A DNA stretch of 46,873 nt from the NCBI GenBank assembly GCA_024275145.1, contig JAJRZR010000002.1, positions 1 through 46,873 of the forward strand, read 5' to 3'. The stretch comes from Deltaproteobacteria bacterium (GTDB taxonomy: Bacteria > Desulfobacterota > Dissulfuribacteria > Dissulfuribacterales > QOAL01). The translations under genes were made by a program, and so were the position numbers. Shown here piece after piece: positions 1 through 46,873 of the stretch; position 1 is the stretch's first letter; each line of letters opens with the position of its first letter. The notes under the pieces were generated by a model. That model had not been told where the DNA came from. It searched no databases and was given only the letters and a program-made list of their open reading frames with translations.

Positions 1-876
1 AGATTTTCCAATAACCAAGCACAGGCCGGTGGCAGTTGTCAAAATTTCGAGCCTAGCCTGCCCGGTAACTGTTATAGCTTCTGTAAACATGCTACCTTTT
101 GGCTCGACGGGCAAAGAGCAAGAACTTGCCCCTATTCCCCTTGTCCCTTTTCGGAAAATTATTCACCAGCCCTAAGACAACTATATTGTAGCAGAAGCAA
201 ATAATTTCAGGTAGGGATTCATTGCACTGGTTGGATAATCCCCCCCTGTTGGATTATCTGGATCGTGAGGTTCTTTACCTGGATATTTCCCGTTTGTCTT
301 CATCTCCATGAAGATAGGCTTGAGCTTTTTATGAGGCCTGCCCACGCCCGATACCTTCCACTCGTTTCAATGGAAATACACCCCCCATTTTTGCTGTTCC
401 ATGAAGATAGCGATCCCTATAGGCCATGTCTTTATGTTCATGGGATGCAATATCTGGTAAACGGGCCACGGAAAGTTTGTGGATCAAACCCCTTCGTTTC
501 CAGGCCGGAATGGGTTATACACATGGGACCGATGGGGGCTTTCCTGTTCTTGCGGAATATATATTTGGCACCTCCTCTGGCCAACGGCAGGTTTTTGTAT
601 GGTTGCAGCGCACAGCGCCTTGTATCTGTGCCAAACAACGCCCCAGGGAAAAGGCCGTTGCTGGCCAAGCCACATTATAGTGGACCCAACAGGGATAAAC
701 AGGGAATGCCCCGGAACCAATGGTCATAATTCAGGTGCAAGGCACCGTCTAGTGATATGCGGAAGGGGTCAAGGGGATTTTTTACCGTGCGCCTTGACCC
801 TTCAGGCCGTATTTTTATCCCTTTGGGATGCGGCCCTGGCACACGGGCCACATGAAAATTTGGGAGAAGTAAATTT
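1..876. other. Gene-free, hairpin-rich region upstream of argS
   Basis: No convincing protein is seen in either strand: the open frames overlap one another, lack ribosome binding sites and resemble no family I know. What is visible is a set of inverted repeats: 109-114 with 126-131, 234-241 with 251-258 (8 bp), 766-774 with 792-800 (9 bp, GGGTCAAGG against CCTTGACCC), 817-821 with 825-829, and 832-836 with 845-849. The last three lie just in front of the argS start. No T-box core sequence, tRNA or classical terminator was found. It may be an untranslated leader, decayed coding sequence, or both. Confidence 0.5.
766..849 (+). promoter_or_regulatory. Cluster of three hairpins in the argS leader
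   Basis: Three perfect inverted repeats follow each other within 84 bases and end 28 bases before the argS ATG: 766-774/792-800 (17-base loop), 817-821/825-829 (3-base loop) and 832-836/845-849 (8-base loop). None is directly followed by a T run, so they do not look like an intrinsic terminator. A role in argS expression is only an inference from position. Confidence 0.3.
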
Positions 877-2538
877 ATGCGCGATAGAATAAAAATTGCT
901 GTCGAGGCGGCATTCAGGCAGATAGTTGCTGAAGAGGTACAGCAAGGATTATCTTTTGCCGGGCATCAGGTTTCTGTCCCGAAACAGGAAAGCCATGGAG
1001 ACTATGCCAGTAATCTAGCCCTGGTGATGGCCTCTGTCATCAAGATCTCTCCCAGAGAGCTTGCCACTAGGCTGGCAGATCGATTGTCCAAACATCACCA
1101 TTTTGAAAGGATAGAGGTGGCAGGACCGGGTTTTCTGAACTTTTTTATAGCCAGAAACTGGTGGCAGGAAAATCTCTATGACATGAAAAGGGCAGGTGCT
1201 GCCTACGGTGAATCCGATACCGGCCAGGGGATGCGAGTGCTCCTGGAATTCGTGAGTGCCAATCCTACCGGCCCCCTTCACGTTGGGCATGGACGGGGGG
1301 CGGCCGTGGGAGATTCCCTGGCAAGGCTTCTGAAGGCTGCTGGGTATAGGCCTGAAACCGAGTATTATATCAACGACGTTGGAAATCAAATGAATACCTT
1401 GGGTAGGTCCGTGTATCTCAGGTACATCGAACACCTCGGCCGCAAGATAGATTTCCCCAAGGAATGTTACCAAGGTGGCTACATAAAGGACATTGCTGCT
1501 GATATAGCCTCCAGAGAGGGAAAAAGGTATCTTGATAAACCACTTGAGGAATGTATACCGTATTTTACCAAGGTGGCTGTGGAGAAAATTTCTGCTGGGA
1601 TACGTAGGGACCTGGAAGATTTTGGGGTAAGGTTCGATAACTGGTTCAGTGAAAGAACCCTTCATGTGACCGGATTGGTCGAGGAAACCATTGCCGAATT
1701 ACAGCAAAAGGGGTTGATATATGAAAAGGACGGGGCCCTTTGGTTTCGATCTACTGAATTTGGGGATGAAAAGGACCGGGTAGTTAAACGCTCAAGTGGC
1801 GTTTTGACCTATTTTGCAGCCGATATTGCATACCATCGTCACAAGCTAGAAAGAAATTACGACCTGTTGGTGGATATATGGGGGGCAGACCACCATGGAT
1901 ACGTGCCAAGGGTCAAAGCCGCCATCAAGGCACTGGGGCACAGCGCGGAAAAGCTCAAGGTCCTGCTTATCCAACTGGTCAATCTCCTTGAGGCTGGTAA
2001 GATCAAGGCAATGTCCACCAGGGCGGGTGAGTTCGTGACGTTGAGAGAGGTCCTGGATGACGTAGGAAAGGATGCCGCAAGATTCATCTTCTTGACACGT
2101 AAGTGTGACAGTCCCCTGGATTTCGATCTTGACCTAGCCAGGAGCCAGACCCAGGAAAATCCTGTATATTACGTGCAATACGCCCATGCAAGGCTTGCCA
2201 GCGTCTTCAGGAAGGCCATGGAGCAGGGTGTTGCCATCGTTCCACCTGAGGAGGTGGACGTGGGCCTTTTGAGGGAACCCGAGGAAATAAGGCTTCTAAA
2301 GGCGCTTGAGGCCTTTCCAAGGGTGGTTTCGGATAGTGCCAAGGCCCTGGAGCCACACCGGATAAGTTATTATCTCACGGAATTGGCAGCCCAATTGCAT
2401 GGCTATTACACCCGTTACAGGTTTATCGGCGAAGATGCAGCATTGACCCAGGCGCGCCTGCTTCTGGCGGATGTTATTAAACAGGTATTCAATAAAGGAT
2501 TAGGCCTGCTAGGGGTCTCGGCACCTGAAAGGATGTAG
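877..2538 (+). CDS. argS: Arginyl-tRNA synthetase
   Basis: Class I aminoacyl-tRNA synthetase that charges tRNA-Arg in the cytoplasm. The 553-residue length is normal for bacterial ArgS. An N-terminal Add1-type domain (about residues 1-90) precedes the catalytic core. The HIGH-type motif is HVGH at 135-138, inside SANPTGPLHVGHGRG. A KMSK-like stretch (KAMSTR) sits near 377-382. The C-terminal third (YVQYAHARLASV onward) is the DALR anticodon-binding domain, and the protein ends in the usual GLLGVSAPERM-type tail. The ATG at 877 follows GGGAG about 10 bases upstream. The next gene, a SPOR protein, starts 84 bases downstream on the same strand, an argS neighbour often seen in Desulfobacterota. 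No defects were seen. Confidence 0.98.
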   Translation: MRDRIKIAVEAAFRQIVAEEVQQGLSFAGHQVSVPKQESHGDYASNLALVMASVIKISPRELATRLADRLSKHHHFERIEVAGPGFLNFFIARNWWQENLYDMKRAGAAYGESDTGQGMRVLLEFVSANPTGPLHVGHGRGAAVGDSLARLLKAAGYRPETEYYINDVGNQMNTLGRSVYLRYIEHLGRKIDFPKECYQGGYIKDIAADIASREGKRYLDKPLEECIPYFTKVAVEKISAGIRRDLEDFGVRFDNWFSERTLHVTGLVEETIAELQQKGLIYEKDGALWFRSTEFGDEKDRVVKRSSGVLTYFAADIAYHRHKLERNYDLLVDIWGADHHGYVPRVKAAIKALGHSAEKLKVLLIQLVNLLEAGKIKAMSTRAGEFVTLREVLDDVGKDAARFIFLTRKCDSPLDFDLDLARSQTQENPVYYVQYAHARLASVFRKAMEQGVAIVPPEEVDVGLLREPEEIRLLKALEAFPRVVSDSAKALEPHRISYYLTELAAQLHGYYTRYRFIGEDAALTQARLLLADVIKQVFNKGLGLLGVSAPERM

Positions 2539-2622
2539 TATCCTTTTTCTGAGGGATTGTCATATAATTAAAATAAGTAACCTGTAACTGCCAAAGATAA
2601 AAACAAATCCTGAGGGGGAGCC

Positions 2623-3354
2623 ATGGCCCGTTCTACCAGGGAAAAGAAAAAGAGAAAGGCTATACAGTTCCAATTGGGCTGGTCAGGCCTGATTGCACTT
2701 CTAATAGCGACTGTTGCTGCCCTTTTATGGACATTCGTATTGGGTTTCTGGATAGGCCAGAAACTTGTGGGCCAGTCAGGCTCCACGAATATGGTGGCGG
2801 GTAGCCTGACCGGCAAGAATGCCTCCAGCGGTGCCCTGCCAGGGGTGGGCGGTAACGAGTTGACAGCGCATCAATCCAGGACTGCATCCCCACCTGCTGG
2901 TGATGAATTGACAATCCCCACCCTGGGGGAAAAAAGTGGAGAAGCGGCCTTAAAGACAGAAATCGTGGGCAACGGCAACAAAACCGACGTGGAAGAGACA
3001 CCACCTGTTAACAGACCGGAAATGCCGAGCAGGAAGTCGTTCACAGGTAACATCAATCCGTCCACCAGGGCCATGAGATCCAAGGTTAGTAAGAAGGCCA
3101 CGGCCTCTGTGAAAAAGGTTCACTTCGTACTTCAAATTGCCTCCTACAGATCCAAGGATCGTGCCGAGCGTGAGGCGCAAAGATGGAGAAAGAAGGGCTA
3201 CAGGATAACCGTCAAAAAGGCCGATCTCGGTGCAAAGGGCATCTGGTACAGGATTTATCTGGGACAGTTCAAGACGGTTTCCGATGCCACGGGTTTTGCA
3301 AGGCAATTTGCAAAAAAAGAGGGACTTCGCTCCTATGTGGTGCCCGTCAAGTAA
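2623..3354 (+). CDS. SPOR-domain membrane protein
   Basis: A 243-residue bitopic inner-membrane protein predicted to bind denuded septal peptidoglycan. A basic N-terminus (KKKRK) is followed by one transmembrane helix at about 22-46, then a low-complexity Ser/Gly/Pro-rich periplasmic linker of roughly 110 residues, and a C-terminal SPOR domain (about 165-243). That domain starts at VHFVLQIASYRSKDRAE and ends at SYVVPVK, with the typical Q-x-A-S-(Y/F) opening strand. The start ATG has a strong GAGGGGGAG site. The gene sits between argS and a small acetyltransferase gene that begins 6 bases after its stop, so the two are probably co-transcribed. The biological role of this particular SPOR protein cannot be told from sequence. 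Confidence 0.9.
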   Translation: MARSTREKKKRKAIQFQLGWSGLIALLIATVAALLWTFVLGFWIGQKLVGQSGSTNMVAGSLTGKNASSGALPGVGGNELTAHQSRTASPPAGDELTIPTLGEKSGEAALKTEIVGNGNKTDVEETPPVNRPEMPSRKSFTGNINPSTRAMRSKVSKKATASVKKVHFVLQIASYRSKDRAEREAQRWRKKGYRITVKKADLGAKGIWYRIYLGQFKTVSDATGFARQFAKKEGLRSYVVPVK

Positions 3355-3360
3355 CAAGTA

Positions 3361-3816
3361 ATGATCCGCAAGGCCAAGATAGGTGATGTCAAACGCATCC
3401 ATTCCCTGCTGGCACACTTTGCCGAAAGGAATCTGTTGCTATCCAGGTCGCTTAGCGAACTTTACGATCATCTAAGAGACTACGCAGTCTATGAAATGCC
3501 TGATACCGGTGAAATCGCCGGGGTGGTGGCATTGAGCATCTCTTGGGAAAATCTTGCTGAAATCAGATCATTGGCTGTAATTGAAGATCAGCAATCCAAG
3601 GGGGTCGGTAGACGGCTTGTGGAGCATTGCCTCTCAGAGGCGGTAATACTTGGCATATATCGTGTTTTTTCATTGACGTATCAGCCGAAATTTTTCGAGA
3701 AAGTGGGTTTTAGGGTGGTGGACAAGAACGTGCTTCCCCACAAGATATGGGCAGATTGCGTTAAGTGCCCCAAATTCCCAGACTGTGATGAAACGGCTGT
3801 TTTGATAGAGTTATAG
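3361..3816 (+). CDS. GNAT N-acetyltransferase, short ArgA-like type
   Basis: A 151-residue acetyl-CoA-dependent N-acetyltransferase of the GNAT fold. The acetyl-CoA pyrophosphate loop is visible as DQQSKGVGRRLVEH (about residues 76-89), preceded by the beta strand EIRSLAVIE. The C-terminal part carries the cysteine pattern CVKCPKFPDC, typical of the small proteins annotated as amino-acid N-acetyltransferase in Desulfobacterota. Those proteins replace the classical two-domain ArgA in the first step of arginine synthesis. That assignment fits argJ about 3 kb downstream, but substrate specificity is inferred, not seen. The gene starts 6 bases after the SPOR gene stop; the spacing leaves little room for its own promoter. 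Confidence 0.85.
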   Translation: MIRKAKIGDVKRIHSLLAHFAERNLLLSRSLSELYDHLRDYAVYEMPDTGEIAGVVALSISWENLAEIRSLAVIEDQQSKGVGRRLVEHCLSEAVILGIYRVFSLTYQPKFFEKVGFRVVDKNVLPHKIWADCVKCPKFPDCDETAVLIEL

Positions 3817-4216
3817 CTTCCCATAATAAAATGATTAATCTTACCATTGAGACGCATCCTGCCCCTTGGCAGTGTCTTCATGCCCGGAGGTACGATATCA
3901 CAAAGGTGTGGGCCTCATGAGGATTTACTATTTGGAATACATTATCCGTCATTGCCGATCTTCATGTCTGAATGTGGCCATGCAGACATGATGTCATTAA
4001 AATGTCTCCATCCACATGGCGGCCATCTCTATCCTGGATTATGCCTGGTGCGGGATACCTTTACACACGGGCAAGGGAATTCTTGCCCGTAGCTATCACA
4101 CAGGATCACATTGAGGATTTCGACATCCAGGATACAAGGAGGCGTGATCGGTAGAATACATCGGCTCCTGCCATTGCTCCCTTGTAGGGCATGGCAGGAC
4201 AAGAGCTGGAAATATA
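3817..4216 (+). promoter_or_regulatory. Structured 400-base leader upstream of secA
   Basis: No credible gene lies here, but the + strand can form four hairpins in a row. They are 3859-3863/3868-3872 (CTGCC with GGCAG, 4-base loop); 3972-4017, a nested pair of ATGTGG/CCACAT and AGACAT/ATGTCT; 4067-4075/4082-4090, a perfect 9-bp stem ACGGGCAAG/CTTGCCCGT with a 6-base loop; and 4167-4174/4191-4198, an 8-bp stem CCTGCCAT/ATGGCAGG ending 18 bases before the secA ATG. No T run follows any of them. Whether this is a cis-regulatory RNA controlling secA or unrelated structure cannot be decided here. No SecM-like signal peptide or arrest sequence was found. Confidence 0.4.
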
Positions 4217-6754
4217 ATGATAGGCAACCTTTTAACAAAAGTATTTGGAACTAAACACGACAGGGAGCTCAAGAGATTAGCACCCATTGTCACCCAGATC
4301 AACAAACTTGAGCCTGAAATCAAGGGATTGTCCGATGCGGAGCTCAAGGACAAGACCCCTGCTTTCAAGGAGCGGCTGGCAAAGGGCCAGCCACTGGACG
4401 AATTGCTTCCAGAGGCCTTTGCAGTGGTACGAGAGGCTTCTCGCAGGGTGCTTGGAATGAGGCACTATGATGTCCAATTAATAGGCGGGCTTGTACTTCA
4501 TCAGGGAAAAATCGCTGAGATGAAGACCGGAGAGGGTAAAACGCTGGTTGCAACCCTCCCGGTTTACCTCAATGCACTTACCGGCCGAGGTGTCCATGTA
4601 GTAACGGTCAATGATTACCTTGCGAGGCGTGATGCGGAATGGATGGGCCAGGTCTACAGGTTCTTAGGCCTGAGTATTGGCGTCATCGTAAACGACCTTG
4701 ACGAAGACGACCGGAAAAAGGCGTATGATTCAGATATAACATATGGCACCAACAACGAGTTTGGCTTTGATTTCCTCCGCGACAACATGAAATATTCCCT
4801 GGAGGACATGGTTCAGCGGGAATTCTACTATGCGATCGTGGACGAGGTTGACAGCATTCTCATCGATGAGGCCCGGACACCACTCATTATCTCCGGTCCC
4901 TCTGATCAGGCTACGGATCTCTACCTGCGTGCCAATCAGGTCATTCCGTACCTTAAGAAGGAAACCGATTATACGGTTGATGAAAAGGCCAGAAACGCCA
5001 CTTTTACAGAGGCAGGTATTGCCAAGTGTGAAAAACTGCTAGGCGTTGACAACCTGTATGATCCTGCCCAGACGGAATTGTTGCATCATGTTCAACAGGC
5101 CTTGAAGGCCCACGTTCTGTTCAAGAGGGACGTGGATTATATAGTAAAAGATGGTCAAGTGATCATCGTCGATGAGTTTACCGGGAGATTGATGCCTGGC
5201 AGGCGCTACAGTGACGGCCTACACCAGGCTCTTGAGGCCAAGGAGGGGGTCAAGGTAGAAAGCGAGAACCAGACCCTGGCATCTATAACCTTCCAAAATT
5301 TCTTCCGCATGTACGAAAAGCTCGCTGGCATGACTGGTACTGCCGATACCGAGGCAGCAGAGTTCAAGAAGATCTATGACCTCGATGTAGTAGTTATCCC
5401 AACCCACAAGCCCATGGTCCGTAAAGACCATCCTGACGTGGTCTTCAGGACGAAAAAGGAAAAATTCGAGGCAGCGGCCAAGGAAATCAGGAGACTTCAC
5501 GAAAAGGGGCAACCTGTACTTGTGGGAACCACCAGTGTAGAGAACTCTGAACAGCTTTCTTCCATATTGAAACGCATGGGAATTCCCCATGAAGTCCTTA
5601 ACGCAAAACATCACTAAAGGGAGGCTGAGATCGTTGCCCATGCAGGGGAACGCGGAAGGGTAACGATCGCCACCAATATGGCTGGCCGTGGTACGGACAT
5701 CGTGTTGGGTGAGGGCGTAGCAGAGGTCGGGGGACTCCATATCCTTGGTACGGAGAGGCATGAATCCCGGCGCATAGATAACCAGTTGAGAGGACGTTCA
5801 GGTAGGCAGGGTGACCCCGGCTCATCAAGATTTTATCTGTCACTGGAGGACGATCTTCTTCGTATTTTCGGATCTGACAAGATATCCGGGATCATGAACA
5901 AGCTGGGTATGGAGGAGGGAGAACCCATAGAACATTCCATGCTTTCAAAGGCCATTGAAAATGCCCAGCGCAAGGTCGAGGCCCACAACTTCGAGATCAG
6001 GAAGCATCTTCTTGAATACGATGACGTAATGAACAAGCAGCGGGAGGTCATATACTCCCAGCGAAAACAGATCATGGCCGGGGAGGATCTAAGGGCAGAT
6101 CTGCTCGACTTCATCGATGAAATAGCTGAAAATCTCGTTGCCACGTATGCAGACGAGAAGAAGGCCCCCGAGGAATGGGATTGGAAGGCGCTCAAAGAAC
6201 GCCTGAAAGGTCAGTTCGGTGTGCACCTCTTTATCCCATCTGAAGAGAGATCCGAGCTGACGCCCGAGGGGCTCAAACAAGAGATCTCCAGCACGGCGAA
6301 GAAGGCGTACGAGGCCCAGGTAGAACTTTTTGGATCCGAAGATATGGCCCAGGTAGAACGGTTTATAATGCTCCAGACCCTTGACACCCTTTGGAAGGAT
6401 CACCTTCTCAATATGGATCACCTGCGGGAGGGGATCGGTTTGAGGGGCTATGGACAAAAGGACCCCCTGCAGGAATACAAACGTGAAGGCTATGATATGT
6501 TCATGGCCATGATCCAGCGCTTCAGAGAGGAGACCCTCAGCATCCTGTTACGTATCCGTCCCATGCGCCAGAGTGAAGTAGAGGAACTAGAAATCAAGAG
6601 AAAGCAGCGTCAGGAACAGCAGATGCAACTCAGCCACGGCGAGGGAGAAACGAAGAAGAGGCCGGTGAAGCGTAAGACAAGAAAAATAGGGAGAAACGAG
6701 CCGTGTCCCTGTGGAAGCGGCAAGAAGTACAAGAAATGTTGTGGAAAGAAATAA
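4217..6754 (+). CDS. secA: Preprotein translocase ATPase SecA, interrupted by an in-frame TAA
   Basis: Motor ATPase of the Sec translocon. One reading frame of 846 codons covers the whole family, but codon 467 (5615-5617) is TAA. Before it: Walker A TGEGKT (104-109), DEVD (209-212), the preprotein cross-linking domain, and NBD2 up to HEVLNAKHH. After it, without a shift, come [22 protein letters not shown], the arginine-finger region [16 protein letters not shown], the helical scaffold and wing domains, and the C-terminal zinc/SecB tail [13 protein letters not shown]. Most SecA proteins have Glu or Lys at the interrupted position, so GAA or AAA changed to TAA would explain it. The first start is an ATG with a weak GAGCTGGA site. 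SecA is normally essential, so error, readthrough or a second copy must be considered. The downstream open part could otherwise begin only at an internal codon near 5678. Confidence 0.93.
5615..5617 (+). other. In-frame TAA inside secA
   Basis: The codons read CAC TAA AGG, giving NAKHH-stop-REAEIVA; the conserved family sequence here is NAKHH(E/K)REAEI or similar. The frame is identical on both sides, so this is a single-codon nonsense change and not a frameshift. SecA continues for 379 further residues. Confidence 0.95.
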
Positions 6755-6812
6755 AGGGGCGCACAGGATTGCAGGGTAGGTATCCGGGGCGTCCATCCAT
6801 ATTGTGGGAGGA

Positions 6813-8018
6813 ATGGACTTGCTGAGTGTCAAAGGCTTTTCAGGAAACGCTGTGGCCGCTGCCATCAAGCACCGGGATCGTCTCGATCTTGGCCTCCTGT
6901 ATTCAGAGAGGCCGGCTACCGTGGCCGCCACATTTACCAGAAACAAGGTCAAGGCGGCCCCTGTCATGGACGCAATAGGACGTCTGGGTTCAGGTACGGA
7001 ACAGTTCCGGGCCATATTGGTAAACAGTGGCAATGCCAACGCATGCACGGGAAGTCGAGGCCTTGAGGATGTGAGGGATCTTCGTCGTTGGGGTGCGGAT
7101 ATCTTGAATATAGGCGAGGCCGATGTCTTGATCTCTTCTACAGGCGTAATAGGGGAAAGGCTGCCTATGGAACGGATCAAAGCGGCAATGCCTGGGCTGG
7201 TTGACGGGCTTTCAGCCAACGGTCTTGAGCTGGTGGCAGAGGCCATCTTGACTACCGATACGGTCAAGAAGACCGCATTCAGGAGGATAAACGTGGATGG
7301 GATACCCGCAGTGATTTGCGGTATGGCGAAGGGCTCAGGGATGATAGGGCCAAACATGGGACCTCCACAGGCGACCATGCTTGCATTTATCATGACAGAT
7401 CTCAAGGTGGTCCCCGATTGGTGGCAGAAGGCGCTGGAAAAGGCCGTGGCCGTAAGCTTTAACAGGATCGTTGTGGATGGTGACACCAGCACCAATGATA
7501 CGGTCCTTGCCATGGCAAACGGCATGGCAGGCAATGATCCGATAAGTGAAAGGCACCTTGGCCCTGAGATAGAAAAGACACTTTCTGCGCTCGCGATGGA
7601 TCTTGCCAGGCAGATTGTCCGTGATGGAGAAGGTGCTACCAAGTGCATAGGGTTGAATATCACTGGTGCCCGTTCGGATGCCGATGCAGAGCGGGTGGCC
7701 AGGGTAATCTGCGGGTCCCCGCTGGTAAAGACTGCCTTTTTTGGAGAAGATCCCAACTGGGGCAGGATACTGGCCGCAGCGGGTAGGGCCGGGGTCGAGC
7801 TTGATCCCGGGAGGCTCGCGCTTAGGGTAGGTGACGTGGAGCTGGTCAGAAACGGCCAGGGTACAGGAACAGAGGCAGAATGGCTGGCCAGAAAAATCAT
7901 GGAGAAACGGGACTTCGACCTGACCCTGGATATGGGATTGGGCAAGGGTAGCATCCGGTTTTTGACCTGTGATCTCTCCGATGAATACGTGCGTATCAAT
8001 GCAGATTATCGGACATGA
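6813..8018 (+). CDS. argJ: Bifunctional glutamate N-acetyltransferase / ornithine acetyltransferase
   Basis: ArgJ moves the acetyl group from N-acetylornithine to glutamate and, in the bifunctional form, also makes N-acetylglutamate from acetyl-CoA. The precursor cleaves itself before a conserved Thr. Here that is AKGSGMIGP followed by QATMLAF, with Thr near residue 188 as N-terminal nucleophile of the beta chain. The oxyanion-hole STG is at about 109-111, and FGEDPNWGRILAA is the usual C-terminal signature. The start is ambiguous: GTG at 6804, ATG at 6813 (chosen; GGGAGG lies almost on top of it) or TTG at 6819, which has the best spacing to GGGAGG. Length (401 residues) is normal. It follows secA by 58 bases and ends facing the convergent pgsA-like gene. 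Confidence 0.96.
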   Translation: MDLLSVKGFSGNAVAAAIKHRDRLDLGLLYSERPATVAATFTRNKVKAAPVMDAIGRLGSGTEQFRAILVNSGNANACTGSRGLEDVRDLRRWGADILNIGEADVLISSTGVIGERLPMERIKAAMPGLVDGLSANGLELVAEAILTTDTVKKTAFRRINVDGIPAVICGMAKGSGMIGPNMGPPQATMLAFIMTDLKVVPDWWQKALEKAVAVSFNRIVVDGDTSTNDTVLAMANGMAGNDPISERHLGPEIEKTLSALAMDLARQIVRDGEGATKCIGLNITGARSDADAERVARVICGSPLVKTAFFGEDPNWGRILAAAGRAGVELDPGRLALRVGDVELVRNGQGTGTEAEWLARKIMEKRDFDLTLDMGLGKGSIRFLTCDLSDEYVRINADYRT

Positions 8019-8074
8019 GATCACCCGCGGTAATCATTCACAAAATGGCACGATTAGCTAGGCTTTACAAGGAC

Positions 8075-9121
8075 TTACAGGGAAAATGCCCCATGTCCAA
8101 ACAGCCTTCGATGTATCCAAAGATCAGCAAATAGATAGCCTATGCTCAGGGTGCCTGATGTCCATAAAAAAATCCATATTACATGCCGTACATCGTATCC
8201 CAAAAACAGGCCTGCAACCAGGACAGTCAGTGTCAACGGGGTGATCAGATATTCTTTGAATTTTGCCAGCTCGATCCTTTTTTCATGTGCCGCCCACATA
8301 TCGATTCCCTGGGATGCAAACTCCACGGCCACTATCAATGTGACCAACGAAGAATAGATCCCTGACACCCAGGGAAGCAGGGCAACCGAGGTCAAGGGCA
8401 AGGCAATGGAAAGGGCAAGGCTCAGGACCGCAGACAGGCCCAGTTTCAAGCAGGCAGGAAATCCCACCAGAAAATACTGGCTGCCAGATGCCAAGGTGAT
8501 GCCCAGTATCACGATTCCGTAGATCAGCTCTATCTGTTTTGCAGGAAAGGCCAAGGCAATCGCCAGACCGAAAATCTCGAAGGCTAGTGCCACCTTGACC
8601 CTTGAGGTAATCCTGTCTTCCTTGAGCAATAACGTAATGGCCAATGCAACGGTGGCAATCAGTACGCCGGTAAGGAACGCTATGGTTACAGCCTTGTCAG
8701 GGAAGGTGTCCGTCAACAGGATCAGCCCTATGCCTGTCATCTGGAGAGTGGTTTTGATCTTGGCAAGTTCGGTAACCTTGAGTTGCACCGTGGAACGAGC
8801 CAGGAACCGTCTAAGTTCCGTTACCAGGAATTCCCGAAGAAAGATCGGCCAGGCGATCCATACAGGCAGGATCGAGAGGTCGACCAGTGGGATAAACGTC
8901 ACTGCCACGAAGATTTTATCGGCAATAGGATCCAATAGCTTCCCGAGAGGGGTACTTCCCTCCCTTCTGGCCATGAGTCCATCAAGATAATCGGTAAGGC
9001 CGAGAAACAGCAGTATGATCAACGCGGCGAGCCTTGAGTTGGTCCTGCCATAGATAAGGAAGTATGGCAACGGAAGGAACAGTATCCTTACTGCGGTTAC
9101 GTGGTTGGCCTTTATCTTCAT
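8075..9121 (-). CDS. CDP-alcohol phosphatidyltransferase (PgsA-like) with extra C-terminal membrane domain
   Basis: An integral membrane enzyme of 348 residues. The first ~180 residues are a CDP-alcohol phosphatidyltransferase domain with the complete active-site signature DYLDGLMARREGSTPLGKLLD followed by PIADK (DG-x2-AR-x8-G-x3-D-x3-D), most like phosphatidylglycerophosphate synthase, which makes phosphatidylglycerol from CDP-diacylglycerol and glycerol-3-phosphate. The remaining ~165 residues contain about five or six more hydrophobic segments (for example IELIYGIVILGITLASG and VIWIFLWTSGTLSIGYLF) with no second active-site motif, roughly doubling the usual 180-200 residue length. The ATG at 9121 overlaps the upstream gene stop as ATGA, which supports it over a GTG at 9151. 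Head-group specificity is inferred. Confidence 0.88.
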   Translation of the reverse strand: MKIKANHVTAVRILFLPLPYFLIYGRTNSRLAALIILLFLGLTDYLDGLMARREGSTPLGKLLDPIADKIFVAVTFIPLVDLSILPVWIAWPIFLREFLVTELRRFLARSTVQLKVTELAKIKTTLQMTGIGLILLTDTFPDKAVTIAFLTGVLIATVALAITLLLKEDRITSRVKVALAFEIFGLAIALAFPAKQIELIYGIVILGITLASGSQYFLVGFPACLKLGLSAVLSLALSIALPLTSVALLPWVSGIYSSLVTLIVAVEFASQGIDMWAAHEKRIELAKFKEYLITPLTLTVLVAGLFLGYDVRHVIWIFLWTSGTLSIGYLFADLWIHRRLFGHGAFSL

Positions 9122-9672
9122 GGTCCAGAGCGTTCCTCCCTGGAGGTCCACAACTGGTAGAGCAGGCGCATGAGATTGCCCCGCGCCGCTCCCAGTTCCT
9201 GTACGTCTGCGATGAAATTACGGTAGTGCCTGGCAGGGCCTATCTCTATCTGTAAGAGTAGTGGTTCACAGAAATACCACGTACATCGATAGGGCCTTTG
9301 AGGCCTTGGCAGGATACATCCAGAGGGGCCGATAAACTGGCAGATATCTGCTTCATCCACTTCCAAATTGTACGACGGCACCTCCAGTCCCATAGCAAGA
9401 AATCCTGCCACGTCGGCAAATTCCGGAAATCCATGTTTGTTTGCGCAGCAGACGGTTCCACAATAGGGGCAGACCTTGGCAGTATATCTTTGGATGAAAG
9501 GATCCAGTTTGTTGAAGGCCTTACGGAAAAGTGCTGCTTTCTTCCTCACTTCGTCCATGCACCCCGCTTCTCTTTCAAAGAACTCTTTGATCTCTTCAAT
9601 AGTTGAATGGAAGGCCTCTGGATCCTTATAATCAAGTTTAGGGAAAACAGTTGTATCGAAACCAACAATCAT
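9118..9672 (-). CDS. YkgJ-type cysteine-cluster protein
   Basis: A 184-residue soluble protein with cysteines grouped as CPYCGTVCC (about residues 68-76), then C near 111, C near 118 and CTWYFC in the C-terminal half. This is the pattern of YkgJ-family (zinc or iron) cluster proteins of unknown function. The N-terminal ~65 residues are helical and charged, without signal peptide or membrane segment. It starts at ATG 9672 behind AGGAA, 25 bases after the sugar-nucleotide gene, and its stop overlaps the PgsA-like start by the ATGA arrangement, so the two are translationally coupled. Function cannot be named; the coupling hints at a membrane-lipid or envelope role, but that is only context. Confidence 0.8.
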   Translation of the reverse strand: MIVGFDTTVFPKLDYKDPEAFHSTIEEIKEFFEREAGCMDEVRKKAALFRKAFNKLDPFIQRYTAKVCPYCGTVCCANKHGFPEFADVAGFLAMGLEVPSYNLEVDEADICQFIGPSGCILPRPQRPYRCTWYFCEPLLLQIEIGPARHYRNFIADVQELGAARGNLMRLLYQLWTSREERSGP

Positions 9673-9697
9673 AGGTCATATTCCTGGCGGAGTTCTT

Positions 9698-10822
9698 TCA
9701 AAGATATTTTTTCAGTCCTTTTTGACGAATCTTGTTGACAATATCCCTTACCTCTTCAAGCCTGTCCCTTGGGCATATAAGAACCGCGTCCCCTTCCGCC
9801 ACTACAGCGATCCCATTTAAACCTATAGCAGCCACCAGTGTACCTTCCCGGGATGAAAGAAGGCTGTTTTCACAACCAATGGCCACTACCAACCCATCCA
9901 GGGCGTTGCCGTGCCTGTCTTTCTCCATGAGTGAATAATAGGTTTCCCATATGCCAAGATCGTACCATTCGAAATCGCAGGGAAACATGGCCAATCCACA
10001 GGCGTTGTCGCATCGGCCGTTTATTGCCCTGCCAGCCATCTTTTCAAGCAGTATCTTGTCGATGGATTCAGGCGGCAGAAACGAATAGATCCTTGCGAGG
10101 CGGTCAAGCCGCTTACCGGCGTGGAATGCCTTGATAAGCCTTTGTAGCTGCAACCACATGGATGGCACAAGTTGCTTGAGATATCGGGTCAGGCTTTGGA
10201 CATGAAAGATAAATATGCCGCTGTTCCAAAAGAAGCGACCCGAGGAGACATAATCCTGGGCAAGCCCCTTGTCAGGCTTTTCGTGGAAGCCCAGGACCCG
10301 GTAGCAGGGTTCTTCCATTACGAGTTCGCAATCGTCCCCTGCCTCTATATAGCCGAATTCTGTTTCCGGGCGGGAAGGCCGAATGCCAAAGATTACGATT
10401 TCTCTGTGGGTTTTTGCCCTGATTATACCAGCCCTGAGTATCTGCCTGAAACGTTCTTCATCTTTTATCAGGTGATCCGATGGAAATACCGATACTACCG
10501 CACCAGGCTCTCTCGCCTCAATGACAAGGCCCGCCCATGCAATCGCCGCACCTGTGCCCTTGGCACACGGTTCAACCAGGACATTTTCAGGCCTTATCTC
10601 AGGAAACATCTTGAGCACGTCCCGTTGTTGAGATGGCCTCGTAACGATCCATATCCTTTCTGCCTTGAACAACGGCCTTATCCTGTTCAACGTAAGCTCC
10701 AGGAGTGAATCTTCACAATCCAACCTGAGAAACTGTTTGGGACGGTCATATCTACTTCTTGGCCAGAGCCGTGTGCCAAGTCCTCCAGCCAGGATCAACG
10801 CGTGCCTGTTTCCTTTGGTCAT
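9698..10822 (-). CDS. manC: Mannose-1-phosphate guanylyltransferase (GDP-mannose pyrophosphorylase)
   Basis: A nucleotidyltransferase that makes GDP-mannose from GTP and mannose-1-phosphate for cell-envelope polysaccharide. The nucleotide-binding signature LAGGLGTRLWPRSR followed by RPKQFL is at about residues 11-32. FPSDHLI (about 114-120), EKPD and the WNSGIF motif are all present, as expected for the ManC/type II PMI-GMP catalytic domain. The protein stops at 374 residues, so the C-terminal cupin (phosphomannose isomerase) domain of bifunctional ManC is absent; isomerisation would need another enzyme. Its ATG overlaps the stop of rsmE as ATGA. The placement inside a translation-modification operon is unusual but clearly coupled. 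Confidence 0.9.
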   Translation of the reverse strand: MTKGNRHALILAGGLGTRLWPRSRYDRPKQFLRLDCEDSLLELTLNRIRPLFKAERIWIVTRPSQQRDVLKMFPEIRPENVLVEPCAKGTGAAIAWAGLVIEAREPGAVVSVFPSDHLIKDEERFRQILRAGIIRAKTHREIVIFGIRPSRPETEFGYIEAGDDCELVMEEPCYRVLGFHEKPDKGLAQDYVSSGRFFWNSGIFIFHVQSLTRYLKQLVPSMWLQLQRLIKAFHAGKRLDRLARIYSFLPPESIDKILLEKMAGRAINGRCDNACGLAMFPCDFEWYDLGIWETYYSLMEKDRHGNALDGLVVAIGCENSLLSSREGTLVAAIGLNGIAVVAEGDAVLICPRDRLEEVRDIVNKIRQKGLKKYL

Positions 10823-11577
10823 CGGATGAGCCCCTTATATCGCAAAAATGCCGACAGGGCGGCGGCGACGTTTATCGCCGCAGTTTCCGCCCGTTGGATC
10901 CTTTCGCCGAGCCAGGCAGGTATAAGGCCTTTTCCTTGGCACAGAGCCATCTCCGCCTTTGTAAATCCCCCTTCCGGGCCGACTATTACCTCTATGGGCA
11001 ACACGGCACCCTGTTTTTCCAATGCGGTAAGGAGAGGGAGCCGGGTGCCGGATTCACACAGGATGAGCCTGGCGCTCCCCTGTTCCAGGCGCATCAAGGC
11101 ATCTTCAATGCCTATGACAGGGCCTATATCAGGGACCTTGATCCCGCGGCATTGTTTAAGTGCCTGTAATGCCTTCTTGTGCCATCTTGTGACGAACTTA
11201 TCCATGCGTTCGTTATCAGGCCTGACGACGCTCCTGCTGGTCAGGACCGGCTGGATCTTCTGGATCCCTATCTCTGTCGCCTTTTGTATGAGCCACTCCA
11301 TTGCCTCGAATTTGGGTAAGGCGACGAATAGATTTATAGGAAGCAGATCATTAAGGCCTGTTTTTACGTTTTCAAGATCTATCACCACGCCTTTCCGGGT
11401 AGAGGATATGATCCTTCCCGTTGCAACACAACCGGCTCCATCCACCAGAACCAGGGAATCACCAGGGCCCATACGGCGAACCCTCAAGATATGGTGCGCC
11501 TCAGGCCCTTCTATGGTCAACCTCTTCTCTGCATGGGCAAGACGCCCCGGTTCTACTAAAAAATTAGGGGTTCCCAT
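10819..11577 (-). CDS. rsmE: 16S rRNA (uracil-1498-N3)-methyltransferase RsmE
   Basis: A SPOUT-class methyltransferase acting on U1498 of 16S rRNA in the 30S subunit. The 252-residue length is typical. An N-terminal PUA-like domain (HHILRVRRMGPGDSLVLVDG, about residues 28-47) is followed by the trefoil-knot SPOUT domain with KFEAMEWLIQKATEIG, VGPEGGFTKAE and LGERIQRAETAAINV, the S-adenosylmethionine-binding knot. It overlaps the end of prmA by 14 bases and the start of the GDP-mannose pyrophosphorylase gene by ATGA, placing it in the middle of a tightly coupled five-gene operon. The prmA-rsmE pairing is common in bacteria. Confidence 0.95.
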   Translation of the reverse strand: MGTPNFLVEPGRLAHAEKRLTIEGPEAHHILRVRRMGPGDSLVLVDGAGCVATGRIISSTRKGVVIDLENVKTGLNDLLPINLFVALPKFEAMEWLIQKATEIGIQKIQPVLTSRSVVRPDNERMDKFVTRWHKKALQALKQCRGIKVPDIGPVIGIEDALMRLEQGSARLILCESGTRLPLLTALEKQGAVLPIEVIVGPEGGFTKAEMALCQGKGLIPAWLGERIQRAETAAINVAAALSAFLRYKGLIR

Positions 11578-12535
11578 TTTCAGGAGCCATAATCATGCAC
11601 GCCCATTGGCCTTCTTTTTTATCGATTTTTTTCCGCAAGACCTTCATGTGATGCCGTTTATAGACATCGGCTACCGAATCTGCCTTATCCGAAAGGAAAC
11701 CGGATAGGATCAGGCGCCCTCTGCTCTTTACAAGCTTTGCCAGGTCACCTGCGAGAAGGACCAGGGTCTGCCTGTCTATATTGGCAAGTACTATGTCGTA
11801 GGGCCCCTCGACTTGCCATACCGGGGTATTTGAAACCGAAACCACGTGGTGGACATGATTTCTCAAGCAGTTTTCCCTGGCGATTTCCACTGCATCTGGA
11901 TCAATATCCAGACAAAGCACAGATCTTGAGCCAAGTTTAGCAGCGGCTATACCTAGTATTCCTGTTCCGGTACCTACATCAAGGCATTCCGGCCCTGTAT
12001 CAGCCGCATCGCCATGGTCTACCCTGCCTGCCCAGGGACGCTCGTTCCACAAATCCTCCATGACCTCCAACATGAGAGAGGTGGACGCATGTGTGCCAAC
12101 ACCAAAGGCCCGGCCAGGATCGATATCGATCACTATATCATCCTCTTCCGGGACAAATTGTTCCCAGCTGGGTTTTATTACTATAGATCTGCCTATACGC
12201 AGGGGCTTGAAATATTTCTTCCAGTTTTCGCTCCAATCTTCCTCGACAATGGCCCGGGTAGACCATGAGATTACCGGCAGATCCGAATAAAGTCCTTCGA
12301 GATCCAGAAAATAGCCTTCAATCGCCTTTAACACGCCGCTTTCCAGGTCTTCCCTGCTGAGATAGGCATGGATTCTTGTCCTGAGGCCGTCTTCCTCGAC
12401 TGTCTCCTCAAGATCCTCTATATAAATCCCTCTCGAAAGGGCCGATATCAAAAAATCCGATACGGCGTCTGCAACGTCTTCCAAGGCGTCCACTATGAGT
12501 TCCACCCATGGCTTTTTTTTGTGATGTTTGGTCAT
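11564..12535 (-). CDS. prmA: Ribosomal protein L11 methyltransferase PrmA
   Basis: An S-adenosylmethionine-dependent methyltransferase that trimethylates ribosomal protein L11. The N-terminal L11-binding domain (KPWVELIVDALEDVADAVSDFL and following) has the acidic-helix pattern of the family. WSENWKKYFKPLRIG and GRAFGVGTHASTSL, the conserved substrate-loop region, lead into the methyltransferase core CLDVGTGTGILGIAAAKLG and the catalytic-site DIVLANI. I chose the ATG at 12535 (MTKHHKKKPW) because family members begin just before this strand; ATGs at 12553 and 12580 are alternatives, none with a clear ribosome binding site. This is the first gene of the minus-strand operon running to the PgsA-like gene. 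Confidence 0.95.
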   Translation of the reverse strand: MTKHHKKKPWVELIVDALEDVADAVSDFLISALSRGIYIEDLEETVEEDGLRTRIHAYLSREDLESGVLKAIEGYFLDLEGLYSDLPVISWSTRAIVEEDWSENWKKYFKPLRIGRSIVIKPSWEQFVPEEDDIVIDIDPGRAFGVGTHASTSLMLEVMEDLWNERPWAGRVDHGDAADTGPECLDVGTGTGILGIAAAKLGSRSVLCLDIDPDAVEIARENCLRNHVHHVVSVSNTPVWQVEGPYDIVLANIDRQTLVLLAGDLAKLVKSRGRLILSGFLSDKADSVADVYKRHHMKVLRKKIDKKEGQWACMIMAPENGNP

Positions 12536-12816
12536 ATCGTGTGGCAAGGTCATAGTCTTAGGTAACAGCCTTGCAACCATTTTTAGATATTGGCCCGCCC
12601 TTAAAGCGAATGGCAGCGAAACAGGAAGCCTTCGGTTTGATTCCCATCATGCCCTGAGCTGGTTGCCATGATTGGGCAGGCTGGAACGATTTAGAATTAA
12701 TTTCAGATTGCCGACAAATAAAACGTCAACCCCCCGACTCATACATCTGTTGAGCAGGTTTCAAGACAAGACTGACTGGCAAAATCTACCATGAAATATG
12801 ATCGCGGGATAGGGAA

Positions 12817-14562
12817 ATGATCCATCCATATTTTGATTCAAACTATATTTTTCCCCTGTTAAGGGCCAGTGGACTTTTAAGCCAGGCGCAGATAGAGGAA
12901 CTGCTCCCCAAAGTGGTGATCGCAAAACGAAAGGGGCAGGATATCGTTCAGTGGTTGGATTCCCTCAAGATACCCCGAGCCGATTCCGGTGATAAACAGA
13001 TACCCCTGGACGAGGCGGATATATTGGCCGTCATTGCAAGGGACCGCAACTGGCCGTTCAGGAGGCTTGATCCCCTTAAGCTCGACATAGAGGTTGTCAC
13101 TAAGACCTTGTCATCATCCTTTGCGCGCAAGCGCTTGGTTTTACCCTTGAAATGGCATGGGGATGAGCTGGAAATCTGTACCTATTATCCAGGTGACAGG
13201 GAACTCAAGGAGGACCTTGAGAGGGCCTGCCAGGTCAAGACAAGGATGTCGGTCGCCCCTAAAAAGGACATAGAGGGGATAATCAGGGAATTTTTCGACT
13301 TCAAGCGGTCTATTGCTGCGGCCGAGGATATACTGGCCACCCCTGCGGTAGATATATCGAATCTTGAGCAGTATGTGAGGTTGATGCCTCCAGACAGCAA
13401 GGGGTCGGACAAATACATCAATCAAGCTGTAGATCATCTCTTTCAATATGCCATGGATCAACGGGCCAGTGATATCCATATAGAACCCAAGAGGTCGGAG
13501 ACACATGTACGATTGCGGATAGATGGGGTCCTGCATACGGTTTATCGTCTTCCAAGGGCCATTCATGATGCCCTGTGCACGAGAATAAAGGCTATGTCAA
13601 GGCTGGATATCGCTGAGAAGCGCAGGCCCCAGGATGGCAGGCTGAAAATTGCAAGAAGGGATTACGAGGCAGAGGTAAGGGTGTCGACCGTGCCAGTGGC
13701 CTTTGGGGAAAAGGTGGTCTTGCGCCTTCAGAGTGCGGAGATCCTTTTTAGCGCCCTGGATGAATTGGGGTTTGCTCCGACGGATCTGGCCACGTACAAG
13801 GCCTTTCTCCAAAGGAATCATGGAATGATCCTCATGACAGGACCCACCGGCAGTGGAAAATCCACCACCCTGTATTCCACCTTGAGATACCTGAGTTCCC
13901 CGGATGTGAATATCGTTACTGTAGAGGATCCCATAGAGATGGTATATGAGGATTTTAATCAGATAGCCGTTCAGCCACAGATAGGTGTCACCTTTGCCTC
14001 GATATTGAGAAACATATTGAGACAGGACCCGGATATCGTCATGATAGGGGAGATCAGGGACGTGGAAACCGCAAGATATGCTGTCCAGGCCGCGCTTACA
14101 GGCCATATGGTATTTTCGACCCTTCATACCAATGATGCAGCTGGAGCGGTCACCAGGCTCAGGGATCTAGGATTGGAGCCCTATCTAATAGCCTCCACAC
14201 TCATTGGCATAGTGGCCCAGAGACTGGTAAGGAAGGTATGCACGAGGTGCGCTCGTCCTGCCTCCCTGCCTGCGGAACGTCTGGCGGCTATCGGCTGTAA
14301 CGCTGGTGCGTCTGTCGCCAAAATAATGCAAGGGCAGGGGTGTAATATATGCAGGGGCACTGGTTACTTTGGGAGGGTTGGCATATATGAGGTCCTGCCT
14401 GTTTCAGAAAAAATCAGGAAAATCATCCATGATAGTGGAGAAGAGCAGCAGATCCGGAGGCAGGCCATCGAATCTGGCATGACCACCTTGAGGCAGGATG
14501 CCTGCAGGAAGCTTTTAAAGGGGATCACCACCATGGAGGAGGTGATCAGAGCAGTTGGCTAG
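12817..14562 (+). CDS. GspE/PilB-family secretion or type IV pilus assembly ATPase
   Basis: A hexameric cytoplasmic motor ATPase of type II secretion or type IV pilus extension, 581 residues. An N-terminal GspE/MshE-N domain (1-150) precedes the core. The core shows ASDIHIEPK and VRLRIDGVLH, Walker A GPTGSGKST, the Asp box with VEDPIE, Walker B ILRQDPDIVMIGEIRD and the His box GHMVFSTLHTND. A C-terminal zinc knuckle CTRCAR ... CNICRGTGYFGRVGIYEV completes it. The gene stands alone between divergent prmA and convergent rpoD, with no inner-membrane platform or pilin gene nearby, so GspE and PilB cannot be distinguished. The start ATG at 12817 is preceded by GGGATAGGGAA. Confidence 0.93.
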   Translation: MIHPYFDSNYIFPLLRASGLLSQAQIEELLPKVVIAKRKGQDIVQWLDSLKIPRADSGDKQIPLDEADILAVIARDRNWPFRRLDPLKLDIEVVTKTLSSSFARKRLVLPLKWHGDELEICTYYPGDRELKEDLERACQVKTRMSVAPKKDIEGIIREFFDFKRSIAAAEDILATPAVDISNLEQYVRLMPPDSKGSDKYINQAVDHLFQYAMDQRASDIHIEPKRSETHVRLRIDGVLHTVYRLPRAIHDALCTRIKAMSRLDIAEKRRPQDGRLKIARRDYEAEVRVSTVPVAFGEKVVLRLQSAEILFSALDELGFAPTDLATYKAFLQRNHGMILMTGPTGSGKSTTLYSTLRYLSSPDVNIVTVEDPIEMVYEDFNQIAVQPQIGVTFASILRNILRQDPDIVMIGEIRDVETARYAVQAALTGHMVFSTLHTNDAAGAVTRLRDLGLEPYLIASTLIGIVAQRLVRKVCTRCARPASLPAERLAAIGCNAGASVAKIMQGQGCNICRGTGYFGRVGIYEVLPVSEKIRKIIHDSGEEQQIRRQAIESGMTTLRQDACRKLLKGITTMEEVIRAVG

Positions 14563-14581
14563 GGCCTTAAACCGATACCGG

Positions 14582-16078
14582 TCACCCCTCAACAAAACTG
14601 CGAAGTGCCTTGCATCGCTTCGGATGACGGAGCTTCTTCAGGGCCTTCGCCTCGATCTGCCGTATCCGTTCTCTTGTGACGGCAAAATTCTTTCCCACCT
14701 CCTCTAATGTGTGATCTGAACGTTCGCCTATGCCAAAACGCAGCCTCAGGATCTTTTCCTCCCTCGGGGTAAGGGTGGCGAGTGCTATCCTTGTCTGTTC
14801 GATGAGGCTGGTATTAAGCGCAGCTTCATCCGGCCTTATCCCTTCCCTGTCCTGTATGAAATCTACAAGATGGCAATCTTCATCGGAACCAATAGGTGTC
14901 TCAAGGGATATGGGATCGCCGACCATCTTCAGTATGTGTTCCACCTTTTCCGTTGGCATCTCCAGATGACGGGCGATATCCTGGGGCGTGGGCTCCTTGC
15001 CGGTTTCCTGTATGAGCGTCCTGGTAGCCCGGTATACCTTGTTCATAGTTTCAACCATGTGCACCGGGATGCGGATGGTCCTGGACTGATCTGCAATGGC
15101 CCTGGTTATGGCCTGCCTGATCCACCAGGTGGCATAGGTGCTGAATTTGTATCCCCTCTTGTATTCGAATTTCTCAACGGCCTTCATAAGGCCAATGTTG
15201 CCTTCCTGTATCAGATCGGAAAGGGGCAACCCCCTGTGACTGTAGTGTTTCTTTGCTATGCTTACCACGAGGCGGAGATTGGCCTTTACCAGTTTCTCTC
15301 TGGCCTTTTTGGCCTGGAGGAAATGTTGTTTGAATTCATTGGCAACTCTTTCTATTTCCTCAACATCCATGCCGACCTGGACAAAGAGTTCATCCTCAGG
15401 AAGACCCTCAAGCCTTGTCAATTCCCTATGGAACTCATGGCAGACGGTATCAAAGAAGTGTTTTTGTATCCTGGAAGGCCCCAGGGCGCTGGCCATCACT
15501 GAAACCAATTTTTCATGGGTTTTCCTCATGTGCCTCCGGGATTGTTCATCAGCATCTGGTGTAAGTCCCCCGATGAACATCTTCCTCCTGACCTGGATTT
15601 TTTTTATTTTTTCAAGGGATTGACGGAATTGGGTCTTACCAACGAGTTCCTCGTCCTTTGGTAAGGGCTTGTCGCCCTCTGCCTCTTCCAGGTTACTGTC
15701 GTTATGTGGGATATCATCAAATTTGTTGAGGCAGGCGTCTACTACGCGGGGAAAAAAGAAGGCCAGCTCAATTAGCCTCTTTTCACTTTGTTCCAGACAT
15801 CTTGCCGTGGCGGCCTCTTCCTTTCTGCCAAACAACTCGTTGGCCCCCATCTCCTTGAGATAGATCTTAACCGGATCGATTCCGCGCTTTACTTCTTCCG
15901 ACATGGGGAAGCCTCCCTTCTCACCATTGACACCATCAAAGTTTATGTTGAGGAAGGGATCATTGATTTTATTTTGTATAAAGTTGCCCCTGATGCTCAT
16001 CTCATCTGTCACTGCCTTGATTTCAATGGAATCACCTTTTCCCCTGGTACCTCGCTTGTTACCTCTTTCGTCCCCCAT
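14582..16078 (-). CDS. rpoD: RNA polymerase primary sigma factor (sigma-70)
   Basis: The housekeeping sigma factor, which directs RNA polymerase to -35/-10 promoters. Region 1.2 begins near residue 68 ([11 protein letters not shown]). Region 2 ([19 protein letters not shown] ... [18 protein letters not shown]) melts and reads the -10 element. Region 3 follows ([15 protein letters not shown]), and region 4 ([14 protein letters not shown] ... [19 protein letters not shown]) reads the -35. Region 1.1 is not recognisable; the first 58 residues are low-complexity. An internal ATG at 15904 has an excellent GGGAGG site 7 bases upstream and would give a 440-residue protein; the outer ATG at 16078 has AAGGA about 10 bases upstream. 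It is 252 bases downstream of dnaG, the classical dnaG-rpoD order, and converges with the GspE-like gene. Confidence 0.97.
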
Positions 16079-16330
16079 TGTAGATAGTCCTTTTGCTAAA
16101 AACTTTCATGCAGCCCGCATACCCGAAGCCATCTTCCAGAGCCGGAAAGCATAGCCAGGGCATGAGCCATGGTTTTCTGCCTGCCAGTCCCATGCTGGCA
16201 AAGGGTTACCGATATGCTCACCTTATCAAAAAACATCCTTTTGTATTTTATCCGAAAAACCAGCCCAACCATAGGGCCGCGTTTTCATGTCCAGGGGTGC
16301 GGCGCGGGTTCACGGAGCCGCATGAAGTCT

Positions 16331-18121
16331 TCATCGGAGCCGCTGGATCTGTCTCAGAAATTCCAGGTCATCTATCTCTTCATCACTTTGTCTGTATTGC
16401 GCAAGGAGCTGTTGCCTGATTGCCTTTTTTTTCCTCTCTTCACTAAGTCTTTTCCATCTGGCCGCCTCTTTTTCGGCATCGGTGCAGGGGGGAAACTCCG
16501 CTGAAAGCCTTATGGCAAGTTTTTTAAGATCGGGAGTCGTTTCCAGTTGTCTGAGAAGGCCGGTAAGATCGAGTTTTCCCGAAAGGCTATAAAAATGGGA
16601 CATGGATGCCCACAGGTTCCTTAGAAGAGGCTCATCCAACCATAGATCCATGCCGGCATCGATGAACTCTTCCATGTATGCTGGATAACTTAGAAGAAAA
16701 CCTACAAGTTTCGCTGAACCGCTATTTTTGAAGCCAACGCCATTGGCGCGGCGGCCTTTTTGATCCATCTGAGCGTATGGTACACAGAGGCCCTTTAGGG
16801 CCACCTTGTTACCATATGATTCCTTGTTGGGGCCAAGGCCCTCCCAGAGGCTTTCTTCTCGCAAGCCAAGCTTGCGGGATATGTGACTGATCAGTAGTGA
16901 CTTGCGTATGGGATCACGAACAGGTTCCACGAGGAGAAGTGTATCCTTTACGGCCTTCAGCCTACCATCGGGATCGCTTCCATACTTGTTTCTTCCCCTC
17001 TCTATGACGTAGTCAAGGCCTGAGGGCGCTACTTTTTCGAGCTTTTGCCATGCCGGCACCCCTTCTGCACGTATAAAACTGTCAGGATCATGACCTTCAG
17101 GCAGGCTTAATACCTTAACAGTAAGATTACGGGCGTAAAACATGGGCAGAGCCCTGAATGCGGCCTTTTGACCCGCAGAATCTGAATCAAATACCAGGAC
17201 CCATTTCCTGCATATACTATGGAGCAGCTTCACGTGTTCTTCGGTAAGGGCCGTACCCAAGGTGGCAACTGCATTATCAATCCCAGCCTGGACCAACGCC
17301 AGCAAATCCATATAGCCCTCTACTACGAATCCCACGCCCTTCTGGCGGATAGCACTCTTGTTCTGAGAAAGGCCGTAAAGTACACGCCCCTTATGATATA
17401 CGAGTGTCTCCGGAGAATTTAGATATTTGGGCTGTTCCTTGCCCCCTTGCTTGATAATACGGCCACCGAATGCGATTATCCTTCCTGTCTTGTCGGTGAT
17501 TGGAAAGATGATCCGGCCACGGAAACGATCATAATGCCCGTTTCCACCTTGGCGTGCTACTATTAGTCCTCCCTTTTCTGCCAATACCGTCGAAAGTCCC
17601 TTACCCTTTAAGAAACCGATGAGGCCATCCCATCTCTCTTCAGCCCAACCCAGGCGAAACCTTTCTATGGTTTCAGGGGATATGCCCCTTTTCCCCAGAT
17701 AGACCCTGGCATCAAGGGCGCTCTTTGAATTTACCAGTCTTTCGTGGAAAAACGCAGCCACCAATTCATTCAATTCCAGAATCCGTTGCCTTTCGGCCAG
17801 TCTTTTTTTGCTGGCCGGGGATCTGGCAGGGCTCGGGATCGGTATGCCGTTTCTCTTGGCCAGGGCTTTGACTGCTTCCAGAAAGCTCAGGCCCTGCATC
17901 TTCATTAGAAAACGGAAGGCATTGCCGCCTTCACCGCATCCAAAGCAGTAAAAAATTTGCTTGTCTTCGCTTACAGAAAAGGAGGGATTTTTGTCGGGAT
18001 GAAATGGGCACAGGCCAACCCAGTTATGGCCTCTTTTTTTGAGGGCGACAAACTCGCCTACGAGTTGCCTTATGTTCGTGGCTTCCAGAATGGACTGAAT
18101 GACATCTTCAGGTATATACAC
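16331..18121 (-). CDS. dnaG: DNA primase DnaG
   Basis: Synthesises RNA primers at the replication fork and loads through DnaB. The N-terminal CHC2 zinc-binding domain has C38, H41, C59 and C62. The TOPRIM catalytic domain carries VVEGYMDLLAL (glutamate near 268) and the DSD motif in VFDSDSAGQKAA. The C-terminal ~170 residues correspond to the helicase-interaction domain and are poorly conserved, as usual. The 596-residue length is normal. The start is GTG at 18121 with only a weak CAGG upstream. It precedes rpoD on the same strand, as in the macromolecular-synthesis operon, but rpsU and a GatB/YqeY-type gene are not present upstream; instead there is a 551-base gene-free stretch. Confidence 0.97.
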   Translation of the reverse strand: MYIPEDVIQSILEATNIRQLVGEFVALKKRGHNWVGLCPFHPDKNPSFSVSEDKQIFYCFGCGEGGNAFRFLMKMQGLSFLEAVKALAKRNGIPIPSPARSPASKKRLAERQRILELNELVAAFFHERLVNSKSALDARVYLGKRGISPETIERFRLGWAEERWDGLIGFLKGKGLSTVLAEKGGLIVARQGGNGHYDRFRGRIIFPITDKTGRIIAFGGRIIKQGGKEQPKYLNSPETLVYHKGRVLYGLSQNKSAIRQKGVGFVVEGYMDLLALVQAGIDNAVATLGTALTEEHVKLLHSICRKWVLVFDSDSAGQKAAFRALPMFYARNLTVKVLSLPEGHDPDSFIRAEGVPAWQKLEKVAPSGLDYVIERGRNKYGSDPDGRLKAVKDTLLLVEPVRDPIRKSLLISHISRKLGLREESLWEGLGPNKESYGNKVALKGLCVPYAQMDQKGRRANGVGFKNSGSAKLVGFLLSYPAYMEEFIDAGMDLWLDEPLLRNLWASMSHFYSLSGKLDLTGLLRQLETTPDLKKLAIRLSAEFPPCTDAEKEAARWKRLSEERKKKAIRQQLLAQYRQSDEEIDDLEFLRQIQRLR

Positions 18122-18672
18122 AGTAGACCTGTCCGCTAGAAAGCTGTCGTAGTGTTGGCCCTGGAAACACCCGTCTCACCTACTTAGGACGGTTGGCCAA
18201 CTGGTCCGGTTATCTGCGCCTGGGCCGTCTCTGTCCGTAACAGAGTAGGCTGCGTATCTGGCCATCGACAAGGTTGAACAGATTTTTTTGCATGTTGAGA
18301 CCTCTGAACAATTTCCTTCCTGCCCGATTGAGGAATATGCATAGGTCTTGCCTGACATGCTGGGTTTTCCCCTCCTCAAGGCATTGCCCACGAACAGCGC
18401 AGCCATTTTCCCAGGGATCTCATATTAATCATACTTGCTGATGTGTCAACAGGGTGACCGTGGTTGCAGATATGACTCCAATGCCCGAGGCCTTTATCCG
18501 GTAATTCCCTGGATATGAACCCGGATTGCACAGCTCGCAAGTTTACCAAAGATGCAAGGCAGAAGGGGCGTAGATCTATTTTGATACTTCAACTCACTGA
18601 AAACCCAGCAGATTTGGTGAAATTACAAGTCCCTTACAGTTACCACCCATCTAACGCGGGTCTCTGGCCTTT
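18122..18672. other. Gene-free region between thioesterase and dnaG
   Basis: A 551-base gap between two minus-strand genes. The open frame at 18176-18406 (-) has no recognisable family, no ribosome binding site and unusual composition, so I do not call it. The distal part contains one copy of a diverged repeat (18551-18637). It is long enough to hold a dnaG promoter, but I could not pick one with confidence. Confidence 0.5.
18551..18637 (+). repeat. Copy 1 of a diverged 85-87 base intergenic repeat
   Basis: This stretch and 27622-27706 begin alike (GATGCAAGG versus GGTGTAAGG), share AGGGGCGTAG at the same offset and CTTCAA in the middle, and both end in TACAAGTCCCTTAC, with lengths of 87 and 85 bases. 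By eye identity is roughly 60-65 percent. Both copies are intergenic. The family is unknown to me. Confidence 0.45.
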
Positions 18673-19122
18673 TTAGGGCGTGTTTCCATGGCAACTTATT
18701 GCGTCGTAAAGGATAGCCGGAAGCCTTACGAGTTTGCCGGTACCATCGATGGCCGCGTGTTTGGTATAGCCGGTAGCCAGCATGCGGTTTGAGGACACCA
18801 AACGGATTTCGTGGCAAAAACTGATGGTCACCCGTGAAAATGATTTGATCCTGGTCATTATGTCGAGTAGATCATCGTAACGGGCCGGAGATTTGTATCT
18901 GCAATAGCTTTCCGTTACAGGTAATACAACCCCTTGATCCTCCAGTGCCTTATATGATAGAGAGAGGATGGTTCTCATGAACTCGGTCCGGCCGATTTCA
19001 AACAGTCTGAAGTAATGGCCGTAGTACATCACCCCCCCGGTATCGGTGTCTCCATATATGACACGGTAGCGAACCGTATGGACGGGCCCGCCGCCATCAT
19101 AAAGGCCTATGTCCCTGCCCAT
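18673..19122 (-). CDS. Acyl-CoA thioesterase, YbgC/FadM (4HBT hot-dog) family
   Basis: A 149-residue hot-dog-fold thioesterase expected to cleave acyl-CoA. The family signature is clear: VRYRVIYGDTDTGGVMYYGHYFRLFEIGRTEFMR (about residues 17-50), containing the catalytic Asp and the GVMYYGHY stretch. It is followed by the strand YCRYKSPARYDDLLDIMTRI. The ATG at 19122 lies one base after the TAG that would end a full-length apgM, so it is the third gene of the hom-apgM-thioesterase operon. No Tol-Pal genes, the classical YbgC partners, are nearby, so the physiological substrate is open. Confidence 0.9.
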   Translation of the reverse strand: MGRDIGLYDGGGPVHTVRYRVIYGDTDTGGVMYYGHYFRLFEIGRTEFMRTILSLSYKALEDQGVVLPVTESYCRYKSPARYDDLLDIMTRIKSFSRVTISFCHEIRLVSSNRMLATGYTKHAAIDGTGKLVRLPAILYDAISCHGNTP

Positions 19123-19123
19123 C

Positions 19124-20437
19124 CTATTTTTTTTTGGGGTCCAATTCCACGTACCGGGGTTTTATTCCAAGGAATCTCGACATGACCTCGTAACCCTTTT
19201 CCAGGACAAGGCCGGTCTTTTAGGCAGACTTTTCACTGAATGAGGCAGCAAGGTTCTCTTTCGGGTTGAGGCTGTCATAGATTACAAAGGGAACCGGTCC
19301 TGGGGTATGGGTCTTGAATCTTACCGGCGTAAAGTGATCCGTGGCCACCAGGATCCTGTATGAGCCGCCCATATCCTTCAGGCCATCCATTATTGGGCCT
19401 ACCACTTCCTTGTCGAATCGTTCGATCGCCTTGACCTTTTCCTTTATGTCGCCCATATGTCCAGCCTCATCCGGTGCCTCCACGTGCACCACTACAAGAT
19501 CCTTTTCCTTGATCTCCCTGAGGGCCGCCTTTGCCTTGCCCTGATAGTTTGTATCCAGGAAACCAGTGGCTCCAGGTACCTTGATGATATCAAGGCCGGC
19601 CCAGACTCCGATTCCCTTGATCAGGTCAACAGCGGCTATAACCGATCCTTTTATATCGTAGAGCTGCGGTATGGTGGCCATGACCGGGCGTGTTCCCTGT
19701 CCCCATGGCCATAATGAATTGGCTGGCTTCTTCCCTTGTGCCCTGCGTTTTTCATTGATTGGGTGGCGATGGAAGAAGGTTATGGCCTTAGTCAGGATAT
19801 TGTAGAGAAGGGGTTCATCCTCATAGATGTGCCAGGCCTCTGTGACGTCCATCCCAGTAAAGTCATGTGGAGGGACAGTAGCAATACCTTCCGGTCCACC
19901 CTTCCACAACAGGAGATGTCGATAGCTGACCCCTGGTACAAGCTCGAAAGAGCGGCCGGATACCAATGGGGCTAGATCTTCAAGCAGCGCATGGGCCTCT
20001 TCCATGCTTATATGGCCCGCACTGTAGTCCTCCATATAGACCCTGCCCTCCCTGAACTGCAGTGTGACCAGATTGCACCTGAAGGCCACATCTTCCGGGT
20101 TCATCTTGACACCCATGGCAGCGGCCTCAAGCGGCCCTCTTCCAGTATAATATTTCTCCGGGTCATAACCCATGAGCGACATGTTTGCTACATCGCTGCC
20201 AGGGGGAAATCCTTCTGGAATGGTATGCAACAATCCAAAATCCCCCATGCGTGCCATTAGATCCATGGAAGGCGTCCTGGCGGCTTCAAGGGCGGTTTTT
20301 CCCCCCAGGCTTTCTATGGGCAGATCGGCCATGCCGTCACCAATCAGTATCACATACTTGGAGGAAGGAAGCTCTATCCTTTCTTGGGAATCTTCTGGAA
20401 ATTCCTGACCGTTTTTTGTAGATTTTTGCTTTTCCAT
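19124..20437 (-). CDS. apgM: Cofactor-independent phosphoglycerate mutase (ApgM), interrupted near its end by an in-frame TAA
   Basis: Interconverts 3- and 2-phosphoglycerate in glycolysis/gluconeogenesis; the archaeal-type iPGM of the alkaline-phosphatase superfamily. IGDGMADLPIESLGGKT holds the first metal ligand, GSDVANMSLMGYDP the catalytic Ser, HVEAPDEAGHMGD and TDHFTPVRFKTH the remaining metal ligands. The frame meets TAA at 19220-19222 after SFSEKSA, but 31 more codons follow in frame: KTGLVLEKGYEVMSRFLG, IKPRYVELDPKKK and then TAG at 19124-19126, one base before the next gene ATG. Family members end in a similar G-x-E-(L/V)-M-x-x-(L/F) segment, so the true gene end is probably 19124. 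Truncation would leave 405 residues with all catalytic residues. RBS AGAAGG precedes the ATG at 20437; hom lies 101 bases upstream. Confidence 0.92.
19220..19222 (-). other. In-frame TAA near the end of apgM
   Basis: On the minus strand the codons read TCT GCC TAA AAG ACC. The 31 codons after the TAA continue the family C-terminus, and the next stop abuts the following gene, which argues that the TAA replaced a sense codon, probably Lys (AAA) or Glu (GAA). Confidence 0.75.
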
Positions 20438-20538
20438 GATATTACCTTCTGGGGAGGGATTTTTTTGGATTTCAAATTTTTTGGAAAATCAGGCTGTAAG
20501 TCAGGCTCGTGTACCTGTCGTCCGGATATAAGAAGGAC

Positions 20539-21858
20539 CTATTCTTGTAATGACGTAAGGTCTTCTATTCTAATAATCATTGGTTGATCTGAGACAACCT
20601 CAAGGGCATCGATTTCCTTCAACGCCTTTTGGACATCTGCCTCCCTAGCCTCATGCGTAAGCATTACTATAGGAACCGATGAACCTTCTCCTCGACCCTT
20701 CTGGACTACAGAGGCAATGCTGATGTCCCTTTTACCCAATATCCCGGATATCTTGGATAAGACACCGGGGCGATCCTTTACGGAGAACCTGAAATAATAC
20801 CTTCCCTGTATCGACGCAGGATCCTTGATGCCGGCAGTGGATATTGAGTCCAGAGGAAGCCCTAGGGATGACATGCGCTTGACTGCTCCTGAAATTATAT
20901 CCCTGGCTATGTCCACTACGTCTGCAACCACGGCGCTGCCTGTTGGCATCTGTCCCGCACCAAGGCCGTACAACATTATCTTGCCCACTGAGTCACCTAT
21001 GAGATAAAAGGCATTATATGCCCCTCTAACCTGTGCCAGTAAGTGATCAGAGGGAATCATTGTGGGATGGATCCGAAGTTCGAGGCCGTCTTTCCCATCG
21101 CGGCCAATGGCGAGCAGTTTAATGGTATAACCAAATTCCCTGGCAAAGGAGATGTCAAGCGGTTTCAGCCGGGAGATACCCTCGGTATATATGTCCGAAA
21201 GGGTTATCTTTTTCCCAAAGGAAAGAGTTGACATTATAACAAGTTTGTGGGCGGTATCAACACCTTCTACATCGTAGGTGGGATCGGCTTCTGCATAGCC
21301 AAGCCGTTGTGCCTCCTCAAGTGCCTGATCAAAGGCCATTGTCTCACTCGTCATTCTGGTAAGGATATAGTTTGCTGTCCCATTCATGATACCCATGACG
21401 GTATGGATCCGATTCGCGACCAATCCTTCCCTGACCGCCTTGATTACAGGGATACCACCACCTACACTGGCCTCAAAACCAACTTCCACCCCCTTTAGGG
21501 CGGCCGCCTGGAAAATCTCATAGCCATGTTGTGCCAGTAATGCCTTGTTAGCCGTAACCACATGTTTCCCTTTGCTGACGGCCTTCAATACGAAAGTCCG
21601 GGCAGGCTCAATGCCCCCTATAAGTTCAATGAAGATATCTATCTCCGGGTCGTCTAATACTGTATCCAGGCTATCGGTCATGATCTGCTGGGGAACCGGG
21701 AAACCTCTATCGGTAGATATATCCCGGTCACAGATCCATTTCAGCCTTATGGGGCTTCCCACTCGTTTCTGTAACATGTCCGTCTCTTCAAGGAGAATCC
21801 TTGCCGTTCCGCTTCCAACGGTTCCAAAGCCGAGCAAACCTATATTTATGGGTCGCAT
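20539..21858 (-). CDS. hom: Homoserine dehydrogenase
   Basis: NAD(P)-dependent reduction of aspartate semialdehyde to homoserine on the route to threonine and methionine. The Rossmann motif GLLGFGTVGSGTARIL is at residues 6-21. The catalytic domain contains VGFEASVGGGIPVIKAVREGL, IMGIMNGTANYILTRM and AEADPTYDVEGVDTAHKL, all hallmark segments. A C-terminal ACT domain (YYFRFSVKDRPGVLSKISGILG onward, about 350-430) should confer threonine feedback. The 439 residues are complete. The ATG at 21858 follows CAGGAG by 9 bases. It is first in the operon hom-apgM-thioesterase, a pairing frequent in Desulfobacterota. The 440-base divergent region upstream has a 6-bp hairpin (AAGGCC/GGCCTT, 21888-21904) 30 bases before the start. 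Confidence 0.97.
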   Translation of the reverse strand: MRPINIGLLGFGTVGSGTARILLEETDMLQKRVGSPIRLKWICDRDISTDRGFPVPQQIMTDSLDTVLDDPEIDIFIELIGGIEPARTFVLKAVSKGKHVVTANKALLAQHGYEIFQAAALKGVEVGFEASVGGGIPVIKAVREGLVANRIHTVMGIMNGTANYILTRMTSETMAFDQALEEAQRLGYAEADPTYDVEGVDTAHKLVIMSTLSFGKKITLSDIYTEGISRLKPLDISFAREFGYTIKLLAIGRDGKDGLELRIHPTMIPSDHLLAQVRGAYNAFYLIGDSVGKIMLYGLGAGQMPTGSAVVADVVDIARDIISGAVKRMSSLGLPLDSISTAGIKDPASIQGRYYFRFSVKDRPGVLSKISGILGKRDISIASVVQKGRGEGSSVPIVMLTHEAREADVQKALKEIDALEVVSDQPMIIRIEDLTSLQE

Positions 21859-22298
21859 GTTTCTGAACTCCTGTTTGCATGATTGGTAAGGCCATCTCGG
21901 CCTTCGTTCTGCCGCATTTTATGCCTTGCCAAGCCTTCGTACGGCCCTTACACCTAAAGCTGCTGCTCCCATTGGGGCATGAAAAAGACAGCCCATGGGC
22001 AGGATTTCACAGTAAATCAAGCCGTATTCCAGGGTGGATTAAACTAGTTACCCATTCAAAAAGATTTTAATTTAAACATTTAAACCTTAAACAGCAAGGC
22101 CCATGCCATCTAAACCCATATCGGCACTTGTAATCAAGGAACATCTATCCGCAAGGATGAAGGGGAAATCAAGTTTTTCGGTATTTTCCCGATAATCAAA
22201 ATGTAGCCCTTGGTTGCCATCTTCCGGTTTGGAATGGATCCTTAGCCAGGCTGCCAAGGGTACTTGGCCCAAGAAGGAAGCCCGTTGGTTATTGATAC
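21859..22298. promoter_or_regulatory. Divergent intergenic region between hom and the ABC importer
   Basis: This 440-base gap must hold the promoters for hom (-) and the ABC genes (+). Visible elements are a hairpin AAGGCC-ATCTC-GGCCTT at 21888-21904 in the hom leader, and an AT-rich block with three near-tandem 7-base units TTTAAAC, TTTAAAC and CTTAAAC at 22071-22092. A 61-codon minus-strand frame (22087-22272) has no family resemblance and is not called. Confidence 0.45.
22071..22092. repeat. Three near-tandem TTTAAAC units
   Basis: TTTAAAC at 22071-22077 and 22079-22085, then CTTAAAC at 22086-22092, lie in the AT-rich centre of a divergent promoter region. They could be a regulator binding array or simply promoter-associated AT richness. 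Confidence 0.4.
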
Positions 22299-23282
22299 AT
22301 GAAACTCCAGATTGGCCGTAGACAGGGTATAGGACCGGGGAAAATGGCCCTCCTGGCCGCCCTTGTTTGGCTGGTTGCTATAACAGCCTTGCATGTATGG
22401 ATGAGTAAGCCAGGGGCTAAGAAGAGGTTACAGGTAGGCTTTTTACCCATAACCTGCCACCTTACATGCGCAGTGGCCTTTAACAGATTATCCAGGACAG
22501 GGAAGGCGTTCGATGCCCACAAATTTTCTGCCTGGCCCGACATGATAGAGGCACTTAAGGGCGGGGATCTTGACGTGGCCTTTATATTGGCTCCCATTGC
22601 CATCGCCATGGAAAATCAAGGCTTCCCGGCGAAGATCGTATTGTTGGCCCACAGGAACGGTACCGCACTGGTGGTGGCCAAAGATGGTGGCATCCATTCC
22701 ATTGCCGGGCTCAAGGGAGCCACGGTTGCCATACCCATAAGATATAGTTGCCAGATGCTCGCCCTTCGGCGTCTTTGCAGGCAACATGGTTTGTCCTTAA
22801 GGGATTTGAACATGGTCGAATTATCCCCACCTGACATGCCCTTCGCCCTGGCCTCAGGGACAATAGATGCGTATATAGTGGGCGAGCCCTATGCTGCCCA
22901 AGCGGAATTTGATGGCACAGGCAGGGTATTGTGCCAGATGAGAGATGCATGGCCCGGTTTCATCTCAAGCGTGGTATTTGTGACCCAACACGTACTTAAG
23001 GACAGAAAGGAGGAGGTGGCAAGGCTTATAGAGGCATTTTATCAGGCTGGTAAATGGATTGAGGGGCATCGTTCGGAGGCAGCCCGCATAGCCGCTCCCT
23101 TTCTGGGCCTTCCAGAACCACTTATACGATATGTCCTGCTATCGTCAAGTAACAGGGTCTCTTACTCGGATCTAGTTCCAAAACCAGAAGAAATTTCCAA
23201 TCTATCCAGGGAGATGGTAGATGCTGGCCTTTTGAAAAGACCAATGGATGGAAAGAAAATAATAGATCTTTCATGGCGCTAA
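22299..23282 (+). CDS. ABC importer substrate-binding protein (NMT1/SsuA/NrtA-like)
   Basis: A 327-residue periplasmic binding protein of the family serving nitrate, sulfonate, bicarbonate or thiamine-precursor importers. The N-terminal hydrophobic segment MALLAALVWLVAITALHVWM (about 16-35) follows a basic stretch and looks like a signal anchor; no lipobox is seen. The mature part starts RLQVGFLPITCHLTCAVAF, where the GFLP strand normally lines the ligand site, and LKGATVAIPIRYSCQM is the matching second-lobe entry. Cysteines in ITCHLTC near the ligand site are unusual. The ATG at 22299 has no strong RBS; an ATG at 22344 is an alternative. The stop overlaps the permease gene by 10 bases. The substrate is unknown. 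Confidence 0.88.
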   Translation: MKLQIGRRQGIGPGKMALLAALVWLVAITALHVWMSKPGAKKRLQVGFLPITCHLTCAVAFNRLSRTGKAFDAHKFSAWPDMIEALKGGDLDVAFILAPIAIAMENQGFPAKIVLLAHRNGTALVVAKDGGIHSIAGLKGATVAIPIRYSCQMLALRRLCRQHGLSLRDLNMVELSPPDMPFALASGTIDAYIVGEPYAAQAEFDGTGRVLCQMRDAWPGFISSVVFVTQHVLKDRKEEVARLIEAFYQAGKWIEGHRSEAARIAAPFLGLPEPLIRYVLLSSSNRVSYSDLVPKPEEISNLSREMVDAGLLKRPMDGKKIIDLSWR

Positions 23283-24037
23283 AAGGACTTCATCTTCATC
23301 CGCTTATATCATTTGGGTTGGCCATACTTGCCTGGGAGGCAGCCATAAGGTGCCTGGATGTCCCGGCCTACAGGTTTCCAGGTCCATTGGCCGTTGCGGA
23401 AGCGATGAAGGAACTCGCCCTGTCAGGCCGGCTTTTCGCCAGTATCACCGCTAGCCTGTTCAGGGTGACTTGGGGTTTTTATCTGGCAACCTGTGCCGCA
23501 ATTCCATTGGGTTTGGTAATGGGGATCTATGGCCCGGCCAGGGCGTTCCTGAACCCGCTTGTACAATTTCTCCGGCCCATATCGCCTCTTGCCTGGATAC
23601 CTGTGGCGCTTATGTGGTTGGGTATTGGTGACAGGTCAGCCATATTCCTGATCTTTCTTTCTTCTTTTTTCCCCCTTCTGGTCTTCACCATGAGCGCCGT
23701 CCTCAGTATCAAGGTGACCTATATCAGGGTGGGATTAAATTTTGGAGTGACGGGCCTCAAGCGTTATACAAAGATCCTGCTTCCAGCCATCCTGCCCGAT
23801 ATAATTACCGGGCTCAGGATAACGCTTGGCACTGCATGGTTGGTAATCGTGGCGGCTGAGATGATAGCCGTGAAATCAGGCATTGGTTACCTTATCATTG
23901 ATGGACGAAATTCCATGCGCATGGACTATGTCGTGGCCGGCATGATTGTCATTGGTATCATTGGACTCGCGCTGGATTGGACCATCAGCCGGCTTGAAAT
24001 GCTTCCTTCTGTAAGGTGGGTGCGTAAAAGGCGATGA
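23273..24037 (+). CDS. ABC importer permease (SsuC/NrtB/TauC family)
   Basis: A 254-residue inner-membrane permease with about six hydrophobic segments and the binding-protein-dependent transport fold. Family landmarks are [25 protein letters not shown] near the N-terminus, [27 protein letters not shown], and the EAA-like coupling loop [29 protein letters not shown] (about 160-188), which docks on the ATPase. It overlaps the binding-protein gene by 10 bases and the ATPase gene by ATGA, so all three should be made in equal operonic dosage. It would form a homodimer in the membrane. Confidence 0.93.
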
Positions 24038-24822
24038 ATAAGATCGAGGTAAGGGGATTGTCCAAGTCCTACAAGGAACGGAGGAAAAAAAGGCGTTCCC
24101 CTGGAGATTGCGGATATAGGCATGGATGCCCGGTGCTTCAGGACCTTGATTTCCGGATTGAAGAGGGCAGTTTTACCTGTTTCATAGGTCCATCCGGGTG
24201 TGGCAAGTCTACGCTTTTCAGGATAATGGCAGGGTTTGAAAAACCAACTACTGGTGAGGTGTTGGTAGACGGGGTACCGATCTCTGGTCCCAGTACAAGG
24301 CACATCTTCGTCTTCCAGGAAGACGGCCTCTTCCCCTGGATGACAGCCATGGAGAACGTGGCCCTGGGTGCCGGGCGTTTTTCGGATCCGGTGGAACGGG
24401 AAAGGGAAATCCGGGACTTTCTGGACATGGTTGGCCTGAAAGGTTTTGAGAATCATTACCCACATGAGCTTTCAGGAGGCATGAGACGGAGGGCTGAAGT
24501 GGCCAGGGCACTTATAGCCAACCCGGAGATACTGCTCATGGATGAACCCTTCGGGGCACTGGATTTCATTACCAGGCTCCAGATGCGTGAAGAGATGGTA
24601 AACGTGCACCAGATGTTTGATTCTACGATCCTGTTCATAACCCATGACATAGACGAGGCCCTTCAACTTGGGGATCGTATCATCATGCTATCCGGCCGCC
24701 CCTCATCGGTAAAGGCGGATATCCCCCTGCCCTTTCCACACCCTAGGGATCTTGCCATTGGAGAGATGGCAAGCCTGCGAAAGGAAATCTATTTCCATAT
24801 AGGCATACACGCCGCTCTGTAG
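24034..24822 (+). CDS. ABC importer ATP-binding protein (SsuB/NrtD-like)
   Basis: A 262-residue ABC ATPase powering the importer. Walker [11 protein letters not shown]-loop [17 protein letters not shown], signature [15 protein letters not shown], Walker [12 protein letters not shown] and H-loop [17 protein letters not shown] are all intact. The DGLFPW after the Q-loop is typical of the nitrate/sulfonate/taurine subfamily. Odd feature: between strand 1 and LQDLDFRI there is an insert of about 20 residues, very basic and with two Cys and one His ([11 protein letters not shown] and DCGYRHGCP). No binding site for this gene alone is needed since its ATG overlaps the permease stop. An 86-base gap separates it from the radical-SAM gene. 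Confidence 0.93.
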
Positions 24823-24908
24823 GCGCGGATCCACGCCTGGTTGTACGCCAATACATCTGTCTTGCTATACCTTGCTGACAATAGCGCTCCGGATTACCTT
24901 GCTAGCCT

Positions 24909-27572
24909 ATGGATTTTTTGAAATATCTACCACTAGTCAATCGTCCTAGCCGCTATATTGGGACAGAGGTAAATGCCCGAAAAAAGACATGGAACGATGG
25001 TCGGCTAAGGGCTGCGCTGATATTCCCCGATCTTTACGAGATAGGGATGTCCCACCTTGGCCTTCATATCCTGTACCATGTGCTCAATGATCTGCCTTGG
25101 GCACTTGCGGACAGGGCCTACTGTCCTGATACGGACATGGAAAAATTGTTGAGATCAAAGGGGATACCCCTGTGGGGCCTTGAAAGCAGACGGCCGTTGC
25201 TGGACTTTGATCTCCTTGCTATTACCCTCCCTTATGAGCTTTGTTACGCCAATATCCTGACAATACTGGATCTGGCTGGAATCCCTGTATGGGCGTCCGA
25301 ACGCCACAATGGACATTGGCCGGTCATTCTTGGTGGAGGAAGCTGCTCGGTGAATCCGGAGCCGGTAGCAGATTTTTTCGATGCCATACTCATTGGGGAC
25401 GGCGAGGAGGCCATATGTGAAATCGCCGAGGCCATAAGGAATTGGCAGGAGGCCAAAGGAACAAAGGACGAGCTTCTAAAGTGCCTGGCTGGGATAAAAG
25501 GTCTCTACGTACCCTCGTTTTACGAACCCGTATATACGGCCTCTGGTTACTTCAAGGCCATGGAGACCCAACCAGACGTCCCGCCCGTGGTCAACAGAAG
25601 GATACTCTCTGACCTTGCCGGTATTGCCTTCCCAACAAGGCCCTTAGTACCCTTCACACAGATTGTCCATGACAGGTTTGGAGTGGAAATAGCCAGGGGG
25701 TGTACCAGGGGATGCAGGTTCTGCCAGGCAAGTTCCATCTACCGGCCAGTCAGGGAACGCCCGTTGGATCAGGTCCTTTCCATAATCGATAGAGGTGTTT
25801 TTGCCTCTGGATGGGAGGAACTTTCACTTTTATCCCTGAGCACAGGGGATTACTCCTGCCTCGCCACACTGGTTCCAGAGCTCATGGGGCGATACGTTGA
25901 AAAAAATATCTCTTTGTCCCTTCCCTCCTTGAGGGTGGGCACCTTGACCCCACAAATCATGGAGCAGATAAAAAAGGTCAGAAAAACCGGTTTTACCCTG
26001 GCCCCGGAGGCAGGCAGCGAACGTCTGCGTAGGGTAATAAACAAGGGGATTACCGAAAGGGCTCTTCTGGAGACCGCGAGGGAGGCCTTCTTTCATGGTT
26101 GGAATCATATCAAGCTCTATTTCATGATCGGTCTCCCCACTGAAACCCACGATGACGTACAGGAGATTGCCGAATTGGCAAAAAAGGTCCTCGCGACATC
26201 AAATAAAAAGGGCCGTGGCAGGAAAGGTGGGCATCAAGTAATAGTGAGTGTGGGCACCTTCGTACCCAAGCCCCATACCCCCTTCCAGTGGGAGAGGCAA
26301 ATTACCCCTGAGGAGTCATGGAGACGTATAGAACTCATCAAATCCAGGCTAAATGGCAAAGGATTTCGGGTGAAATGGCATGATCCCAGGCAGAGTTACA
26401 TGGAGGGGATCTTCTCCAGGGGAGACAGGAGATTGTCCAGGGTTATCTTCCATGCCTGGAAGAAGGGAGCCAGATTGGATGCCTGGAGTGATATGTTGAA
26501 ACCAGACCTCTATATGGAAGCCTTGCGTGAAACGGGTCTGCATCCTTCATATTTTTTAAACGAAAGGGCTCTGGATGCCCCGCTTCCCTGGGAACACATA
26601 TCCGTCGGCATCAAGCCAGAATACCTTTTGGCCGAACGGAAAAAGGCCTTAAAGGAGATCTATACCCCTGACTGCCGTTTTGGTAAATGCCAAGGATGTG
26701 GAGTCTGTGATTTTAAACGGATCCAGCCCAGGCTATCTAAACCGTGTGATGATATCTTTGAAGATAAGAGGGCGAAGCTACAGGCCGACAATCCATCTAA
26801 AGCTGGTCAATTCTTCTATTCGTTCACCTATTCCAAGCTGGGGGTGGCCCGATTTCTCGGCCACCTGGAGTTGGTTCATGCCTTTCATAGGGCAGCCCGA
26901 AGGGCCTGCCTGCCCATAGCCTATTCCGCAGGATTTAACCCCAGACCCAAATTTTCATTTGACCAGCCGGTTCCCCTGGGCCTGGAAAGCATTGAGGAGA
27001 ATGGTGGCTTCGCACTTATGGCTGATCGGTCTCCGGATCATATTCTTACAGTGCTGAACACGCACCTGCCTGACGGAATAGTTATACGGCAAGTCAAACG
27101 CCTTCCCTATAAGCCAAGGTTTAAAGGGCCAGAGACCTCGACATACCTGGCCGTTATGGATGGTAGCTGGCTTGAATCCGTTATCGATTCATTGAGAAAG
27201 CTTGAAAGTGGAGACTCAATGCCTGTTTCTTTCCCTAAAAAAGGTCGGCTGCATACGCTAGACTTGAATAGGGCCCTTGATATGGTCCGAATCTTGAGAT
27301 CCATAGAAAAGGATTTCGATGGGATACTTCCATTGTGGCTGGATACGGATGAGCTTGAATCTGTTCGCAAGGGTTCCTGCTTCATGCTTTTGTTCCGATG
27401 TATCAACGATGTGGTTTCAGGGCTTAGGCCATGGGATATTGTGGGCTTTCTCGCCGGGCTGGAGCGGCCTCGAGTGAAGATGATCCGTATATTGAAACTT
27501 AAAGGGCTACCCCTTGAAGGAACGGTTTCCTCCCATTGGAAAGGCCTGGCCCGATCCAGTTGTGGTTCTTGA
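24909..27572 (+). CDS. Fused B12-binding/radical-SAM protein with C-terminal DUF2344 domain
   Basis: An 887-residue cytoplasmic protein of the fused radical-SAM family (TIGR03960 joined to TIGR03936). Residues about 30-180 form a B12-binding-like region with VILGGGSCSVNPEPVADFFDAILIGDGEEA split across two strands. The radical-SAM core has the cluster triad C265, C269 and C272 in ARGCTRGCRFCQAS. A Cys-rich link FGKCQGCGVCDF follows, and from about residue 635 (QFFYSFTYSKLGVARFLGHLE) comes the DUF2344 domain. Fused members often sit beside ribosome-assembly or RNase E/G genes; here that neighbour is absent. The reaction is unknown, and tRNA or ribosome modification is only a guess. The ATG at 24909 lacks a clear RBS. 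Confidence 0.92.
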   Translation: MDFLKYLPLVNRPSRYIGTEVNARKKTWNDGRLRAALIFPDLYEIGMSHLGLHILYHVLNDLPWALADRAYCPDTDMEKLLRSKGIPLWGLESRRPLLDFDLLAITLPYELCYANILTILDLAGIPVWASERHNGHWPVILGGGSCSVNPEPVADFFDAILIGDGEEAICEIAEAIRNWQEAKGTKDELLKCLAGIKGLYVPSFYEPVYTASGYFKAMETQPDVPPVVNRRILSDLAGIAFPTRPLVPFTQIVHDRFGVEIARGCTRGCRFCQASSIYRPVRERPLDQVLSIIDRGVFASGWEELSLLSLSTGDYSCLATLVPELMGRYVEKNISLSLPSLRVGTLTPQIMEQIKKVRKTGFTLAPEAGSERLRRVINKGITERALLETAREAFFHGWNHIKLYFMIGLPTETHDDVQEIAELAKKVLATSNKKGRGRKGGHQVIVSVGTFVPKPHTPFQWERQITPEESWRRIELIKSRLNGKGFRVKWHDPRQSYMEGIFSRGDRRLSRVIFHAWKKGARLDAWSDMLKPDLYMEALRETGLHPSYFLNERALDAPLPWEHISVGIKPEYLLAERKKALKEIYTPDCRFGKCQGCGVCDFKRIQPRLSKPCDDIFEDKRAKLQADNPSKAGQFFYSFTYSKLGVARFLGHLELVHAFHRAARRACLPIAYSAGFNPRPKFSFDQPVPLGLESIEENGGFALMADRSPDHILTVLNTHLPDGIVIRQVKRLPYKPRFKGPETSTYLAVMDGSWLESVIDSLRKLESGDSMPVSFPKKGRLHTLDLNRALDMVRILRSIEKDFDGILPLWLDTDELESVRKGSCFMLLFRCINDVVSGLRPWDIVGFLAGLERPRVKMIRILKLKGLPLEGTVSSHWKGLARSSCGS

Positions 27573-27621
27573 GCCCTTTCATGTATAATTTCAGATCATG
27601 CAGCCCGCACGGCTTGTCGAA

Positions 27622-27706
27622 GGTGTAAGGCGACAGGGGCGTAGGCATCCCTGGGCTTCAAGCTCCTGGCAACCAAGGAGATCCGCAAGGCTTACAAGTC
27701 CCTTAC
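27622..27706 (+). repeat. Copy 2 of a diverged 85-87 base intergenic repeat
   Basis: Partner of 18551-18637, same orientation. The two share AGGGGCGTAG at the same offset, CTTCAA, and the terminal 14-mer TACAAGTCCCTTAC, with one 2-base gap needed to align them. Contains the internal inverted repeat 27663-27667/27676-27680. Confidence 0.45.
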
Positions 27707-27746
27707 GGCTTCAAGTACCGTAGACTTTGTTGTGAACACGCATATT

Positions 27747-27764
27747 GCCCTGGGCGGTTTTTTT
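27747..27764 (+). terminator. Weak possible terminator after the radical-SAM gene
   Basis: A short GC stem (GCC-CTG-GGC, about 4 bp including a wobble pair) is followed by GG and a run of seven T. The stem is too short for a confident intrinsic terminator, and it lies about 175 bases after the stop. Confidence 0.25.
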
Positions 27765-27997
27765 CATGCTCCAGTGCGCCCGTACGAGGATCGGGCAGGT
27801 ATGAAGGCTTGGGTTTGATACACCCTTATCGTTAAGATGCGCCATCCCTCAAGGTTGCATTTTCATATCGGGCGTGTCTGCCCATGGAAAGCCGGTTCTT
27901 GCCAATGCGGGTTTATATCCGTCTATCTCAGGTATGGCAATTCCTCCTGCACGGTTTCCCCAGGTTCTTTGTGGGCAAGAATTATCGAGGGAAGATC

Positions 27998-30334
27998 ATG
28001 AAACAGCAACTGCTAAGGGATGTTGGTACATCCAATCCAATTACCGTTTCGCCAGAAACATACCTTTCAAATGCGGCAGAGATCATGACTACCAGGAAGA
28101 TCAGCAGCCTGATCGTGGTAGAGGACAATCGACCCATGGGAATAATTACAGAGAGGGACCTTGCAAGAGCAGCCTACAGGTTCGAGGAGATAGGGCAGGT
28201 GGTTGTCGCCCAGGTAATGTCTGAATCCTTGGTTACCGCCCCTGACGATATGGACATATTCGAGGCATACAATCTTATCAGGGCTAATAATATAAGGCAC
28301 CTGGTGATTGTTGATAGTGAACATCATCCTGTTGCCATAGTGTCACAGTCAGACATCATGAAGGGGTTGGGCCTTGGAAGCTTCCTCGAAATGCAGCACC
28401 TGGACAGGATAATGACGAGGGTCGTCTTGACCATTACTCCCAAATCAACCGTCTTCGATGCAGTTAACCAAATGGACAGGCATGAGGTCAGTTGCACGGT
28501 TATAGAAAAGGGAGGGTATCCTGTCGGCATCCTAACTGAAAGGGACATAGTGGGCCTGTGGCGAAAAGGGATTGATTTCAGGAAGACCTGTGTGGATGAG
28601 GTAATGAGTTCGCCGCTCTTTCTGGTTTCTGAACAATCCACTACCTATAGGGCGGCCAATCTCATGCAGAGGAACCACATCAGACGTCTTGTAGTGGTAG
28701 ATGGCCGTGGCAAATTGGTAGGCCTTGTTACCCAGTCCGATATCTTTGAGGCGCTTGAGAAGAAATATGTCAACTTTTTGCAAAAGATTATACATGACCA
28801 GAAAAAGAGGCTTAGCGAGGCCCAGAGCACCCTTCTTGAAAAGTCTATCTACCTGGATAACATCCTTAGATGGTCCACTGATATGGCTATCGTGGCCACG
28901 GACCTCGATTATAAGATCATATTTTACAATCCAGCGTGTGAGGATATCTTTGGTTACAGGGCTGCAGATGTGGTTGGTAAATCCGCCATAGACTTGCACA
29001 TAAAGAAACAAGCCGATATCAAGCGCTTCTTTTCCGCAATAGAGACGGTCAAAAGAGGGGATGAATACCGACGGCAGCTGGAGTTGGAACTAAACGGCAG
29101 ACGGGCCATTCTTGAGGCAAAGATATCAGGAATCGTTGACAGAGAAGGCAGACTCATGGGATATGTACTGATGGCAAGGGATGTGACATCCCAGAAGAGG
29201 ATGGAGGAAGACCTTCTCAAGGCGCACAAGCTGGAATCGATAGCCCTGTTTGCAGGTGGAATAGCCCATGATTTTAATAACTTGCTAACTGCTGTCCTTG
29301 GCAATGTCTCTCTGTCTAAGCTTATGGCTGAGGGGCAAGAAGATCTGTGTAAACGTTTAGGTGAGGCGGAGAAGGCACTTCTTAAGGCAAAGGATCTTAC
29401 CCAGAAACTGCTTACGTTCGCCTCCGGGGGAGCCCCTGTCAAGAAGGTCGTTTCCCTGGTTGAAACCTTGCGGGAAACAGCAAATTTCATAATGAGCGGT
29501 TCCAATGTGTGCTGCGAATACGTATTCGATGATAATCTCATGGCGGTTGAGGTCGATCGGGGCCAGATAAACCAGGTCGTCACTAATCTTCTCATAAATG
29601 CGATGCAGGCGATGCCAGAAGGGGGAAAAATAATCATCAAGGCAACGAATATAACCATAGGACCAGATGATGCCGTATCCTTGCCAGCAGGACGATATGT
29701 CAAGATCTCAATAGTGGATCAGGGCATAGGTATCCCCCGCCAATATTTAAGTAAAATATTTGATCCCTATTTTACTACGAAACAAAAGGGGAGTGGCCTT
29801 GGCCTTGCCATCTGCCATTCGATTATCCACGGGCATGGTGGTATGATCACCGTGGATTCTGAGGTCGGAAAGGGTACAAGCTTCCATATTTATCTGCCAG
29901 GTACCGATAAACAGGTCATTGCCAAAAAGGATGAGACAGTGGATTTGAAAAAGCAAGGTGGAAAAGTGCTTATCATGGACGATGAGGAAATAATCCTGGA
30001 CGTGGCAGGGGAGATATTGAAATTTTTAGGTTACGAACCTGTTGCGGCCAAGGACGGATTGGAAGCTATAGAAAAATACGAGGAAGCCAAGGCGGCGGGG
30101 GCCCCATTTGATGCCGTTATATTCGACCTTACGGTCCCTGGTGGCATGGGAGGGGCTGCCACGCTAAAAAAACTCCTGGAGCTGGACCCTGATGTTACGG
30201 CTATCGTGTCGAGTGGGTATTCTAATGATCCTGTGATGGCAAATTACAGGGAATACGGCTTCAAGGGTATAGTCAGTAAGCCCTATCAGATTGAAGAACT
30301 CGGCCGGGTACTTGAAAAATGTCTATCCAAATGA
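27998..30334 (+). CDS. Hybrid sensor histidine kinase with four CBS domains, PAS and receiver
   Basis: A 778-residue soluble signalling protein with no membrane segment. Order: two CBS pairs (about 1-125 and 130-258, each repeat ending in GI(I/L)TERD or LVTQSD), a short coiled linker, PAS (about 285-400), HisKA with phospho-acceptor H424 in GGIAHDFNNLL, HATPase_c with N-box VTNLLINAMQAM, G1 DQGIGIP and G2 GSGLGL, then a receiver with the acidic pair DD at 661-662 and phospho-acceptor D710 in VIFDLTVPGGMGG. CBS pairs usually bind adenine nucleotides, so energy state plus a PAS ligand are likely inputs. The ATG at 27998 follows GAGGGAAG. No partner regulator lies next to it; it is 135 bases upstream of the formate dehydrogenase cluster on the same strand. 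Confidence 0.93.
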   Translation: MKQQLLRDVGTSNPITVSPETYLSNAAEIMTTRKISSLIVVEDNRPMGIITERDLARAAYRFEEIGQVVVAQVMSESLVTAPDDMDIFEAYNLIRANNIRHLVIVDSEHHPVAIVSQSDIMKGLGLGSFLEMQHLDRIMTRVVLTITPKSTVFDAVNQMDRHEVSCTVIEKGGYPVGILTERDIVGLWRKGIDFRKTCVDEVMSSPLFLVSEQSTTYRAANLMQRNHIRRLVVVDGRGKLVGLVTQSDIFEALEKKYVNFLQKIIHDQKKRLSEAQSTLLEKSIYLDNILRWSTDMAIVATDLDYKIIFYNPACEDIFGYRAADVVGKSAIDLHIKKQADIKRFFSAIETVKRGDEYRRQLELELNGRRAILEAKISGIVDREGRLMGYVLMARDVTSQKRMEEDLLKAHKLESIALFAGGIAHDFNNLLTAVLGNVSLSKLMAEGQEDLCKRLGEAEKALLKAKDLTQKLLTFASGGAPVKKVVSLVETLRETANFIMSGSNVCCEYVFDDNLMAVEVDRGQINQVVTNLLINAMQAMPEGGKIIIKATNITIGPDDAVSLPAGRYVKISIVDQGIGIPRQYLSKIFDPYFTTKQKGSGLGLAICHSIIHGHGGMITVDSEVGKGTSFHIYLPGTDKQVIAKKDETVDLKKQGGKVLIMDDEEIILDVAGEILKFLGYEPVAAKDGLEAIEKYEEAKAAGAPFDAVIFDLTVPGGMGGAATLKKLLELDPDVTAIVSSGYSNDPVMANYREYGFKGIVSKPYQIEELGRVLEKCLSK

Positions 30335-30383
30335 TGACAGAACGTTCATGGTCTTGACCTCGCTGCTTGATCACCTTTAAGAA

Positions 30384-30395
30384 CTGCCCGGGCAG
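30384..30395. promoter_or_regulatory. 12-bp perfect palindrome before the polyferredoxin gene
   Basis: CTGCCCGGGCAG reads the same on both strands and lies 75 bases before the start of the first gene of the formate dehydrogenase cluster. A dimeric regulator site is possible; no second copy was noticed. Confidence 0.25.
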
Positions 30396-30469
30396 GGGCT
30401 GTATCTTTCCGTTCACGGGATGGCATCAAGGATTCAAAACACACATGGGGGAGAGGTGGTACTAAGTTA

Positions 30470-32332
30470 ATGAAACATAATCTTATCCTCGGGCTAATCA
30501 AACCGCCTAGTGCTAGCTCTTTCACCCTGAAAAGGATTAATCCGGGCCTGCTCAATTCAGAGGAAGATCTGCCTGACGGTACGGTTTTGGTGGGTGCATT
30601 TTCCAATATGACAGGGGAAAAGGACTGGGTTGTCTCTCCTACCCTGAAGCTTAACGCGGATCTGTGTGACCTTTCCCACGATTCCCTGCTAGACCTGGCG
30701 ATGGCAGAGCAAAAACGCCTGGCAGAGGAGGTGGTAAAGAGCCATCTGCTGGAAAGCAGGGCAGAGGCCGTGGTGATCAGCGATTCCCCGGAAAAGATGC
30801 GAAGGTTTCTTGATGACCTTGCAGGGGTCATCGATATCAAACCCATCCTCACCAGAGGGTACGGACACGAATGGCCAGTGGCAGAAGAATTGGAGTTGTC
30901 TGAGGGTTCGAAGGGCCTGAACCTGTCAGTGGCCTACAGGTTGCCCGTGGAACAAGGGCTGTGCAGCTATTGTGGGGCCTGTGGGCCTGCTTGCCCGCAA
31001 GGTTGCCTGGATGAAGATCTCAATCTGGATTTTTCCAGATGCGACCGTTGCGGTGAGTGCACCAGGGTATGCCCGGAGGGTGCCATTGATATCCACCGTA
31101 TGGAGAGGGTGGAACTTCTCACGCCTGCCGTGGTTATTCTGGGTAACCCGGAAATAGCATTACCCAGGAACTCAAGGCGTATCTACAGGGAGGATGCGCT
31201 AAGGAATTTTTTTAGCACCATCGGGGTCCACAGGATAGATGAAGCGATCCTCCATGTCCAACGGATCTGCCAATATCACCCAAGGCTTGACGTGGGATGT
31301 TCACAATGCCTTGATGCCTGCCCCCATGACGCCATTTCAAGGACAGAGACGGGGCTCTTAATCGACCACGAAAGGTGTGCCGAATGCGGTGCCTGTGTTG
31401 CAGTATGTCCCACAGGGGCCATGCAGTATGGTCGTTTCAGTGACCGATCATTTCTGGATTATTTTTCGCACTTCAGGCCCGTGTCAGGTACCACCCTGGT
31501 AATTGGAACAGAGAGTTCTTTGAAAAAGATATGGTGGCGTGAAAATCAAAGGCGGTTTCCCGATTGTCTATTTCTGGTTCATCCACAGCCGCTTGCATTG
31601 AACGCAATGCACCTGCTTTTCCTTTTTGCCATTGGCGTTTCGAGGATCATAGTGGTTGGGCGGAGGCATTCATCCGACCAACCCTTCTGGGAACAAATCA
31701 GATTCGTAAATACGATCCTGGGGTGGCTTGTGGGAATGGAACCTTGTTCGGTACATGAGCCAGAGAATTTATCCAAAGATACATTCAAACCCGTGGCACA
31801 TCCTCTGAAAGTATTATACAAGGACTTTGGCCTTGGGGACAGGCGTGAAAAAACTGCCTCGATACTGCGTTTTCTTCTTGACTTTTCCCCTCAAAAGAAG
31901 ACCCTCTTACAAAGAGAGGTGCCAGCTACCTACGGTTGGGTGCTGTGCGATACAGAAGCCTGCACCGGCTGTGTCGCCTGTCTAAATGTTTGCAGCTTGG
32001 AGGCATTGAAGGCCGACCCTGAAGATTTTTCCGTTGTGTTTACCCCGGTCAGGTGTATCCAATGCGGGGCCTGCGTTACCGTCTGCCCCGGAGATGCCCT
32101 TACCTTGAAGCATGGCTTAGGGCTCGGCCATGATTTTTTTGGACCACAGACGCTTTTCACGGATGAACCGATGGTTTGCAAGGAATGTGGCAAGGTATTC
32201 GGGAGCAAAAAAAGCTTCGAGCATGTGATAAAACTTCTTGAGACCGGTCGGGTCATGGAATTCGATACTTCGGTGCTGCAGTACTGTGAAACCTGCAGGG
32301 CCATAAAGATCTTTGAATCGATGGATCGGTGA
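30470..32332 (+). CDS. Polyferredoxin-like protein with six 4Fe-4S motifs
   Basis: A 620-residue cytoplasmic-looking electron carrier. Three pairs of 4Fe-4S motifs are visible: C165/168/171/175 with C191/194/197/201; C267/277/280/284 with C303/306/309/313; and C498/501/504/508 with C529/532/535/539. Near the C-terminus CKEC (570-573) and CETC (606-609) could form a rubredoxin- or zinc-type site. Residues 1-155 match no domain I know. Residues about 340-430 are a Rossmann-like stretch (LLFLFAIGVSRIIVVG) loosely like the MvhD/FlpD electron-transfer domain but without its cysteines. Proteins of this type accompany formate dehydrogenase genes in Desulfobacterota. Its stop overlaps the next gene as TGATG. 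It may link the formate system to cytoplasmic ferredoxin or thiol/disulfide partners; this is inference. Confidence 0.85.
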   Translation: MKHNLILGLIKPPSASSFTLKRINPGLLNSEEDLPDGTVLVGAFSNMTGEKDWVVSPTLKLNADLCDLSHDSLLDLAMAEQKRLAEEVVKSHLLESRAEAVVISDSPEKMRRFLDDLAGVIDIKPILTRGYGHEWPVAEELELSEGSKGLNLSVAYRLPVEQGLCSYCGACGPACPQGCLDEDLNLDFSRCDRCGECTRVCPEGAIDIHRMERVELLTPAVVILGNPEIALPRNSRRIYREDALRNFFSTIGVHRIDEAILHVQRICQYHPRLDVGCSQCLDACPHDAISRTETGLLIDHERCAECGACVAVCPTGAMQYGRFSDRSFLDYFSHFRPVSGTTLVIGTESSLKKIWWRENQRRFPDCLFLVHPQPLALNAMHLLFLFAIGVSRIIVVGRRHSSDQPFWEQIRFVNTILGWLVGMEPCSVHEPENLSKDTFKPVAHPLKVLYKDFGLGDRREKTASILRFLLDFSPQKKTLLQREVPATYGWVLCDTEACTGCVACLNVCSLEALKADPEDFSVVFTPVRCIQCGACVTVCPGDALTLKHGLGLGHDFFGPQTLFTDEPMVCKECGKVFGSKKSFEHVIKLLETGRVMEFDTSVLQYCETCRAIKIFESMDR

Positions 32333-32946
32333 TGCCAGAATCCGGTAAACAGATCAACAGGGGGCGTATTTTGGGCTACGAGCTTGTAAAATCCTTTTTC
32401 ACGTCCAGGCCCACGCCTGAAAAAATGGATGATTGGAAGGCCGTAATGCTTGAGTTGGAGGGAAAATCAATCAATCCTATCCTGGACAGGTCTGTGGCAC
32501 TCTTCAATGAGTTGGCAAACAAGATGAACTTGGCACAGATTCAGCAGGAATATTACGAGTTGTTTGAAAATCCCTTTGGGGACTATTTGGTAAACACCGC
32601 CGCGTCGGCCTACATGGACGGTAGAAATTTTGGCCCTACGCTTGTGGCCTTGAGGGAATTCTTGGCAGAGGCTGGTGTTGAAAAGATAGATTCCTGGAAG
32701 GAGAGTGAAGATTCTCTGGTGGTAATGCTGGATTTCATGATAACATTGATCGAACAGACGGATTCTAACGAAAAACGGGCATTGGCCGCGCAAAGGAGGC
32801 TTGTGAAGGATTTCATCGTGCCCTTTTCTCATCGTTTTCATCAAGCCCTCACCAGCAATAGTGTTGCTGTATTCTATGAGGTGTTGGGCCTGTTTTTACT
32901 AGGTTTTATGGAAATGGAAGAGGCTGTCTTGCAAGGATGCAACTGA
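32332..32946 (+). CDS. TorD/DmsD-family redox-enzyme maturation chaperone
   Basis: A 204-residue all-helical cytoplasmic chaperone that binds the Tat leader of a molybdoenzyme and holds it until the cofactor is loaded. The family stretch LAQIQQEYYELFENPFGDYLVNTAASAYMDG (about 66-96) corresponds to the Y-x-x-L-F-x-x-P core of TorD-like proteins, and FIVPFSHRFHQAL is the second conserved helix. The ATG at 32332 overlaps the TGA of the polyferredoxin gene, giving strict coupling. The obvious client is the formate dehydrogenase alpha subunit encoded 411 bases downstream, which bears a twin-arginine leader. Confidence 0.88.
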   Translation: MPESGKQINRGRILGYELVKSFFTSRPTPEKMDDWKAVMLELEGKSINPILDRSVALFNELANKMNLAQIQQEYYELFENPFGDYLVNTAASAYMDGRNFGPTLVALREFLAEAGVEKIDSWKESEDSLVVMLDFMITLIEQTDSNEKRALAAQRRLVKDFIVPFSHRFHQALTSNSVAVFYEVLGLFLLGFMEMEEAVLQGCN

Positions 32947-33146
32947 TCACAAGGTCATTGCTGGAAATTGTGAAAAGTTCCTGGTCCGTATGCGGTTATG
33001 GGGCGCAGATACTAGGCGAAAGGCACGCTGGCCGACCGGCCTGTACTTCAATTGCCTGACAACGCAGTATATGCGTGCTGTGGTTGCATATGCGAGAATC
33101 AAGGGAGATAGCCTGGTAAAAACAATTTGAAGGAGGGTCTATTGCC

Positions 33147-33335
33147 ATGAAGAGAGCCGAAAGTGAGAGGCGATCGTTCCTGAAGGCTATATTGACAGGC
33201 ACTGCAACTGCTGCCGCGGTTATAGTGGCCAAGGATGCATCGGCAGGCCAAGCATTTGATCAGCAATGCATGAAAGAAACTCTCTATCGGGAGACGGAGG
33301 CCTTCAAAAAGTATTATGAATCACTCCGCTCATGA
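33147..33335 (+). CDS. Small twin-arginine-leader protein of formate dehydrogenase operons
   Basis: A 62-residue peptide matching the short Tat-target proteins found immediately in front of formate dehydrogenase alpha genes (TIGR02811 type). It has RRSFLKAILTG at about residues 9-19, a hydrophobic Ala-rich stretch and an ASA-G-like cleavage site (DASAGQAF), leaving a mature tail of about 29 residues with one Cys (QQCMKETLYRETEAFKKYYE). The start has a strong GGAGG 9 bases upstream. It lies 21 bases before fdhA. The family's role is not established; it may be a small periplasmic subunit or aid Tat export of the complex. Confidence 0.9.
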   Translation: MKRAESERRSFLKAILTGTATAAAVIVAKDASAGQAFDQQCMKETLYRETEAFKKYYESLRS

Positions 33336-33356
33336 GCGGGTAAGGAGTATGGACAC

Positions 33357-36158
33357 ATGGCCAGGGAAAAGATTGTTTCGTTTTCACGTCTATCTGACAG
33401 CTCCAAAGCCTTGCGGACCACACTGAATCCCAAGTTGGTCCGCAGGTCCTTCCTTAAGCTTGCCGGGGCGGCTGCTGCCCTTTCTGGCATAGCATTAGCC
33501 CCCAGGATGACACGCAAGGTACTGGCAGGGACGGACATGGCAAAAAGGAAGGCGTATCCAGGATCAAAAATCGTAAGGACCATTTGTACCCATTGCTCGG
33601 TTGGCTGCGGTATATATGCGGAGGTTCAAAATGGTGTATGGGTACGCCAGGAGGTTGCCTTCGACCATCCCCTCTCCAGAGGTGGGCACTGCTGCAAGGG
33701 GGCCAGTGCCATCGATATGGTCACCAGTGAGAAGAGGCTCAAGGGCCCCATGAAGAGGAGCGGCGGCCAATGGAAGAGGTTGTCATGGGACCAGGCACTC
33801 AATGAGGTATGTGGAAAACTTCTAGAGATCCGGGAAAAGTACGGCCCGGATGCGGTGCACTGGAATGGAAGCGCCAAGGTGTCAAACGAGATGGCGTACC
33901 TTCAGCGCAAACTCGCCGCCTTCTGGGGTACCAATAACATCGATCACCAGGCGCGGATCTGTCACTCCACCACTGTAGCCGGGGTCGCAAACACTTGGGG
34001 CTATGGTGCGATGACTAACAACGTAAACGATATTCGGCACTCAAGGCTTATATTTATGATCGGTTCCAATGCGGCCGAGGCCCATCCGGTGGCCATGCAG
34101 CATATCCTCTATGCCAAGGAGGTCAATAACGCCCCCATGATAGTGGTGGATCCAAGATTCACGAAGACTGCCGCCAAGGCAACGGACTATGTCAGGATCC
34201 GTTCTGGAACGGATACCGCATTCGTCATGGGGCTTGTGAATCAGATCATAGAAAATGGATGGTACGACAAGGAATTCGTGCGCACCCGGGTTGCCGGATT
34301 TTCTGAGATGAGAAGGGTGGCCAGGAAATATACCCCCCAGGTTGTCGAGGAGATTACCGGGGTGCCTGCATCTGAAGTCACGAGGATTGCCAAGCTGATG
34401 GCAGAGCACCGACCCGGCACGGTCATATGGTGTATGGGAGGTACCCAGCACAGCATCGGAAGCAGCAATACCAGGGCGTATTGCATACTTCAGCTCGTAC
34501 TAGGCAATATGGGCGTATCCGGAGGGGGGGCCAACATCTTCCGTGGACATGACAATGTCCAGGGGGCAACGGACATGTGTGTCCTGTCCCACTCCCTGCC
34601 AGCCTATTATGGTATCAAGGACGGCTCGTGGAAACACTGGTGCCGTGTCTGGGGCGTGGACTATGACTGGATGAAATCCCGCTTCCACAGCAAGGAATAC
34701 ATGAACAAAAAGGGTTTCACCTTGGGGCGCTGGTATGAGGGTGTCATACAGGAGGACAAGATCGACCAGTACACCCCGATCAAGGCCGTTGTGTTCTGGG
34801 GCTGTGCATCCAACTCCCAGTCTATGTATCACAAGCTCAAGAAGGCCCTGGATAAACTGGAATTGGTAGTGGTCATAGATCCATTCCCAACCATGACGGC
34901 TGCTGCCTGCGAGAAAGACAACATATATCTCCTTCCATGCTCCAGCCAGTATGAGACATCAGGCAGCCTCACATCTACATCGCGCCAGCTACAATGGCGC
35001 TACAAGGTGGTGGATCCTGTCCATGACTGTAAGGATGACTATGAGATCATGGCGGAGTTTACCAGGCGTTTTGGTTGTGCAGACAGATTCTATAAGAACC
35101 TAAAGAAGATCCCTGAGGATATTACCAGGGAACTGGGCAGGGGGTCCCTCACTATAGGATATAACGGGCAGACCCCTGAACGCATCAAGAAACATACGGA
35201 CAACTGGCACACCTTTGACATAGATACCCTCCAGGCAAAGGGAGGGCCATGTGATGGGGAATATTACGGACTTCCGTGGCCGTGCTGGACAGAGACCCAT
35301 CCGGGCACACCTATCCTATACGATATTTCAAAACCCGTAGCCAAGGGAGGTCTTCCTTTCAGGGCCAGGTTCGGGATCAAGCATACCTATGATGACGGCA
35401 GGACAGAGGATCTGCTTGCAGCACCCGGGGTCGCAAATCCTGGAAGCGAGGTAATGGGAGGCTATCCAGAATTCAAGGACATAGTACCAGGTACCAACTG
35501 GAAGACCGACCTTTCCCAGAAAACCATCAAGGAGGCACTAAGAAGGGGTATGGCCCCCTTTGGAAACGCAAAGGCCAGGTGTGTCGTATGGAATTTTCCT
35601 GACAAGGTGCCGATTCACAGGGAACCAATCCATTCACCGCGTCCGGATCTTATCGCAAGATACCCTACCTATGAGGACAAACCTAAACAGTACCGGGTAT
35701 ATACCAGGTTTAAAAGTGAACAAAAAACTGACTGGGTAAAGGAATTCCCGCTTATCCTGACCACCGGCAGGCTCGTTGAGTACATGGGTGGGGGTGCGGA
35801 GACTAGGAGCAACAAGTACCTGGCCGAACTTCAACCCAACATGTTCGCTGAAATCAATATCAAGCTCGCCAATGATCACGGTATAAGGGATGGGGATATG
35901 GTTTGGATAGAATCCCCCAACGGTGGAAAGATAAAGGTCATGGCCAAGATATCGGACAGGGTTGACGAAAAGACCATATTCCTGCCGTTCCACTTTGGCG
36001 GGATATTCATGGGGAGGTCCCTTGCAGCCAATTATCCCAAGGGCACCATTCCCTATGCCATAGGCGAAGCGGCCAATGTGGTTACCAACTATGGTTATGA
36101 CATCGTAACCCAGATGCAGGAGACAAAGACCGGGCTTTGCAAGATAACAAAGGCCTGA
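33357..36158 (+). CDS. fdhA: Formate dehydrogenase alpha subunit, cysteine-containing, Tat-exported
   Basis: Catalytic Mo/W-bis-pterin subunit that oxidises formate to CO2, placed in the periplasm by the Tat leader [10 protein letters not shown] (29-38). A 4Fe-4S cluster is bound by C77, C80, C84 and C113, followed by the conserved Lys (HCCKGA). The metal ligand is C202 in [11 protein letters not shown]; the codon is TGT, so this is a Cys form where E. coli FdnG has selenocysteine. His203 follows as expected. [11 protein letters not shown]-like (here [13 protein letters not shown]), [15 protein letters not shown] and [10 protein letters not shown] are further family landmarks, and the C-terminal molybdopterin-dinucleotide-binding domain is present. 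933 residues, complete, RBS AAGGAG. It is followed by beta and gamma subunit genes after 16 and 43 bases. Confidence 0.96.
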
Positions 36159-36174
36159 GCAGGAGGGATGAAAC

Positions 36175-36762
36175 ATGGCTAGGATGAAGTTCCTGTGTGA
36201 CGTGGAACGCTGTATCGACTGCAACGGGTGCGTAGTGGCATGCAAGGAGGGCAACCAGGTCCCTGTCGGTATAAACCGAAGACGTGTTGTCACCATAAAT
36301 GCCGGCAGACCTGGGGAAAAATCCATTTCCGTAGCCTGTATGCATTGTTCCGATGCCCCGTGCATTGCAGTATGCCCCGTAAATGCCATTTACCAACGAG
36401 AAGACGGTATAGTGCTGGTAAACAAGGACATATGCATAGGATGTGGATATTGTTTCATGGCATGTCCCTTCGGGGCTCCTCAATTTCCAAAGGGCGATAC
36501 ATTCGGGGCCAGGGGGGCAATGGACAAATGCACATTCTGTGCCGGAGGGCCTGCCAAAGACTTTAGCGAAAAGGAGCGTCGTCTCTATGGCCAGAACCGT
36601 ATTGCCGAGGGGAAGCCTCCCCTTTGCGCGGCTATGTGCGCCACCAAGGCCTTGCTTGCAGGCGATGGAGACGTGATTGCTGACATATATCGTAAAAGGG
36701 TCTTTCGAAGGGGGTCTGGCGCCAATGCCTGGGGATGGGAAAGGGCCTACAAGGGCCGGTAG
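36175..36762 (+). CDS. fdhB: Formate dehydrogenase iron-sulfur (beta) subunit
   Basis: A 195-residue ferredoxin-like subunit that wires the alpha subunit to the cytochrome b. Four cysteine clusters can be read: CIDCNGCVVACKEG, CMHCSDAPCIAVCP, CIGCGYCFMACPFG and CTFCAGG ... CAAMCATKA, the arrangement of four 4Fe-4S clusters in the FdnH/FdhB family. It has no signal peptide, so it should travel with FdhA through Tat. Unlike E. coli FdnH (294 residues) it lacks the C-terminal membrane helix, as in the shorter FdhB proteins of epsilon- and deltaproteobacteria. RBS GGAGGG precedes the ATG at 36175. It sits between fdhA and fdhC. Confidence 0.95.
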   Translation: MARMKFLCDVERCIDCNGCVVACKEGNQVPVGINRRRVVTINAGRPGEKSISVACMHCSDAPCIAVCPVNAIYQREDGIVLVNKDICIGCGYCFMACPFGAPQFPKGDTFGARGAMDKCTFCAGGPAKDFSEKERRLYGQNRIAEGKPPLCAAMCATKALLAGDGDVIADIYRKRVFRRGSGANAWGWERAYKGR

Positions 36763-36805
36763 AAAAAGGTGCCGCCTTAATCAATGGCATACAGGAGACC
36801 AGCCC

Positions 36806-37693
36806 ATGAAACAGAAGACCCTTTCCATGACGATGCTAGTAATTGTCAGTCTTTTTCTGCTAGCCGGTACCCGGCTGTTTGCTGTAGAACAGCTCCTGCG
36901 TGGCTTTGGTGCAGAGACCCTTACCCAGACCTTTTCCCAGATAAGCCAGGTAATTACTGGGGATTGGCAGCGACTTGGCCTGGAATTTACACGACTTCAG
37001 GGCAAAATTTTCTGGAAGCTCTATCTTGCTGCCATGACAGCCGTGCCGGTACTGTTCCTGCTTCACTATCTGGTTTTCGGACCAAAGACCTTTTCCCACG
37101 AGGGAAAGAAGATCGCCTACTATGCTTCACTTGTTCGGCTGTTTCACTGGCTGGCCGCGATTTCCTTCACGTTGCTGGCTGTAACCGGACTCATGGTGAT
37201 TTTTGGAAAATATCTGGGGGGAGGACACCTGATCATGGGGGCCAGGTTAGTCCACATACCATCCGCCGTGGTCTTTACTGTGAGCGCTGCGGTCCTGTTC
37301 CTTTGTTGGCTGAAGGACATGCTGCCTACTGGTTGTGACCTGGAATGGTTCCTCATCCTTGGTGGCTATCTGAGCCGCAAGAAGAAACCAGTGCCTGCTG
37401 GCAAATTCAATGCCGGCCAGAAGATATGGTTCTGGCTAGCCACTATAGGCGGCCTGGTAATGGCCTACAGTGGTTACTATCTCTTCGCTTTCAATGCAGA
37501 TGTAAATGTGCTGCGAGGATGGGCCATTGTCCACAATTTTCTGGGGGTAGCTATCGTAACCTTCTTTTTGATCCACCTTTACATGTCTGTCTTCGTTGTG
37601 AAGGGATCCTTGAAGAGTATGGTAACCGGCTTCAAGGCAGAGGATGAGGTGGCGATAATGCACAATCGGTATTACCAGCGGCTCGAAAAATAA
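36806..37693 (+). CDS. fdhC: Formate dehydrogenase cytochrome b (gamma) subunit
   Basis: A 295-residue membrane anchor that passes electrons from FdhB to the quinone pool. The N-terminal MLVIVSLFLLAGTRLFAV segment is a likely signal peptide or first helix. Four further membrane spans follow, carrying the di-haem b ligands: RLFHWLAAISF, LVHIPSAVVF, and VHNFLGVAIVTFFLIHLY with two His. This is the FdhC/FdnI cytochrome b556 fold with an extra N-terminal segment. The ATG at 36806 is chosen because CAGGAG lies 7 bases upstream and the signal sequence starts there; the frame is open further upstream but overlaps fdhB. A strong hairpin follows 43 bases after the stop. Confidence 0.93.
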   Translation: MKQKTLSMTMLVIVSLFLLAGTRLFAVEQLLRGFGAETLTQTFSQISQVITGDWQRLGLEFTRLQGKIFWKLYLAAMTAVPVLFLLHYLVFGPKTFSHEGKKIAYYASLVRLFHWLAAISFTLLAVTGLMVIFGKYLGGGHLIMGARLVHIPSAVVFTVSAAVLFLCWLKDMLPTGCDLEWFLILGGYLSRKKKPVPAGKFNAGQKIWFWLATIGGLVMAYSGYYLFAFNADVNVLRGWAIVHNFLGVAIVTFFLIHLYMSVFVVKGSLKSMVTGFKAEDEVAIMHNRYYQRLEK

Positions 37694-37735
37694 CCCTTTT
37701 CATATATTTTGACCATGCGGTGCTTGGTTTCCTGC

Positions 37736-37767
37736 GAAGATACAGCCGAGATTATGGCTGTATTTTC
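37736..37767 (+). terminator. Strong hairpin after fdhC, terminator-like
   Basis: GAAGATACAGCC (37736-37747) pairs with GGCTGTATTTTC (37756-37767): 12 bp with one G-U pair and an 8-base loop. The four T lie within the stem and there is little T run after it, so it may act as a weak terminator, a processing or stability element for the fdh mRNA, or an attenuator before moeA. Confidence 0.5.
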
Positions 37768-37921
37768 ATGTCAAAGGGATGCTCTCAGGGATGGTACGGG
37801 CATGAAAACCAGCGATGATCCATGTAGAATTCCGGCTAACCTGTTTTGTCCGTTCCTTAATTTGTCTAGGCCTTCCCCGTCCACATCAGGAAGTACCGGA
37901 AATAGGGTTCGATTTGTGATT

Positions 37922-39163
37922 ATGAAGCCATTTTTCAAGCTTATGAGCAGGGAAAAACTGCAAGAACTTGTAAAGGCCTTTCCCCCATTGATGCCAGTAT
38001 CCACAGGCCTGGAAGAGGCACTCGGCCTTGTTACGGCGCAGGACTATCATGCACCCGAAGATCTGCCACCCTTTGCCCGTTCCACCATGGACGGATATGC
38101 CATTAGATCAAGGGACACCTTTGGTGCCTCAGAGTCGCAACCTGCACTGTTTCAGGTGATAGGTGAGGTTGCCATGGGTATAAGCCCTGCTGGAATGGCT
38201 ATAGGCCGGGGAGAGGCGGCCAGGATTTGGACGGGCGGAGAGCTTCCGGATGGAGCCGATGCCGTAGTCATGGTCGAATATACCAATGTCCTCTCTGAGG
38301 ATACCATAGAGGTATTTAAGGCCATCGCACCAGGGGGAAATGTCATTGAAAAGGGTGAGGATGTCGAACAGGGAACTTTGATACTGTCCAAGGGAACAAG
38401 GCTCAGGGCACAAGACCTTGGTCTCATGGCAGGTCTTGGCATTTCGAAGATTAAGGCCCATCCAAGGCCAAGGGTAGCCATTATCAGCACAGGTGATGAA
38501 CTTGTCCCCCCTGATGGGCCTGTCCCCAGGGGCAAAATAAGGGACATAAACGCCACCACATTGGCTGCTGCCGTGAAGAATACCGGAGGTGTAAGTTACT
38601 ATCTTGGAATCGTCAGAGACAAGAAAGGCAATCTGGCCGGTATCTGTAAAAAGGCCCTTGCATCGGATGCAGACGTAATCCTGGTCTCTGGTGGAAGCTC
38701 AGTAGGCCAACGGGACTTCACCCTGGAGACCTTCAGCCATATAGAAGGTTCAAGGCTTCTTACCCATGGCGTCTCGGTGCGCCCTGGTAAGCCAACCATA
38801 ATTGCCGAGGTCGGTGGAAAGGCCCTGGTAGGACTGCCGGGGCATGCTGCCTCTGCCATGGTGGTCTTTTATCTCTTTGTATATCCCCTGTTGAGGCGGA
38901 TGATGGGTTTCGTCTCGGACGATGACCTTTACCTGAAGAAGACACGGGCTGCCATATCCAGGAATATCGCATCATCCCCTGGCAAGGAAGAATATTTAAG
39001 GATAAGGATCAAAAAGACGGATAATGGTCCATTGGCCGAGCCTGTATTTGGAAAATCAGGGCTAATTACCCCGCTCGTAAAGGCAGATGGCCTTCTGGTG
39101 ATTCCCCGTGATTCTGAGGGTATTTACGCAGGAGAAGAGGCTGATGTATTGTTGTTCCCGTAA
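37922..39163 (+). CDS. moeA: Molybdopterin molybdenumtransferase MoeA
   Basis: Inserts molybdate (or tungstate) into adenylylated molybdopterin, the last step of basic cofactor synthesis. With the ATG at 37922 the protein has 413 residues, normal for MoeA. Landmarks: FARSTMDGYAIRSRDTFGA in domain III, TGGELPDGADAVV in domain II, the MoaB/Mog-like catalytic domain with AIISTGDELV and VSGGSSVGQRDFT, then GKPTIIAEVGGKALVGLPGHAASAM, and the C-terminal beta-barrel domain IV. An upstream start in the same frame (37709) would add 71 residues unlike MoeA and is rejected. It follows the fdh structural genes and is followed by a second, fused moeA. RBS at 37922 is weak. Confidence 0.93.
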   Translation: MKPFFKLMSREKLQELVKAFPPLMPVSTGLEEALGLVTAQDYHAPEDLPPFARSTMDGYAIRSRDTFGASESQPALFQVIGEVAMGISPAGMAIGRGEAARIWTGGELPDGADAVVMVEYTNVLSEDTIEVFKAIAPGGNVIEKGEDVEQGTLILSKGTRLRAQDLGLMAGLGISKIKAHPRPRVAIISTGDELVPPDGPVPRGKIRDINATTLAAAVKNTGGVSYYLGIVRDKKGNLAGICKKALASDADVILVSGGSSVGQRDFTLETFSHIEGSRLLTHGVSVRPGKPTIIAEVGGKALVGLPGHAASAMVVFYLFVYPLLRRMMGFVSDDDLYLKKTRAAISRNIASSPGKEEYLRIRIKKTDNGPLAEPVFGKSGLITPLVKADGLLVIPRDSEGIYAGEEADVLLFP

Positions 39164-39311
39164 CCTGCCAGTTTATGGGCCGAATCCAAACCTTCATGCG
39201 GTCCATATCTTTGAGGCCGTATTCCAATGAAAACATGGCCCAATGGCAGGATTTATCTTTACGGTAATATCGACACAAAACACGTAAGGCCTCTTAAGGG
39301 ATACTGAAGGT

Positions 39312-41240
39312 ATGAGACGACGCAGGATTTATCTGAAAATGAAAGAACCGGAAGAGGCCCTCGATATCTTCTTGAGACACATCTCGCCAGAGACATTACT
39401 GTCTACAGAGAAGGTTGCCAGTAAGGAGGCGGCAGGCCGCGTGACTGCAAAGCCTGTCACCGCACTCTTGTCATCACCGACTTACCATTCGGCCGCCATG
39501 GATGGATATGCCGTAAGGGCAAGGGATACCTTCGGTGCCTCGGAGCACAGGCCCTTTTCCCTGGAAACAGGAAGGCAGGCTTGGCCTGTCAATACCGGGC
39601 AGGTCATGCCTGCCGGTACCGACGCTGTCATCATGATCGAGGACGTTTTTCATGTCAGCAATGCCATGATAGAAATCATAGCCCCTGTCTTTCCCTGGCA
39701 AAACGTCCGCAAGGTAGGAGAGGATATAGTTGCTACAGAGCTGCTTTTGCCGGCCAACCATGTAATTTCACCCTATGACGTGGCAGCTCTGGTTACAGGC
39801 GGTGTACTGGATCTGCTCGTATGGGAGAAACCCAAGGTGGTCATCATACCCACAGGTTCCGAGCTGATACAGGCAGAAGATGTATTGATTTCAGGGAATA
39901 GCCTGGGTAAGACCATCGAATCCAACTCCGCCATGCTATCTGCCATGGCCGTCAATCATGGTGCTGAGGTATCCGTATGGGACATAGTTTCCGATGACAT
40001 CAGGCTTATCAAGGATACCCTTCAAAGGGCAATTGATTCAGATGCCCACTTGATAGTATTGAATGCCGGCTCTTCCGCAGGCAGTGCCGATTATACCGTC
40101 CATACCATCGAAAAGCTTGGCGATCTTCTGGTACATGGCATAACGATGATGCCCGGAAAACCTACGGCGCTGGGTATAATCAAAGGCAAGCCTGTCATAG
40201 GAAATCCAGGTTATCCGGTTTCGTCAGCCCTCTCCTTTGAAAGGTTTGTGCTCCCTGCTCTGAACAAACTCCAGTTCAAAACGCCTCCTAAGAGACAAAG
40301 GATAGAGGCAATCGTTGGAAGGAATATACCTTCGAGATCCGGCCTCAGGGAATTCCGGAGGGTTATCGCTGGGAAGGTAGAAGATAAATTCATCGCTGTA
40401 CCCTTGAGAAAGGGGGCTGGCAGTATAACGACCCTTACCAGGGCCAATGCCATGATCGAGATACCTGAAAATGCGGAAGGGGTGGAAGAGGGTACAAGGG
40501 CCATGATTGAACTCTTGCGGGAAGAGGAGGATATATCCAGGACGTTGTTGTGTATAGGAAGCCACGACCTGGCACTGGATATCCTCAAGGACATGCTCCA
40601 ACGCAGGCATCCGGCCTTTTATCTCTATTCCAACCACGTTGGAAGTCTCGGCGGGCTTATGGCAATCAAGAAAGGCCTGGCACATATGGCAGGTACCCAT
40701 CTCCTTGACCCGACATCGGGCGAATACAACATGAGTTATGTAAAGCGCTATCTTGCCGATGTGCCTGTGGCCCTGGTAACTCTGACCCACAGGCAGCAGG
40801 GTTTAATGGTACTGCCTGGTAACCCCAAAGGCATAGCAGGGATTGAGGATCTGGCACGCCGTGATGTCACATTTATAAATCGACAGTCAGGTTCAGGAAC
40901 CAGGGTTCTCCTGGACTATCATCTTGACAAGGCTGGGATAGATCCTGACCAGATACATGGCTATCAGGATGAGGAATATACCCACATGGCAGTAGCTGTA
41001 GACATCTTGAGTAACAAGGCCGACACAGGGCTTGGTATACTTTCAGCCGCAAGGGCGCTGGGCCTTGAATTCATACCCCTGGCAGAGGAACGATATGATC
41101 TGGCAGTACCAATGGTACAGATGGGGCATCCTGGAGTGAAGGCCCTGCTAGAAATAATAAGTTCCCAGGACTTCAGATCGAAAATCGAAGGACTAGGAGG
41201 ATACAGTACCCGTAAGACAGGAAGGATTATAAGGCCTTGA
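39312..41240 (+). CDS. MoeA fused to a periplasmic-binding-protein-like domain
   Basis: A 642-residue cytoplasmic protein. Residues 1-405 are a MoeA: SAAMDGYAVRARDTFGA, MPAGTDAVIMIED, IIPTGSELIQ, LNAGSSAGSADYT and KPVIGNPGYPVSS, with the catalytic signature altered from SGGxSxG to NAGSSAG. From about 410 (TLLCIGSHDLALDILKDML) to the end runs a PBP-like domain (LAHMAGTHLLDPTSGEYN, then FINRQSGSGTRVLLDYHL), as in the MoeA/LysR-substrate-domain fusions known from sulfate reducers and archaea. That domain resembles molybdate/tungstate-binding folds, so it may sense or deliver the oxyanion. The ATG at 39312 is behind GAAGG. Having both a normal MoeA and this fusion side by side suggests division between Mo and W, which is inference. 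Confidence 0.92.
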   Translation: MRRRRIYLKMKEPEEALDIFLRHISPETLLSTEKVASKEAAGRVTAKPVTALLSSPTYHSAAMDGYAVRARDTFGASEHRPFSLETGRQAWPVNTGQVMPAGTDAVIMIEDVFHVSNAMIEIIAPVFPWQNVRKVGEDIVATELLLPANHVISPYDVAALVTGGVLDLLVWEKPKVVIIPTGSELIQAEDVLISGNSLGKTIESNSAMLSAMAVNHGAEVSVWDIVSDDIRLIKDTLQRAIDSDAHLIVLNAGSSAGSADYTVHTIEKLGDLLVHGITMMPGKPTALGIIKGKPVIGNPGYPVSSALSFERFVLPALNKLQFKTPPKRQRIEAIVGRNIPSRSGLREFRRVIAGKVEDKFIAVPLRKGAGSITTLTRANAMIEIPENAEGVEEGTRAMIELLREEEDISRTLLCIGSHDLALDILKDMLQRRHPAFYLYSNHVGSLGGLMAIKKGLAHMAGTHLLDPTSGEYNMSYVKRYLADVPVALVTLTHRQQGLMVLPGNPKGIAGIEDLARRDVTFINRQSGSGTRVLLDYHLDKAGIDPDQIHGYQDEEYTHMAVAVDILSNKADTGLGILSAARALGLEFIPLAEERYDLAVPMVQMGHPGVKALLEIISSQDFRSKIEGLGGYSTRKTGRIIRP

Positions 41241-41273
41241 GACAAGCCCTTGCATAGCTCAGGTTGAGGGGTC

Positions 41274-42041
41274 TTACCTTACGATAATCCTCTCCGGTGC
41301 ATGGAACACGTTTACCCTATCCGGCCTGGCGTATCCTATCAGTGTTACACCCGCCCTTCTCGCTATAGCAAGTCCGAGAGAAGACGGCGCAGTGCGCGAC
41401 ATGATTACAGGAATCCCGATTCTTGCACATTTAAGTACCATGTCTGAGGTAAGCCTTCCGGTGGTATACACAGCCCCTTTGGGAGTGAATTTTCCAAGCA
41501 ATATCGCTCCGATAATCTTATCTACAGCATTATGCCTGCCTACGTCGTCATAGCACGCCTTGAGTTCTCCGTCCGACCAGAAGCCGCATGCATGCACGCA
41601 GTGTGTCTTCTTTTGCATGTCAGAGTGTCGGAGTACGGACATTATAAAGTCCCTTATGTCCGGGAAATCGATTTGGTATTCTGCAGGTTCGTCAAAGGCC
41701 CCTTCAAGCATTTGCCTCGAGATCTTCCCTGTGCCACCGCATCCTGACGTGATAATTACCTCCTTAGGGCCGCTTTGTTCCACGTCGGCATAGACGGATA
41801 TGCGGCCTTGCGGGCAGACATACACCTCCTTCACCTCCTCTGGTCTAGATATGTATCCCTGTCCAAACAGGAATCCCACACCAAATTCCTCCAGCGCCAC
41901 GGGCAATACCATTGATGAGCCGATCACTTCGTCGTTCAATGCAACCTTGTAGGGTACCTCCATGGCAAGACTTTCCTGGCGCATACTTATCCCAGTAGTG
42001 CTAAGTATAAAGGTGTCCGATTTGATATTCAAACGATTCAT
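41274..42041 (-). CDS. fdhD: Formate dehydrogenase accessory sulfurtransferase FdhD
   Basis: Transfers sulfur from a cysteine desulfurase to the Mo/W cofactor so that formate dehydrogenase becomes active. About 255 residues from the ATG at 42041, which overlaps the stop of the GDT1-like gene as ATGA (an ATG at 42059 is the alternative). Family landmarks: FGVGFLFGQGYI, THCVHACGFWSDGELKACYDDVGRHNAVDKIIG, VYTTGRLTSDMVLKCARIGIPVIMSRTAPSS. The sulfur-carrying loop reads TSGCGGTGK with Cys near 101 and Thr where E. coli FdhD has a second Cys (its C-x-x-C pair), so this is a single-cysteine loop. It is convergent with the fused moeA and is co-transcribed with the two genes upstream. Confidence 0.94.
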   Translation of the reverse strand: MNRLNIKSDTFILSTTGISMRQESLAMEVPYKVALNDEVIGSSMVLPVALEEFGVGFLFGQGYISRPEEVKEVYVCPQGRISVYADVEQSGPKEVIITSGCGGTGKISRQMLEGAFDEPAEYQIDFPDIRDFIMSVLRHSDMQKKTHCVHACGFWSDGELKACYDDVGRHNAVDKIIGAILLGKFTPKGAVYTTGRLTSDMVLKCARIGIPVIMSRTAPSSLGLAIARRAGVTLIGYARPDRVNVFHAPERIIVR

Positions 42042-42310
42042 GCCTTGAGAAGGGTCCATATGCCTATGCCGATAAAGCCCATGCCTGCAATATAATGGAG
42101 ATGCCTCTCGCTTATATATTGGGAAACGAGGCTTCCTACCAATACACCAATACCCGATGCAAGGATCAACGCCAGTGAGGCACCAATAAATATTGTAAGT
42201 TTGCTGGCATCCCTGTCAGCTGCAAAGAGTATCGTGGCCAATTGGGTTTTGTCGCCAAGTTCAGCAATAAATACTACGGTAAAAACGGTAAAAAGTACTT
42301 TATATTCCAA
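42038..42310 (-). CDS. Half-size GDT1/TMEM165 (UPF0016) membrane transporter
   Basis: A ~90-residue membrane protein with three hydrophobic segments and one copy of the family signature E-x-G-D-K-(T/S), here AELGDKTQLATIL. Family members export Mn2+ or exchange Ca2+/H+; full-length ones (about 190 residues) have two such motifs, and half-size forms must pair up. I prefer a TTG start at 42310 because GAGG lies about 8 bases upstream and the hydrophobic domain begins right there. An in-frame ATG at 42364 would add 18 polar residues with no clear RBS. The stop overlaps fdhD. The link to formate dehydrogenase maturation is unexplained; it may just share a transcript. Confidence 0.85.
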   Translation of the reverse strand: MEYKVLFTVFTVVFIAELGDKTQLATILFAADRDASKLTIFIGASLALILASGIGVLVGSLVSQYISERHLHYIAGMGFIGIGIWTLLKA

Positions 42311-42397
42311 TTCACTTCCTCTTGTTTTATCCGGAAGTCTTTCCGTAGGCCTGTGCCTAGCCATATTCCGACATCTATATATGAATTCAAGGAATGA

Positions 42398-42868
42398 TTA
42401 GACCCGCTTGGTGATCAACCAATAGGTGATACCCAGTGAAAGTACCACTGCAGCAGTACCATAAACGTACGGTGGGGTTATTTCACTGAAGTCAAAGATG
42501 ATAACCTTCCTGGCTATAGCCATCAATGCAGTGCCGACAACCAATCGTACAGGGATTATATTGGTGCTCAGGTACATCCTTATATTTATAAATATCTCTA
42601 TAGCGATGAGTACGGCCAGGAATGCCCCAAAAGTAGCTAATATATCACTTATTTTCAGCAACAGAAAAGGTGGTTCTGTAAGACGTTGATACAATATGTA
42701 GATTACATCACCAATCCCCCATACGATTACGACCACCATCAAAATGGCAAGGATCCTTACTGCAAATTGAATGATTCGGTGGAGAATACGGATGGTGGAA
42801 TCCTCATGCTCCAGGTGAAGCTCATGGCCAGGTTCGTGAAGTTGCAGATTGTTTTTCCCATCAGTCAT
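42398..42868 (-). CDS. PsiE-family (phosphate-starvation-inducible E-like) membrane protein
   Basis: A 156-residue integral membrane protein with four hydrophobic spans: ILAILMVVVIVWGIGDVIYILY, LLLKISDILATFGAFLAVLIAI, IPVRLVVGTALMAIARKVII and YGTAAVVLSLGITYWLI. The R-x-x-V-x-x-A-L-M-A-I-A-R-K-V-I-I segment is the PsiE family hallmark. Function is unknown in the family beyond phosphate-starvation induction in E. coli. The ATG at 42868 is chosen since GGAG lies 9 bases upstream; the ATG at 42883 and the long in-frame upstream extension have no support. It is first in a minus-strand operon with the GDT1-like gene and fdhD, and is divergent from the FliK-like gene. Confidence 0.82.
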   Translation of the reverse strand: MTDGKNNLQLHEPGHELHLEHEDSTIRILHRIIQFAVRILAILMVVVIVWGIGDVIYILYQRLTEPPFLLLKISDILATFGAFLAVLIAIEIFINIRMYLSTNIIPVRLVVGTALMAIARKVIIFDFSEITPPYVYGTAAVVLSLGITYWLITKRV

Positions 42869-42921
42869 GAATCTTTTCTCCATACCAGTTATTGTTTTCG
42901 AAAGACAGCGGTTTTTTTTCA

Positions 42922-42935
42922 AACATGGCCATGTT
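42922..42935. promoter_or_regulatory. 14-bp perfect palindrome in a divergent promoter region
   Basis: AACATGGCCATGTT is a perfect palindrome in the 215-base gap between the psiE-like (-) and fliK-like (+) genes, a position suited to a dimeric regulator acting on one or both. No second copy was noticed. Confidence 0.35.
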
Positions 42936-42956
42936 ATCCACAATAATAGCTCTAAC

Positions 42957-42984
42957 TCAAGTCCTTTCACGATCTGTCCGAAAA
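42957..42984 (+). promoter_or_regulatory. Possible sigma-28 flagellar promoter before the fliK-like gene
   Basis: TCAAGTCC, 12 bases, then TCCGAAAA resembles the flagellar sigma-28 consensus (TAAAGTTT, 11 bases, GCCGATAA), matching 5 of 8 and 6 of 8 positions with a spacer one base too long. It lies about 100 bases before the FliK-like start. Suggestive only. Confidence 0.25.
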
Positions 42985-43083
42985 AACAATTAAGAAGGCC
43001 TTGGTGTGTCCGCTCTTTTTTGCCGTAGAGGTCCTTAAAACCGGGGGGAGAAGATATCCCAAGAATTTTTTCAGGAAAAAACA

Positions 43084-45078
43084 ATGATAAAAAATTACCT
43101 GCCTGGAATCTATCCCAGGCCCGGAAGGGATTCTAATATACGTACCTCTGGTCGCACGGAGGCTACCGGATTATCCGATCCAGCTATACCCGTATTTAAG
43201 CCCGGTGATATAATTGAAGGGCTCATCTTGAAGGCCCAGGGCTCAATCTATACGATCGATACCGGCATGGGGGAGATCCTTGCAAAGAGTGAAAGATCTC
43301 TCGAACCTGGAAGCCTCATTAAACTCCAGGTCCTGGATGACAGGATACCAGCATCCGTCAAGCTTATCCAGGAAGTGTCTTCAGGATCGTCGACCCTTCA
43401 AAAGGCTGCAAAGGACTTCCTGGCCCTCAGATCAAACCTGTCCAATCTGCCAAGGCTGGTTCAAGATCCAATGGGAGCATCATCCAGGGCATTTCCCGAG
43501 ATAGATTATCCTTCCGGTTTGCCCCACGGATTTTCAGATCTTGCCAGGGCATTTGTACAGGGAGGTGATCCTGAGCCTGAAAAACTGAGGCTGCTCATGG
43601 GGCTGATTTCTTTTGATCCTTCATCAAAGATCCCTACCTTTCCCTTGAAACAAATCCTCATGGGGGCCTCTGAATCTCCACCCCTGTCAGATATGACTGG
43701 ATGGATCGATACCAAGCCAGGAATCCTGGTACAGAAACATACAGAAACATCCCAGGGGCAGGTGCATATTTCGAGAGCCATCCAAGACGGTCCACTTCGA
43801 GATGATCCGGTTATTGGACAGATTGATTTTAAGGAAACGATTACCAAAGATTCGTTGTCTTCGGGTAAGGTCACAGTGCAACCAGGAAAGGCTGGCCCGG
43901 ATACCTCAAATATATCCCGGAAAATCGATATGCCAAATTCCCAAGGGGCCAAGGCACATGGAAATTTTTGGAAGGCAGACGGTTCCAGACCCATGACCTA
44001 TGAGACACAAGAAAGTAATGGATCAAGGCCTGCGACCGGATCAGATGAAGGGTCTTGGGTGCAGAGGACGACAGGGCCAATGCCTAGCTTCGATACAGGA
44101 GATACGTCCACACCTTCAAGGACAGACGTGCCCACACCAGGACCTGGCAAGTCATTCATTCCATTTGAAAAGATCGATCAAGGCCTTGAGATCATTACCA
44201 AGCAGCATACTGGATGGAGCGTTTTTGAGGGACAGCCATCGGATACAAGGGCTAGACAGCCCGAAGCTCGTTCGACAGGGGAACATCCGATTCAAGGTAA
44301 GGCAATGCCGTCAATTGATAGTCCAAGGAAGATATCTAACACCTTTGAAGGCAAGGATGACATTTCCCATTCCCCGAAAGGAACCAGCAGTAATGACCAT
44401 GTATCCAGGCTTCATGCGGCCCGTACACCCGAAACTGTCCCTCAGGATATAAAGATACGTCATAGGGATAGGTTGCATTTTCACGGTAAGGAGGTCGGTA
44501 TTGAAATTACAGACAGGATTACTGCCCATGATGATAGTCAAAAACAGGATGGAGCAGCTAGCCTGCGTACGATCGATGAAAGGTTAGAAAGTCACCAAAG
44601 GAATACCGTGCCATCCTGGGTCGAGCATTTTGTCAATCATGTAGAATCAATCCACAACCTGCGGCACCTGTACCAGAAGGAGCTGAATCTGGCGTTGGTT
44701 CTCATTCCCTTTATATTTGAGAACGGACAGGGAACAGGACATTGGGCCGTGTGGGGCGAAGAGGACAAAGGACAACATGGGAAACGATCTTCTGGTTACC
44801 ATCTTGCTTTTGACCTGGATCTAAATAATCTGGTACCGGTAAAGATACACATTTTCCTCAGATCGAAAAGGCTCGATATTTATATGGGTGCCGCTTCAGA
44901 GGGGCTTACAATCCTACGCCAGGGTTTTTTTGAATTGAAGCAATCGCTCCAGAGACTTGGGTACCAGGTAGAACTTACAGAGGTGTTCACAATAGAAGGT
45001 GCTGGACAACCGTTGTTGCCAGGGATGGAGGTCCACGATGTGCTAAACCCCAAGGGCTCTTGCCACTTCGTAACATGA
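43084..45078 (+). CDS. FliK-like flagellar hook-length control protein
   Basis: A 664-residue protein. Residues about 35-105 form a small beta domain (FKPGDIIEGLILKAQGSIYTIDTG) typical of the N-terminus of FliK-like proteins in Desulfobacterota. Residues about 110-500 are low-complexity, rich in Ser, Thr, Pro, Gly and Gln and poorly conserved, as expected for a molecular ruler. The C-terminal ~140 residues (ELNLALVLIPFIFENGQ ... HLAFDLDLNNLVPVKIHIFLRSKRLDIYMGA ... ILRQGFFELKQSLQRLGYQVEL) match the FliK/Flg_hook C-terminal fold that switches export specificity through FlhB. RBS AGGA precedes the ATG. It overlaps the FlhB-C-like gene by ATGA, a pairing that supports the assignment. Confidence 0.82.
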   Translation: MIKNYLPGIYPRPGRDSNIRTSGRTEATGLSDPAIPVFKPGDIIEGLILKAQGSIYTIDTGMGEILAKSERSLEPGSLIKLQVLDDRIPASVKLIQEVSSGSSTLQKAAKDFLALRSNLSNLPRLVQDPMGASSRAFPEIDYPSGLPHGFSDLARAFVQGGDPEPEKLRLLMGLISFDPSSKIPTFPLKQILMGASESPPLSDMTGWIDTKPGILVQKHTETSQGQVHISRAIQDGPLRDDPVIGQIDFKETITKDSLSSGKVTVQPGKAGPDTSNISRKIDMPNSQGAKAHGNFWKADGSRPMTYETQESNGSRPATGSDEGSWVQRTTGPMPSFDTGDTSTPSRTDVPTPGPGKSFIPFEKIDQGLEIITKQHTGWSVFEGQPSDTRARQPEARSTGEHPIQGKAMPSIDSPRKISNTFEGKDDISHSPKGTSSNDHVSRLHAARTPETVPQDIKIRHRDRLHFHGKEVGIEITDRITAHDDSQKQDGAASLRTIDERLESHQRNTVPSWVEHFVNHVESIHNLRHLYQKELNLALVLIPFIFENGQGTGHWAVWGEEDKGQHGKRSSGYHLAFDLDLNNLVPVKIHIFLRSKRLDIYMGAASEGLTILRQGFFELKQSLQRLGYQVELTEVFTIEGAGQPLLPGMEVHDVLNPKGSCHFVT

Positions 45079-45353
45079 GCGGGACGGAAAAGGGTCGGAA
45101 GAAAGCCATAGCCCTGCGCTACCAGAAAGGCAAGAATTCCGCTCCCAGGGTAACCGCAAAGGGGGAGGGCGCAGTGGCGGAAAAGATCCTCCAGATAGCG
45201 AAGAAGGCCGGTGTTTCCATAAAGAAAGACAATGACCTGGTTGAGGTGCTTTCCAGGCTGGACCTCAATGCGGAAATCCCCCCTGATACCTATGCCATAG
45301 TAGCGGAAATCCTTGCCTGGGTGTATCGCATGAATCAATCCAGTAAGGGTTGA
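45075..45353 (+). CDS. Stand-alone FlhB C-terminal-domain-like protein
   Basis: A 92-residue protein equivalent to the cytoplasmic tail of FlhB/EscU (FlhX or YlqH type): KAIALRYQKGKNSAPRVTAKGEG, VAEKILQIAKKAGVSIKKDNDLVEVLSRLDLNAEIPPDTYAIVAEILAWVYRMN. The membrane domain and the autocleaved NPTH motif of real FlhB are missing, as in other stand-alone members, which may substitute for or modulate the FlhB tail during the hook-to-filament switch. I chose the ATG at 45075 because it overlaps the stop of the fliK-like gene (ATGA); a TTG at 45060 is possible. The gene is the last one on the + strand; DUF6485 and gyrB converge on it. Confidence 0.9.
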   Translation: MSGTEKGRKKAIALRYQKGKNSAPRVTAKGEGAVAEKILQIAKKAGVSIKKDNDLVEVLSRLDLNAEIPPDTYAIVAEILAWVYRMNQSSKG

Positions 45354-45457
45354 TCTAGCTATTTGAGATATTTCAAGGGTTATTTCTTGAGTGTAAAGAA
45401 GCCTTGGATACGAGTCAATTTTTAAAGATGTCCAGGAAGTGCTACATATTGATAAAA

Positions 45458-45661
45458 TTACAAAATCCCTTCTCTTACCAATCTTGCGAAGTGTTCAAAA
45501 CTTCTATCGTATGTCCTTTCTGCTTCATCAGGAAAACAACATGCTGGAAGTTGACGCATTTTCAGATGATATTTTATGCATTCACAACATATTCCCTTTC
45601 TTGGACATGGTTCATATGAACAGTTACAATTGATCTTGTTTTTATCTCGTTGACACTCCAT
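45458..45661 (-). CDS. Small cysteine-rich DUF6485-family protein
   Basis: A 67-residue protein with seven cysteines in the family pattern: C3, [22 protein letters not shown] (about 11-32) and [21 protein letters not shown]. The DUF6485 consensus, as I recall it, has the same C-x-C-x5-C-x5-CC-x-C spacing and the ending LPAC-x-FP-x-EAE-x-TYDRS. Metal binding is probable; function is unknown. The ATG at 45661 follows AAGGAA by 9 bases. It lies 90 bases downstream of gyrB on the same strand and shares its AT-rich composition. It is easily missed because of its size. Confidence 0.85.
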
Positions 45662-45751
45662 AACAATTTATTCCTTATGTTAATCAATAAGTTTTATGAA
45701 CAGCTGTCATGGATTTGTGTTTAAAATACATTCTAACTACTTAGTAGTTAA

Positions 45752-46873
45752 TCATATATCCAATTCTTCCACTTCTAGAGCATGTGATTGTATAAACTCC
45801 CTTCTTGGTTCAATTTTTTCTCCCATAAGTGTGGTAAATAGTGTTTCAGCTTCATCTACATCATGTATGGTTACTTGTAGAAGAGTACGTTTTTCAGGAT
45901 TCATGGTTGTTTCCCAAAGTTGATCAGGATTCATTTCTCCTAATCCTTTATATCTTTGTAGAGTTATTCCCTTTTTTCCTTCGCTTCTGAAAAATTCTAA
46001 TATTTCTTCTATAGAGGAAGTTATCTTAACAATACGATCATCAATTGATATCTCTATCTTTTTATAAGCTATATCTTGTACTTTTTTATAAGCCTTTAAT
46101 ACGAAACGATATTCAGGCATATCTACTATATCTGGACCAATGTTTGCAGAAAGATATGCCAGGTCTTTTACGCCTACAGTGAAACCGTAACCAGATCCAT
46201 TAGATGGATAGGATTTTATCTTGCCTACAGAAAAGTTATTTTCTCTTAGTTTATCTGCCAATTTTTTTACAAAATCCTGATCCAAGAACTGATCTGCGCT
46301 TTTAACCCCTTCAGACAAGAGTATTCTTGTAAGTTCTTTCCATATCCCTTTCCTTGCCACTTTTTCACAGGCCTCTTCATAAGTAGACAAATCAGTAAGT
46401 AGCTTCTGGAGCTTTTCACCAGAAATTGAATAATCCCAACCTTCAGGCCTTAGTGATGCCTTCTTTGTCGCTCTATTGAACAGGAACTTATCCATTTCCT
46501 CATCATCCTTCAGGAATAATTCCCTCTTCTTCCCAAAGGCTACTCTGTACAGGGGGGGTTGAGCCACATACAGCATTCCTGATTCTATTAATACGGTCAT
46601 CTGTCTATAAAAAAATGTCAATAGAAGGGTCCTGATGTGGGCCCCGTCAACATCGGCATCGGTCATTATTATGATCTTATGATAACGCACCCTTGATGGA
46701 TCAAAATCCTCGGCACCTATGCCGGTACCCAACGCAGCTATCAGGTTTCTTATCTCTTCACTTGCCAACATCTTGTCAAATCTCGCCTTTTCGACATTCA
46801 TAATCTTTCCACGCAATGGGAGGATTGCCTGAAAGCCAGAGTCGCGACCAGTATCGGCAGATCCACCGGCCGA
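45752..46873 (-). CDS. gyrB: DNA gyrase subunit B, C-terminal part (5' end beyond window)
   Basis: Type II topoisomerase ATPase subunit that with GyrA supercoils DNA. Only the last 373 residues are inside the window; the frame is open to the final base. The fragment begins [20 protein letters not shown], immediately after where EGD of the TOPRIM motif would lie. It continues with [16 protein letters not shown] and the metal-binding [26 protein letters not shown]. It ends in the GyrA-interaction tail [29 protein letters not shown] and [11 protein letters not shown]. The internal TTG at 46816 is not the start. Codon use is distinctly more AT-rich than in the rest of the window. Confidence 0.97.

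Follow-up and report, generated by a model that had tools for sequence, protein, structure and literature searches.

An in-frame TAA near the end of an apgM-family gene in a deltaproteobacterial draft genome, probably one of several base errors

Described systems and the locus

Peritrich ciliates read TAA and TAG as glutamate, and we know of no earlier case of a bacterium that does so. The same reading of TAA and TAG is described for the trypanosomatid Blastocrithidia (PMC12153298). In-frame stops in bacterial protein-coding genes were studied by Belinky et al. 2021 (PMC7918605), who kept only stops shared by at least two species, thereby limiting artefacts. The gene family closest to the one considered here is ThrB2, represented by TIGR02535 (PF01676 with PF10143), and the pattern that goes with ThrB2 is described in PMC9026213.

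Here, we have analysed a stretch of 46,873 nucleotides (the window) from a draft, probably metagenome-assembled, genome of a deltaproteobacterium, in which a gene of the apgM family carries an in-frame TAA. Like the cases of PMC7918605, this nonsense codon lies in a gene that is otherwise under purifying selection and whose tail is conserved; unlike those cases, which are shared by at least two species, it is private to one assembly. Like ThrB2 genes, the gene has a full-length TIGR02535 match, an adjoining hom and no ThrB over the cut-off in the genome, and it departs from them in that a stop falls 31 codons short of the end. The features are as follows.

19124–20437, minus strand: apgM-family gene at its full original length, counting the terminal TAG (TIGR02535 match; intact orthologue in the nearest sister genome, L033)
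19220–19222, minus strand: in-frame TAA, where the sister codon is GAA (Glu) (frame reading and sister comparison)
19127–19219, minus strand: 31 post-stop codons conserved at the protein level (differences from the sister; alignment with the tails of 40 homologues)
19124–19126, minus strand: TAG at which the gene originally ended (same end point in the sister, there a TAA, one base before an ATG)
18673–19122, minus strand: 4HBT thioesterase-like gene, next in the operon (same junction in the sister)
20539–21858, minus strand: hom-like ORF (homoserine dehydrogenase), upstream of the apgM-family gene (named from reading the sequence, without a profile run)

The segment after the TAA

The apgM-family frame starts at 20437 on the minus strand and runs through AASFSEKSA to the TAA, after which it stays open for the 31 codons of KTGLVLEKGYEVMSRFLGIKPRYVELDPKKK and is closed by the TAG at 19124–19126. 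A single G separates this TAG from the ATG of the thioesterase-like gene at 19122. The initial annotation had read the frame in the same way, with a TAA at 19220–19222 followed by 31 codons and a TAG one base before the next ATG, and its coordinates proved correct. It had also placed the original stop at 19124, and this is borne out, as no homologue ends at the TAA codon and the tail is conserved against the sister.

A profile search with read-through of the TAA showed that TIGR02535 spans profile positions 2–396 of 397 straight across the stop. Including the tail lifts its score to 542.9 bits from 526.5 (curated cut-off 446.3), and the scores of NF003242 and TIGR00306 gain similarly. When the tail is left out, 378 of the 397 TIGR02535 positions remain and about 18 are lost. 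The closest solved structures are archaeal-type phosphoglycerate mutases (e.g. 2zkt), for which the aligned residues, 27–423, extend beyond the TAA.

The alignment with homologues that the initial annotation had proposed was run with 40 distinct sequences of 42% to 96% identity. All 40 continue beyond the TAA codon, by 18 to 46 residues, and the column that corresponds to the TAA holds E in 17 sequences, K in 9, R in 5, A in 3, S in 2 and four singletons. We looked for the opposite pattern as well, namely close homologues that all end at SFSEKSA and are followed by unconserved bases, and found it neither among the 40 homologues nor in the sister. In the relatives searched, no stop was found within a full-length apgM match. 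A true gene end at SFSEKSA, followed by a frame that is open by chance, would agree with the ORF list, in which a 405-residue ORF runs up to the TAA; with the profile match across the stop, the tails of the homologues and the unchanged residues described below, and with none of the 40 homologues ending there, we regard this reading as refuted.

The sister locus comes from a Deltaproteobacteria metagenome-assembled genome (contig WFZW01000070.1), whose apgM-family protein is 96% identical; it has GAA at the position of the TAA, and its junction with the following gene is the same. Over the 31 codons of the tail the two genomes differ by 7 synonymous and 0 nonsynonymous changes, so that all 31 residues are identical, whereas 129 synonymous and 14 nonsynonymous changes fall in the 405 codons ahead of the stop. 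The relaxed constraint after the stop that marks a pseudogene was therefore not seen, and the comparison indicates that the tail has been constrained like the remainder of the gene, at least up to a very recent time. The initial annotation had held that the TAA replaced Lys or Glu; the GAA of the sister and the column over the 40 homologues, in which E is the commonest residue, point to Glu, and the replaced codon was most likely GAA, which a single G-to-T change turns into TAA. Selenocysteine recoding was rejected for this site, where the codon is TAA and is not conserved.

ApgM is a family label, and family and context make it probable that the gene encodes a homoserine kinase of the ThrB2 type. 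The curated cut-off of TIGR02535 ('proposed homoserine kinase') is passed along the whole profile, the hom-like ORF lies directly upstream on the same strand, and no canonical ThrB over the cut-off was found in the genome (best match 34.2 bits, cut-off 168.25); a homoserine kinase is therefore the more likely function. A second apgM-family protein (C95, L002), whose best profile is TIGR00306, yet below the cut-off, could serve glycolysis.

A real and recent nonsense mutation would end the protein at residue 405 with the loss of the last 31 residues, either tolerated or as a mark of a young pseudogene. The loss would be confined to the C-terminal end, with most profile positions kept, a second apgM-family protein is present, and PMC7918605 reports that in-frame stops occur widely in bacterial genes and are short-lived. 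We nevertheless consider such a truncation unlikely, since the tail is present in every homologue aligned (n = 40), the supply of threonine probably depends on this gene in a genome with no ThrB over the cut-off, and stops in indispensable genes of the same assembly call for a common cause. Of the truncated apgM that the initial annotation had described, the in-frame stop thus stands, while a biological truncation is improbable in an assembly with many similar stops.

In-gene stops across the genome

We screened about 1.46 Mb of the 2.65-Mb genome for same-frame coding stretches that are split by a single stop and compared them with the sister; stops with short flanks escape the screen, so that the true number may be higher than the 18 in-gene stops, apgM included, that were found here but not in the sister. 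A 19th candidate, a TAG in glgA, has no sister coverage. At the 18 stops the sister has Glu 11 times, Asp twice, and Lys, Gly, Ser, Trp and Leu once each, as listed below.

5615–5617, plus strand: second non-conserved in-frame TAA of the window, inside single-copy secA (frame 4217–6754); GAG in the sister, GAA in an outgroup
TAA, sister Glu: apgM, secA (the TAA at 5615–5617), fbp, nifB, purL, a chemotaxis receptor and an ORF on L120
TAG, sister Glu: valS, ddl, an EnvC-like M23 peptidase and a GH57 protein
TAG, sister Asp: a biotin-carboxylase-type protein
TAG, sister Asp: a TolC-like protein
TAA, sister Lys: trmFO
TAA, sister Gly: single-copy smc, in a poorly conserved stretch
TAG, sister Ser: a hydrolase (69% identity)
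TAG, sister Trp: a UDP-sugar epimerase
L145:14515, plus strand, TGA, sister TTA (Leu): an Hsp20-family protein, near its start

No stop within a full-length secA was found in the other relatives searched. The biotin carboxylase, GlgA, SMC, Fbp, ValS, TrmFO, NifB, Ddl, PurL and epimerase products match family profiles across their stops. The Lys at the trmFO site and the Trp at the epimerase site are common to the sister and the outgroup, and the TGA of the Hsp20-family gene is the sole non-conserved in-gene TGA found. Since the stops are TAA, TAG and one TGA at several residues, no single reassigned codon covers them all.

Breakage of secA, valS or smc is not something that a cell should survive, and for secA and valS the loss is expected to be lethal. 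These genes being indispensable, the bases must be wrong unless translation passes through the stops. One way of reading them through would be a natural suppressor of low efficiency in a free-living bacterium, a tRNA that inserts Glu at TAA and TAG, so that changes from GAA or GAG to these codons are tolerated and accumulate by drift even in secA, valS and apgM. If the bases are real, this would be, to our knowledge, the first bacterium to read TAA and TAG as Glu. The residues in the sister are in keeping with such a suppressor: besides the 11 of 18 sites with Glu, this lineage could have had Glu at four more (two Asp, one Gly and one Ser in the sister), and a single non-conserved in-gene TGA was found. 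As in Blastocrithidia, where TAA and TAG are read as glutamate (PMC12153298), the stops fall mostly at Glu positions, and the precedent of a trypanosomatid shows that this reading exists.

Compared with Blastocrithidia, however, our genome has few such sites, not all of them Glu; a cognate tRNA was not found, the bacterial release factors are intact, and most genes end in TAA or TAG. No TTA or CTA anticodon occurs in the 34 typed members of the 36 tRNA hits in the genome, and the remaining two hits match tRNA-Ser, although some tRNAs expected in any bacterium are absent from these hits, so that the set is incomplete and the lack of a suppressor in it is no proof. Release factors 1 and 2 are both encoded by intact genes (prfA and prfB). 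TAA and TAG terminate 900 of 1579 called coding ORFs with no shift in stop usage, and orthologous stops do not drift towards TGA (15 changes from TAA or TAG to TGA, 17 in reverse). Of the 17 in-gene TAA and TAG sites with sister coverage, 11 have Glu, but two others fall on a Trp and a Lys that are conserved. Codon reassignment was rejected on the tRNAs, the release factors and the continued use of TAA and TAG as terminators. Missense tests, with which suppression is compatible, could not separate it from base error with certainty; because of this and the Glu excess we keep a small share for suppression, which we judge very improbable and rank below base error and real truncation.

With the read-through tests unfavourable, base errors or damage give the better reading, and as cells that lack secA or valS should die, we judge the stops to be substitution errors or damage. 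For the TAA at 19220–19222 we put the probability of a single-base substitution error or a DNA-damage artefact in the draft genome at roughly 70%. This is supported by the conserved tail, by the GAA of the sister and by the set of 18 stops, which includes single-copy secA and smc as well as valS, purL, ddl and trmFO. That the bases are wrong, as opposed to real stops, is something we infer rather than observe; in the organism the TAA at 19220–19222 is most likely absent. The true codon would then most likely be a Glu codon, and the gene in the living organism would probably end at 19124–19126.

Substitutions point the same way with little force. With one outgroup, protein-changing substitutions on this genome's own lineage number 429 versus 357, and synonymous third-position substitutions 1623 versus 1597. 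This mild protein-changing excess is as expected of unselected errors, but weak at about 2 standard errors; a rate of about 0.07% per site agrees with the missense asymmetry, which is not significant. Against errors, Glu is over-represented, with 11 of the 12 cases compatible with G:C-to-T:A changes, where 54% is expected from a strand-symmetric G:C-to-T:A spectrum weighted by codon usage (p ~0.007). An error bias for G then A would account for most of this excess. As the asymmetry is not significant and Glu is in excess, we do not claim a type of error, and in particular not a pure strand-symmetric G-to-T sequencing error.

Also against errors, indels are not elevated: there was one frameshift in 203 comparisons, and an indel-rich assembly was rejected on this count. 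This frameshift is located in the L120 ORF that bears one of the 18 stops (L120:570–1987, minus strand), which is intact in the sister and may be a true pseudogene here.

The genome is rated 100% complete and 0.58% contaminated, yet nonsense bases are scattered in its essential genes, where they are invisible to completeness scores and can be mistaken for a change of code or for gene loss. In the apgM-family gene, the TAA is an annotation trap that would lead to the call of a pseudogene or of a product lacking 31 residues.

TGA sites and a selenocysteine-type tRNA

Four in-gene TGA sites were left out of the 18. Three are TGA in the sister too, in SelD, a TlpA-like protein and a cytochrome, and the fourth is what we take to be the selenocysteine position of a formate dehydrogenase. 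In a multihaem cytochrome-like protein, the in-gene TGA (L107:6602, plus strand; sister L216), also TGA in the sister, is a candidate site for a selenoprotein or another recoding. The TGA at L123:7530 (plus strand; sister L223) falls on the first Cys of a CxxC in a thioredoxin-like (AhpC/TSA) protein and is conserved in the sister, so that this protein is likely a selenoprotein.

On contig C4 of the same genome, a selenocysteine-type tRNA (L052:1798–1885, minus strand; Rfam tRNA-Sec, 53.7 bits) lies just after a 1388-codon ORF with an iron-sulphur oxidoreductase-like start. Its anticodon is GCA (Cys) instead of TCA, and it may be either a selenocysteine tRNA for a Cys codon or one more single-base error.
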